This document shows positions 1 to 45,907 of a stretch of 45,907 nt of DNA, piece by piece. The notes below the pieces were generated by a model. It did not search any database. It saw only the letters and a list, made by a program, of their open reading frames with translations, and was not told the DNA's origin. Made by a program: the position numbers and the translations under genes. The DNA is from Hydrogenophilales bacterium (lineage in GTDB: Bacteria > Pseudomonadota > Gammaproteobacteria > Burkholderiales > Thiobacillaceae), in the NCBI GenBank assembly GCA_024636675.1, contig JAGXGM010000045.1, positions 1 to 45,907 of the forward strand. Reading direction: 5' to 3'. How positions within the stretch are numbered: position 1 is the first letter of the stretch; each line of letters begins with the position of its first letter.

Positions 1-969
1 CGCCATCGCCATCGCTTCGAGCACCTTGTTCTGCACGCCGCGTGCGATGCGCAGCGGGGCGACCGCGCAGGCGGCATGGGCCAGCCAGGGCCGCACGTCG
101 GGCACGCTGCCGGTGACGACGACGCCGGGCTGGCGCGCCAGCTCCAGGACGGCGTCACTGGGGTGGCTGCCGACAATGGTGAACTGCGCGCACGGCACCG
201 CCGCGCGGACGGCCGGAAAAATCCGTTCGGCAAACCAGCTGACAGCGTCGACGTTGGGCCAGTAATCCATCGCGCCGGTGAACACCACGCCCTGCACGCC
301 GGATGGATACGGATTGGGATAGTCGCGCGCCGGGGAAAAATAGTCGGCATCGACGCCGTTTTCGAACGCGCCGATCTTGTGCTGCGCGGCCGGCGCACGC
401 TGCTGCAGCAGTGCCGCCTCGGCGTGCGACACCAGCAGGGTGGCATCGAAGTCCTGCGCCACCCGCGCCTCCCATGCCGCAAGCTTGCGGCCTTCGCGCG
501 CATACAGCCACGACAGCGGCCAGCGCTGGGTCGGCGCGTATTGGGTCCACTTGTCGGAATCGACATCGACCATGTCGAGCACGCGGCGCGCGAGGCCGGC
601 CGGCATGAACTGCGCCATCGCCGAAGAGAACGCCAGCCCGCGCGTCACCGCGCCGGAGGCGGCGAGTTCATGCGCCCAGCGGGCAAGCTCGCGGTTGCGG
701 TAATACGGCAGGGTCAGTGCTTCGCCACTCAGCAGGCCGACCAGGCTGGCCAGTTTGGCGCGGCGCGGATGCAGCGGCAGCAGTTTGATCGATGCGCAAT
801 ACGGTTTCAGCGCGTCCCGGTACTGCCAGTCGTCGGGATCGTCGACGAAGGCGCCGAGATGGATCGCATAGCGCGTGGAGAGATGCCGCAGCAGATTGAA
901 CGAGCGGATCTTGTCGCCCTTGTTGGGCGGGAACGGGATGCGATGCGCAAGAAACAGCAGGCCTTCCAT
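1..969 (-). CDS. XrtA/PEP-CTERM-associated glycosyltransferase (TIGR03087-like), 3' end outside window
   Basis: Open frame of 323 codons running off the left edge, so the C-terminus is missing. The start ATG (967-969) lies three bases after the stop of the FemAB-like gene. The N-terminus reads MEGLLFLAHRIPFPPNKGDK, the nucleotide-sugar transferase opening typical of the PEP-CTERM-associated group 1 glycosyltransferases. Near the visible end, PWLAHAACAVAPLRIARGVQ followed by NKVLEAMAMA is the usual GT-B acceptor/donor motif region of family GT4. It probably adds a sugar to the lipid-linked repeat unit of the exopolysaccharide on the cytoplasmic face of the membrane. Family members are about 400 residues, so some 80 residues should lie beyond the edge. 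Substrate unknown. Last visible gene of the operon that begins at 9986. Confidence 0.88.
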   Translation of the reverse strand, partial: MEGLLFLAHRIPFPPNKGDKIRSFNLLRHLSTRYAIHLGAFVDDPDDWQYRDALKPYCASIKLLPLHPRRAKLASLVGLLSGEALTLPYYRNRELARWAHELAASGAVTRGLAFSSAMAQFMPAGLARRVLDMVDVDSDKWTQYAPTQRWPLSWLYAREGRKLAAWEARVAQDFDATLLVSHAEAALLQQRAPAAQHKIGAFENGVDADYFSPARDYPNPYPSGVQGVVFTGAMDYWPNVDAVSWFAERIFPAVRAAVPCAQFTIVGSHPSDAVLELARQPGVVVTGSVPDVRPWLAHAACAVAPLRIARGVQNKVLEAMAMA

Positions 970-972
970 GGG

Positions 973-2088
973 TCAGCCCAGATTCTTGACGATATGCGGC
1001 CCGATCATGTTGGCGAGCGCCAGCGGCATTTTCTTCCAGGCCAGGATGAACAGGCGGTACTTGGGGTTGAGCGGGTTGATTTCGGGGACGTCCGAGTCGG
1101 TCACCAGAAAATACTCGTAATGCAGCGGCGTCGGCTCGAAGCCCCAGTTCTTCTTGAAGTCGAACGAGCCGGTGCCGCGCTTGCTGCGACCGAAGTCGAA
1201 CACGCGCACGCCGCGCTCGCAGGCGCGCCGCATCAGGTCCCAGTACATGAAGTCGTTGCCGGCCACCGCGCGCGCGGCATCGACGCCACCGCCGTAATAC
1301 GGCAGCACTTCGTCGCGGAAATAGAACGACATCACGCTGGAGATCACTTTGCCATCCAGCGTGATGGTCAGCACTTCGCAATCGTCGCCGAATTCGTCCT
1401 TCAGCAGCCGAAAGAAGGTGCGCGAAAAAACAGGCGTGCCCAGTCGATGCACACTGGCCGAATAGGCCTGGAAGAAACGCGTGGTGTCGGCATCGATCTC
1501 GCCGACCAGACCGGCCTTGATGCCCTTCCTCACCATCGCCCGCTGCTTGCGCGGGATGGCGTTCATGTTGGCCTCGATTTCGGGTTCAATGGTTTTCTTG
1601 AACGTAACGTACAGGTCCTTGGTCGGCCAGTGGGCATGCTGCGCAATCTGGTTGCGGTATTCGAGCGCGCCCACCTTGAGCATGCCGGCGAGCGCCTGCG
1701 CAGCCTCGTCGAGTGCGCGAAAGGCGGCATCGTGGTCGGCCAGGATGCCGCCATAGGCGCAGAATGGCAGCGAGCCGAGGCTGTGGCCGAACAGCCAGCT
1801 GTTGATTTCGGTCAGTGGCAATACCCCCACCACCTCCCCGCCGCGCTCGGCCAGCAGGAAATGCGTGCGGTGGCCGAACGCCTCCTCGATCACGCGGCGC
1901 CAGCCGGCGCGGTGGAAGAAGGTCGCGTCCGGATGCGTGTTCACATAGGCGTCCCAGCGCGCGAGGTCGCTGGTTTCCAGCGATCGCACCGTGACGTTTG
2001 CGTCCGTAGGAGCGGCGTCCTCGCCGCGGTTGCCACCCGCATTCGCGGCGAGGACGCCGCTCCTACAAGATTGTTCGGCCAGGTTCAT
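973..2088 (-). CDS. FemAB-like XrtA/PEP-CTERM system-associated protein (TIGR03019-like)
   Basis: 371 residues of the FemAB / GNAT-like acyltransferase fold found in exosortase A polysaccharide clusters; the family's substrate is not established. FemAB-type core motifs include ATFFHRAGWRRVIEEAFGH near residue 55, a central DFGRSKRGTGSFDFKKNWGF, and a C-terminal LFILAWKKMPLALANMIGP. The ATG (2086-2088) overlaps the deacetylase stop as ATGA, which supports this start. Residues about 8-28 are encoded by a REP palindrome (2006-2066) read in frame, so the first 30 residues do not resemble the family; homology begins near VTVRSLETSDLARWDAYV. A GTG at 1987-1989 (residue 34) could be a backup start. 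The protein should still fold, because the added segment precedes the first domain. Confidence 0.85.
   Translation of the reverse strand: MNLAEQSCRSGVLAANAGGNRGEDAAPTDANVTVRSLETSDLARWDAYVNTHPDATFFHRAGWRRVIEEAFGHRTHFLLAERGGEVVGVLPLTEINSWLFGHSLGSLPFCAYGGILADHDAAFRALDEAAQALAGMLKVGALEYRNQIAQHAHWPTKDLYVTFKKTIEPEIEANMNAIPRKQRAMVRKGIKAGLVGEIDADTTRFFQAYSASVHRLGTPVFSRTFFRLLKDEFGDDCEVLTITLDGKVISSVMSFYFRDEVLPYYGGGVDAARAVAGNDFMYWDLMRRACERGVRVFDFGRSKRGTGSFDFKKNWGFEPTPLHYEYFLVTDSDVPEINPLNPKYRLFILAWKKMPLALANMIGPHIVKNLG
2006..2066. repeat. REP pair (BIME-like palindrome) inside the FemAB-like gene
   Basis: GTAGGAGCGGCGTCCTCGCC at 2006-2025 is repeated in inverse orientation at 2047-2066 (GGCGAGGACGCCGCTCCTAC on the plus strand). 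Each arm itself forms a GCGGCG/CGCCGC hairpin and starts with GTAG, the tetranucleotide typical of REP sequences mobilised by RAYT transposases. The whole 61-bp unit lies inside the 5' part of the gene at 973-2088 and leaves it open. A related unit sits at 13181-13235. No RAYT gene is in the window. Confidence 0.85.
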
Positions 2089-2933
2089 TTTTCAGTCAGG
2101 AACACGCGGTCGACGCGGTCCCATTCAAAGTCGTTCAACAATTGGCGCAGTCTGCCCGGCATGCGTTGCAGATTGACGTAATGGCGGAAGCGCGTCTTGG
2201 CGGAAATGCCATGCTGGCGCGGCTGACCGGCGTCGAGCTCCCAGGGATGAAAATAGAACATGCACGACGCCTGGTCCTGCGCATTGACGCGGCGCAGCAT
2301 CCAGCGCGACACCTCGTACGGCAGCAGGCGGAACCAGCCGCCGCCGGCAGCGGGCAGGTTGCGGCCCATCAACGGCAGCGTGGTCGGCGGCAGTTCGAGG
2401 ATGCCGGTTTCGCCATTGGGCCGGTGCGGAAAGCGCGGCGCGTCGGGCATGCCGTAGTGGTCGTGTTTGACCGGGTAAATGCTGGAGCTGTACACATAGC
2501 CAGCGTTTTCCAGTTCTGCGACGGCCCACCAGTTTTTTTGGTTGATGGAAAAGCTCGGCGCGCGATAGCCGCGGACGGCGACGCCGCCGAGGTCTTCAAG
2601 AAGGCGCTTGGCACGGGTGATGTCGTCGCGGAATGCGGCCGGCGTGAGGTCGGACACGCGCTGGTGGCCATAGCCGTGGCTGGCAAGTTCGTGGCCGCCG
2701 TCGACGATGCGCCGCACCACCTGCGGGTAGCGCTCGGCGATCCAGCCGAGCGTGAAAAAGGTCGCGCGGGTGTCGGCCTCGTCGAGCAGGCCGAGGATCG
2801 CGTCGACGTTGCGCTCGACCCGGCACGGCAGGCTGTCCCAGTCTTCGCGGCGGATGTGCGGGGCAAACGCCGAGACCTGGAAATAGTCCTCGACGTCGAC
2901 CGACATGGCGTTCTTGATTGGTCCTGCCATCAC
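2085..2933 (-). CDS. XrtA system polysaccharide deacetylase (TIGR03006-like, CE4 / NodB fold)
   Basis: 282 residues. A metal-dependent deacetylase of carbohydrate esterase family 4 in the subgroup that accompanies exosortase A. SVDVEDYFQV (residues 11-20) carries the catalytic/metal aspartate, SHGYGHQ supplies the metal histidines H86 and H90, and RGYRAPSFSI (121-130) is motif 3. No signal peptide is visible, so it may act on lipid-linked or nascent saccharide in the cytoplasm, or be exported by another route. Removing acetyl groups from N-acetylated sugars fits with the UDP-ManNAc-producing epimerase gene just upstream. Two ATG codons in tandem open the gene, and a third methionine (M10) precedes the conserved block, so the exact start is uncertain. 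Its stop overlaps the next start (ATGA). Confidence 0.9.
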   Translation of the reverse strand: MMAGPIKNAMSVDVEDYFQVSAFAPHIRREDWDSLPCRVERNVDAILGLLDEADTRATFFTLGWIAERYPQVVRRIVDGGHELASHGYGHQRVSDLTPAAFRDDITRAKRLLEDLGGVAVRGYRAPSFSINQKNWWAVAELENAGYVYSSSIYPVKHDHYGMPDAPRFPHRPNGETGILELPPTTLPLMGRNLPAAGGGWFRLLPYEVSRWMLRRVNAQDQASCMFYFHPWELDAGQPRQHGISAKTRFRHYVNLQRMPGRLRQLLNDFEWDRVDRVFLTEK

Positions 2934-2935
2934 TC

Positions 2936-3096
2936 GTGTCTTGAATCAAAAATAGGGGAACAAAATGAAACGGATGGATTTTTTCGCGTGGCAAGGCGCG
3001 AGGAGGCGACATAGCTGGCTCTATGGCAACGACGAGCAACGCCGCCATGCGGAAAAAGACGCCGTTTCATGTTTCGATATTTCTGATTCACGACAC
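2936..3096. repeat. 161-bp imperfect palindrome filling the wecB-deacetylase spacer (MITE-like)
   Basis: The two halves are near reverse complements: GTGTCTTGAATCAAAAATAG at 2936-2955 faces the complement of 3077-3096 (GTGTCGTGAATCAGAAATAT read on the minus strand). Both arms then share ATGAAACGG, a T-rich stretch, CGC(G/A)TGGC, and meet at a CATAG/CTATG centre near 3011-3025. The element occupies essentially the whole intergenic space. It could be a non-autonomous mobile element or a structured RNA spacer; no transposase is nearby. Confidence 0.7.
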
Positions 3097-4196
3097 TAGG
3101 CCCGTGTCCCTTTCCGCTGCGGCAGCCAGCCCTGCAGGGTATGCGCAATGCGCATCGCCGCGCGGCCATCCCAGTATTCGGGAATGCGCCCGGCCTTGCC
3201 GCCGCCCGCCATCACCTCCTTGAATGCCGCCCGGATCGCAGCGGGATCGGGGCCGACCAGGGTGTTGGTGCCTTCGGTGAGGGTGATCGGCCGTTCGGTG
3301 TTCTCGCGCAGGGTGAGGCAGGGCACGCCCAGCGCGGTGGTCTCTTCCTGGATGCCGCCGGAGTCGGTGAGCACCAGTCTGGCATCGCGCATCAGGCCGA
3401 GCATTTCCAGATAGCCGAGCGGCGGCAGGATGTGCAGGCCGTCGAGCCGGGCGGTGAACCCGAATTTCTCGATATTGCCGCGGGTGCGCGGGTGCAGCGG
3501 CAGCACCACCGGCAGGCTGCGGTTGATTTCGCCGATCACATCGAGCAGCCCGGCAAGCGTGGCGGGGTCGTCGACGTTGGACGGCCGGTGCAGCGTCAGC
3601 ACCGCATACTGCGGCAGCGTCGTGCCGAGGGTGTGGCTGGCCGGCACCGCACGTTCGAGGTTGCGGTGCAGGGTATCGATCATTACGTTGCCGACGAACT
3701 CGACGCGGGCGGGATCGATGCCTTCACGCACGAGGTTGGCGAGTGCACTCTTTTCGGTGATGAACAGCAAATCGGAAATCTGGTCGGTCAGCACGCGGTT
3801 GATTTCTTCCGGCATGCCGCGGTCGTAGCTTCTGAGGCCGGCCTCGACGTGAATCACCCGCACGCCGTGCTTGGCCGCCACCAGCGCGCACGCAATAGTG
3901 GAATTCACATCGCCCACTACCAGCACCGCCTGCGGCTGCACGGCCTCGAGCACCGGCTCGAAGCGCTTCATCACCTCGGCGGTCTGCACCGCATGGCTGC
4001 CGGAACCGACTTCCAGGTGATGATCGGGACGCGGGATGCCGAGATCGGCAAAGAAACTGTCGCTCATCGCCGCGTCGTAATGCTGGCCGGTGTGCAGCAG
4101 CTGGGCGGCGATCCCGGTCTCGGCCAGCGCGGCCATCACCGGGGCGATTTTCATGAAATTCGGACGCGCGCCGGCGACGCATAAAACCTGGGTCAT
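3096..4196 (-). CDS. wecB: UDP-N-acetylglucosamine 2-epimerase (non-hydrolysing)
   Basis: 366 residues, the normal length of the non-hydrolysing epimerase that interconverts UDP-GlcNAc and UDP-ManNAc in the cytoplasm. Recognisable motifs are the N-terminal VAGARPNFMKIAPVMAAL, HTGQHYDAAMS, VGDVNST, HVEAGLRSYDRGMPEEINR, LTLHRPSNVDDP and TDSGGIQEETTALGVPCLTL, which together form the two Rossmann domains and the catalytic cleft of the GT-B-like fold. Its place in the operon suggests it supplies an N-acetylmannosamine-type precursor to the exopolysaccharide. The start ATG overlaps the stop of the ATPase gene upstream (ATGA, 4193-4196), so the two are probably translationally coupled. The stop falls at the outer edge of the large palindrome. 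Confidence 0.95.
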   Translation of the reverse strand: MTQVLCVAGARPNFMKIAPVMAALAETGIAAQLLHTGQHYDAAMSDSFFADLGIPRPDHHLEVGSGSHAVQTAEVMKRFEPVLEAVQPQAVLVVGDVNSTIACALVAAKHGVRVIHVEAGLRSYDRGMPEEINRVLTDQISDLLFITEKSALANLVREGIDPARVEFVGNVMIDTLHRNLERAVPASHTLGTTLPQYAVLTLHRPSNVDDPATLAGLLDVIGEINRSLPVVLPLHPRTRGNIEKFGFTARLDGLHILPPLGYLEMLGLMRDARLVLTDSGGIQEETTALGVPCLTLRENTERPITLTEGTNTLVGPDPAAIRAAFKEVMAGGGKAGRIPEYWDGRAAMRIAHTLQGWLPQRKGTRA

Positions 4197-5233
4197 GATT
4201 GAGGTGTGCTGTCTTGGTTGTCTGGCGACGCAGCTTCGTCCGCCGCCGCATTGCGTTCGCTCACCGTATACAGAATCTTGCGCACGATGGGCAGGATGCG
4301 GTTGACCGAGCGTTCCATCTGCTCGACCCGCTGGGTCAAAAGCGCAGCATCCTCGTTGTGCAGCATGCCACCGCTGGACGCCACCCCGTTGATACCGGCG
4401 GCGCCGTGAAAATCCTGATGCGCGATTTCGTTCTTCAGGTCGGCGATGACTTCGTTGACCTCGGCTTCGCCGAAGTGGGTCTTCTCTTCGAGAAAACCAA
4501 ACAGCAGCAGGCGGTCGCAGGTGGTGTTGATGCGGCGCGGGATGCCACCGGTAAAGTTGTGCAACGCGGCAAAAGCTTCTGCATCGAAGGTGGGGGTGCC
4601 CTCCCAGCCGACAGTGCGCAGGCGGTGTTCGATGTAGCCGCGGGTCTCGTCCGCATCGATCGGCCCCAGGTGATACGAGGCCACCACGCGCTGGCGCAGT
4701 TGCTGCATGTCGGGGCTTTGCAGGATGCCGCGGAACTCGGGCTGGCCCAGCAAAAAGGTCTGGATCAGCGAGCGATCGTTGTTCTGGTAGTTGGACAGCA
4801 TGCGCAGCTCCTCGACCGCGCGCGGGGCCAGGTTCTGCGCCTCATCGACCACCAGCAGGGCGCGTTTTCCCTGGCGGGTGGCCGCGATCAGAAACTCTTC
4901 CAGGTTCTTCAGCAGCGCCGACTTGGTCAGGCCCTCGTGCTCCAGCCCGAATGAGGCGGCGACGCTGCGCAGCGTATCTTCGGCATCCAGCTGGGTCGAC
5001 ACCAGCTGCGCGGCGATCAGGTTGTGGGCCTCGAGCTGGCGGAACAGATTGCGCACCAGCGTGGTCTTGCCGGCACCGACTTCGCCGGTGATGACGATGA
5101 AGCCCTCGCCGAGCGACAGGCCGTAATCGAGATACGCCATCGCCCGCTTGTGCCCCTTGGAACCATAGAAAAAACGCGGGTCGGGGTTGAGCTGAAAGGG
5201 TTTGGCGCTGAAGCGGTAATAATCTTCGTACAT
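4193..5233 (-). CDS. XrtA-associated AAA ATPase (TIGR03015-like, ExeA/GspA-type)
   Basis: 346 residues from the ATG at 5231-5233, chosen because family members begin MYEDYYRFSAKPFQLNPDPR; a GTG at 5258-5260 would add nine residues. Walker A is GEVGAGKTT (residues 50-58) and Walker B is ALLVVDEAQNL. The family resembles the ExeA ATPase that helps assemble secretion channels through the cell wall, and is a constant member of exosortase A exopolysaccharide operons. Its exact role is unknown; helping assemble or power export is an inference. The C-terminus has a short predicted coiled-coil stretch (LLTQRVEQMERSVNRILPIV) and no membrane segment. Its stop overlaps the wecB start. Confidence 0.9.
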   Translation of the reverse strand: MYEDYYRFSAKPFQLNPDPRFFYGSKGHKRAMAYLDYGLSLGEGFIVITGEVGAGKTTLVRNLFRQLEAHNLIAAQLVSTQLDAEDTLRSVAASFGLEHEGLTKSALLKNLEEFLIAATRQGKRALLVVDEAQNLAPRAVEELRMLSNYQNNDRSLIQTFLLGQPEFRGILQSPDMQQLRQRVVASYHLGPIDADETRGYIEHRLRTVGWEGTPTFDAEAFAALHNFTGGIPRRINTTCDRLLLFGFLEEKTHFGEAEVNEVIADLKNEIAHQDFHGAAGINGVASSGGMLHNEDAALLTQRVEQMERSVNRILPIVRKILYTVSERNAAADEAASPDNQDSTPQS

Positions 5234-5314
5234 GAACGGTCCGTTGTCTGAGTGGGGCACAGCCCGTGTGCGCGCAGGATGCGAGGCAACGGCTGTGCCA
5301 TGCCGGAAGACTGG

Positions 5315-6853
5315 TCAGAAGCGCATGTTGACCGAGGCCGTGAGGCGGTTTTCTTCGTAGTCGGCATCCGCCACGTTCGAATCCCGCTGAATGTGGCGGA
5401 AGGTCAATGCGCCGCTCAAATCGGTGGCGAATTGATGGTTGATGCCAAGCGAAAGGGTGAGCAGGTCGTCCGCCCGATCGGTGGTGCCGGAGAGGGCGGC
5501 AGGCACCTCGTTGCGGGTCAGGCCGACGCTGCCGATGACATTGGTTTTGGGGGCGTAGCGGTAATTAACCGCGCCGATGACGCCGCGGCTGCGATCCTCG
5601 CTGTCGAGCAACGGGTGCTGGTAGTCACGGCGGGTGTCGAAGACATTGAGCGAATAGTTGAGCTTGCCTTTCCCCCAGCTCACTCCTGCACGCAGGGTTT
5701 TGGAAACGAAGACGCCGTTGCGCAGATCGTACACCAGACCAGGCGTTTGCCCGACTTCAACGCAGTTCCCCAGAGGAGGGAAACTGTATATCCACGCACC
5801 ATTCAAATATTCTACTAATGCTCCATCCACATTACACGTGTAGTCGGTCCTCATGCCGGCCGTTCCCAGGAACTGGCTGATGTCGCTGATATCTTCGGCA
5901 TAACTCAGATTCCAGTTCGAGGTGCGGGTGCGGTGACGTGCCGTCGCGCTGTAGGTGGTGTCGAAGAAGCGCTCGCCGACCGAGGCTTCGAGGCTGGTGC
6001 GGCGCGTCGGCGCCCAGCCGGCGCCCACGCTCCAGGAAGAGCCGTCGGTTTCGCTGGCGCTCAGGAAATCGTTCCATTCCTGCCCGACGGTGCCGAATAC
6101 ACGAAACTTCCGGTTCAGGGCATAGCCCGCCGAGGCGGTCACGCGCTCGAAGGTCGAATCGCCGACAAGTTCGTCGCGGTTGTTGACCTCACGGATCGAG
6201 TAGTTCAGCCCCCAGCTCAGGTCGGTGAAGCGGGTGCCGCTGTTGAGCGAGGCACTGAACGCATTGCTGACCGCGTTGGACGCGACATCATTCTCGAAAA
6301 TGGCGCCGGAATGGGTGTAGCGCGCCTGGACTTGGGCAAAGGTGCCGAGGCGCTGCTGGATGTAGGGACTGAACGAATAGGTGCCGACAGTGGCGCGGTT
6401 GCTGTCGTTGATTTCGGCATCGGCAGGCGAGCCCAGCAGCGAAATCAGTTCCTGCGAGATGCGCGCGCTTCCGTCGATGAACAGGAAATCCTCGACCAGT
6501 TCCGCTTTTCCGACGGCGCTGAGGTTGTGATAGAAGTCGTTGCTATCGTCCTCGCCGAAGCGAGTCACCCCTGTCAGGCCATATTGCAGCGTGGCCTGCA
6601 CCCGGCGCGATCCTTCCGAGCGCAGCATGAAACGCGGGGTCACGCTAAGGATCAGCGCGTTTTCCGGGTCCGTTGCGCTTTGATTGGCATTGTCGGTAAA
6701 GCTGGTCGATGCGCCGACGCTGCGCTCAAGACGCCAGTCGATCGCGTGCACGGGCATTGCAAATAGCGTCGCGACGAATGCAGAACACGCGCCAACCAGG
6801 AAAGCCGGGCTGTGTGGGCGGGACTTACTTGCCGTAACTGCCATAGTAACCAT
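5315..6853 (-). CDS. XrtA/PEP-CTERM-associated outer-membrane beta-barrel protein (TIGR03016-like)
   Basis: 512 residues. A signal peptide ends at about A37 (FAMPVHA before IDW). The rest alternates hydrophobic and polar residues with many aromatic strand ends, and the last residue is phenylalanine (SVNMRF), the classic outer-membrane barrel signature. The family is found only in exosortase A-type polysaccharide loci and may form or gate an export pore. The first ~29 bases overlap the 3' end of the kinase gene, with alternative ATGs at 6853 and 6844. Around 5780-5845 the DNA is clearly AT-richer than the rest and encodes a segment bounded by two cysteines (TCNVDG ... LGNCVEVG), unusual for a barrel; it may be an exposed loop. 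Confidence 0.88.
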   Translation of the reverse strand: MVTMAVTASKSRPHSPAFLVGACSAFVATLFAMPVHAIDWRLERSVGASTSFTDNANQSATDPENALILSVTPRFMLRSEGSRRVQATLQYGLTGVTRFGEDDSNDFYHNLSAVGKAELVEDFLFIDGSARISQELISLLGSPADAEINDSNRATVGTYSFSPYIQQRLGTFAQVQARYTHSGAIFENDVASNAVSNAFSASLNSGTRFTDLSWGLNYSIREVNNRDELVGDSTFERVTASAGYALNRKFRVFGTVGQEWNDFLSASETDGSSWSVGAGWAPTRRTSLEASVGERFFDTTYSATARHRTRTSNWNLSYAEDISDISQFLGTAGMRTDYTCNVDGALVEYLNGAWIYSFPPLGNCVEVGQTPGLVYDLRNGVFVSKTLRAGVSWGKGKLNYSLNVFDTRRDYQHPLLDSEDRSRGVIGAVNYRYAPKTNVIGSVGLTRNEVPAALSGTTDRADDLLTLSLGINHQFATDLSGALTFRHIQRDSNVADADYEENRLTASVNMRF

Positions 6854-7769
6854 AGTAGTAATCTGCCCCTGGGGTCGGTGTGGCTTTGTTCAGCAACATG
6901 CCCACGACTTCACATGACTGGATGTGGCTCAGGGCTTCACGCACCGCCTCCTGCGAGGTCCGCTCGGCCTCCACCACCATGACGATCTGCCCCATATGGG
7001 TGGCCAGCACGCTCGACTCGCTGGTGGCCAGCAATGGCGGCGAATCAAACAGGATGATGCGGTCCGGGTAGCGGTTCCCGATATCTTCGATCAGGCGCGT
7101 CATGGCCGCGCTGGCCAGCAGCTCGGTCGCGCGCTTGTAGGTACGCCCGGCGGGCAGCACGGTCAGCTTGGCGATATCGGTGCGGATCAGCACGTCGGAC
7201 AGCTTCAGATCCTTGTCCTGCAGCACGTCAAGCAGCCCCCTGTCGGCGTGGATACCGAGATACTCGGGGATGCGGGGCTTGGCGACGTCGGCATCGATCA
7301 GCAGCACAGTGCGATCCATTTCCATCGCCATCGAAATGGCCAGATTGATGGCGCAGAAGCTCTTGCCTTCACCCGGCAGCGAACTGGTGACCATGATGAG
7401 GTTGCCGTTCTTGACCCGCGTGGCGCCCTGACCGAAGGCATTGGCGATGAGCGGACGCTTGATGATGCGGAACTCTTCTGCGATCTGGCTTTTCTCGGCA
7501 TCCGGCGATACCACGCCCATGCGGTGCAAGCGTGCCAGGTTGATCGACTGCACCTGGCTGTTGCCTTCCAGCACAACGTCGGAATCCGCCGCATTGAACA
7601 TCGGCTCGACCGGGGTGGCGACAAAGGGCGCAGCGTGACCGCTACGCTGCTTGTTGAGCGCACCTTCGATCAGGCTGGCCTCATGGCCGGAATCGCTGTT
7701 GCCGTCCTGGGGCGCGGGGCGGGGTGCGCCGGCGCCAATCTTGCCGGCTGCTTTTTCAATAATGCTCAT
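6825..7769 (-). CDS. XrtA-associated tyrosine autokinase (BY-kinase, TIGR03018-like)
   Basis: 314 residues of a stand-alone bacterial tyrosine kinase domain. Walker A is LPGEGKS (131-137), Walker A' is LLIDADVAKP (156-165) and Walker B is IILFDSPPLL. The C-terminus is a tyrosine cluster, GADYYYGYYGSYGK, the site of trans-autophosphorylation in this family. In polysaccharide systems such kinases work with a membrane chain-length determinant, here encoded eight bases upstream (7778-9310), and control polymer length by cycling phosphorylation and oligomer state in the cytoplasm. The residues before the P-loop include QSINLARLHRMGVV and SQIAEEFRIIKRPL, typical of the group. The tyrosine-tail codons double as the start region of the beta-barrel gene. 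Confidence 0.93.
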   Translation of the reverse strand: MSIIEKAAGKIGAGAPRPAPQDGNSDSGHEASLIEGALNKQRSGHAAPFVATPVEPMFNAADSDVVLEGNSQVQSINLARLHRMGVVSPDAEKSQIAEEFRIIKRPLIANAFGQGATRVKNGNLIMVTSSLPGEGKSFCAINLAISMAMEMDRTVLLIDADVAKPRIPEYLGIHADRGLLDVLQDKDLKLSDVLIRTDIAKLTVLPAGRTYKRATELLASAAMTRLIEDIGNRYPDRIILFDSPPLLATSESSVLATHMGQIVMVVEAERTSQEAVREALSHIQSCEVVGMLLNKATPTPGADYYYGYYGSYGK

Positions 7770-7777
7770 GGTTTCTC

Positions 7778-9310
7778 CTAGCCTGCGCGCGACACAACCA
7801 GCTGCAGGATCATCACGGCGCCATACGCGCCTATCAGGCCGCCCAACGCGGCCAGATAGGCCAGCAAGCCCTTGCGCTTGCGGCTGCGGGTTTCATTGGT
7901 TTCCACCCGCCCCACTGCGCCCAGCAACGGCAGGCCAGTCAGCTCCCGCAGGGCGCGGCGATCGGTCACTGTGCGTCGCATCTGACTCAGCAGGAAAGCC
8001 ACGACGATGCCGGCGCCGATTCCTCCCAACGTCACCAGCGACAACAACATCGGGCGGTTCGGCCATGCCGGTTGGCTCGGCACAAAGGGCGGATCAATCA
8101 CGCGGAAATCGACGGTATCGGTCTTGCTTTCCACTTCGCCTGACATGGTGACCGATTCGCGGCGTTTCAGCAGGGCATCGTAGTTCTGCCGATAGACGTC
8201 ATAGTCGCGCATCAACTGGGTGTAATCCTGCTCCACCTTCGGAATCATATTGGACGCATTGCGCAGTTCGCTAAAGCGGCGCTGGTATTCGCCCACCCGG
8301 GCACTCAGCGAAGACACCGTGGCATCCGCCTCGGCGATGGCGATGGTCAGCTGCTGATAGACCGGATTCTGGATTCGAGCACCTGCCGGGTCGGCCTTGC
8401 GCCCGGCCAGATCGATTTTCTTCTGCTCTTCCAGTTTCGCAATCAGACGCTTGGTCGACTGGATATCGGGATGCAGGTCAGTGTATTGCATGCGCAGCTG
8501 GTCCATCTGCTGTTCCAGCACCTGAATGCGACCGTCGATCTCGCTATTGCCCGATGCCATCGCTGCCGCGGCGAGCTCGGGCTCTTCGTCTTCCAGTTGG
8601 CGTTTAAGCTGATTGCGGCGGTTGACCGCTTCCTGCTGGTCCAGTTGCGCCTGACGCAGCTGCGCCGTTGCTTCGGCCAGCTTGGCGTAGTAGTCACCAC
8701 CCTGCCCCGGCATCATGCCGATGTGCGTCCGCTTGAATTCCGTGAGTGCGGTTTCAGCATCGGTGAGCTTCTGTTGATATTGCTGCAGCTGGTCCTCGAT
8801 GAAACGCTGCGAGCTGGAAATATCCAGGCGGGTCTTGCCGAGGCTGGTTTCCACAAAAATGGTCAACAGCGACTGCACGACCTTCTTGGCCAGCTCGCCA
8901 TTGGGATCCTGATAGCTGATGGTGTAAAGGTTTTCGCGCCCGGCATCGGCGATGCTGATTCTGCCGGCCATGCCATTCAACAATGCTTCGGTCTGCTCGG
9001 GCGTTTTGGCCCTCACATCGAGATCGGTCATGCGCGCGACCTTCTCCAGGGTCGGCCGGCTGACCAGCTGGCGGGTCATCATCGTGATCTGCTGGTTGAC
9101 GCTGGGCTGAACCGCCAACCCGGCGAGCAACGGCTGGAGCAGGCTCTGGGTATCCACATAAACGCGTGCTGACGCCTGGTAGCGGTCAGGGATCGTCATC
9201 ACCCAGGTCCAGCCGATAATGCATACCAGCCAGGCAACCGCCACGCCCCACCAGCGGCGACGCCAGGCAGCCTTGGCATAACCCAGTATTTGTTGAAGTA
9301 TTTGATCCAT
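7778..9310 (-). CDS. XrtA system polysaccharide chain-length determinant (Wzz/GNVR type, TIGR03007-like)
   Basis: 510 residues. An N-terminal membrane segment (about 20-38, GVAVAWLVCIIGWTWVM) is followed by a Wzz domain with RYQASARVYVDTQSLLQPLL, a long periplasmic coiled-coil region (about 165-400, rich in Q, E and L) and a second transmembrane stretch near PMLLSLVTLGGIGAGIVVAF. A third hydrophobic segment close to the C-terminus (LLAYLAALGGLIGAYGAVMI) brings the tail across the membrane again. The protein is the inner-membrane polysaccharide co-polymerase that sets chain length, and is the expected activator of the downstream tyrosine kinase. The kinase is a separate chain here, so the kinase-interaction face must be in the cytoplasmic ends. 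Confidence 0.93.
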   Translation of the reverse strand: MDQILQQILGYAKAAWRRRWWGVAVAWLVCIIGWTWVMTIPDRYQASARVYVDTQSLLQPLLAGLAVQPSVNQQITMMTRQLVSRPTLEKVARMTDLDVRAKTPEQTEALLNGMAGRISIADAGRENLYTISYQDPNGELAKKVVQSLLTIFVETSLGKTRLDISSSQRFIEDQLQQYQQKLTDAETALTEFKRTHIGMMPGQGGDYYAKLAEATAQLRQAQLDQQEAVNRRNQLKRQLEDEEPELAAAAMASGNSEIDGRIQVLEQQMDQLRMQYTDLHPDIQSTKRLIAKLEEQKKIDLAGRKADPAGARIQNPVYQQLTIAIAEADATVSSLSARVGEYQRRFSELRNASNMIPKVEQDYTQLMRDYDVYRQNYDALLKRRESVTMSGEVESKTDTVDFRVIDPPFVPSQPAWPNRPMLLSLVTLGGIGAGIVVAFLLSQMRRTVTDRRALRELTGLPLLGAVGRVETNETRSRKRKGLLAYLAALGGLIGAYGAVMILQLVVSRAG

Positions 9311-9356
9311 AACGGCATTCCATCAATAAGCGCCGCAAAATGCGGCGCAGACAACC

Positions 9357-9986
9357 TTAGAACAGACTTTCAGGCACCACCAGCACATCGCCCGGGCGCA
9401 TGTCGACGTTGGCTGAAATATCGCCACCCCGCAGCAGGTCCTCCAGACGCACGCCGAGGCGTTCCTGCTTGCCATTCTCGGTACGCAGAATGTAAGCCTT
9501 GTTACCCGCGGCAAAATCGGTGAGGCCGCCAACCGCGATCATCAAATCGATCAGGCTCATTTTTTCACGGTAGTTCAGCGCCTGCGGCTTGGCCGCTTCG
9601 CCGACCACACGAAGTTGCTGGTCGAACGGACCGACGCCGCCGCCGACGATGACGGTGACGATGGGTTCCTGAATGTATTTGGCCAGCGCCTTTTCAATGT
9701 CGCGCGCCAGCTGGGTTGGGGTCTTGCCCGAGGCCTGGAGATCTTCGATCAGGTTCATGGTCATCTTCCCATCGGGACGCACCGGGAAGCTGCCGGATAC
9801 CTCGGGATTGCGCCAGACAAACACATTGACCGAGTCGCCCGGACCGACCAGGTAATTCCAGTCGAACTGTCCGGTACGCTCAGGCGCAGGCGGATAGGTC
9901 GGCGTACCCGCGCAGCCCGTCATGGCAAGTACAGCCAGCACCACGCCAGCGCGTGCGATATGCTTGTTGATCGAAAACATGTCCAC
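9357..9986 (-). CDS. XrtA-associated polysaccharide export lipoprotein (Wza-type, TIGR03027-like)
   Basis: 209 residues. The N-terminus is a lipoprotein signal with lipobox AMTGC, so C25 would be acylated and the protein anchored in the outer membrane. The polysaccharide export domain starts at YLVGPGDSVNVFVWRNPEVS (about 46-65), and one SLBB-like domain follows (VRVVGEAAKPQALNYREKMS region). It is shorter than Wza (about 380 residues), as usual for this family, and probably needs the beta-barrel protein encoded in the same operon to complete the outer-membrane channel. First gene of the operon; the ATG (9984-9986) is preceded by GGGAGGG, a strong ribosome-binding site, and the sigma-54 promoter match lies 76 bases upstream. 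Confidence 0.93.
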   Translation of the reverse strand: MDMFSINKHIARAGVVLAVLAMTGCAGTPTYPPAPERTGQFDWNYLVGPGDSVNVFVWRNPEVSGSFPVRPDGKMTMNLIEDLQASGKTPTQLARDIEKALAKYIQEPIVTVIVGGGVGPFDQQLRVVGEAAKPQALNYREKMSLIDLMIAVGGLTDFAAGNKAYILRTENGKQERLGVRLEDLLRGGDISANVDMRPGDVLVVPESLF

Positions 9987-10061
9987 CCTCCCTTATATGC
10001 AGTTAATCCGCTGGCATTATGCCTGAGCGAGTTACATCCGGTTACATCGCCCGAGACTATA

Positions 10062-10078
10062 AGCAAACCTCAGGCCAA
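10062..10078 (-). promoter_or_regulatory. Sigma-54 (-24/-12) promoter for the exopolysaccharide operon
   Basis: On the minus strand the sequence is TTGGCCTGAGGTTTGCT, matching the YTGGCACGrNNNTTGCW consensus at the GG and GC doublets with the exact 10-base spacing. It faces the export-lipoprotein gene, and the transcript would begin near 10051, giving a leader of about 65 bases. Exosortase A loci commonly encode the PrsK/PrsR two-component system whose regulator acts with sigma-54, which fits; those genes are not in the window. Confidence 0.75.
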
Positions 10079-10190
10079 ACTATAGACACCCCGACGACCT
10101 TGTTAAGCCAAGGCTGGGACCGCCCTATGCCGGCAAGGACGTCGACAACCCAACACTGGTGTCGCAAGCCCATCTCCTTGCCGCGGTATC

Positions 10191-10571
10191 ATGCAGTCCA
10201 TGAGTCCTCACGAAATCGACACCCTCGACACCCTGCGCCTGCATATCCGCGAATTCGCCCAGGCCCGCGCATGGGAAAATTACCATACGCCCAAGAACCT
10301 GGTCATGGCCCTATCCGTGGAAGCGGCAGAATTGCTGGAACCCTTCCAGTGGCTGACTGCGGAACAGAGCCGGCACCTGAGTGCCGACCAGCATGAGTCT
10401 GTACGCCAGGAAATCGCCGATGTGCTGATCTACCTGACCCGGCTGGCCGATCTGCTGAACATCGATCTGCTGGAGGCCGCCGCTGACAAGCTGGCGCTCA
10501 ATGCGCGAAAATACCCCGTCGAACAAGCGCACGGCAATGCCACCAAATATTCGGATTTCAAGAATGACTGA
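10191..10571 (+). CDS. MazG-like nucleotide pyrophosphohydrolase
   Basis: 126 residues (123 if the second ATG at 10200 is used; MSPHEIDTLDTLRLHIREFA is the more typical opening). All-alpha NTP-pyrophosphatase fold: VEAAELLEPFQWL carries the first metal-binding acidic helix and EIADVLIYLTRLADLLNIDL the second (E-x-x-D). Small proteins of this type hydrolyse (d)NTPs, often dCTP or modified nucleotides, to the monophosphate and pyrophosphate, cleaning the nucleotide pool. NYHTPKNLVMAL is a conserved family stretch. The end overlaps the ferredoxin gene by eight bases, so these two and the following genes are probably one transcript. The 120 bases upstream contain the divergent sigma-54 promoter of the polysaccharide operon; no clear sigma-70 promoter was identified. 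Confidence 0.9.
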   Translation: MQSMSPHEIDTLDTLRLHIREFAQARAWENYHTPKNLVMALSVEAAELLEPFQWLTAEQSRHLSADQHESVRQEIADVLIYLTRLADLLNIDLLEAAADKLALNARKYPVEQAHGNATKYSDFKND

Positions 10572-10881
10572 CCTCTATTTTAAGCATCACGTTTTTTTCT
10601 GCACCAATCAGCGCGAGGATGGCGCCAAATGCTGCGGCGCGTCCGGCGGCCAGCATATGCGCGACTACCTCAAGAAGAAGGTCAAGCAGGCCAATCTCAA
10701 TGGCGAGGGCAAATGCCGCATCAACAGCGCCGGCTGTCTTGACCGCTGCGACGAAGGCCCGTTGCTGGTCGTATACCCGGAAGGTGTCTGGTACACCTAT
10801 GTGGACGAGTCCGACATCGATGAAATTTTCGAGGCCCACCTCAAGCAGGGGCGTATCGTCGAACGCCTGCAGTTGAAGTGA
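10564..10881 (+). CDS. (2Fe-2S) ferredoxin domain protein (thioredoxin-like ferredoxin)
   Basis: 105 residues from the ATG at 10564, which lies inside the end of the MazG-like gene. Cysteines C13 (FFCTNQ), C24 (KCCG), C58 and C62 (GCLDRC) have the spacing of thioredoxin-fold [2Fe-2S] ferredoxins of the NuoE-like/shethna type, and [20 protein letters not shown] is the family hallmark. Such small soluble proteins carry one electron or store a cluster in the cytoplasm, but the physiological partner of this group is unknown. The stop overlaps the GTG of the hydrolase gene (GTGA), indicating coupling. A longer reading from 10501 would run through MazG codons out of frame and is unlikely. Confidence 0.9.
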
Positions 10882-11507
10882 AGCAGGCAAGCGAGGCGCC
10901 CAAGACAAAACGCTACAAGCTGCGCATTCCGGTGCCGGCGGGCAAGCTGGAAACCGTGATAGACGACCCCGAGATCGACCGCCGCGGCCTGCTGCTGGTA
11001 GCCCACCCGCATCCGCTGCATGGTGGCAGTCTGGACAACAAGGTGGTGACGACGCTTGCCAAGGCAGCCAACGAGGCCGGCTGGGTCAGTGTGCGGCCGA
11101 ACTTTCGCGGCGTCGGCATGAGCGACGGCACATTCGACGCAGGGGTGGGCGAGACCGACGACCTGCTGGCGGTCGCCCGCTTCGTCGAGGCGAGCTACCC
11201 GGGCCTGCCATGGGCGCTGGCCGGTTTTTCCTTTGGCGCCTTTGTGCAGCATCGCCTTCATCAGGCGCTGCACGCGCAGCGTCTGATTCTGGTCGCGCCG
11301 GCGGTCACCATGTACGAGTTCGACCCGGTGCCCGCGGATACGGTGGTGATCTACGGCGACGCCGACGAACTCATCCCGCCCGCAGCAATCCGGTTATGGG
11401 CGGAGCAGCAGGGACTGGCCGTGAAAAACATCCCCGATGCCGGGCATTTTTTTCACGGCAAGCTCAAGGAACTGAAACAGGCGTTCCTGGAGGCCTGTCC
11501 GTGCTGA
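10878..11507 (+). CDS. Alpha/beta hydrolase (dienelactone-hydrolase-like / YqiA-type serine hydrolase)
   Basis: 209 residues starting at GTG 10878 coupled to the ferredoxin stop. It has the compact alpha/beta hydrolase core: [19 protein letters not shown] (oxyanion-hole strand), the nucleophile elbow AGFSFGAF, the acidic residue in [10 protein letters not shown], and the histidine in [11 protein letters not shown]. The same family is widespread in proteobacteria, usually annotated as a general hydrolase of unknown substrate. No signal peptide, so cytoplasmic. Its last codons overlap the start of the ABC ATPase gene by seven bases. This tight linkage to an ABC exporter is common but its meaning is unclear. 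Confidence 0.9.
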
Positions 11508-12406
11508 CCGTGCGCGGCCTGACGAAAAAATACGGCGCCACCGAGGTAGTGCGCGGCCTCGACCTCACCGTGCGGCGCGGCGAATGCTTCGGCCTGCTGG
11601 GCCCCAACGGTGCCGGCAAGACCACCACACTGCGCCTCTTGCTGGGCCTGATCGAGCCCGATGCCGGCAGCATCGAACTGGCCGGCATCGCGGTGCCGCA
11701 GCACGCACGCGAGGCGCGCATGAAAGTCGGCGTAGTCCCGCAAATGGACAACCTCGACCCGGATTTTTCGGTGCGCGAAAACCTGTTCGCCTACGGCCGC
11801 TATTTCAATATGGAGCGCGCCGCCATCGCTGCGCGCGTACCTGAACTGCTGGAGTTTGCCGGGCTCGCCAGCAAGGCCGATGCGCAGATTGCACAGCTGT
11901 CGGGCGGAATGAAACGGCGACTGACACTAGCGCGCGCGCTGGTGCACGACCCCGATATCCTGTTTCTCGACGAGCCCACCACCGGCCTCGACCCGCAGGC
12001 GCGCCACTTGATCTGGCAAGGACTCAGGCGGCTGATCGCGGACGGCAAGACCATCGTGCTGACTACGCATTTCATGGAAGAGGCCGAGCGCCTTACCGAC
12101 CGACTGGCTATCCTCGACCACGGCCGCCTGGTGGCCGAAGGTGCGCCGCGTGCGCTGATCGAATCGCACATCGAGCCGGCGGTGGTGGAAGTCTACGGCG
12201 AGGGGCTGGAAGTCTGGATGCGTGATCATGCCAGCCAGGTCTGCCAGCGATCCGAGACTGTCGGCGAGACCCTGTTTTGCTATACCGGCAATGCCGAACG
12301 CGTGATCGATACGCTGAAGCAGGCGCCCGCGCTGCGCTACCTGCACCGGCCGTCCAATCTGGAGGATGTGTTCCTCAAGCTCACCGGGAGGGATCTGCGT
12401 GATTAA
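11501..12406 (+). CDS. ABC transporter ATP-binding protein (NodI/CcmA-like)
   Basis: 301 residues from GTG 11501; a longer in-frame extension to 11210 is rejected because it lies inside the hydrolase gene and does not resemble the family. Walker [10 protein letters not shown] (34-42), signature LSGGMKRRL, Walker [13 protein letters not shown] and the switch histidine in [12 protein letters not shown] are all present. A C-terminal domain of about 80 residues follows, typical of NodI-type exporters (DRI/DATP family). Its permease partner starts inside its stop (12399). Exporters of this type move drugs, lipids or polysaccharides; substrate not predictable here. Confidence 0.94.
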
Positions 12407-13184
12407 ACATCTGCGCCTGCCCCAACTGTCCTGGCGCTTCATACCGGTATGGCAGCGCAACTACCTGGTGTGGAAAAAGCTCGCCATCCCATCCCTTCTC
12501 GGCAACCTGGCCGATCCGATGCTGTACATGCTTGGCCTGGGCTACGGCTTGGGCAGCCTGATGCCGGATGTCGCCGGCATGCCTTACATCACCTTCCTTG
12601 CCGCCGGCACGGTGGCCTACAGCACGATGAACGCGGCCACTTTCGAGGTGCTGTATTCGAGCTTTTCGCGCATGCACGTGCAGCGCACCTGGGACGCCAT
12701 CATGAACGCGCCGCTCACGCTCGACGACGTGATGCTGGGCGAACTCACGTGGGCGGTGGCGAAAAGCCTGCTGTCCGGGGTCGCGATTCTGGCGGTAATC
12801 TGGGGACTGGGCCTGTATGGCCATTTCTGGATGACGCTGTGGATCATCCCGGTGGTGGCGCTGGTCGGCTTCTGCTTTGGTGGGCTGGGGCTGGTGATGA
12901 ACGCGGTGTCGCCGAGCTACGATTTTTTTCTCTACTACTTCTCCCTGGTGATCACGCCGATGGTGCTGTTGTGCGGCGTGTTCTTTCCGGTGTCGCAACT
13001 GCCGCTGCCGGTGCAGGCTGTCTCGGCCTGGCTGCCGCTCACCCACGCCATCGATCTGGCGCGCCCGCTGGTGGTCGGCAACGTGCCCGACGACATCGTG
13101 CTGCACGTCGTTGCGTTGCTGATTTACGGGAGCGTCGGTTACGTCATCGCGCTGGCGCTGACGCGGAAACGGCTATTGAAGTAG
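12399..13184 (+). CDS. ABC transporter permease (NodJ/ABC-2 type)
   Basis: 261 residues from GTG 12399, preceded by GGGAGGG seven bases upstream, and overlapping the ATPase stop. ABC-2 fold with six hydrophobic segments: the first near [16 protein letters not shown], then [80 protein letters not shown] and [18 protein letters not shown]. The cytoplasmic [20 protein letters not shown] stretch is the coupling helix region. With 11501-12406 it forms a complete export system (two ATPases, two permeases). The stop codon TAG is provided by the GTAG of a REP unit that begins at 13181. Confidence 0.93.
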
Positions 13185-13235
13185 GAGCGCCTTCCAAGGC
13201 GCGATGGAATATCGCGGCGAGGACGCCGCTCCTAC
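13181..13235. repeat. REP pair between the ABC permease and lipA
   Basis: GTAGGAGCGCCTTCCAAGGC (13181-13200) and the inverse unit GCGGCGAGGACGCCGCTCCT (13214-13233) with terminal AC. Each half is a hairpin with a GTAG head, the hallmark of REP units. The right arm is identical to that of the repeat at 2006-2066 over more than 20 bases; the left arm differs in its loop. It separates two converging genes and probably acts as a bidirectional terminator or mRNA stabiliser. Confidence 0.85.
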
Positions 13236-13251
13236 GGGTGACGCGGGGAAA

Positions 13252-14178
13252 TCAAACCCCGGCAGCCTGCTGGTCGGCGTGGTAGCTCGACCGCACCATC
13301 GGCCCGCAGGCGGCATGCCTGAAGCCCATCGCCAGCGCCTCCTGCTCGAACTGGGAGAAACGTTCGGGGGTGACGAAGCGCAGCACCGGCAGGTGGTGCT
13401 GCGAGGGTTGGAGATACTGGCCAAGCGTGAGCATATCGACATCGTGCGCACGCAGGTCACGCATCACCTGCAGGATTTCGTCGTCTTCCTCGCCCAACCC
13501 CAGCATCAGGCCGGACTTGGTCGGAATGTCGGGATGGCGTATCTTGAAATCCTGCAGAAGCTTCAGCGAATGCGCATAGTCGGCGCCGGGGCGTGCCGCC
13601 TTGTACAGGCGCGGCACGGTTTCCAGGTTGTGGTTCATCACGTCGGGCGGCGCGCGATCGAGCATGTCGAGCGCCTTGTCGAGGCGGCCGCGAAAATCCG
13701 GGGTGAGTATCTCGATCCGCGTTGCGGGCGAGGCTTCGCGCACGGCCGCAATGCACAGGGCGAAATGTTCGCCTCCGCCGTCGCGCAGGTCGTCGCGGTC
13801 GACGCTGGTGATGACCACGTATTTCAGCGCCATCAGGGCGATGGTTTCGGCCAGATGGCGCGGCTCGTCGACGTCCGGCGGCAACGGGGTGCCGTGGCCG
13901 ACGTCGCAGAACGGGCAGCGCCGCGTGCACAGGTCACCCAGGATCATGAAGGTGGCGGTGCCATGGCCGAAGCATTCGCCCAGGTTCGGGCACGAGGCCT
14001 CCTCGCACACGGTATGCAGCTTCGCCTCGCGCAGGATGCCTTTCAGCCGCGCGACGTTGGGCACGTTGGGCGACTTGGCGCGAATCCACGACGGCAGGCG
14101 CATGCGCGGCTGCGGCACGATCTTGATCGGAATGCGCGCGGTCTTGGCGGCGCCTTTGTGCTGGATGGGGTCTGCCAT
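13252..14178 (-). CDS. lipA: Lipoyl synthase
   Basis: 308 residues from the ATG at 14176-14178; a ten-residue upstream extension from 14208 does not fit the family. Radical-SAM enzyme that inserts two sulfur atoms into octanoyl-protein. The auxiliary cluster cysteines are C58, C63 and C69 ([14 protein letters not shown]) and the radical-SAM triad C84, C88, C91 (CTRRCPFC). The C-terminal RSSYH serine ligand is present. Works after LipB on GcvH and the E2 subunits of 2-oxoacid dehydrogenases. lipA normally follows lipB directly in this class; here it is about 2.7 kb away from it behind an unrelated four-gene block, so it needs its own promoter in the 48 bases shared with the divergent gene at 14227. 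Confidence 0.96.
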
Positions 14179-14226
14179 AATGTGCTCGGAACAACTTCGG
14201 TAATTCAATCTTCCGGATTTTAACTG

Positions 14227-14787
14227 ATGCGATGCCTGACCCTTACCCTGCTTGCAGCATGGCCGCTTGTCGGCTTTTCCGCCGTACAGGACGTTGACCC
14301 GGAAACAGGGCTCGTCACCTGGCAGACCGAAACCAGCGGCATCCAGGTGCGCCTGACCCAGATCAGCCCGGACCAGACGCGCGCCTTTTATCAGGCGCGC
14401 GGATTCTCACCCGAGGCGGCGGAACGCTACGCCCGCGAATGCGTCTTCATGACGGTGGTGCGCAATATCGGCGAGCGGCCGATCCAGCACAACCTGGCCA
14501 ACTGGCGCTATGTTCCGGCTGGCCTGCCGCCGAACGCCATTCGCAGCAAGGTGGCGTGGGAACAGCTGTGGAAGCGGCGGGGGGTGTCCGAATCGGCGCG
14601 CATCGCCTTTACCTGGGCACAGTTCCCCGCCACCCAGACCTTTGCCCCGGGCGACTGGAACCAGGGCATGACGGCCTACAGCGTGCCGCACGGCGGCCGC
14701 TTCGACCTACATTTTGTGTGGCACACGGACGGCAGGACCCATTCCGGAAAACTCGAACAAGTGAGGTGTGCAGATGAAACTTCGTAA
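14227..14787 (+). CDS. Hypothetical periplasmic protein
   Basis: 186 residues. A signal peptide is visible ([19 protein letters not shown] before VQDV). No domain was recognised. The mature part contains [20 protein letters not shown], then a [11 protein letters not shown] stretch and a C-terminal beta-rich portion ([19 protein letters not shown]), suggesting an all-beta or alpha/beta periplasmic domain of the kind that binds a ligand or a metal cofactor, which is inference only. One cysteine in the mature part (YARECVFM) and one near the end. It overlaps the TlpA-like gene by 14 bases, so the two are almost certainly co-expressed and may act on the same periplasmic redox process. Divergent from lipA with a 48-base shared promoter space. 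Confidence 0.75.
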
Positions 14788-15325
14788 ACACGTTGTGAGC
14801 GCGGCACTGGCCATATGCTGTGCATTCGGCCTGAGAGCGGAGGCCTTTGCCGCCGACCTGCCACCGCTGTCGCACAGCCTGACGATGCAGGCGCCGAAGC
14901 CCGCACCTGCCTTGAAACTGAAGGAGCTCGATGGCAAGACGCTCGACCTGGCGCAGCTCAAGGGAAAGGTCGTGCTGATCAACTTCTGGGCCACTTGGTG
15001 TCCGCCCTGCCGCCGCGAAATGCCGTCGATGGAGCGCCTGTCGCAGGCATTCAAGGGCGAGCCTTTCGTCGTGCTGGCGGTGAATGTGGGCGAGGATCCC
15101 GATACCATCGAGGCGTTCAGCAGCCAGCTGGACACGATGCTGACCTTCCCCATCCTGCTCGACACCCGCAGCCGCACCATGCAGGCGTGGAAAGTGGCAG
15201 GGTTGCCGACCACCTTCCTGGTCGACAAACAGGGGCGCATCGTCGCCAAGGCCATTGGCGGGCGCGAGTTCGATCACCCGGCGATCGCGCAGGCAATCCG
15301 CGCGTTGATCAATAAACAGAGGTAA
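14774..15325 (+). CDS. TlpA-like thiol:disulfide oxidoreductase (thioredoxin family)
   Basis: 183 residues from the ATG at 14774 (a GTG six bases upstream is possible). Signal peptide with a Cys pair inside its hydrophobic core (AALAICCAFGLRAEAFA), cleavage about residue 27. The thioredoxin domain has the TlpA/ResA-type start GKVVLINFWATWCPPCRREM, active-site C76-P-P-C79, and the cis-proline in GLPTTFLVD. Reduces disulfides in the periplasm, for instance in cytochrome c or copper-protein maturation. Starts inside the preceding gene and ends at a strong terminator hairpin, so these two form a short operon. Confidence 0.92.
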   Translation: MKLRKHVVSAALAICCAFGLRAEAFAADLPPLSHSLTMQAPKPAPALKLKELDGKTLDLAQLKGKVVLINFWATWCPPCRREMPSMERLSQAFKGEPFVVLAVNVGEDPDTIEAFSSQLDTMLTFPILLDTRSRTMQAWKVAGLPTTFLVDKQGRIVAKAIGGREFDHPAIAQAIRALINKQR

Positions 15326-15360
15326 GGGGCTTTGGCGGCCTTCGGCCGCTCGGCCCCTTA
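15323..15360. terminator. Bidirectional hairpin terminator
   Basis: TAAGGGGC (15323-15330) pairs with GCCCCTTA (15353-15360), and an inner stem GCGGCC/GGCCGC with a TTC loop (15335-15349) extends the hairpin. It includes the stop codon of the TlpA-like gene and faces the end of the Rieske gene, so it can serve both converging transcripts. Confidence 0.75.
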
Positions 15361-15379
15361 ATCCTGAATCCGGCCGATC

Positions 15380-15688
15380 CTAGACTTGCACCCAAACCCG
15401 GCCATCTTCGATCTTCACCGGATAGGTCATGATCGGCTCGTCGGCGGGGTCGCAGGTGGGCTGGCCGGTGGTGAGGTCGAAATAGCTTCCGTGCAGCGAG
15501 CACTTGATCTTGCCGTCCTTGATGCAGCCCAGATAAAGCGAATAATCCTCATGGCTGCACATTTCGTCGACGACGTAATGGGTGCCGGCGGCATTGCACA
15601 ACAGCAGCCGCTTACCATCGACGACGATACGTTTCATCTGCGCCGGCTTGAGTTCGTCGGCGGCGGCGATAGCAACAAATTCACTCAT
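15380..15688 (-). CDS. Rieske [2Fe-2S] ferredoxin-like protein
   Basis: 102 residues from the ATG at 15686-15688, which shares its A with the stop of the preceding gene (TGATG). Small stand-alone Rieske domain: cluster ligands C44-x-H46 (DEMCSHEDYSL) and C63-x-x-H66 (IKCSLHGSYFD), with the usual loop between them. It resembles the ferredoxin components of dioxygenases and the NirD-like small subunits; no oxygenase gene is present. A soluble electron carrier in the cytoplasm is the likely role. It is translationally coupled to the TrpD-like gene (15688-16803), which strongly suggests the two proteins work in one pathway. Confidence 0.93.
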   Translation of the reverse strand: MSEFVAIAAADELKPAQMKRIVVDGKRLLLCNAAGTHYVVDEMCSHEDYSLYLGCIKDGKIKCSLHGSYFDLTTGQPTCDPADEPIMTYPVKIEDGRVWVQV

Positions 15689-16803
15689 CACTGAACCCTG
15701 GCAGCGGCTTTGCCGGAATCCAGCACTGCGCGGATCTGCGCGGCAGCGTCGGCGACGCTGGCGGCACGGCCGACATGGTGCAGGATAATGGAACCGGTCA
15801 GCACCAGCGAATCGTAGGTCGCGCCATGGTCGCCCTTCAGCGCCAGGATGCCGGCCTCGGCGGCAGCATGCGCGGTGGCCTTGATGTCGATGGCGGCAAC
15901 AATCTCGTCCTCGCCCGCTTCGGCGGCGACCGCGCCCGGCAGCGGCACCGCACGCACTGGCTGGCTGATGCCGAGCGCCACCGGATCGACACTCGCTTCG
16001 ATTTCGGCGCCACGGTCATGGTATTGAAAATACTTGCCAACCTGGCGCAAGGACGGGATCACCCCGCCCTCGACGCCGCGCACGATGCAGGCGGTATCGA
16101 AGCCAGCTTCGCGTGCGAGATCTGCATATACCGGCGGATAGGGCTTGTGCACGTAGCCGGTGACGAAATGGGTCAGTTTTTTGCCGGCGATGGGCTTGGA
16201 CAGCACTTCCACCGTGGTCAGCACCTGGCGCTTGATCATCTGCGTGCGCAGCGGGATCAGGTTATGCATGCCGGGGTTGGATTCGGCCTGGTCGACGTAG
16301 GTCCAGCCGATCGCCGGGTCGGCCAGACGCGCCGCGGCGTCGACCGGCGACAGGTCGACCGGCACGCCGGCAGCTTCCAGCACATGGCGCGCAGTGACAC
16401 CGAATTTCGGGCCGACCTTGTCGAGTCCGTGGCAGACGACGTGCACGCCGAACTCGGCCAGAAGCGGGCCGAGGAAAGGCGCGGCCGGCAGGCAGCGCGT
16501 GTAGCCGTCGTAGGGATCACCAATGTCGACCACTTCATCAACCTCCGCAGTGACACGCCGGGTGGTTTCCAATACAGCGTCGAGCACCCCGCGGTTTTCG
16601 TCCATCGTCTCGCGCTTCATGCGCAGCGCGATGAAATATATGCCCACCTGTACCGGGTCGATGACGTTGTCGATGATGGCCTTGGTGCCTAGATGCGCCT
16701 CGGTGCGGCTGATGTCCTTGGACAGGTCGGGGCCGGTGGCGATGCGCTGGATGATCGATCGCATCAGGAGTTTGGGGTCGGACGGCAGGATGTCGGTGCT
16801 CAT
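15688..16803 (-). CDS. TrpD-like (anthranilate phosphoribosyltransferase-fold) protein, function unknown
   Basis: 371 residues from the ATG at 16801-16803 (GGAG seven bases upstream); longer forms starting at 16827 are unlikely. The nucleoside-phosphorylase class II fold is recognisable: an alpha-helical N-terminus, HGLDKVGPKFGVTARHVLEA in place of the PRPP-loop, NPGMHNLIPLRTQMIKRQVL in place of the anthranilate-binding helix, and GGVIPSLRQVGKYFQ later. The PRPP glycine motif is DIGDPYDGYTR instead of GTGGD, and the metal-binding acidic pair expected in the EGGVI stretch is absent. It is therefore unlikely to be a tryptophan-pathway enzyme; the closest description is a TrpD2/YbiB-like or family-specific transferase. 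Has its own promoter upstream and is coupled to the Rieske gene. Confidence 0.8.
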   Translation of the reverse strand: MSTDILPSDPKLLMRSIIQRIATGPDLSKDISRTEAHLGTKAIIDNVIDPVQVGIYFIALRMKRETMDENRGVLDAVLETTRRVTAEVDEVVDIGDPYDGYTRCLPAAPFLGPLLAEFGVHVVCHGLDKVGPKFGVTARHVLEAAGVPVDLSPVDAAARLADPAIGWTYVDQAESNPGMHNLIPLRTQMIKRQVLTTVEVLSKPIAGKKLTHFVTGYVHKPYPPVYADLAREAGFDTACIVRGVEGGVIPSLRQVGKYFQYHDRGAEIEASVDPVALGISQPVRAVPLPGAVAAEAGEDEIVAAIDIKATAHAAAEAGILALKGDHGATYDSLVLTGSIILHHVGRAASVADAAAQIRAVLDSGKAAARVQ

Positions 16804-16826
16804 AGATAACTCCATTAGAAGGCGCA

Positions 16827-16856
16827 AGAATACTAATAACCGAGTAAATCAGTCAA
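16827..16856 (-). promoter_or_regulatory. Putative sigma-70 promoter for the TrpD-like/Rieske pair
   Basis: On the minus strand TTGACT (16856-16851) is followed after 18 bases by TATTCT (16832-16827), about 24 bases before the start codon. The -35 hexamer overlaps the stop codon of lipB, so the module is transcribed on its own rather than as part of the upstream operon. Weak -10, hence modest confidence. Confidence 0.45.
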
Positions 16857-17485
16857 CTATAAATCGCATCCAGCAGGTAGCTGGCGAGCAAATGCCCGGC
16901 CTGCGACGGAGACAGCGACACGCCAAGGTTGCGGCATTGCGTCACCGCCATCCCCGCGTAGCCGCAGGGGTTGATGGCGGCGAACGGCGCCAGGTCCATG
17001 TCAATATTGAATGCCAGCCCGTGATAGGTGCAGCCGTGCTTTACGCGCAGCCCGAGCGCGGCGATCTTGGCGCCGTCGACATAGATGCCGGGGGCGCCGG
17101 ACCGCCGCGACGCGGCCACGCCATGCGCCGCCAGCAGATCGATTACCGCCTGCTCCATGCGGCTGACCAGATCGCGGATGCCGTAGCCGCGCCGCCGCAC
17201 GTCGACCAGTACATAGGCCACCACCTGTCCCGGGCCGTGATAGGTGATCTGGCCGCCACGGTCGATCGGCACCACAGGAATATCGGTGGCGGCAATCAGG
17301 TGCTCGGGCTTGCCGGCCTGCCCCTGGGTGTAGACCGGCGGGTGTTCCAGCAGCCAGAGTTCATCCGGCGTGACGGCTGTGCGCTGCGCGGTGAATGCCT
17401 GCATCGCCCGCCAGGTCGGCTCATACTCGACCCGCCCCAGATGCCGCACGCAAGGCTCAGGACGCTCACGCCCCGCCCCTTGCAT
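16853..17485 (-). CDS. lipB: Octanoyl-[ACP]:protein octanoyltransferase
   Basis: 210 residues from the ATG at 17483-17485. Transfers the octanoyl group from acyl carrier protein to lipoate-requiring proteins; LipA then adds sulfur. The catalytic lysine is in [15 protein letters not shown] and the catalytic cysteine in INPCGYAG; the substrate loop [18 protein letters not shown] is present. The start is uncertain: the family-like region begins at [17 protein letters not shown] (GTG at 17447-17449), and the 60 bases before it are low-complexity (repeated TTGCA/TGCAAG words at 17480-17508), so the extra N-terminal residues may not be translated. Followed by the stop-overlapping promoter of an unrelated pair rather than lipA. 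Confidence 0.92.
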
Positions 17486-17514
17486 CTTGCAACTTGAATC
17501 TTGCACCGCGCCAA

Positions 17515-17781
17515 TCACAACGCCATCTTCACCCACGGATGCGCAGTGATCTCGCGGTACAGCGCATCGAGCTGCGCCTTCGAGGTGGCGCGCACCACGC
17601 AGGTCACCGACAGGTAGTTGCCGCCGCTGGACGCTCGAATTTCAACGGTATCCGCCATAAAGTCGGGGGCGTGGCGCTGCACCAGTTCGACCATGGTCTG
17701 CGCAAAGTCGTCGCGCCGCTCGCCCATGATCTTGATCGGGAAGTCGGTCGGAAATACCAGCAGTGTCTCTTCTTCGCTCAT
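17515..17781 (-). CDS. DUF493 (YbeD-like) family protein
   Basis: 88 residues from the ATG at 17779-17781, with GAGG at the right distance; a GTG start at 17787 is possible. Small alpha/beta (ferredoxin-like) protein of the family represented by E. coli Ybe[21 protein letters not shown] at the N-terminus and [20 protein letters not shown] in the middle are the conserved blocks. The family is very often next to lipB, as here, and has been suggested to help lipoate attachment, but no activity is established. Preceded by the aminotransferase gene with a seven-base gap. Confidence 0.93.
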
Positions 17782-17788
17782 AAGCACC

Positions 17789-18637
17789 TCATGCGCGCAT
17801 CACCTGCTGCTTGAAGGTTTGATACAAGCCATCCATCCGCTGTGCCAGCGGCCCCGGCACACCGGTGCCGACCGGCGCACCATCGAGTTTGACGATGGCC
17901 ATGACTTCCTTTGTCGACGAGGTCATCCACAGCTCGTCGGCGCCGCGCACCTCGGCTTCGGTAATTTCCCGCACCTCGTGGGGAATGCCATTCGCCGCAG
18001 CGAGTTCCAGCACCACGTCGTAGGTGACGCCGGTCAGCATCAGGTTCGACGGCGGCGGCGCCCGCAGCACACCATCCTTCACCAAAAAGATATTGCTCGC
18101 CGCGCCCTCGGTCAAAAAGCCGTCGCGCAACATCACGGTCTCGGCGCAATCGACGTCTACCGCCTGCTGGCGCAGCAGAATATTGGCCAGAAGCGAGATA
18201 GCCTTGATGTTGCAGCGCAGCCAGCGGTTGTCGACGGCGCAGACGGCGCAGACGCCGGCGGCCTTTTGCGCAGGGGTAGACGTCAGCAGCGGCTGCGCGA
18301 ACATGAAGACCGTCGGCGGCACCCCTTTCGGAAACGCGTGATCGCGCGGCGCGACCCCCCGGGTCACCTGGATGTAGACCGATTGATCGGCGAAATCCTG
18401 CAGTTCGACCAGCCGCAGGATCAATTCGCGCCATTCGGCCATCCCGTACGGATTGGTCAGGCGGATGCCATCGAGGCTGCCTTGCAGGCGACGCAGATGC
18501 TCGTCGAGCCGGAACGGCTTCCCGGAGTAGACCGGCACCAGTTCATAGACGCCGTCGCCAAAGACGAAGCCGCGGTCGAGTACCGGAATTTTTGCCTCGG
18601 CAAGCGGCAAAAACTGACCGTTGAGGTAAACGCTCAT
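17789..18637 (-). CDS. dat: D-amino-acid aminotransferase (PLP fold-type IV)
   Basis: 282 residues from the ATG at 18635-18637, overlapping the stop of the DacC-like gene (ATGA). Fold-type IV aminotransferase: DRGFVFGDGVYELVPVYSGK near the N-terminus, the PLP lysine in NIKAISLLANIL, and phosphate-binding residues in LTGVTYDVVLELA and MTSSTKEV. The context (cell-wall hydrolase genes) fits formation of D-alanine or D-glutamate from keto acids; an ilvE-like role on branched-chain amino acids is the alternative. An earlier in-frame start would add ten residues inside the previous gene. Confidence 0.9.
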   Translation of the reverse strand: MSVYLNGQFLPLAEAKIPVLDRGFVFGDGVYELVPVYSGKPFRLDEHLRRLQGSLDGIRLTNPYGMAEWRELILRLVELQDFADQSVYIQVTRGVAPRDHAFPKGVPPTVFMFAQPLLTSTPAQKAAGVCAVCAVDNRWLRCNIKAISLLANILLRQQAVDVDCAETVMLRDGFLTEGAASNIFLVKDGVLRAPPPSNLMLTGVTYDVVLELAAANGIPHEVREITEAEVRGADELWMTSSTKEVMAIVKLDGAPVGTGVPGPLAQRMDGLYQTFKQQVMRA

Positions 18638-19749
18638 TTCGAGAAGAAAAGCCGGATTGAGTCCCAACCACGGCCAAAGACGCCAGCCACGGCGACATCG
18701 TGCAGTGCGACCAGGGGGTAATCGCCGATCGGCTTGCCATCAAGCATCAGCCGCAGCGCGCCCAAGCGCTGCCCTTTGCGCACCGGCGCCACGATCGGCC
18801 GCCGGGTGATCACTTCGGCCTTGACGCGAGCGGCATCCCCCGCCGGAACCAGCAAATGGAAATCCTGCTCAAACCCGATACTCACCGTCGAGCGCATCCC
18901 CCGGTAGAGAGGCACCACCTTGACCGGCTGCCGGGCGGGATATAGCCGCATGCTGTCGAAATTTTCGAAACCGAAATTCAGCAAGCGCAGGGCATCCTGC
19001 GTGCGCTGCGCATCGGAACGTCCGCCCAGCACCACGGCAATGCGCCGTTGATCGCCCCGCTGGGCGGACGCCGCCATGCAGAAGCCGGCCTGAATGGTAC
19101 GCCCGACCTTGAGGCCGTTTACCGTGCTGTCGCGCCACAGCAGGCGGTTGCCGTTGTAATGGGTGATGCCCTTGAAGGTCAATTCCTTCTGCGCAAAAAA
19201 ACCTTTCCGCTCGGGAAAATCGCGCAAGAGTGCGCGTGAAAGCAGGGCAAGGTCGCGGGCGCTCGACTCGTGTCCCGGCTCAGTCAATCCGGTGGCGTTC
19301 ATGAAGCGGGTTTGGGTCATGCCCAGCCGCTTGGCTTCGCGATTCATGCGTTCGACAAACGCCGCCTCGCTGCCGTCGGCCGCCAACACCAGCGTTAACG
19401 TGGCGTCGCCTGCCGATTGCACCAGCATCGCCTGCATCAGGGTATCGACACTTACCTGATCACCCGCCTTGAGAAACACGCGCGCACCGTCGATCTCGGT
19501 CGCGGCTTCCGGCACGGTAAGCGCCTCGCCCAGGCTCAGCTTGCCCTTGCGGATGTCACCCAGCAGCACATAGGCCGTCATCAACTGCGTCAACGAGGCC
19601 GGCGCCAGCGGCAGATCAGGCTGGTAGGAAGCCAATTCGTGCCCGCTGACCTGGTCAATCACCACCCAGGCGCGTGCCATGATGCCGGCAGGCGCCGCCC
19701 ATGCCGATGCGGAAAACAGGAGCGCCAGCCCCAACCAGAAAATCTTCAT
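18634..19749 (-). CDS. DacC-like (PBP5/6 fold) protein with degenerate active site
   Basis: 371 residues from the ATG at 19747-19749 (AAGGG upstream; a TTG at 19765-19767 would overlap rlpA). Signal peptide MKIFWLGLALLFSASAWA. The fold is that of a low-molecular-mass D,D-carboxypeptidase, but the catalytic motifs are changed: SxxK is S52-L-T-Q55 (no lysine), SxN is S112-A-G114 (no asparagine), and KTG is K214-V-G216. The remaining scaffold, including the C-terminal beta domain (FHLLVPAGDAARVKAEVITR) and a basic amphipathic tail for membrane attachment (GWDSIRLFFSK), is intact. A pseudoenzyme with a binding or scaffolding role near the divisome/elongasome is the best inference; substrate binding alone may remain. 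Frame is intact, so recent decay is unlikely. Confidence 0.9.
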   Translation of the reverse strand: MKIFWLGLALLFSASAWAAPAGIMARAWVVIDQVSGHELASYQPDLPLAPASLTQLMTAYVLLGDIRKGKLSLGEALTVPEAATEIDGARVFLKAGDQVSVDTLMQAMLVQSAGDATLTLVLAADGSEAAFVERMNREAKRLGMTQTRFMNATGLTEPGHESSARDLALLSRALLRDFPERKGFFAQKELTFKGITHYNGNRLLWRDSTVNGLKVGRTIQAGFCMAASAQRGDQRRIAVVLGGRSDAQRTQDALRLLNFGFENFDSMRLYPARQPVKVVPLYRGMRSTVSIGFEQDFHLLVPAGDAARVKAEVITRRPIVAPVRKGQRLGALRLMLDGKPIGDYPLVALHDVAVAGVFGRGWDSIRLFFSK

Positions 19750-19763
19750 CCGTTGCCCTTTAA

Positions 19764-20591
19764 TCAATCGTGTCTGACCAAGACTGCATTCAGGTCGAGA
19801 CGTTCCCGCACCCGCGCACGATCCGTATGCGCGGCAGCGTCGCCGGGATAAGGCCCGAGCTGCACACGATGCAGTTCGCCGTTGAGCACCACACGGCTGC
19901 GGCCAGGATCAAGTTCGAGTGCGTTCGTCAAACGGTCGAGCAGTTGCTGCGCATTGTCGGCGCGCGAAAACGCGCCCACCTGCAGATAGACATCATCACG
20001 CAATGCATTGCCTTGCCTGTCATCGGGAGCGAGGTCGATGCTTTCCACTCGCACCCGCGTGCTGCCGCGCTTCAAATAACCCAGCTTGTGGGCCGCGGTA
20101 TACGACAGGTCGATGACGCGCTTGCTGTGGAACGGACCGCGATCATTGATCCGCACCACTACGGATTTTCCGCTGTCGAGCGCTGTGACCCGAACATAGC
20201 TGGGCAGCGGCAGGGTGGGGTGTGCGGCGGTCATGGCATACATGTCGTACACCTCGCCCGATGCGGTTTTCTTGCCGTGGAAACGTTTGCCGTACCACGA
20301 AGCCATGCCTTCCTCGCGATGCGCGCGGCGTTCGGTCTGCGGCGTGTAGGTATTGCCCAGCACGGCATAGGTACGGTTGGCGAAGCGATGCAGCGGCTCG
20401 TCGCGCGGCACCGCGTCGGGAACGGCATCCAGGTTGGGCGGTGGGCGGGCCTCAGGGCCATCGTCAAGGTAATAACCGCCGCTTTTGGCTGTCGTTGCAG
20501 GCTGGGTGGGCGTGGAGGGACTGCTGCCACAACCGGCAAGCGCCAGAACGACGGCAAGCCGGCTCAGGATCGGTATCGATATTTTATTCAT
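19764..20591 (-). CDS. rlpA: RlpA family septal-ring lipoprotein / lytic transglycosylase
   Basis: 275 residues. Lipobox LALAGC puts the acylated cysteine at residue 21. The double-psi beta-barrel domain spans about residues 94-185: GMASWYGKRFHGKKTASGE, then RVTALDSGKSVVVRINDRGP and VIDLSYTAAHKLG hold the active-site aspartate (NDRGP). A C-terminal SPOR domain (about 200-275: DVYLQVGAFSRADNAQQLLD ... VQLGPYPGDAAA) binds denuded peptidoglycan at the septum. In the canonical order rodA-rlpA-dacC; stop overlaps the start region of the DacC-like gene. Cleaves stem-less glycan strands in relatives; activity here not tested. Confidence 0.94.
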   Translation of the reverse strand: MNKISIPILSRLAVVLALAGCGSSPSTPTQPATTAKSGGYYLDDGPEARPPPNLDAVPDAVPRDEPLHRFANRTYAVLGNTYTPQTERRAHREEGMASWYGKRFHGKKTASGEVYDMYAMTAAHPTLPLPSYVRVTALDSGKSVVVRINDRGPFHSKRVIDLSYTAAHKLGYLKRGSTRVRVESIDLAPDDRQGNALRDDVYLQVGAFSRADNAQQLLDRLTNALELDPGRSRVVLNGELHRVQLGPYPGDAAAHTDRARVRERLDLNAVLVRHD

Positions 20592-20608
20592 GACCCCATT
20601 TTATCGCG

Positions 20609-21709
20609 TCACGATTTATTGAGCTGGCGATGCGTCGCCACGCTCATCAGGATGCCCATGCCCAGTAGCAGCGTGATCAGCGCGGTGCCGCCGTAGCTCA
20701 TCAGCGGCAGCGGCACGCCGACCACCGGTAGAATGCCCGACACCATGCCTATATTGACGAACGCGTAGGTGAACAGATTGAGGCTCAGCGTGGCCGCCAT
20801 CAGTCGACCGAACAGCGTCGGTGCCCGCGCCGCGATGACCAGCCCGCGCGCGACAATGGCCAGATACAACCCGATTAACAGAATTACGCCGACGTAGCCG
20901 AATTCCTCGCCGAACACGGCAAATACAAAATCGGTTGTCCGCTCCGGGATGAAGTCGAGTTGGCTTTGCGTGCCCTGCATCCAGCCCTTGCCGAACAGCC
21001 CACCCGAACCGATCGCGATGGTCGACTGGATGATGTGGTAGCCGGCACCCAGCGGGTCCGACGTGGGATCGAGCAGGGTCAGCACGCGGCGCTGCTGGTA
21101 GTCGTGCATCAAGCTCCACACCACCGGCAGGCTGGCTGCTCCCAGCACGCCGCCGCCGAAGATGACTTTCCATGGCAGTCCGGCAAAGAAAAGCAGATAG
21201 AAGCCCGAGGCGCCGAGCATCAGCGCGGTGCCCAGATCGGGCTGCCGCAGGATCAGGAGAAACGGCACCAGCAGGAGCACGCCGCCGACCAGGAAATGCT
21301 TCGCACGCAGCACCGCCTCGTTGCGCTGGAAATACCAGGCCAGGGTCAGGGGCAGCGCCAGCTTCAGCAGCTCAGACGGCTGGAAGGACATGAAGCCCAG
21401 ATTCAGCCAGCGGCGCGAGCCGTTGCGGACTTCGCCGAACAGCGCCACCCCGATCAGCAGCACCACGCCCGCAAAAAACAGGGGCGGCCCCACCCGGGAC
21501 AGCAGATGCGGCGGCACATTGGCCATCACCACCATCACCCCCAGCGCCAAGCCCATGTTGATCAAGTGGCCGCTGATCCGCGCCGGGTTCTGACCCGACG
21601 CGCTCACCACCACCGCCAGGCTGACGCCCAGTAGCAGCAGCACCAGGACCAGCAGCATGCCGTCCAAGTGACTCAGCCTGCGCACAATCCAGTGGCTAGT
21701 GCGCGGCAT
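20609..21709 (-). CDS. rodA: Peptidoglycan polymerase RodA (SEDS family)
   Basis: 366 residues from the ATG at 21707-21709, preceded by AGGA; a much longer frame upstream runs through non-coding sequence and is not used. Ten hydrophobic segments; conserved SEDS blocks include GSRRWLNLGFMSFQPSELLK with the periplasmic motif, and LILRQPDLGTALMLG, FIPERTTDFVFAVFGEEFGY and GVPLPLMSYGGTALITLLLG, containing the essential acidic residues. With PBP2 (mrdA) it polymerises glycan in the rod complex organised by MreBCD. Unusually, a spacer of about 254 bases separates it from mrdA. Confidence 0.96.
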   Translation of the reverse strand: MPRTSHWIVRRLSHLDGMLLVLVLLLLGVSLAVVVSASGQNPARISGHLINMGLALGVMVVMANVPPHLLSRVGPPLFFAGVVLLIGVALFGEVRNGSRRWLNLGFMSFQPSELLKLALPLTLAWYFQRNEAVLRAKHFLVGGVLLLVPFLLILRQPDLGTALMLGASGFYLLFFAGLPWKVIFGGGVLGAASLPVVWSLMHDYQQRRVLTLLDPTSDPLGAGYHIIQSTIAIGSGGLFGKGWMQGTQSQLDFIPERTTDFVFAVFGEEFGYVGVILLIGLYLAIVARGLVIAARAPTLFGRLMAATLSLNLFTYAFVNIGMVSGILPVVGVPLPLMSYGGTALITLLLGMGILMSVATHRQLNKS

Positions 21710-21963
21710 CGTGAGTCCTTCCTGGCAAACAATCCCGGCAAGCGTTGTTGGGTATTCCGGGCGCAAGCATGACGCGGGTGGCTGTGAAGCGTTGTTCCAT
21801 TGGCAAGCCCCGCGGCGCCAAAGACGCCTGAATACACCACAACGCTCCGGGTTGAGCCCGCTTGTGGCGCATATCGGTGTTGCAAGCCGCTGGTTGTGAA
21901 TGGCACAAGCGCGCGTCTTGCGCATTGGTCTGCATCAAAATCGATTCCCATCGCTTGCCCGGA
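21710..21963. other. 254-base spacer between mrdA and rodA
   Basis: No credible gene: the open frames (for example 21696-21971, 91 codons, starting in the ATGA of the mrdA stop) have compositions unlike proteins and no motifs. The decamer AAGCGTTGTT occurs twice (21740-21749 and 21787-21796), and its complement core ACAACGCT once near 21837. The stretch could hold a promoter or processing site dividing the operon. Confidence 0.4.
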
Positions 21964-23856
21964 TTATTCATTGACGAGCCCCGCCTCCGGCTTCATGTCG
22001 TCGGGCAGCTTCCCGGTCAGGTAATAATCGAAGACCTTGCGCGCGATCGGCGCTGCGGTGCCACTGCCCGAACCACCATTCTCCACCACCACTGCCACGA
22101 CGATGGTGGGGTTTTCGGTCGGCGCATAGGCTATGAACAGCGCATGATCAAGATGTTCCCGCGCCAGCTGGCTGGCTTCGTAGCGCGCGCCCTGCTTGAT
22201 GCCGACCACCTGCGCGGTCCCTGTCTTGCCGGCAATGGTGTAGGGCGCGCCGGCCGCCGCTCTGGCCGCGGTGCCGCCCGGACGCATCACGTCCATCATG
22301 CCCTCGCGTACGACATCCAGGTGTTCCGGGGTGATCGCCACCTGGACACGTGCGCCGCCCGCCTGCGGCTGCCATATTTGCGCATGCGGGTCGCGCACCG
22401 CCTGCACCAGACGCGGCTCGATCCGGATGCCGCCATTGGCAAGCATGGCCGTCGCCACCGCCAGTTGCAGCGGTGTGGTCAGGTGATAACCCTGACCGAT
22501 ACCGGCAATCACCGTCTCACCGGGATACCATGATTTGTTCCAGCGGCGCTGCTTCCAGTCGCGCGAGGGAAGCAGTCCGGATGATTCCCCGTCCAGGTCG
22601 ATGCCGGTTTTCTCGCCCAGACCGTACTTCGCCAGGTAGTCGTGCATGCGGTCGATACCCATGTCCACTGCCAGTTGGTAATAGTAGACATCGCACGACT
22701 GGGAGATGGAGCGGCGCAGGTCGACCACGCCGTGCCCGCCGCGCTTCCAGTCACGGAACTGATGGCTGCTGCTGGGCAGGCTGAAGAACCCGGGGTCCTT
22801 GATGCTGTCCGACGGTTTGCGCAACCCCAGTTCGAGGCCGGCCAGCGCCAACAACGGCTTGATTGTCGATCCGGGCGGATAGACGCCGCGCAGCGCGCGG
22901 TTCACCATCGGCCGGTCGGGCGATTCGTTGAGCGCCTTCCAGGTTTCCGGATCGATGCCATCAACAAACAGGTTGGGATCGAATCCGGGCCGGGAGACCA
23001 GCGCCAGCACCCCACCGGTGTTGGGATCGAGCGCCACCAGTCCGCCCAGGTAATCGCCGAACGCCTGTTCGGCCACCGCCTGCAGCCCGGCGTCGAGATG
23101 CAGGCGCAAGTCCTTGCCCGGCACCGGCGCAATCCTCGACAGCATGCGCACTGCCCGGCCGCTGGCGTCAGTCTCCATCTGGTCGAACCCGGTGCGGCCG
23201 TGCAGAAGTGATTCGTAACTCTGTTCCAGCCCGGTCTTGCCGATGTGGGCGCTGCCCTTGTAGTTCTGCTCGCGGCCGTCTTCACGCAGCTTTTTCAGGT
23301 CGCGGTCGTTGATGCGGCCAACAAAACCCAGCACATGCGCCATGCCCGGGCCGGCCTGATAGTTGCGGAACAGTCGCGCCTTCACCTCCACCCCTGGCAG
23401 GCGATAACGGTTGGCGGCGATGATCGCCACCTCCTCGTCGGTCAGCTTGCTTTTCAAGGGCACGGTCTCGAACTCGTGCGACTCGCTCAACAACCGGCGG
23501 AAACGGCGCAACTGCCCCGGCGATATCTCGATCAGCGTACCCACCATGGCCAGCGTGGCCTCGAGGTCATCGGTCTTCGCTTGCGTGAGCTCGAGCGTAT
23601 AGGCCGAATAGTTTTCCGCCAGGATGCGGTTGTTGCGGTCGAGGATCAGCCCGCGGCTGGGCGCGGCGGGCACCCGTGAAGTACGGTTGCTTTCGGCGCG
23701 CTGGATGTAATGGTCGTGCTGCACGACCTGCAGATAAAACCCGCGCGCCAGCAGCGCGGTCGCCAGCAGCGCAACGAAGGCTGCACCCACTTTCAACCGG
23801 CCATGAAAGCGGGCAAGCTCGCGATCCAGATTCTTCAATTGCGTGGCCAAGCTCAT
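21964..23856 (-). CDS. mrdA: Penicillin-binding protein 2 (rod-complex transpeptidase)
   Basis: 630 residues. N-terminal cytoplasmic tail and transmembrane helix (VGAAFVALLATALLARGFYL), the PBP dimerisation domain with RAESNRTSRVPAAPSRGLIL and RNNRILAENYSAYTLEL, and the transpeptidase domain: SxxK at S330-T-I-K333, SQSCDVYYYQ as the second motif, and K544-T-G in AGKTGTAQVV. Crosslinks the lateral wall with RodA as glycan polymerase. ATG six bases after the mreD stop. The C-terminal tail (FDYYLTGKLPDDMKPEAGLV) is short, as usual for this class. All three motifs are canonical, in contrast to the DacC-like protein downstream. Confidence 0.96.
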   Translation of the reverse strand: MSLATQLKNLDRELARFHGRLKVGAAFVALLATALLARGFYLQVVQHDHYIQRAESNRTSRVPAAPSRGLILDRNNRILAENYSAYTLELTQAKTDDLEATLAMVGTLIEISPGQLRRFRRLLSESHEFETVPLKSKLTDEEVAIIAANRYRLPGVEVKARLFRNYQAGPGMAHVLGFVGRINDRDLKKLREDGREQNYKGSAHIGKTGLEQSYESLLHGRTGFDQMETDASGRAVRMLSRIAPVPGKDLRLHLDAGLQAVAEQAFGDYLGGLVALDPNTGGVLALVSRPGFDPNLFVDGIDPETWKALNESPDRPMVNRALRGVYPPGSTIKPLLALAGLELGLRKPSDSIKDPGFFSLPSSSHQFRDWKRGGHGVVDLRRSISQSCDVYYYQLAVDMGIDRMHDYLAKYGLGEKTGIDLDGESSGLLPSRDWKQRRWNKSWYPGETVIAGIGQGYHLTTPLQLAVATAMLANGGIRIEPRLVQAVRDPHAQIWQPQAGGARVQVAITPEHLDVVREGMMDVMRPGGTAARAAAGAPYTIAGKTGTAQVVGIKQGARYEASQLAREHLDHALFIAYAPTENPTIVVAVVVENGGSGSGTAAPIARKVFDYYLTGKLPDDMKPEAGLVNE

Positions 23857-23862
23857 CCTGAT

Positions 23863-24360
23863 TTACGCCCGATTCTGCATGCCCTTGCCATGCAACAGGC
23901 GCACAAACAGGGCAATCAGATACCACAGCAACGTGCTGCTCAATACCGGCAGCAGGATGAGCAGACCGGTCGGCGGGTTGACCGCCAGCCAGCCCACCAG
24001 CAGCACTGCCAGCTGCACCGCCAGGAAAATGGGGAACAGCTGCGCAGACTGACGGAGCGGATCGAACTGCAGCAACCGCAGGCGCAGGAACAACACCAGA
24101 TACACGCCTATCACATAAGCGATGGCATGCTGCCCGAACACCGCACCGTCCTGGAAATCGGCCAGCAGGCCAAAAACAAACGCCGCGCCGAAACTGATGC
24201 GCGCGGGCTGATGCAAGGTCCAGAACAGCACTGCGACCAGCACGAAATCCGGCCGCAGGGCCAATGCCCAGCCCGACCACGGCAGCTGCTCCAGCAGCAC
24301 CGCCAAAACCAGCGTGCCGAGAATGCGGCGCCAATTGCCTGTTTCGGTCGTCACGTTCAT
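23863..24360 (-). CDS. mreD: Rod shape-determining protein MreD
   Basis: 165 residues with five hydrophobic segments (for example ILGTLVLAVLLEQLPWSG, FGAAFVFGLLADFQDGAVFG, AIAYVIGVYLVLFLRLRLLQ, LFPIFLAVQLAVLLVGWLA and LLILLPVLSSTLLWYLIALF). Inner-membrane component linking MreC to the RodA/PBP2 complex. The start ATG overlaps the mreC stop as ATGA (24357-24360). The family is poorly conserved in sequence; identification rests on size, membrane pattern (GLLADFQDGAVFGQHA is the typical conserved stretch) and position between mreC and mrdA. Confidence 0.94.
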   Translation of the reverse strand: MNVTTETGNWRRILGTLVLAVLLEQLPWSGWALALRPDFVLVAVLFWTLHQPARISFGAAFVFGLLADFQDGAVFGQHAIAYVIGVYLVLFLRLRLLQFDPLRQSAQLFPIFLAVQLAVLLVGWLAVNPPTGLLILLPVLSSTLLWYLIALFVRLLHGKGMQNRA

Positions 24361-25202
24361 GGCGTAGTCACCTGCGGCTCGGCAATCAGCACCAACACCG
24401 CGCGGGAACGGTCGAGGCCCGCCAGCGGCCGGCCTTCCACTCTAAGATAAGGACTTGATTTCGAACGGGAAACCCGGCTGACGCGAGCCACCGGAATGCC
24501 TGCCGGATACACCCGGTCGATGCCCGATGTCAGCAGGCGGTCGCCCGCCCGGATATCGGTTTGTGCCGGTATGTAACGCAACTCCATCCGATTTCGTCCG
24601 CTGCCGGCGGCCAACCCGCGCTGGCCGGTGCGTTCGACCATCACCGGTGTCAACTGGTCCGGGCTGCTCACCAGCGTGACTTCACTCGCGCCCGGATACA
24701 CCCGGCTTACCTGCCCCACCAGGCCGGTGGCATCGACCACCGGCAGACCGCTGCGCAGCCCCGCTTTGCCACCCTGACTGAGGGTGATGCGCTGGGAAAA
24801 CCAGTCATGTCCCTGGTACAGCAAAGCCGCGTGCACCACCCGTTGGCCGGGGCGGGATTGCAACTGCAACAATGCCCGCAATTCGGTGTTTTCACGGGCC
24901 AGCTCTTGTGCGGCGTTCATGCTGATCATCAGCTGCGCACGTTCGGCCAGCAGCGCATCACGTTCTTTTTGCAGGAGACGGTGGCGGACAAAGAAACCGC
25001 CGAGTTCAGCGGCGATATCGATGGGCGCACGCATGACCTCGCGCACCGGTTGCACAAAAAGCGAAAAACCGCTGCGCAAGCCTTCGAGCGCGTGATAACG
25101 GACATCCGCCACCACGCAGGACACGCCGACCAAAAGCCAGATCAACAGGCGTGCCGTCGGCCCCAGCCGGCGGACGAACATGAGCTGGCCCGGCATCGCC
25201 AT
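24357..25202 (-). CDS. mreC: Cell shape-determining protein MreC
   Basis: 281 residues. Start ATG at 25200-25202 with GGAG six bases upstream. One N-terminal transmembrane helix (RLLIWLLVGVSCVVADVRYH), a coiled coil (about 60-105, rich in L, E, Q; LLQKERDALLAERAQLMISM) and two beta-barrel domains in the periplasm: RVVHAALLYQGHDWFSQRIT, GLVGQVSRVYPGASEVTLVS and LRYIPAQTDIRAGDRLLTSG. Tubular scaffold that positions the rod complex and activates PBP2. Couples to mreD by a four-base overlap. Confidence 0.95.
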   Translation of the reverse strand: MAMPGQLMFVRRLGPTARLLIWLLVGVSCVVADVRYHALEGLRSGFSLFVQPVREVMRAPIDIAAELGGFFVRHRLLQKERDALLAERAQLMISMNAAQELARENTELRALLQLQSRPGQRVVHAALLYQGHDWFSQRITLSQGGKAGLRSGLPVVDATGLVGQVSRVYPGASEVTLVSSPDQLTPVMVERTGQRGLAAGSGRNRMELRYIPAQTDIRAGDRLLTSGIDRVYPAGIPVARVSRVSRSKSSPYLRVEGRPLAGLDRSRAVLVLIAEPQVTTP

Positions 25203-25236
25203 CAGCTACTCCTGCCCGCATATCCGACAGCCACGT

Positions 25237-26340
<1,104 letters not shown>

Positions 26341-26378
26341 CTAACGCGCTTCGTTCCCGTAAGTCATCAGGTGTTTCC

Positions 26379-26666
26379 ATGTCCCTCACTCCGGACGACG
26401 TCAAGCGCATCGCCCGCCTTGCGCGCATCGAGACCAGCGACGCCGAGGCGCAGGCCACGCAGGGCCAGCTCAACAGCATTTTCGACCTGATCGCCACCAT
26501 GCAGGCGGTCGACACCCGCGACGTCAGCCCGATGGCCCACGCGCAGGAGGTCTATCAGCGTTTGCGCGACGACAGGGTGACCGAAACCGATCGCCACGCC
26601 GCCTTCCAGGCCGTCGCCCCGGCGGTCGCGAACGGCCTCTACCTCGTGCCCAAAGTCATCGAATAA
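26379..26666 (+). CDS. gatC: Aspartyl/glutamyl-tRNA amidotransferase subunit C
   Basis: 95 residues. Small all-helical chaperone subunit of Gat[23 protein letters not shown] at the N-terminus, then [20 protein letters not shown] and, near the end, LYLVPKVIE, the tail that wraps round GatA. The complex converts misacylated Glu-tRNA(Gln) and Asp-tRNA(Asn) to the correct amides. Separated from gatA by 158 bases that carry two perfect inverted repeats, an unusual arrangement for this operon. The short spacer before it has a TATGAT hexamer (26333-26338), which could be the -10 of a promoter. Confidence 0.95.
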
Positions 26667-26713
26667 TTGAGGCGGCATGCACATGTTTCAAAAAACCTGG
26701 AGCCGCCTCAATT
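26665..26713. promoter_or_regulatory. Long hairpin after gatC (terminator or attenuator)
   Basis: A perfect 12-bp inverted repeat, AATTGAGGCGGC (26665-26676) and GCCGCCTCAATT (26702-26713), encloses a 25-base loop and includes the gatC stop codon. No T-run follows. A second hairpin, GCGAATC/GATTCGC (26750-26769, loop six bases), lies before gatA. They may partly terminate transcription or protect the gatC mRNA end; no known riboswitch or leader peptide was recognised. Confidence 0.5.
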
Positions 26714-26824
26714 GCCCGCTGTTCTTGATGGCCATTGATTCAGCACACAGCGAATCACCTTCGATTCGCCAAGCGCCTGAATTTCATATCGCTTCCAACC
26801 CCGCCGTGCCGAATCAATAACACC

Positions 26825-28288
26825 ATGTCCGAACCGTCTCTTTCCACGCTCGCAGCACAGCTGGCCAGCAAACAGATTTCCAGCCGCGAACTCGCCCAAG
26901 CGTATCTCGACCGCATCGCCGCGCTGAACCCGGCGATCAACGCCTTCATCACGGTGGATGCGGAAAAGACCCTGTTCGAGGCCGCCGCCGCCGATGCGCT
27001 GATTGCCGCCGGCCAGGCCGGCCCGCTCACCGGCGTGCCGATCGCCCACAAGGACATCTTCTGCACCGACGGCTGGCTCACCACCTGCGGCTCGAAGATG
27101 CTGCACAACTTCGTCGCGCCCTATGACGCCCATGTGATCCAGCGCTTCAAGGCCGCCGGCATGCCGAGCCTGGGCAAGACCAACATGGACGAGTTCGCCA
27201 TGGGATCGTCCAACGAGACCAGTTATTTCGGCGCGGTGAAAAACCCGTGGAACCCCGCCTACGTGCCCGGCGGCTCGTCGGGCGGCGCTGCGGCGTGTGT
27301 GGCTGCGCGCATGGCGCCGGCCGCCACCGGCACCGACACTGGCGGGTCGATCCGCCAGCCCGCCGCGCTGTGCGGCATCACGGGACTCAAGCCCACCTAC
27401 GGCCTGGTGTCGCGCTTCGGCATGATCGCCTTCGCCTCCAGCCTCGACCAGGCCGGGCCAATGGCGCCCTCGGCCGAGGACTGCGCGCTGCTCCTGAACG
27501 TGATGACCGGCTTTGATCCCAACGACTCGACCAGCCTCGACCGCGAGAAAGAGGATTACACGCGCGATCTCGACAAGCCGCTGGCCGGCCTGCGCGTGGG
27601 CCTGCCGCGCGAATTCTTCGCCGAAGGTCTCAACAGCGAAGTCGCGGCAGCAGTGGAAATCGCCGTTGCCGAGCTGAAAAAGCTCGGCGCCACCACCGTC
27701 GACATCTCGCTCGCCAACTCCAGGCTCGCAATTCCCGTCTACTACGTGCTCGCGCCGGCCGAAGCCTCCAGCAACCTGTCGCGCTTCGACGGCGTGCGCT
27801 ACGGCTATCGCGCGCCGGAATACGGCAACCTCGACGACATGTATAGCAAGACCCGCGCCCAGGGCTTCGGCGCGGAAGTGAAGCGGCGCATCCTGATCGG
27901 CGCCTATGTGCTCTCGCACGGCTATTACGACGCCTATTATCTGCAGGCGCAGAAAATCCGCCGCCTGATCGCCGACGATTTCAGCGAAGCGTTCAAGGTT
28001 TGCGACGTCATCCTCGGCCCCACCGCGCCGGGCACCGCATTCAAGCTGGGCGAAAAATCCGATGATCCGGTGGAGATGTACCTCAACGATCTCTACACCA
28101 TTCCTGCCAACCTCGCCGGGCTGCCCGGCATGTCGCTGCCATGCGGCTTCGATGCCCGAGGCCTGCCGATCGGCCTGCAGCTCGTCGGCAATTATTTTTC
28201 CGAGGCGAAAATGCTCAACGTCGCCCATCAATACCAGCACGTCACCGACTGGCATGCGCGTCAGCCGGCCACCGAAGGAGCGTCATGA
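26825..28288 (+). CDS. gatA: Aspartyl/glutamyl-tRNA amidotransferase subunit A
   Basis: 487 residues from the ATG at 26825; an in-frame ATG at 26735 adds 30 unlikely residues. Amidase-signature enzyme that frees ammonia from glutamine for GatB. Catalytic triad: K76 in VPIAHKDIF, cis-serine S151 ([10 protein letters not shown]) and S175 in [13 protein letters not shown]. Substrate pocket residues in [18 protein letters not shown] and [20 protein letters not shown] are typical. The ammonia tunnel to GatB runs from this site. Its stop overlaps the start of the small gene at 28285 (ATGA). Confidence 0.97.
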
Positions 28289-28620
28289 TCGAAGCATTGC
28301 CGGCACGTTTCAGTGATGAACAACTGCGCCGCATCCTTGGCGAAGCGATGATTTATATGTGCGCCTGCCCCGCCCAGGTGGCGAGCCAGCTCCAGACCTT
28401 GCGGGAACTCCACGACTATCAGCAAAAGTGCGCGGACAATGGCCCGCTGAGCGAACAAGTACATGCGCGCATCGCCGCGGCGGCCCGCCAGGCCCATGCC
28501 GAATTGGAGCAGTGCCTGGACGACGTTCTCGACCTGGAAGGATGGGACAAGACGACACTGACCATGCCGGAAGGCTTGCGCCAGCTGCGCGATCAACTGA
28601 TCGACAACGATCTGAATTGA
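28285..28620 (+). CDS. Conserved-looking small hypothetical protein inserted between gatA and gatB
   Basis: 111 residues, coupled to the gatA stop by ATGA. Mostly helical by eye: [20 protein letters not shown], then [20 protein letters not shown], and [20 protein letters not shown]. Two cysteines of the first helix lie close together (MCACPAQ). No domain recognised and no membrane segment or signal peptide. Acidic C-terminus. Its position inside an otherwise fixed translation-quality operon suggests a role in tRNA-dependent amidation or another accessory of it, but this is inference. A short inverted repeat (GGCGTC/GACGCC, 28639-28660) lies between it and gatB. Confidence 0.75.
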
Positions 28621-28675
28621 ATATCTGAATTAAACCAGGCGTCGAATTCACCAGACGCCATACGGGGTAGTGAAC

Positions 28676-30103
28676 ATGCAATGGGAAACCGTCATCGGGC
28701 TGGAAGTCCATACCCAGCTCGCCACCCGATCAAAAATCTTTTCGGGCAGCAGCACCGCCTTCGGCGCGGCGCCCAACACCCAGGCGAGCGCGGTCGACAT
28801 CGCGCTGCCCGGCGTGCTGCCGGTGCTGAATCGCGGCGCGGTGGAATGCGCGATCAAATTTGGTCTCGCCATCGGCGCCACCTTGAACCGCATCAACGTG
28901 TTCGACCGCAAAAGCTACTTCTACCCCGACCTGCCCAAGGGCTACCAGATCAGCCAGCTGGCGAAACCCATCGTCGAAGGCGGCGCCCTGAACATCGTGG
29001 TGGGCGATACGGAAAGAAGCATCCGCCTCACCCGCGCCCACATGGAGGAGGATGCCGGCAAGTCGCTGCACGAGGACTTCCACGGCATGACCGGGATCGA
29101 CCTCAACCGCGCCGGCACGCCGCTGCTGGAAATCGTCTCCGAACCCGAGATGCGCTCCTCCGCCGAGGCCGTGGCCTACGCCCGCGCGCTGCACACGCTG
29201 GTGACCTGGATCGGCATCTGCGACGGCAACATGCAGGAAGGCAGCTTCCGCGTCGACGCCAACGTCTCGGTGCGCCCGGTCGGGCAGGTCGAACTCGGCA
29301 CCCGCCGCGAAATCAAGAACCTCAACTCCTTCCGCTTCCTGCAGCAGGCGATCGACTACGAAGTGCGCTGGCAGATCGAGACGCTGGAAGACGGCGGCCG
29401 CATCGAACAGGCGACCGTGCTGTTCGACCCCGACCGTGGCGAGACGCGCATGATGCGCAGCAAGGAAGAAGCGCACGACTACCGCTACTTCCCCGATCCC
29501 GACCTGCTGCCGGTGAAACTCGACGAGGACTGGATCGAAGCCGTGCGCGCCACCCTGCCCGAGCTGCCCGTCGCAATGCAGGTACGCTTCCAGCATGATT
29601 ACGGCGTGTCGGCCTACGACGCAGCTGTTTTGACGGGGTCGCGCGCGCTGGCCGACTACTTCGAAACCGCCGCGCAAGCCTGCGGCCAGGGCAAGCTCGC
29701 CGCCAACTGGGTGATGGGCGAACTCTCGGCCGCATTGAACAAGGCCGAGCTCGACATCGCGCAAAGCCCGGTCTCCGCCGCCCACCTGGGTGCACTGATC
29801 GCCCGCATCCAGGATGGCACGCTGTCCGGCAAGCTCGCCAAACAGGTGTTCGAGGGTCTGTGGGAAGGTGCCGGCGAAGTCGACGCCATCATCGAAGCGC
29901 GCGGCCTGAAGCAGATGTCCGATTCCGGCGAACTGGAGAAAATCATCGACGCGGTGCTTGCCGCCAACCCGAAGTCGGTCGAGGAATTCCGCGCCGGCAA
30001 GGAAAAGGCCTTCAATGCGCTGGTGGGGCAGGTGATGAAGGCCAGCCGCGGCAAGGCCAACCCGGCGCAGGTCAACGAGTTGCTGAAAGCCCGGCTGCAG
30101 TAA
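28676..30103 (+). CDS. gatB: Aspartyl/glutamyl-tRNA amidotransferase subunit B
   Basis: 475 residues from the ATG at 28676 (a GTG six bases upstream is possible). Binds and activates Glu-tRNA(Gln)/Asp-tRNA(Asn) with ATP, then accepts ammonia from GatA. Conserved signatures [56 protein letters not shown] and [20 protein letters not shown] are all intact, and the C-terminal YqeY-like helical domain (VNELLKARL) completes it. Ends 10 bases before a palindromic terminator. Full GatCAB means this organism lacks GlnRS or AsnRS activity on at least one of the two tRNAs, which fits most betaproteobacteria only partly. Confidence 0.97.
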
Positions 30104-30113
30104 ACCGAATGCA

Positions 30114-30137
30114 AACGGGCCGGATATCCGGCCCGTT
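30114..30137. terminator. Palindromic terminator between gatB and the DUF4124 gene
   Basis: A perfect 24-bp palindrome with arms AACGGGCCGG and CCGGCCCGTT around an ATAT centre, starting ten bases after the gatB stop. It is strong in both directions and stands between two converging genes; only short T-runs flank it. Confidence 0.75.
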
Positions 30138-30193
30138 CGCTTCTCCCTATCCCCTGTTTCAATTCCGCCCTGTGCAAGGACGGCATCCGCTGT

Positions 30194-30790
30194 TTACGGC
30201 TTGCCCGTCAGCTCGCGGAAGCGCGCCTTATCGGCCGCATATTTCTCGCGCACCTGCAGCATCGCCTCTTCATTGTTGAGGATGGTGCGCTTGAGATCCA
30301 GACTCTCCCGGCTGGCCTGATCCAGTTGTTCCTTCAGGTTGGGCGAAACCGGGCGGCCCGATTTTTCGATATTGACGATGCGCGCCTTCAGTTCGGCCAC
30401 GTTCGCCTCCACCGCCTTGCCGCGGATTTCAGCCCCCGTGATCGCCAACCGATGATGCTCCAGCGCGCGGTCGCGCGCCAGATCGATTTCCGCTTCGCTG
30501 GTGTAGGTCTGGGTCAGCGCGCGATCGAGCTGCGCCTGCTTGTTCTGTTCCGCCTGGATGCGCTTCTGCTCGGCCGCACGCTCGGCTTCTGCGCGGCGCT
30601 CGGCCTCGGATTGCGTACGCTTGATGATATTGCCCTGCTTGCTCAATTCGGCGCCGCCGCTCTTCTGGTAGGTCACCGGCGGGGTATCGCTGTAATGCAC
30701 GCGGCCGTTGCCGTCCACCCAGCGGTACATCTGAGCATGCGCCACGCCCGCGCTCAGCAGTAAAGCGACTGCCAGTGCGCTAAACGCCAT
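30194..30790 (-). CDS. DUF4124 domain protein (periplasmic, coiled-coil rich)
   Basis: 198 residues from the ATG at 30788-30790, overlapping the pyrE stop by 11 bases. Signal peptide MAFSALAVALLLSAGVAHA before QMYRW. The first 45 residues of the mature part are the DUF4124 domain (MYRWVDGNGRVHYSDTPPV), common in proteobacteria and of unknown function; the rest is a long charged coiled-coil (AERRAEAERAAEQKRIQAEQ ... KARIVNIEKSGRP). A longer start at 30841-30850 would lie well inside pyrE and lacks sense. Periplasmic location expected; it may bind the cell wall or another protein. Confidence 0.88.
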   Translation of the reverse strand: MAFSALAVALLLSAGVAHAQMYRWVDGNGRVHYSDTPPVTYQKSGGAELSKQGNIIKRTQSEAERRAEAERAAEQKRIQAEQNKQAQLDRALTQTYTSEAEIDLARDRALEHHRLAITGAEIRGKAVEANVAELKARIVNIEKSGRPVSPNLKEQLDQASRESLDLKRTILNNEEAMLQVREKYAADKARFRELTGKP

Positions 30791-31418
30791 ACTTTGCCCG
30801 GTAGCCTGCCACAGCCTGTAATTCTTGTTGTCTGTCTGCATTACGTCCAAGAAACTCCACCAAGTTGTCTAGGGTGACCACGGCCACCACCGGAATGTCA
30901 TATTGCTCGCGGACTTCCTGCACCGCCGACTTGTCGCCGCTGCCGCGCTCCATGCGATCCAGCGCAATCACCACCCCGGCCGGCTCGGCACCGGCATGAC
31001 GAATCAGGTCTACCGATTCGCGCACCGAGGTGCCCGCCGAAATCACATCGTCCACGATCAGCACGCGCCCCTGCAGTTGCGCACCAACCACCGTGCCGCC
31101 TTCGCCGTGGTCCTTGGCCTCCTTGCGGTTGTAGGCAAACGGCACGTTCCTGCCCATCCCCGCCAGCGCAATCGCAATGCTCGCCGCCAGTGGAATGCCC
31201 TTGTAGGCCGGGCCGAACAGCACGTCGAACGCGAGGCCCGAGTCGACGATGGCTTTCGCGTAAAATTCGCCCAGCCGACGCAGCTTGTCGCCGTCGTTGA
31301 ACAGCCCCGCATTGAAAAAGTAGGGGCTCATGCGCCCCGCCTTGGTCTTGAATTCGCCAAAACACAGCACCTGCGACGCGATGGCGAATTCCACAAACTC
31401 GGCTTTGTAATCGGACAT
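30780..31418 (-). CDS. pyrE: Orotate phosphoribosyltransferase
   Basis: 212 residues from the ATG at 31416-31418 (MSDYKAEF; an upstream ATG at 31437-31439 is also in frame). Converts orotate and PRPP to OMP in pyrimidine synthesis. The PRPP motif is VLIVDDVISAGTSVRES, the flexible loop is RKEAKDHGEGG, and GRMSPYFFNAGLFNDGDKLR is the conserved substrate region. Dimeric type I transferase fold. Its start lies 26 bases from the divergent start of the exonuclease gene, so each promoter must overlap the other gene's start region. Confidence 0.96.
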   Translation of the reverse strand: MSDYKAEFVEFAIASQVLCFGEFKTKAGRMSPYFFNAGLFNDGDKLRRLGEFYAKAIVDSGLAFDVLFGPAYKGIPLAASIAIALAGMGRNVPFAYNRKEAKDHGEGGTVVGAQLQGRVLIVDDVISAGTSVRESVDLIRHAGAEPAGVVIALDRMERGSGDKSAVQEVREQYDIPVVAVVTLDNLVEFLGRNADRQQELQAVAGYRAKYGV

Positions 31419-31444
31419 TCTTCTAATTTCTTGAATCAATCTAG

Positions 31445-32224
31445 ATGCGAATTATATCGGTCAACCTCAACGGCATCCGCTCCGCCGCCAACAAGGGTTT
31501 CTTCGACTGGCTGCCCACCCTGGGCGCTGACGTCGTCTGCGTGCAGGAACTCAAGGCGCAGGCTGCCGACCTCAAGCCCGAATTCATCCAGTGCGACGGC
31601 CTCACCGGCGCCTTCCACTATGCGGAGAAGAAAGGCTACAGCGGCGTCGGTGTCTACACCCGCCAGGCGCCGCAGCAGATCATCGAGGGTCTCGGCGTCC
31701 CGGAATTCGACGCCGAGGGCCGCTACATCGAGGCCGACTACGGCCAGCTCGCGGTCATCTCGCTCTACCAGCCGTCCGGCTCCAGCAGCGAAGACCGCCA
31801 GCAGGCCAAGTACCGCTTCCTCGACGCCTTTTTCCCGCGCCTTGAAGCCCTGATCAAGAGCGGCCGCGAGATCGTCATCTGCGGCGACTGGAACATCGCG
31901 CATAAAGAAGCCGACCTCAAGAACTGGAAATCCAACCAGAAGAACTCCGGCTTCCTGCCCGAGGAACGCGCCTGGATGACCCGCCTGTTCGACGAACTCG
32001 GCTGGGTCGACGTTTACCGCAGCCTTTACCCCGAGCACACCGGCGAGGCCTACACCTGGTGGAGCAACCGCGGCCAGGCGTATGCCAAGAACGTCGGCTG
32101 GCGCATCGACTACCAGATCGCCACGCCCGGCATCGCGGCCAAGGCCACCTCGGCCAGCGTCTACAAGGATCAGCGCTTTTCCGACCACGCGCCGCTGATT
32201 GTCGATTACGACTACACTCCGTAG
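31445..32224 (+). CDS. xth: Exodeoxyribonuclease III / AP endonuclease
   Basis: 259 residues. Endonuclease/exonuclease/phosphatase fold that cuts DNA at abasic sites and trims 3' ends. Active-site residues: E35 in VCVQELKAQ, the DxN of CGDWNIAHKEADLKNWKSN, and the terminal SDHAPLIVDYDY histidine-aspartate pair. The sequence GVGVYTRQAPQQIIEG and WWSNRGQAYAKNVGWRIDYQ are family-typical. Ends two bases before the restriction-modification gene; xth is a core repair gene and the following genes are an insertion next to it. Confidence 0.95.
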   Translation: MRIISVNLNGIRSAANKGFFDWLPTLGADVVCVQELKAQAADLKPEFIQCDGLTGAFHYAEKKGYSGVGVYTRQAPQQIIEGLGVPEFDAEGRYIEADYGQLAVISLYQPSGSSSEDRQQAKYRFLDAFFPRLEALIKSGREIVICGDWNIAHKEADLKNWKSNQKNSGFLPEERAWMTRLFDELGWVDVYRSLYPEHTGEAYTWWSNRGQAYAKNVGWRIDYQIATPGIAAKATSASVYKDQRFSDHAPLIVDYDYTP

Positions 32225-32226
32225 CC

Positions 32227-35082
32227 ATGCCGCTTTCCTGGAACGAAATACGCAGCCGTGCTCACGCTTTCTCGCACAAGTGGGCGGGCGAAGCCTCCGA
32301 ACGAGCTGAGGCGCAAAGTTTCTGGAACGATTTCTTCGCCGTGTTCGGCATCGAACGCAGACGCGTCGCCATTTTCGAAAAGCAGGTGCAAATCGCCCGC
32401 GTCGGCGAGAGGTTGAAGCAGGGGCGCATCGACGCTTTCTGGAAAGGCATGCTGCTAATCGAGCATAAAAGCCGGGGGGCGAACCTCAACCGCGCCTTCT
32501 CGCAAGCAGCGGATTATTTTAATGGCATCGTCGAGCGCGACCTGCCGCGCTACATCCTAGTGTCGGACTTCGAACGCTTCCGCCTATATGACCTGGAGGA
32601 AGACACCGAGACCGAATTCAAGCTTTCCGACCTGCAAAAGCGCATCAAGCACTTCGCCTTCATCGCCGGTTACCGCACCCAGGTTATCGCGCCGCAGAAC
32701 CCGGTCAACATCAAAGCCGCCGAACGCATGGGCAAGCTGCATGATCGCCTCAAGGCCAGCGGGTACGAAGACCACCCACTGGAAGTCCTGCTGGTGCGCC
32801 TGCTGTTCTGTCTGTTCGCTGAGGACACCGGCATCTTCCAGCCCGCCGGCAGTTTTCGGATCTGGCTCGACGAGCGCACCGCACAGGACGGTTCCGACCT
32901 CGGCGCGCAATTGACGCAGTACTTTCAGACGCTGAACACGCCGGAAGACAAGCGCTCGAAAAATCTCGACGAACAGACCGCCGCCTTTCCCTATGTGAAC
33001 GGCAAGCTGTTCGAGGAGACGCTACCCATCGCCGCTTTCGACGCCACCATGCGCGATGCACTGCTCGATTGCTGCGCGCTGGATTGGGCCGCAATCTCGC
33101 CCGCTATCTTCGGTGCGCTGTTCCAGTCGATCATGGACGACAAGGCGCGGCGCAACCTGGGCGCGCACTACACCAGCGAGGAAAACATCCAGAAGCTCAT
33201 CAAGCCGCTGTTCCTCGATGCACTATGGGCCGAGTTCCACAAGATCAAGGGCAACAAGAACAAGCTGTTCGAGTTTCACAAAAAGCTACGCGGCCTCACC
33301 TTCTTCGACCCCGCCTGCGGCTGCGGCAATTTTCTGGTCATCGCCTACCGCGAGTTGCGGCAACTGGAGCTGGAACTGCTGCGCGCCGCCCATACCACCG
33401 GCCAGCTCGCGCTCGACGTGCACCAGATGATCGCGCTGGACGTCGACCAGTTCCACGGCATCGAAATCGAGGAGTTCCCCGCGCAGATCGCCCAGGTCGC
33501 GCTGTGGCTGGTCGACCACCAGATGAACCTCAAGGTGAGCGAGGAATTCGGCATGTATTTCGCCCGCATCCCCTTGAAGACCAGCCCGAAAATCGTCCAC
33601 GGCAACGCCCTCACGCTCGACTGGAACGACGTACTGCCCGCAGAACGGGCGAGCTACGTCATGGGCAACCCGCCCTTCGTCGGCGCCAAGTTCATGGACG
33701 ATGCCCAGCGCGCCGACGCTCGCGCGGTGTTCGATGGCGTCGGCAATGCCGGCCTGCTGGATTTTGTCGCCGCGTGGTATGTGAAGGCGGCGCGCTACAT
33801 GTCGGCGTCATCGCGAGACCCGCAGGGGCGTGGCGATCCAGACGCCGGCAAATGGATTGCTGCGCCTCGCAACGACGGCACCCGCGCTGCCTTCGTCTCG
33901 ACCAACTCCATCACCCAGGGCGAACAGGTCGGCGCGCTGTGGGGCTGGCTGCTGAATCATGGGATGAAAATCCACTTCGCCCACCGCACCTTTTCGTGGA
34001 GCAACGAGGCGCGCGGCAAGGCCGCGGTGCACTGCGTCATAGTCGGATTCGGGCTAGACGAGGTCGTGGAAAAGAGAATTTACGAATATGAAGACATTCG
34101 CGGCGAACCACTGGCGGTGGTGGCAGCAAATATCAATCCCTACTTAGTCGATGCTGCAGACGTAGTTCTGGCAAAGCGAAGAAACCCTATCTCGGATTGC
34201 CCTGAAATGAAATTCGGCAATCAGCCGATCGATGGCGGCCATCTAATTTTGGGGCCAGAAGAAAGGTCTTTCATTCTGAAAATCGAGCCGGGTATTGCTG
34301 GATATATACGTCGGTTCTTTGGCGCAGACGAATTCATAAATGGCGGAGAACGTTACTGCCTCTGGTTGGAGAGAACTCCACCGGAAATTTTGCGTAATTC
34401 GCCATACATTCGAGGCCGCTTGGATGCAGTAAAGAAATTCCGCCTTACCAGCACACGTGAGGCCACACGTGAGTTGGCCCACACCCCTGCACAATTCGCC
34501 TTTGTCTCGCACCCTGAAACGCCTTATTTGCTATTGCCGAGTGTTTCTTCGGAACGTCGAAATTACATTCCAATTGGTTTCATGCCATCCGATGTAATCG
34601 CAAGCAACCTGTGTCTAATCGTTCCAAGCGCGAACTTCTACCACTTCGGCGTGCTGACCTCGGCCATGCACATGGCTTGGGTGCGTTCGGTATGCGGTCG
34701 CCTGAAAAGCGATTACCGCTACTCCGTCGGCATTGTTTACAATAATTTCCCATGGCCCGACGCCCCTGACGAAAAAGCCAGACATGCCATAGAAGGCGCC
34801 GCCCAGGCGGTGCTCGCCGCCCGCGCGTACTTCCCCGATGCCACCCTCGCCGACCTCTACGACCCACTGACCATGCCGCCCGCACTGCTGCGCGCACACC
34901 AGAAACTCGACGCGGCGGTGGACAAGGCTTACGGAAAATCCGGCTTCAAATCCGACGCCGAGCGGGTGGCGTTCCTGTTCCAGCGCTATCAGGCGCTGAC
35001 ATCGCTGCTGCCTCAGGTGCCGGTGAAAAAGCGCACTAGCAAGGCAAAAACGCTCCGGGAAGAAAGCACGATTGCCCCATGA
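32227..35082 (+). CDS. MmeI-like type IIL restriction-modification enzyme (fused nuclease, methyltransferase and recognition domain)
   Basis: 951 residues from the ATG at 32227, two bases after xth; an upstream in-frame start inside xth is rejected. An N-terminal endonuclease domain holds D69-x9-E79-H-K81 (RIDAFWKGMLLIEHKS), the spacing of the MmeI nuclease site. A helical connector follows, then the gamma-class adenine methyltransferase with motif I DPACGCGNFL and motif IV NPPFVGAKF, and a C-terminal target-recognition domain. Such single chains methylate one strand of an asymmetric site and cut about 20 bases away. A 72-bp palindromic repeat (33806-33877) is read in frame as residues about 527-550, between motif IV and the AFVSTNSITQGEQVG block; the recognition part (roughly 34060-34760) is AT-richer than the rest. 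Stop overlaps the DUF3800 start. Confidence 0.92.
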   Translation: MPLSWNEIRSRAHAFSHKWAGEASERAEAQSFWNDFFAVFGIERRRVAIFEKQVQIARVGERLKQGRIDAFWKGMLLIEHKSRGANLNRAFSQAADYFNGIVERDLPRYILVSDFERFRLYDLEEDTETEFKLSDLQKRIKHFAFIAGYRTQVIAPQNPVNIKAAERMGKLHDRLKASGYEDHPLEVLLVRLLFCLFAEDTGIFQPAGSFRIWLDERTAQDGSDLGAQLTQYFQTLNTPEDKRSKNLDEQTAAFPYVNGKLFEETLPIAAFDATMRDALLDCCALDWAAISPAIFGALFQSIMDDKARRNLGAHYTSEENIQKLIKPLFLDALWAEFHKIKGNKNKLFEFHKKLRGLTFFDPACGCGNFLVIAYRELRQLELELLRAAHTTGQLALDVHQMIALDVDQFHGIEIEEFPAQIAQVALWLVDHQMNLKVSEEFGMYFARIPLKTSPKIVHGNALTLDWNDVLPAERASYVMGNPPFVGAKFMDDAQRADARAVFDGVGNAGLLDFVAAWYVKAARYMSASSRDPQGRGDPDAGKWIAAPRNDGTRAAFVSTNSITQGEQVGALWGWLLNHGMKIHFAHRTFSWSNEARGKAAVHCVIVGFGLDEVVEKRIYEYEDIRGEPLAVVAANINPYLVDAADVVLAKRRNPISDCPEMKFGNQPIDGGHLILGPEERSFILKIEPGIAGYIRRFFGADEFINGGERYCLWLERTPPEILRNSPYIRGRLDAVKKFRLTSTREATRELAHTPAQFAFVSHPETPYLLLPSVSSERRNYIPIGFMPSDVIASNLCLIVPSANFYHFGVLTSAMHMAWVRSVCGRLKSDYRYSVGIVYNNFPWPDAPDEKARHAIEGAAQAVLAARAYFPDATLADLYDPLTMPPALLRAHQKLDAAVDKAYGKSGFKSDAERVAFLFQRYQALTSLLPQVPVKKRTSKAKTLREESTIAP
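33806..33877. repeat. 72-bp in-frame palindromic repeat (CGTCAT...CGACG type) within the methyltransferase
   Basis: The ends are inverted: CGTCATCGCGAG at 33806-33817 faces CTCGCAACGACG at 33866-33877, and GGCGATCCA (33832-33840) faces TGGATTGCTG (33854-33863). The layout matches a dispersed repeat known from many proteobacterial spacers, with GATCCA/TGGATTGC inside and CGTCATTGCGAG ends. It is exactly 24 codons and has no stop in the reading frame, so it adds a segment SSRDPQGRGDPDAGKWIAAP and a few more residues to the enzyme. Confidence 0.75.
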
Positions 35083-35819
35083 CGACGCCCTTCAGCGACT
35101 ACAGTGTCTATGTGGACGAGAGCGGCGACCACAGCCTGGAATCGATCAACCCGGAATATCCGTTATTCGTGCTGTCGTTTTGCATTTTCCGCAAAGATGC
35201 CTATGCGAGCACCATGACACCCGCGGTACGCAAGCTGAAATTCGAAACCTTCGGCCACGACATGGTCGTGCTGCATGAGATCGACATCCGCAAGAAAAAG
35301 GGTGCGTTCGCCAAGCTGGGCAAGGAAGCACGCGAAGCTTTTTTGAATAGGTTGACCGACATCATCCAGGCGGAAGATTTCAGGCTGGTTGCCGTGGTGA
35401 TCGACAAGAACAAGTTAAAGGCCCGTTACTCGAATCCCGGCCATCCTTATCACCTGGCCATGGAGTTTGGCCTGGAACGTATCTACCGCTACCTGCAGAG
35501 CATGGGCCAGGATGACCGGCTCACCCATCTGGTCTGCGAAGCGCGTGGTGCGAAGGAAGATGCTGAACTGGAACTCGAATTTCGCCGAATTCGGGACGGC
35601 AGCAATTACTTCCACAAGCCATTGCCCTTCGAGTTGATGATCGCGGACAAGAAAACCAATTCGGAAGGGATGCAGCTTGCCGATCTGACAGCACGCCCCA
35701 TTGGCTTATCCGTATTGCGGCCGGCTCAGAAAAACCGGGCGATGGCTGTATTAGAGAAAAAGTTTTGCCGTGGAGAAACTGGCAGAAAAGACGGGGTGGG
35801 CTTGAAAATCTTCCCCTAG
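35079..35819 (+). CDS. DUF3800 domain protein coupled to the type IIL enzyme
   Basis: 246 residues. The start overlaps the methyltransferase stop as ATGA. DUF3800 signature: YSVYVDESGDHSLES at the N-terminus, HDMVVLHEIDIRKKKGAF, and near the end SEGMQLADLTARPIGLSVL; the conserved acidic residues (D and E of VDESGD; D of QLADL) are laid out like an RNase H-like nuclease site. The family often sits beside restriction and other defence genes, but its activity in them is unproven. A metal-dependent nuclease partner for the restriction enzyme is the inference. A 12-bp direct repeat (35836-35847 and 35864-35875) follows the stop. Confidence 0.88.
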   Translation: MTTPFSDYSVYVDESGDHSLESINPEYPLFVLSFCIFRKDAYASTMTPAVRKLKFETFGHDMVVLHEIDIRKKKGAFAKLGKEAREAFLNRLTDIIQAEDFRLVAVVIDKNKLKARYSNPGHPYHLAMEFGLERIYRYLQSMGQDDRLTHLVCEARGAKEDAELELEFRRIRDGSNYFHKPLPFELMIADKKTNSEGMQLADLTARPIGLSVLRPAQKNRAMAVLEKKFCRGETGRKDGVGLKIFP

Positions 35820-35893
35820 AAAGCAGAAGGGCCTCCGGGTAGTCCCAGAAGCCCAGCGCCGATCGGGTAGTCCCAATCCACTTGCAGCCAATA

Positions 35894-35908
35894 TAAACAA
35901 CTTGTTTA
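35894..35908. promoter_or_regulatory. 15-bp palindrome upstream of ampG
   Basis: TAAACAA C TTGTTTA, a perfect inverted repeat 20 bases upstream of the ampG start, in the AT-richest part of the spacer. Could be a repressor operator overlapping the promoter, or a short hairpin in the leader. No matching regulator gene was seen in the window. Confidence 0.4.
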
Positions 35909-35927
35909 CTTAAAGTCAAACAAACTT

Positions 35928-37328
35928 ATGCCTCCCCTTACTACAAGCCACCCATGGCTTGCCGCCCTTAGGGTCTACACCCACCCGCGCGTCGTCGGCA
36001 TGCTGTTCCTCGGCTTTTCCGCCGGTCTGCCGCTGCTGCTGGTGCTGGGCACGCTGTCGTTCTGGCTGTCGGAGGCGGGCATCGCGCGAGCGACGATCGG
36101 GCATTTGAGCTGGGTGGGGCTGGCGTACGGCTTCAAGTTTCTGTGGTCGCCGCTGGTGGACCGGCTGCCGCTGCCGTTCCTGACCGCGTGGCTGGGCAAG
36201 CGGCGGGCGTGGCTGCTGCTGTCGCAGGTGTGCATCGCAGCTGCACTGTTGGGGATGGCGAACACCGACCCGGTGCTGAACCTGACACACATGGTGTTCT
36301 TTGCGCTGGCAGTGGCGTTCGCCTCGGCGACGCAGGACATCGCGCTCGACGCCTACCGCATCGAGGCGGTTGAAATCGAGAAGCAGGGGGCGATGGCGGC
36401 GACCTATCAGGCGGGCTATCGCATCGCGATGATCACGGCGGGCGCCGGCGTGCTGTGGATCGCGGCGGCGTTCGACCCTTCCGAGGCAACCTACGACTTC
36501 CGGCCCTGGCAAATAGCGTACACGGTGATGGCGGCGCTGATGGCGGTCGGCGTCCTCACCACGCTGACCATCCGCGAGCCGGAAAAGAAGATTTACGCCG
36601 CGACCACCGAGCGCGAAGCACGCACGCGGGAACGCTTTGCCGCAGCCGGTCTCACGGGCTGGCTGCTGACCGCCACGGCATGGTTCCACAGCGCGGTGCT
36701 GGCGCCCTTCATCGATTTCATCCAGCGCTACAAGTGGCAGGCCGTGCTGATGCTGGCGCTGATCGCGGTCTACCGCATCTCGGATGTGGTGATGGGGGTG
36801 ATGAGCAATCCCTTCTATCAGGAAATGGGCTTCACCAAGGATGAGGTGGCGACCGTGTCGAAAGTGTACGGCGTGGCCATGACCATTCTCGGCGCCGGCC
36901 TCGGCGGCCTGCTGGTGATGCGCATGGGCGTGATGCGCACGCTGTTTCTCGGCGCAGTGCTGTCGGCGGCGACCAACCTGCTGTTCGTGTGGCTGGCCGG
37001 GCGCGGCCACGACGTCGGCGCGCTGGTGTTCACGATATCGGCTGACAATCTCTCTGCGGGCATCGCTTCGAGCGCCTTCGTCGCCTATCTCTCCAGCCTG
37101 GTCAACCAGGCATATTCGGCCACCCAGTACGCGCTGTTCACCTCGGTGATGCTGCTGTTGCCCAAGTTCATCGCGGGCTTTTCCGGCGAATTTGTCGATG
37201 CTTGGGGCTGGGCGAACTTTTTCACCGGCACCGCGCTGATCGGAGTGCCCGTGCTGCTGCTGGTCTGGCTGGTGGGACGGCAGCCAGACAGGCTTGTACG
37301 TAGAGAACCTGAGGACAAGCCGGTTTGA
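35928..37328 (+). CDS. ampG: AmpG family muropeptide permease (MFS)
   Basis: 466 residues, about 12-14 membrane segments. The N-terminus GMLFLGFSAGLPLLLVLGTL and the cytoplasmic GLAYGFKFLWSPLVDRLPLP block, then RRAWLLLSQ and ATQDIALDAYRIEAVE, are AmpG signatures. Carries anhydromuropeptides from the periplasm for recycling, linking it functionally to the cell-wall genes 10-20 kb away. Start ATG is preceded by a 15-bp palindrome TAAACAACTTGTTTA (35894-35908). The island of two defence genes separates it from xth. Confidence 0.92.
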   Translation: MPPLTTSHPWLAALRVYTHPRVVGMLFLGFSAGLPLLLVLGTLSFWLSEAGIARATIGHLSWVGLAYGFKFLWSPLVDRLPLPFLTAWLGKRRAWLLLSQVCIAAALLGMANTDPVLNLTHMVFFALAVAFASATQDIALDAYRIEAVEIEKQGAMAATYQAGYRIAMITAGAGVLWIAAAFDPSEATYDFRPWQIAYTVMAALMAVGVLTTLTIREPEKKIYAATTEREARTRERFAAAGLTGWLLTATAWFHSAVLAPFIDFIQRYKWQAVLMLALIAVYRISDVVMGVMSNPFYQEMGFTKDEVATVSKVYGVAMTILGAGLGGLLVMRMGVMRTLFLGAVLSAATNLLFVWLAGRGHDVGALVFTISADNLSAGIASSAFVAYLSSLVNQAYSATQYALFTSVMLLLPKFIAGFSGEFVDAWGWANFFTGTALIGVPVLLLVWLVGRQPDRLVRREPEDKPV

Positions 37329-37366
37329 GGCTTGCGCCTGACCTTCCGTCCTGTACATAAACAACC

Positions 37367-38047
37367 ATGATCGAATTCTCCCTCCTCGCCGCCCTCCTCG
37401 CCGGCCTGCTCGGCGGCGTGCACTGCGTCGGCATGTGCGGCGGCATCGTCGCGGCCTTCTCCTTCCGTGCCGACGGCAGCACGCCGCCGTTCCGCCTGCA
37501 TCTGGCCTACAACCTGGGACGGGTGTCGTCTTATGTGCTGTTCGGTGCACTGGCCGGCGCGCTCGGCGCCTCGCTCAAACTGGCGGATTTCATGCCGGTG
37601 CAGATGCTGTTGTATGTGCTGGCGCAGGTCGTGATGATCCTGCTCGGCCTGTATCTGGCGGGCTTCAATCGCTGGGTGCTGATCTTCGAGCGTGTCGGCG
37701 GGATGCTGTGGCGCGTGGTGAAGCCGCTGTTCCAGAAACTGCTGCCGGTGAAGTCGCTGCCGCAGGCGGTGCTGGCGGGCATGGCCTGGGGCTGGCTGCC
37801 GTGTGGACTGGTGTATTCGGTGCTGGTGTCGGCGTTGGCCGCGGGCAGCGCCACCTCCGGCGCCGCGCTGATGCTGGCATTCGGGCTCGGCACGCTGCCG
37901 AATCTACTGGGGATGGGCCTGTTCGCCCGGCAGATTCAGCCTTTCATGCAGCAGCTTTGGGTACGCCGCGCGGCAGGCCTGATGGTGGCGGGATTTGGCG
38001 TATGGGGCCTGCTCACGCTGGCTTATTCGACGTTCGCGAACGCCTGA
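37367..38047 (+). CDS. Sulfite exporter TauE/SafE (UreH/DsbD_2-like) membrane protein
   Basis: 226 residues with six predicted membrane helices. The N-terminus EFSLLAALLAGLLGGVHCVG followed by MCGG is the family hallmark (HCVGMCGG), then a second half of the repeat with VLAGMAWGWLPCGLVYSVLV, which holds a matching CxxP-like WLPCG motif. Members of this branch are often beside cytochrome oxidase (cco) or copper genes, and handle thiol or metal transfer in the membrane; none of those genes is here. Also plausible: exporter of a sulfur anion. Ends before a hairpin at 38062-38081. Confidence 0.88.
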   Translation: MIEFSLLAALLAGLLGGVHCVGMCGGIVAAFSFRADGSTPPFRLHLAYNLGRVSSYVLFGALAGALGASLKLADFMPVQMLLYVLAQVVMILLGLYLAGFNRWVLIFERVGGMLWRVVKPLFQKLLPVKSLPQAVLAGMAWGWLPCGLVYSVLVSALAAGSATSGAALMLAFGLGTLPNLLGMGLFARQIQPFMQQLWVRRAAGLMVAGFGVWGLLTLAYSTFANA

Positions 38048-38061
38048 AACGGGGTTGTGTG

Positions 38062-38081
38062 CCTGGGGTGGGCCACCCCGG
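38062..38081. terminator. Putative terminator hairpin between converging genes
   Basis: GGGGTG (38065-38070) pairs with CACCCC (38074-38079) round a GGC loop, and CC/GG bases extend the stem. No T-run follows, so an intrinsic terminator is possible but not certain. It lies between the TauE/SafE-like gene and the minus-strand DUF4426 gene. Confidence 0.5.
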
Positions 38082-38090
38082 CGTAACGAC

Positions 38091-38519
38091 TCACCTATAG
38101 AACTTCTGGCTGAAAACCATCTCGCGTTTGGGTTCGCCGGCCACTTCGACGGTGGCGACGAATTTCAGTGTATCGGGCGGCGTGACGCGGAATTCGCCCA
38201 AATAGTAAATTGCTGTCCCTTCCTTGACCTCACGCATCTCCACATTGGCCAGCTGCTGGTTGAGATTGGTGGCATAGACGCTGATTCTGGCCGGAACCGG
38301 GGAGAGCACGCCTACCTTGTTCTGTTTCAGCACCGACATTGTGAGCATGCCTCGCGTCTTGCTTCGCTCGATCTTGTAGGCGCGTGCGACCTCAGGCTGC
38401 AGTTCGTCGGTGGTAAGCGCGTTGTAGTGGATTTCATAGGCACCGAATTTTTGCGAGATTTCAGCATGCGCAACGGCGGTGACGGAACACAGGCACAGGG
38501 CAGCAAGCAGGCGCTTCAT
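38091..38519 (-). CDS. DUF4426 domain periplasmic protein
   Basis: 142 residues. Signal peptide MKRLLAALCLCSVTAVAHA. The mature part fits the DUF4426 family: FGAYEIHYNALTTDELQPEV at the N-terminus, RSKTRGMLTMSVLKQ, and the terminal EPKREMVFSQKFYR. An immunoglobulin-like beta sandwich in the periplasm is expected; no activity is known. The ribosome-binding site (GGAGAGA) ends seven bases before the ATG. It is separated from the lipid transport operon by 42 bases and may share its transcript. Confidence 0.87.
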   Translation of the reverse strand: MKRLLAALCLCSVTAVAHAEISQKFGAYEIHYNALTTDELQPEVARAYKIERSKTRGMLTMSVLKQNKVGVLSPVPARISVYATNLNQQLANVEMREVKEGTAIYYLGEFRVTPPDTLKFVATVEVAGEPKREMVFSQKFYR

Positions 38520-38561
38520 GATCTCTCTCCTTTTATTGTGATCTGTCTGAATTGTAGGTGT

Positions 38562-39197
38562 TTATTGATGCATGGCGAGCCAGGCGGTCAATTCGTCAAG
38601 CGCGCGGCCGACCGCCAGATTCGCTGCCTGCGCGGCACCGTCCGCATCATAGGTCGTCAATGGCACCGCCTGTTCGAAGAGGCGGCGTCCTATCAAGGCA
38701 CGCTGCTTCAGGTTGACCAGCTCGGCGCGCAGCACCAGGCGCATCTGGCCCGGCTCGCTGGCGGCGTCGTGATAAAACTCGACCAGCTCGGTGTCCAGCA
38801 GCAAGTCACCCCGCACATAGCCGCCGGCGGCACTGACATTCCACGTCCCTGCGCGGTCGAGGCGGACACGCAGCAAGTCCGCGAAGCGCTTGCCGGGACG
38901 TTCGGTCCAGCGCGCGAACTGGTATTGGCCGCGCGTGCCGGTGCTGCGACTGAAAACAAGCTGGTCGGTATCGTAAAAACCGCCGGTGGTCGTGTCGAGC
39001 ACCAGCAGAGTCGGCCGATGCGATTCCACCCCGCCCTGCGGGGCCTGAGCGTTTAGCGGAGTGGGGGCGAGACCGGCGGCGGGCGCGGGATCGTCCAGCA
39101 CGTAATACACCACCGGAGGCGTGCTGGCCTTTCCGCCAAAATTGACGCAGCCGGTCAGCGCAAGAGGAAGCAAGAGCAAGGCAAGGCCGGATTTCAT
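38562..39197 (-). CDS. PqiC/YmbA-type ABC transport auxiliary lipoprotein
   Basis: 211 residues. Lipobox LALTGC puts the acylated cysteine at residue 17. ABC-type transport auxiliary domain: VVYYVLDDPAPA, PTLLVLDTTTGGFYDTDQLV and QFARWTERPGKRFADLLRVR are typical of the outer-membrane partner of MCE proteins, such as PqiC. Expected to bridge between the MlaD-type ring and the outer membrane and move phospholipids. Coupled to the MlaD-like gene by a four-base overlap. Confidence 0.9.
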   Translation of the reverse strand: MKSGLALLLLPLALTGCVNFGGKASTPPVVYYVLDDPAPAAGLAPTPLNAQAPQGGVESHRPTLLVLDTTTGGFYDTDQLVFSRSTGTRGQYQFARWTERPGKRFADLLRVRLDRAGTWNVSAAGGYVRGDLLLDTELVEFYHDAASEPGQMRLVLRAELVNLKQRALIGRRLFEQAVPLTTYDADGAAQAANLAVGRALDELTAWLAMHQ

Positions 39198-40141
39198 GGC
39201 GTTTTTTCTCCGGGCCCGAGTTGCTGCTTGTCCGGACCGAACAGGATGGTGCGCGGGTTGGACAGGCGCTGCCCGGTGGTGGTAAGCGTATCGGCGGTGG
39301 TGCGCACGTCGCGGCTGATGTTGGTCAGCTCCAGCGTACCGGTTTCGGTGAGTTGCTGGATCTGCCCTGAAATCAGACTGGCTTCGTGCTGCAGTTTTTC
39401 CATCGCCGCAGTGGCTTCTTTCAGCGCGATGTCGGCGTTGTGGCCGACTTCGACAATGCTGCCTTCGGCACGCGTGGCGGCCTGGCTGATGCTGGCGCCG
39501 GCAAAACGGAATTCGTCGGCGGCATCGCGAATGCTTTGCACCAGCGTTTCAAGGCTCTGCGTATTGGCGGCGAGATGGCCCGACACCTCGTTGAGGTTGT
39601 TGAGTGTCTGGCTGATGGAACGCTGGTTCTCATCGGACAGCAGCATGTTCATTTTATCCAGCACCTGCGCGCCGTTTTCCGCCAGCGAGGTCACCGCGGT
39701 GGCCACTTTGTCGATATCGGAAGAGCCCTCCGCGATCACCGGATAGCGTTCGCCCGGGGGGGGCTCGGTCAGCAGGGGGCTGTCGCTCGGGCCGTTATTG
39801 ATCTCAACCGATGCGATGCCGGTCACCAGGTTGCGCTTGATATAGGCTTCGGCACCGACGTGCACCGGCACGCCCTCGTCGATCCGCGCGGTGACGCTGA
39901 CCGCTTCGTCGCCCCCTTCGGCAAAGCTGTAGCTATCGACCACACCAACCTTGATGCCGCGCATTTTCACCGGACTGCCGACTGCCAGCCCGTCTAACGA
40001 TTGCTCTTTGAAATAGAGCGTATAGGTCTGATAAGCGATACGGTCGGCCCCGCCGGCGAGCCACACGATGGCCAGCGTCATCAGCGCGATCGCCGCCAGA
40101 ACCAGGATGCCCACCAGGGTGTAGCGACCTTCAGTTTCCAT
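39194..40141 (-). CDS. MlaD family (MCE domain) lipid-binding protein
   Basis: 315 residues from the ATG at 40139-40141; 19 further upstream codons are unlikely. N-terminal anchor helix (LVGILVLAAIALMTLAIVWL) and one MCE domain (about 40-125: GLAVGSPVKMRGIKVGVVDS, ITGIASVEINNGPSDSPLL), then a long alpha-helical, coiled-coil tail (about 150-300). This longer form resembles the MlaD/PqiB-like proteins of ABC systems rather than the short E. coli MlaD (183 residues). Binds lipid in the periplasm as a ring. Overlaps the ATPase gene by 11 bases. Confidence 0.92.
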   Translation of the reverse strand: METEGRYTLVGILVLAAIALMTLAIVWLAGGADRIAYQTYTLYFKEQSLDGLAVGSPVKMRGIKVGVVDSYSFAEGGDEAVSVTARIDEGVPVHVGAEAYIKRNLVTGIASVEINNGPSDSPLLTEPPPGERYPVIAEGSSDIDKVATAVTSLAENGAQVLDKMNMLLSDENQRSISQTLNNLNEVSGHLAANTQSLETLVQSIRDAADEFRFAGASISQAATRAEGSIVEVGHNADIALKEATAAMEKLQHEASLISGQIQQLTETGTLELTNISRDVRTTADTLTTTGQRLSNPRTILFGPDKQQLGPGEKTP

Positions 40142-40898
40142 GGTTAATTTCTCCTTTCGACACCCGTGCGGCGAAGTAATCGCGCAGCCACGGATCATCG
40201 ATGGTTTTCAGTTCGGCCACCGTACCACTACCCAGCACGCTGCCGTTCGACAGCACGATGATGCGGTCGATAATTGAAAATAGTGTATCCAGGTCATGGG
40301 TAACGAGGAATACGGTAAGGCCGAGGCTGTCGGCCAACAGCCGGATCAGCGCATCAAAGTCGCGGGCCGAAGTCGGATCAAGACCGGAGGTTGGCTCATC
40401 CAGAAACAACAGTTCGGGATCGAGCGCCAGTGCACGTGCCAGCGCCACCCGTTTCCGCATGCCGCCCGACAGCTCGCTCGGGCGCTTCCGGGCGGCGTCC
40501 GGCGGCAATCCGGCCAGCGCGAGTTTCAGCCGCGCCAGCCGACGGCAGGTGGCATGCGGCAGGTCGGTGTGCTCGAACAGGGGGGTGGCGACGTTGTCTT
40601 CCACGTTCATCGAGGAAAACAGCGCGCCATCCTGGAACAGCACGCCAAAGCGTTGGCGCTGCTGGTTCATCTGTTCGGACGTACTGTCCAGCACCGACTG
40701 TCCGAAAAGCGCGATGCGGCCGGCCTGCGGCCTCAGCAGGCCGATGATTTCGCGCAGCAGAACCGATTTGCCGGAGCCGCTGCCGCCGATCAGCGCGACC
40801 ACTTCGCCGCGCGCAACGGAAAGGTCCAGATCGCGATGGATGCTGTTTCCGCCCAGCGTGGTGACGAGGCCGCGAACGTCGATGACAGTGTCCGCCAT
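40131..40898 (-). CDS. MlaF-type ABC transporter ATP-binding protein
   Basis: 255 residues from the ATG at 40896-40898, sharing one base with the permease stop. Walker A GGSGSGKSVLLREI, Q-loop in RFGVLFQDGALFSS, signature ELSGGMRKRVALARALALDP, Walker B LLFLDEPTSGLD and the switch histidine VTHDLDTLF are complete. It powers the lipid transport unit made with the STAS-permease and MlaD-like protein. A longer in-frame reading back to 41651 passes through the permease gene and is rejected. The C-terminal tail (LRDYFAARVSKGEINHGN) extends a little beyond the family average. Confidence 0.94.
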   Translation of the reverse strand: MADTVIDVRGLVTTLGGNSIHRDLDLSVARGEVVALIGGSGSGKSVLLREIIGLLRPQAGRIALFGQSVLDSTSEQMNQQRQRFGVLFQDGALFSSMNVEDNVATPLFEHTDLPHATCRRLARLKLALAGLPPDAARKRPSELSGGMRKRVALARALALDPELLFLDEPTSGLDPTSARDFDALIRLLADSLGLTVFLVTHDLDTLFSIIDRIIVLSNGSVLGSGTVAELKTIDDPWLRDYFAARVSKGEINHGN

Positions 40899-41992
40899 CA
40901 GATATCCAGCTTCACGAACATGACGGCAAAAATGGCATTGAGGATGATGATGGCGACCAGGCTCTGCACTACGGTGGACGTGGTGTTCGCGCCGACACTG
41001 CGCGCGTCGCGGGTAACCGACAGCCCCATGCGGCAGGCGATCAGCGCGATGAAGACGGCGAACACCGGCGCCTTGCCCAGCCCTACCAGCAGGGTTTTCA
41101 GGTCCAGCACCTCGGTCATCCGATCCAGGAACATGTAATACGAGATATCCAGTTGCTCCTGCGTCACCAGCATGCCGCCGGCGATCCCGGCGATATCGCC
41201 GATGAAGACCAGCAGCGGCAAGGCCAGCAACAAGGCCAGGATGCGCGGGATGACCAGCACCGCCAGTGGCGACAGGCCGAGCGTGGTAATGGCATCGATT
41301 TCCTCGGTCACTTTCATGGTGCCGATCTGCGCGGTAATGGCGGCACCGGTGCGTCCGGCCACCAGGACGGCGACGATGACCGGCGAGATCTCGCGCAGGA
41401 TCGCCAGCAGCAGGCCATCGACGACAAAAATGTTGGCGCCGTACTGTTGCGCCTGCGAGCCGAGAAGATAGGCGAACACCACGCCGAGCAGAAACAGCAT
41501 GCCGATCACAATCGGAATTGCGCCGACGAACACCGTTCGAACCTGGGCGCCGAATTCGCGCCAGCGCCAGCAGCCCGGGCGCGGCAGCATCCACATCAAT
41601 TCGATGGCCAGACGGCCGACAAAGTTGAGCAGGCCGACTACATGGTCCCACATGGCAATGCTGCTGCGCCCGATGAGCGCGAGCATGCCTTCGCTGCGCG
41701 GTTCGACTTGCTCAGCGGTAGCCGCGCTGTGCGGCGCCACCAGTTCGAACATCGCCAGATGCTGCGGCTGGAAGCCGCGCAGCTCCGGCATCGGGTCGTC
41801 GGCCTGCGGACGCGCGGCGGCGAGCAACAGCCACGCGCCGTTGGTATCGAGCTGGGTAACGTCGGTGCCGTCGATAATGCGCACGGTTTTGCCGGCAAGA
41901 TGCGGCAATGCGGATGCCGCCTCGGCGCGCCAGACACCGCTGGCGATCAGTGCGCCCTGCGCCTCGTCGAAACGCGCGCGTGCTTCCGTCAC
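40898..41992 (-). CDS. MlaE-type ABC permease with N-terminal STAS domain
   Basis: 364 residues. Residues 1-75 form a STAS-like domain (VRIIDGTDVTQLDTNGAWLL), then the MlaE permease: amphipathic helix CWRWREFGAQVRTVFVGAIP and helices such as IPIVIGMLFLLGVVFAYLLG, the coupling loop REISPVIVAVLVAGRTGAAI, and EIDAITTLGLSPLAVLVIPR. The STAS domain is usually a separate MlaB protein; here the two are fused, which is common in this class. Start overlaps the metA stop by four bases. Whether it moves lipid in or out is not decided by sequence. Confidence 0.93.
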   Translation of the reverse strand: MTEARARFDEAQGALIASGVWRAEAASALPHLAGKTVRIIDGTDVTQLDTNGAWLLLAAARPQADDPMPELRGFQPQHLAMFELVAPHSAATAEQVEPRSEGMLALIGRSSIAMWDHVVGLLNFVGRLAIELMWMLPRPGCWRWREFGAQVRTVFVGAIPIVIGMLFLLGVVFAYLLGSQAQQYGANIFVVDGLLLAILREISPVIVAVLVAGRTGAAITAQIGTMKVTEEIDAITTLGLSPLAVLVIPRILALLLALPLLVFIGDIAGIAGGMLVTQEQLDISYYMFLDRMTEVLDLKTLLVGLGKAPVFAVFIALIACRMGLSVTRDARSVGANTTSTVVQSLVAIIILNAIFAVMFVKLDI

Positions 41993-43041
41993 GCCAGGCC
42001 CAAGGGGTTATTGGGATCGATGTCGGGCATGAAAGGCAAGCCGCGTTCGCGGTGGGTGACCTGATAGACGCAGCCGACCCAGTTGCCGATCACCGCCTCG
42101 GCCGTGTCGTGCCAGGTGTTGTCGATCAGCGGCAGCAGCAGCGCCTCGGGAAAGGCCAGCACCTCGCCCGCCCGCGTGCGGCTGGCGAACTCGGCCAGCA
42201 GGGCCTGCGCCTGGCGGTCGAAGTAGCGCGCCGGGAAGGGCGGCCAGTGGGAAAGGTTTCCGGCCGCGGCCAGCAGCAGGTCGCGCTTGTATTCCTTCAG
42301 CAGCGACACCGTGTCGTATTCGGGATGACCCTGGAAGAACACCGTGCGCAGGCCATCGTGGCTCACCGCCAGATGCACGCCGGCTTCCGCGCTTTCGACC
42401 AGCACCTTGAGTCCGGCCGTCTCGAACTGCCTGTGCGAGACGTCGTTCCAGCGCGAATGCGGCACGTCGAAGCGGGTATTGACGTCGGCCACCAGCGGGT
42501 GGCGGCCATCGGTGACACGATGCTCGAACACGCCCCAGATTTTCTCCGCCTGCTTGACCCGCGTCTGGCCGTGGCGGAACTGCATCACCGCATGGGTGGC
42601 CAGACACGAGCACAGGGTCGAGGTGACGTTGTCCCAGGCCCAGTCGATCACCTCGATCAGCGGTTGCCAGAACGGCTCGTCGGCGAGGTTGGGATGGCTG
42701 ACGTTGGCGCCGGTGATGATGAGCGCGTCGAGCCCGGCCTCACGGATGGCGTCGAACGATTCGTAAAACTCCGCAATGTGCGCCTGCGCCGACTCGCCGC
42801 GCGGCAGCGTCGGCAGGGTGAAGGGGTGCATGTAGAACTGCGCGATCGGGTTGGATTCGCCGACCAGCCGGTAGAACTGCCGTTCGGTCGCCTCCAGCGC
42901 CGCATCCGGCATCATGTTCAGCAGGCCGACATGCAGTTCGCGGATTTCCTGTTTGGCCGCACGGTCGGTCGACAGCACCGTGATGCCGTCGCGACGCAGG
43001 CGGTCGAACGTGGGCAGGGCGTTATGCGCGACCAGCGGCAT
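41989..43041 (-). CDS. metA: Homoserine O-succinyltransferase
   Basis: 350 residues from the ATG at 43039-43041; 16 upstream codons would run through the low-complexity spacer. Class I glutamine-amidotransferase-like fold; the nucleophile cysteine is in TLCSCLATHAVMQF and the histidine and glutamate in GHPEYD. VGLLNMMPDAALEATERQFY near the N-terminus is the typical substrate region. Activates homoserine for methionine synthesis. Whether succinyl- or acetyl-CoA is used cannot be read here with certainty; the succinyl form is the default for the family. It overlaps the permease and the P-loop gene, so it belongs to this operon despite its unrelated role. Confidence 0.93.
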   Translation of the reverse strand: MPLVAHNALPTFDRLRRDGITVLSTDRAAKQEIRELHVGLLNMMPDAALEATERQFYRLVGESNPIAQFYMHPFTLPTLPRGESAQAHIAEFYESFDAIREAGLDALIITGANVSHPNLADEPFWQPLIEVIDWAWDNVTSTLCSCLATHAVMQFRHGQTRVKQAEKIWGVFEHRVTDGRHPLVADVNTRFDVPHSRWNDVSHRQFETAGLKVLVESAEAGVHLAVSHDGLRTVFFQGHPEYDTVSLLKEYKRDLLLAAAGNLSHWPPFPARYFDRQAQALLAEFASRTRAGEVLAFPEALLLPLIDNTWHDTAEAVIGNWVGCVYQVTHRERGLPFMPDIDPNNPLGLA

Positions 43042-43921
43042 GTGCTTCCCCTGAATCCTGATCTCTGACCCCTGACTCCTTTCTGGCAATGGCGCTTTCC
43101 AGCAGCGCCAGGAAATCGCGTTCGTCGCGAACCTGCGCCACCTCCTGCGAGGTCACGGTGTAGCCGTGCGGCCCGGCGATCGCCTCATAGCGCGGAATAC
43201 GCGAATGAAACAGATGCGGAAACACCCAGCGGGCGAAGTCGTCCGGCTCGACCTGGGCCACGTATTCGAGGCCTTTTTCCGCGAGATACAAGGGCAGATG
43301 CTCGGCCAGGAAGGCCGGGCGGAAATACAGCGGCTTGGGGTCGGACTGCGCACGTTTGATCAGCGTGTCCTCTTCCTCGCGCGTGGTGGTCTGGATATAG
43401 AGGATCAGCGTGTGCGCGGCCAGCAATTCGACCACCCCGGGCTCGTCCAGCTCGCACAGGCTGCCGCCGACGTCGTTGACGAAATGCGGGTAGCCGTAGA
43501 TGTCCTGGCCCTTGCGGATGAAACCCGGGACGTCGCGCATGGCGGCAATCTCGGCATCGCGGTAGGCCGCCTGGCGACGCGAGAACTCGTCCAGCGGCAA
43601 TCCGCCCCATTCCGGCCCGCCGAGCTTGCCGACGAACGTGAGCACCGGTCCCAGGTCGTGAATCTTGATGTTGTTCTTGATGTCGATCCAGTCGCGCCGC
43701 AACAGGTCGCGCAAAAACGGCACCTGCATCGCCTGATGCTTGATCAGGTCGAGAATCGGCTCGTCGAGGTAACGCGTGCCGATGCGGTAGTCGCCGGAAA
43801 AATGGAACCAGTCGTGGCCGCGCAGCATGGAGGAAATGTGCGTCTTGCCGACGCCGGACATGCCGAGCAGGGTAATTCGCTTGGTCGGCCAGGCGCGGAA
43901 GGTATCTGGGGTGAAATGCAT
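43022..43921 (-). CDS. P-loop ATPase/kinase-like protein of unknown function
   Basis: 299 residues. Walker A LLGMSGVGKTHISSMLRG (18-35). Later blocks are DYRIGTRYLDEPILDLI, FVNDVGGSLCELDEPGVVEL and LILYIQTTTREEEDTLIKRA, consistent with a small nucleotide kinase fold that senses or phosphorylates a small molecule; the substrate is unknown. The last ~20 residues (KESGVRDQDSGEAHAAGRA) are encoded by a CCTGAATCCTGATCTCTGAC-like low-complexity tract that also forms the spacer before metA, so the natural C-terminus may be shorter in relatives. Overlaps metA by 20 bases. No close functional assignment was recognised. Confidence 0.8.
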   Translation of the reverse strand: MHFTPDTFRAWPTKRITLLGMSGVGKTHISSMLRGHDWFHFSGDYRIGTRYLDEPILDLIKHQAMQVPFLRDLLRRDWIDIKNNIKIHDLGPVLTFVGKLGGPEWGGLPLDEFSRRQAAYRDAEIAAMRDVPGFIRKGQDIYGYPHFVNDVGGSLCELDEPGVVELLAAHTLILYIQTTTREEEDTLIKRAQSDPKPLYFRPAFLAEHLPLYLAEKGLEYVAQVEPDDFARWVFPHLFHSRIPRYEAIAGPHGYTVTSQEVAQVRDERDFLALLESAIARKESGVRDQDSGEAHAAGRA

Positions 43922-44464
43922 GGGGGCGGTTTCGTGAGATTAGCGCGAAGCCTACCGAAAAGCCGTGCAATTAAAAAGGCCGGCGCACACGGCCCGGTTT
44001 TGACGCGTGCGCAGCTTCGCCACGGCGCTGCATTAATGCAGCGAGATTTCCTCTATCGAGGCGAATAATGATGGGCATGGCAGGAACCGGGCAGGCGCGC
44101 CATCGCGTCCACACGCCCTACACGCTTGACACCGTCCTGCCGGCTCTGCGCCCGGCGACCAAAGCCGCGCTGAAAGGGACCATGCAGGGGGGCATATTCT
44201 GTCCCGCGCTGCGAGCGGGTGGGGCATGCCAAAAAGAAGCGTTTCGGCAGCCGCGGCATAACCCCCCGCGCCTGGCAAAGCCGGGTATTATCAAGCGGCT
44301 TGTGTACCCCCGGTACACAGACACCCTTCGGAAAGACCATGACGATCCATACTCGCCCTGTCTGAGGCGACGCTTTTCCGACTGTGGAGGCCGCAACCTT
44401 CTGTTGCCGGCCCGACAAGCACAGCCCGCCCTTGGGTCGTTGCACGCCTTCCACGGAAACCACC
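43922..44464. other. 543-base spacer before the histidine kinase, no credible gene
   Basis: Contents seen: a GGCCG/CGGCC hairpin with flanking A- and T-runs (43978-43994, terminator-like), a perfect palindrome GCTGCATTAATGCAGC (44027-44042), and an inverted repeat TGTGTACC CCC GGTACACA (44301-44319), 145 bases before the kinase start. The longest frames (for example 44068-44550) have protein-unlike composition. No tRNA, known riboswitch or repeat family was recognised. Confidence 0.5.
44301..44319. promoter_or_regulatory. Inverted repeat TGTGTACC-CCC-GGTACACA
   Basis: Perfect eight-base arms round three bases, in the leader region of the sensor kinase gene. Its symmetry and spacing are those of a dimeric-regulator operator, but a short RNA hairpin is equally possible. 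A short frame starting ATGACGATCC follows at 44339 and stops after eight codons. Confidence 0.4.
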
Positions 44465-45907
44465 ATGCCAAAAACAGGAAACGGTCCCACCCTTGCCGGC
44501 AATGCGAGGGGCCTCGCCGCCGAAGTCCGGCGCCAGAAGGCCTTGCTTAAAACGGGGGCGTTGCAGAATGCGATCCTCAACAGCGCCAACTTTTCGAGCA
44601 TCGCCACCGACGAAAAGGGCGTGATCCAGATTTTCAACGTCGGCGCCGAACGCATGCTGGGCTACACCGCCGCCGACGTCCTCAACAAGATCACACCGGC
44701 CGACATTTCCGACCCGCAGGAAGTGGTCGTGCGCGCCGAGGCCTTGAGCGTCGAGCTCGGCACCCCGATCACGCCGGGCTTCGAGGCACTGGTGTTCAAG
44801 GCCTCGCGCGGGATCGAGGACATCTACGAGCTGACCTACATCCGCAAGGACGGCAGCCGCTTTCCAGCGGTGGTGTCGGTCACGGCGCTGCGCGACGCGC
44901 AAAACGCCATCATCGGCTACCTGCTGATCGGCACCGACAACACCGCGCGCAAGCAGGTGGAAGCGGAGCGGGCCCAGCTCTACAAGGCGCTGCAGGACAA
45001 GAACGCCGAACTGGAGAACGCCAAGGCGGTGGCGGAAAAGGCCAACCTGGCGAAATCGAATTTCCTGTCCAGCATGAGCCATGAGCTGCGCACGCCGCTC
45101 AATGCCATCCTCGGCTTTGCCCAGTTGCTGGAGACGGGCGCACCGGCGCCAACGGCCACGCAAATTATCAGGCTGCACCAGATCATCAAGGCCGGCTGGT
45201 ATCTGCTGGACCTGATCAACGAAATCCTCGATCTCGCAGTGATCGAGTCCGGCAAGCTATCGCTGTCGCTGGAGCCCTTATCGCTGTCCATCGTGCTGCT
45301 CGAATGCGAGGCCATGATCGGGCCGCAGGCGCAACAGCGCGGCATCAAGATCATCTTCGACAAAGTCGATCCCACCTGGTTTGCCCATGCCGACCATACC
45401 CGGGTCAAGCAGGCGCTGATCAACCTTCTTTCAAATGCAATCAAGTACAACCGCGACCATGGAATGGTCGAGGTGACGTGCACCGCGATCAGCCCGGAAC
45501 GCGTCCGCATCCGCATCCGGGACAGCGGCGCGGGCTTGCCGCCGGACAAGCTGGCGCAACTGTTTCAGCCGTTCAACCGTCTCGGGCAGGAGACCGGCAC
45601 CGAAGAAGGGACGGGCATCGGCCTGGTGGTCACCAAGCAACTGGTCGAACTGATGGGCGGCACCATCGGCGTGGAAAGCACGGTCGGCGTGGGCAGCGAG
45701 TTCTGGTTCGAACTGATCCGCGACGTGATGCCGCAACTGGTTCCGGAAGATGCAATGCCCGCAGAATTTTCGCCGCAGGCACATGACGGCGCACCGCTGC
45801 GCACCCTGCTCTATGTGGAAGACAATCCAGCCAACCTGATGCTGGTTGAGCAGATCATCGCGGGCCACCCTCAGGTGCGCATGCTGAGCGCGCGCGATGC
45901 CACGCTC
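44465..45907 (+). CDS. Hybrid sensor histidine kinase (PAS, HisKA, HATPase, REC), 3' end outside window
   Basis: 481 codons visible from the ATG at 44465 (GGAAA upstream); the right edge cuts the gene. A PAS domain (about 35-155: SIATDEKGVIQIFNVGAERM ... YIRKDGSRFPAVVSVTALRD), a short coiled-coil (QLYKALQDKNAELENAKAVA), the dimerisation helix with H206 in FLSSMSHELRTPLNAILGFA, and the ATPase domain with N-box ALINLLSNAIKYN, G1 RDSGAGLPP and G2 GTEEGTGIGL. A receiver domain begins near residue 455 (TLLYVEDNPANLMLVEQIIA); its phosphorylated aspartate lies beyond the edge. No transmembrane segment, so it is a cytoplasmic sensor; the PAS signal is not evident. Confidence 0.92.
   Translation, partial: MPKTGNGPTLAGNARGLAAEVRRQKALLKTGALQNAILNSANFSSIATDEKGVIQIFNVGAERMLGYTAADVLNKITPADISDPQEVVVRAEALSVELGTPITPGFEALVFKASRGIEDIYELTYIRKDGSRFPAVVSVTALRDAQNAIIGYLLIGTDNTARKQVEAERAQLYKALQDKNAELENAKAVAEKANLAKSNFLSSMSHELRTPLNAILGFAQLLETGAPAPTATQIIRLHQIIKAGWYLLDLINEILDLAVIESGKLSLSLEPLSLSIVLLECEAMIGPQAQQRGIKIIFDKVDPTWFAHADHTRVKQALINLLSNAIKYNRDHGMVEVTCTAISPERVRIRIRDSGAGLPPDKLAQLFQPFNRLGQETGTEEGTGIGLVVTKQLVELMGGTIGVESTVGVGSEFWFELIRDVMPQLVPEDAMPAEFSPQAHDGAPLRTLLYVEDNPANLMLVEQIIAGHPQVRMLSARDATL

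Follow-up and report, generated by a model that had tools for sequence, protein, structure and literature searches.

A DacC-type protein of the Thiobacillus elongation operon with all three active-site motifs altered: a probable pseudoenzyme under purifying selection

The altered gene and its operon

Why would a bacterium keep a full-length DD-carboxypeptidase gene in its wall operon once all three active-site motifs have changed? The question is raised by a gene, here named dacX, in the window (the whole 45,907-nucleotide stretch of DNA analysed, contig C76 of a 2.54 Mb Hydrogenophilales genome in 90 contigs, 81% complete, whose near relatives are labelled Thiobacillus). An initial annotation, made from the sequence alone, had described this gene as a DacC-like pseudoenzyme with an open frame and intact fold blocks, placed in a rodA-rlpA-dacC-dat order. 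The features that the argument needs are these:

17789..18637, minus strand: dat, class IV aminotransferase (PF01063); its ATG overlaps the dacX stop
18634..19749, minus strand: dacX, altered DacC-type S11 protein, 371 aa, stop included in the coordinates
18637..18693, minus strand: C-terminal helix, model residues 357-370, probable amphipathic membrane anchor (predicted structure, kept in relatives)
18694..18960, minus strand: C-terminal PBP5_C domain, residues 264-352 (PF07943, E 6.8e-18; model pLDDT mostly 87-92)
19003..19005, minus strand: Arg249, invariant (53/53 altered and 85/85 intact copies)
19102..19110, minus strand: KTG motif (residues 214-216) reading KVG, with Lys214 and Gly216 retained and Thr215 lost (residue 215 is Val in 45 and Ala in 8 of 53 genus copies)
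19408..19416, minus strand: SxN motif (residues 112-114) reading SAG, with Ser112 retained and Asn114 lost (residue 114 is Ser in 36, Gly in 11, Val in 3, Thr in 2 and Ala in 1 of 53)
19585..19596, minus strand: SxxK motif (residues 52-55) reading SLTQ, with Ser52 retained and Lys55 changed to Gln (Gln in 52/53 genus copies, His in 1/53)
19764..20591, minus strand: rlpA, with DPBB_1 and SPOR domains
20609..21712, minus strand: rodA (start chosen; a longer frame is possible from 21925)
21964..23856, minus strand: mrdA (PBP2), transpeptidase motifs present

Translation of dacX runs from an ATG at 19749 to a stop at 18634-18636, and the product comprises a signal-like N-terminus, an S11 catalytic domain (residues 19-244), the PBP5_C domain and the C-terminal helix, the last with pLDDT 40-57 and thus weakly predicted. 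Both profile and fold place it in the Peptidase S11 / PBP5-PBP6 family (Peptidase_S11: E 5.6e-58, 196.7 bits against a cut-off of 27.6), in keeping with the open frame and intact fold blocks annotated earlier. The NCBIfam equivalogs DacA, DacC (PRK10001) and DacD all match, and none reaches its curated cut-off (245.9 of 610 bits for the best of the three, and 240.6 of 765 and 234.7 of 694 bits for the others); because these scores fall so far short, DacC is a loose name for the gene.

The gene order in the window is mrdA-rodA-rlpA-dacX-dat, so that the annotated order holds, with rodA and rlpA between mrdA and dacX and with dat overlapping the dacX end. The dacX TGA stop and the dat ATG share an ATGA at 18634-18637, an overlap that suggests translational coupling of both genes. 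mrdA, three genes upstream, has the normal motifs that had been ascribed to it (STIK and KTG, read by eye). On the DNA fetched around the 53 genus copies, rlpA, dat and lipB were present in 53/53, rodA in 51 and mrdA in 10, the flanks being short.

The Lys of SxxK, the Asn of SxN and the Thr of KTG each matter for acylation in PBP5-type enzymes, and SLTQ, SAG and KVG were read at exactly the residues given in the initial annotation. Arg249 is presumably the counterpart of the carboxylate-binding Arg248 of E. coli PBP5.

Fixation and selection across Thiobacillus

We read all 53 full-length dacX copies found in a collection of 56 Thiobacillus genomes. All were altered, including those in two single-contig genomes (G011 and G023), and SxxK, SxN and K[TS]G, the marks of an active serine DD-carboxypeptidase of family S11, were lacking in 53/53. 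Sequencing or assembly error is thereby ruled out as the source of the motifs, at a level far beyond chance, and the changes are, as the annotation had proposed to check, common to a clade and fixed genus-wide. The motifs are altered rather than erased: Ser52, Ser112, Lys214 and Gly216 stand in 53/53, as does Ala113, and residue 217 is Arg in 51 and His in 2. As for the remaining genomes, G008 carries dacX in two pieces flanking a gap, with the altered motifs present; G111 has only a 147-aa C-terminal piece, with the motif positions outside it; and a genome search of G024 (81% complete) gave no dacX match. We also ran a back-translated pattern, PASLT[QH]xM, written without TTG leucine codons, over 399 genomes of the order. 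It returned four matches, three of them Thiobacillus dacX; the fourth (G140) lay outside any S11 frame and was rejected as a chance match. The pattern missed the window's own genome, which uses TTG codons, and says little on absence elsewhere.

That dacX is still an ordinary, perhaps weak, DD-carboxypeptidase whose motif changes are tolerated would fit the retention of the nucleophile and of half of every motif, as well as the existence of S-A-N variants among intact proteins. We consider this improbable, however, given that the acylation base, the SxN Asn and the KTG Thr are hit together in 53/53 copies.

Selection was estimated with IQ-TREE codon models (MG+F3X4, kappa fixed at 1), using 27 of the 53 dacX sequences. 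The dN/dS check on the clade, suggested in the annotation, gave an omega of 0.131 for dacX, i.e., purifying selection at the level of intact genes (intact copy, 0.132; rlpA, 0.143; dat, 0.116; other Thiobacillaceae dacC, 0.141). With kappa free, the catalytic and C-terminal domains gave 0.111 and 0.152 in dacX, and 0.092 and 0.152 in the intact copy. Since the dacX values lie near those of the intact copy and the neighbours, dacX is, by this measure, constrained like a working gene, its catalytic domain being relaxed slightly at most. The domain values lend no support to selective preservation of the C-terminal, PBP-binding domain alone, and the open frames of 53 full-length copies, together with an omega of 0.13, rule out a pseudogene. 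A decaying gene, held open only through translational coupling to dat, could be read from the ATGA overlap; we give this very little credence, as omega equals that of intact genes, length is near-constant in 53/53 copies, new residues are fixed, and coupling would not preserve protein sequence.

To what extent is the pocket still recognizable? Of 95 columns conserved at 90% or above in 85 intact proteins, dacX keeps 64 at 90% or above, and 22 fall under 50%, among them 47, 55, 113, 114, 122, 197, 200, 211 and 215; moreover, at 19 columns a residue that is rare among intact proteins reaches 98% or more in dacX. With pocket segments picked by the known layout of the family, relative rates in dacX were 0.70 for the pocket and 1.01 for the rest of the catalytic domain (p 0.040), which is weak evidence, the intact copy giving 0.50 and 0.83 (p 0.054) on the same test. 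Given that Ser52, Ser112 and Lys214 never vary and that the pocket evolves slowly, it is changed but probably still in use.

The same observations could describe a re-wired enzyme, in which Ser52 would be activated by Lys214 and Ser112 instead of Lys55 and would either process a different substrate or serve as a slow acyl-trap. In its favor, Ser52, Ser112, Lys214, Gly216 and Arg249 are present in 53/53, the pocket still evolves slowly, and Gln55 (52/53) and Ala113 (53/53) look as if a specific new site had been selected. Yet residue 114 varies among Ser, Gly, Val, Thr and Ala and residue 215 between Val and Ala, which is loose for a catalytic site, and Lys55 is conserved in 85/85 intact proteins, so that we regard this reading as unlikely. 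A pseudoenzyme that arose by residue loss, with fold and purifying selection kept, is in our judgment the well-supported reading of these alignments, and it suggests that dacX now binds rather than cuts.

Intact DacC copies and altered orthologues elsewhere

Intact counterparts were found both in related genomes and in the window's own. In the other 61 Thiobacillaceae genomes, the best match to dacX was at most ~52% identical, and the 22 of these that were read all keep SxxK, S[GA]N and KTG. Eighteen of 20 such intact dacC loci checked have rlpA and mrdA or rodA adjoining, and two have only dat; from this shared rlpA/rodA/mrdA neighborhood, dacX is the positional orthologue of an intact DacC. 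A tree of 88 proteins unites all dacX in a single clade (100/100) with a stem length of 0.75 changes per site; support for the exact position of this clade among Thiobacillaceae proteins is weak (92/75).

The search for a second, intact dacC in the same genome, another check raised by the annotation, located one on C15 (SLTK/SGN/KTG), and a PbpG-type copy lies on C27. An intact DacC occurs in 55 of the 56 Thiobacillus genomes, absent only from G022 (75% complete), and all 24 copies read have SLTK/SGN/KTG. At the 23 intact-copy loci checked, rlpA, rodA or dat adjoined in none, i.e., the gene lies away from the wall operon, and at several it adjoins a dicarboxylate-symporter-like gene. One genome, G121 (79% complete, 6% contamination), has two different intact DacC (C99:19786-20940 and C124:1645-2805), 86% and 80% identical to the window genome's copy, and is probably a mixed bin. 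An S13 (DacB-type) match was present in 14/14 genomes tested, five of them Thiobacillus.

Where did the intact copy come from? In the 88-protein tree the intact copies form one long-stemmed clade (0.96) that falls among other families' proteins and apart from dacX, and forcing both into a single clade cost 32 log units (p-AU 0.0376). These placements lead us to conclude, with moderate confidence, that the intact DacC arose separately from dacX. A lineage duplicate of dacX, with neofunctionalization after duplication in place of separate acquisition, would account for the co-occurrence of both genes in the genus, and no donor was identified among 300 genomes, the best matches outside the genus being ~50% identical; the free tree is also better than the constrained one by only those 32 log units. 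Considering the grouping with other families' proteins and the AU value against a single clade, we think a duplication rather doubtful.

Altered catalytic residues are, as judged from alignments, not peculiar to one gene or genus. We scored Ser52, Lys55, Ser112, Asn114, Lys214, Thr/Ser215 and Gly216 in 122 proteins (121 genomes, 49 families), and 30 lacked at least one catalytic residue, five in Thiobacillus and 25 in seven other families (f18, 7; f25, 5; f2, f44, f19 and f20, 3 each; f23, 1). Because part of the sample was chosen for low scores and part for families already matched, 30/122 is not a frequency. The survey rows exclude second loci within a genome (G000's intact copy excepted), S11 frames that are short or of PbpG type (L186-L203), the split frame L224, the contig-end piece L227, L299-L303, whose scores are not DacC-type, and extra members of represented families. 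The Ser or Lys of SxxK is lost in 18 rows from six families; outside f1, eight rows have all three motifs broken, and another eight survey rows have just one broken and may keep some activity. Intact members are also present in f2, f19, f23, f25 and f44. Broken motifs in DacC orthologues from other families within the order (L182, L184, L185, L217, L219, L221, L223, L225, L226, L228-L233, L236, L249 and L295-L298) include HLTK, AALTQ, NAND with LMAG, and PMGLSG. In L181 (G229), the SxxK Ser is Ala (AALTK) with the other motifs intact, and an error or a young pseudoenzyme is possible in this single genome.

On a tree with motif columns blanked, the altered state required eight changes and formed eight all-altered clades under each of four intact roots; this tree was quick and made without bootstraps, f19 and f20 join via long branches, f23 is one genome, and the f25 pair L181/L183 represents two single-motif changes. 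dat or lipB adjoins the altered gene in f2, f18, f23, f25, f19 (lipB only) and two of three f20 loci; this neighborhood was not found at the f44 locus checked or at G135 of f20. The altered S11 genes L236 (G135) and L238 (G159) have no dat/lipB match within ~4 kb on either side, their operon being rearranged or too diverged. Omega in the broken groups, which hold three to seven sequences each, as do the intact ones compared, was 0.053 (f18), 0.102 (f2), 0.252 (f19), 0.057 (f20), 0.102 (f44) and 0.153 (f25, g36), and 0.135 and 0.087 in two intact groups, so these estimates put the broken groups under purifying selection. Besides the altered gene, genus g36 of f25 carries a further S11, short and intact, and the short f25 frames (L193, L198-L201 and L203; 266-276 aa, motifs mostly intact, little room for a C-terminal domain) make up a third S11 alongside the long DacC and PbpG. 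The remaining altered genomes that were searched showed only the altered gene plus weaker S11 matches; as most other families with an altered gene showed no second intact DacC, a story of replacement does not generalize. Loss of catalysis appears to befall this gene repeatedly, Thiobacillus being the cleanest case.

A proposed binding role and known systems

Taken together, genus-wide fixation, purifying selection, the second intact DacC and the shared locus support at sequence level the pseudoenzyme of the initial annotation; the invariant Ser52, Ser112 and Lys214 and the slow-evolving pocket indicate that the pocket probably still has a use. On balance, we lean somewhat toward the view that the resident elongation-operon DacC became a pseudoenzyme acting as an exported, membrane-anchored binding protein; its inactivity, anchoring, partners, ligand and order of events are what we infer. 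The Thiobacillus ancestor would also have had a second DacC, today's intact copy, able to supply DD-carboxypeptidase activity. The resident copy would have lost the acylation residues Lys55, Asn114 and Thr215, and would have been rebuilt around Ser52, Ser112, Lys214 and Arg249. Once exported and anchored in the inner membrane through its C-terminal helix, dacX may dock on PBP2/RodA or bifunctional PBPs with its PBP5-like body and C-terminal domain, while its remodelled pocket would hold a peptidoglycan stem peptide without cleavage, thereby marking or regulating wall-growth sites or tuning the intact DacC.

We favor a PBP-binding subunit of the elongation complex, by analogy, because E. coli DacC and DacA bind PBPs and dacX sits in the mrdA operon with both domains. 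One report (PMC10269652) describes binding of the E. coli proteins to PBP1a, PBP1b, PBP2 and PBP3, most contacts needing the C-terminal domain, with DacC lacking that domain still binding PBP2, the mrdA product. Against a binding role, dead PBP5 (S44G) is reported neither to localize nor to complement in E. coli (PMC2909392), and dead DacC (S66G) fails to complement when the pH is high (PMC10269652), although inactive PBP4 is still recruited to midcell (PMC9166362). A natural pseudoenzyme with time to adapt need not, we reason, act like a fresh point mutant. Within our own data, the strict conservation of Ser52, Ser112 and Lys214 goes beyond the needs of a pure scaffold, the C-terminal domain is no more constrained than the catalytic one, and catalytic omega is slightly above that of the intact copy; all three count against the binding protein that we propose.

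A broader and more tentative proposal is that the operon DacC has a non-catalytic second job, older and more essential than its chemistry, such that catalysis was lost repeatedly across one order and the protein kept for binding, most uniformly in Thiobacillus, giving a recurrent class of pseudo-penicillin-binding proteins. Natural lineages that keep the protein without its catalytic residues bear on the question of why a bacterium has several redundant DD-carboxypeptidases and whether these have any role besides trimming: they separate both roles without mutagenesis and can be tested directly. Should the broken forms fail to bind penicillin, they would also be PBP-like proteins that offer no drug target and whose annotation as carboxypeptidases is wrong. 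In the open-licence literature, we found no paper on a pseudoenzyme with penicillin-binding protein, carboxypeptidase or DD-carboxypeptidase, and no title or abstract start describing inactive bacterial S11 proteins.

Among known systems, the intact DacC of other Thiobacillaceae resembles dacX in operon place (rodA and rlpA adjoining in most loci read) at 43-51% identity, and differs in its complete motifs. Compared with PBP6/DacC and PBP5/DacA of E. coli (family S11), dacX differs in the SxxK Lys, the SxN Asn and the KTG Thr, and several otherwise conserved pocket residues are changed. A dead wall hydrolase serving as a regulator has an analogy in the degenerate LytM activators of peptidoglycan amidases, EnvC, NlpD and ActS (PMC12440217); their fold and enzyme class are unrelated to those of dacX, and the likeness is in the mode of working only.
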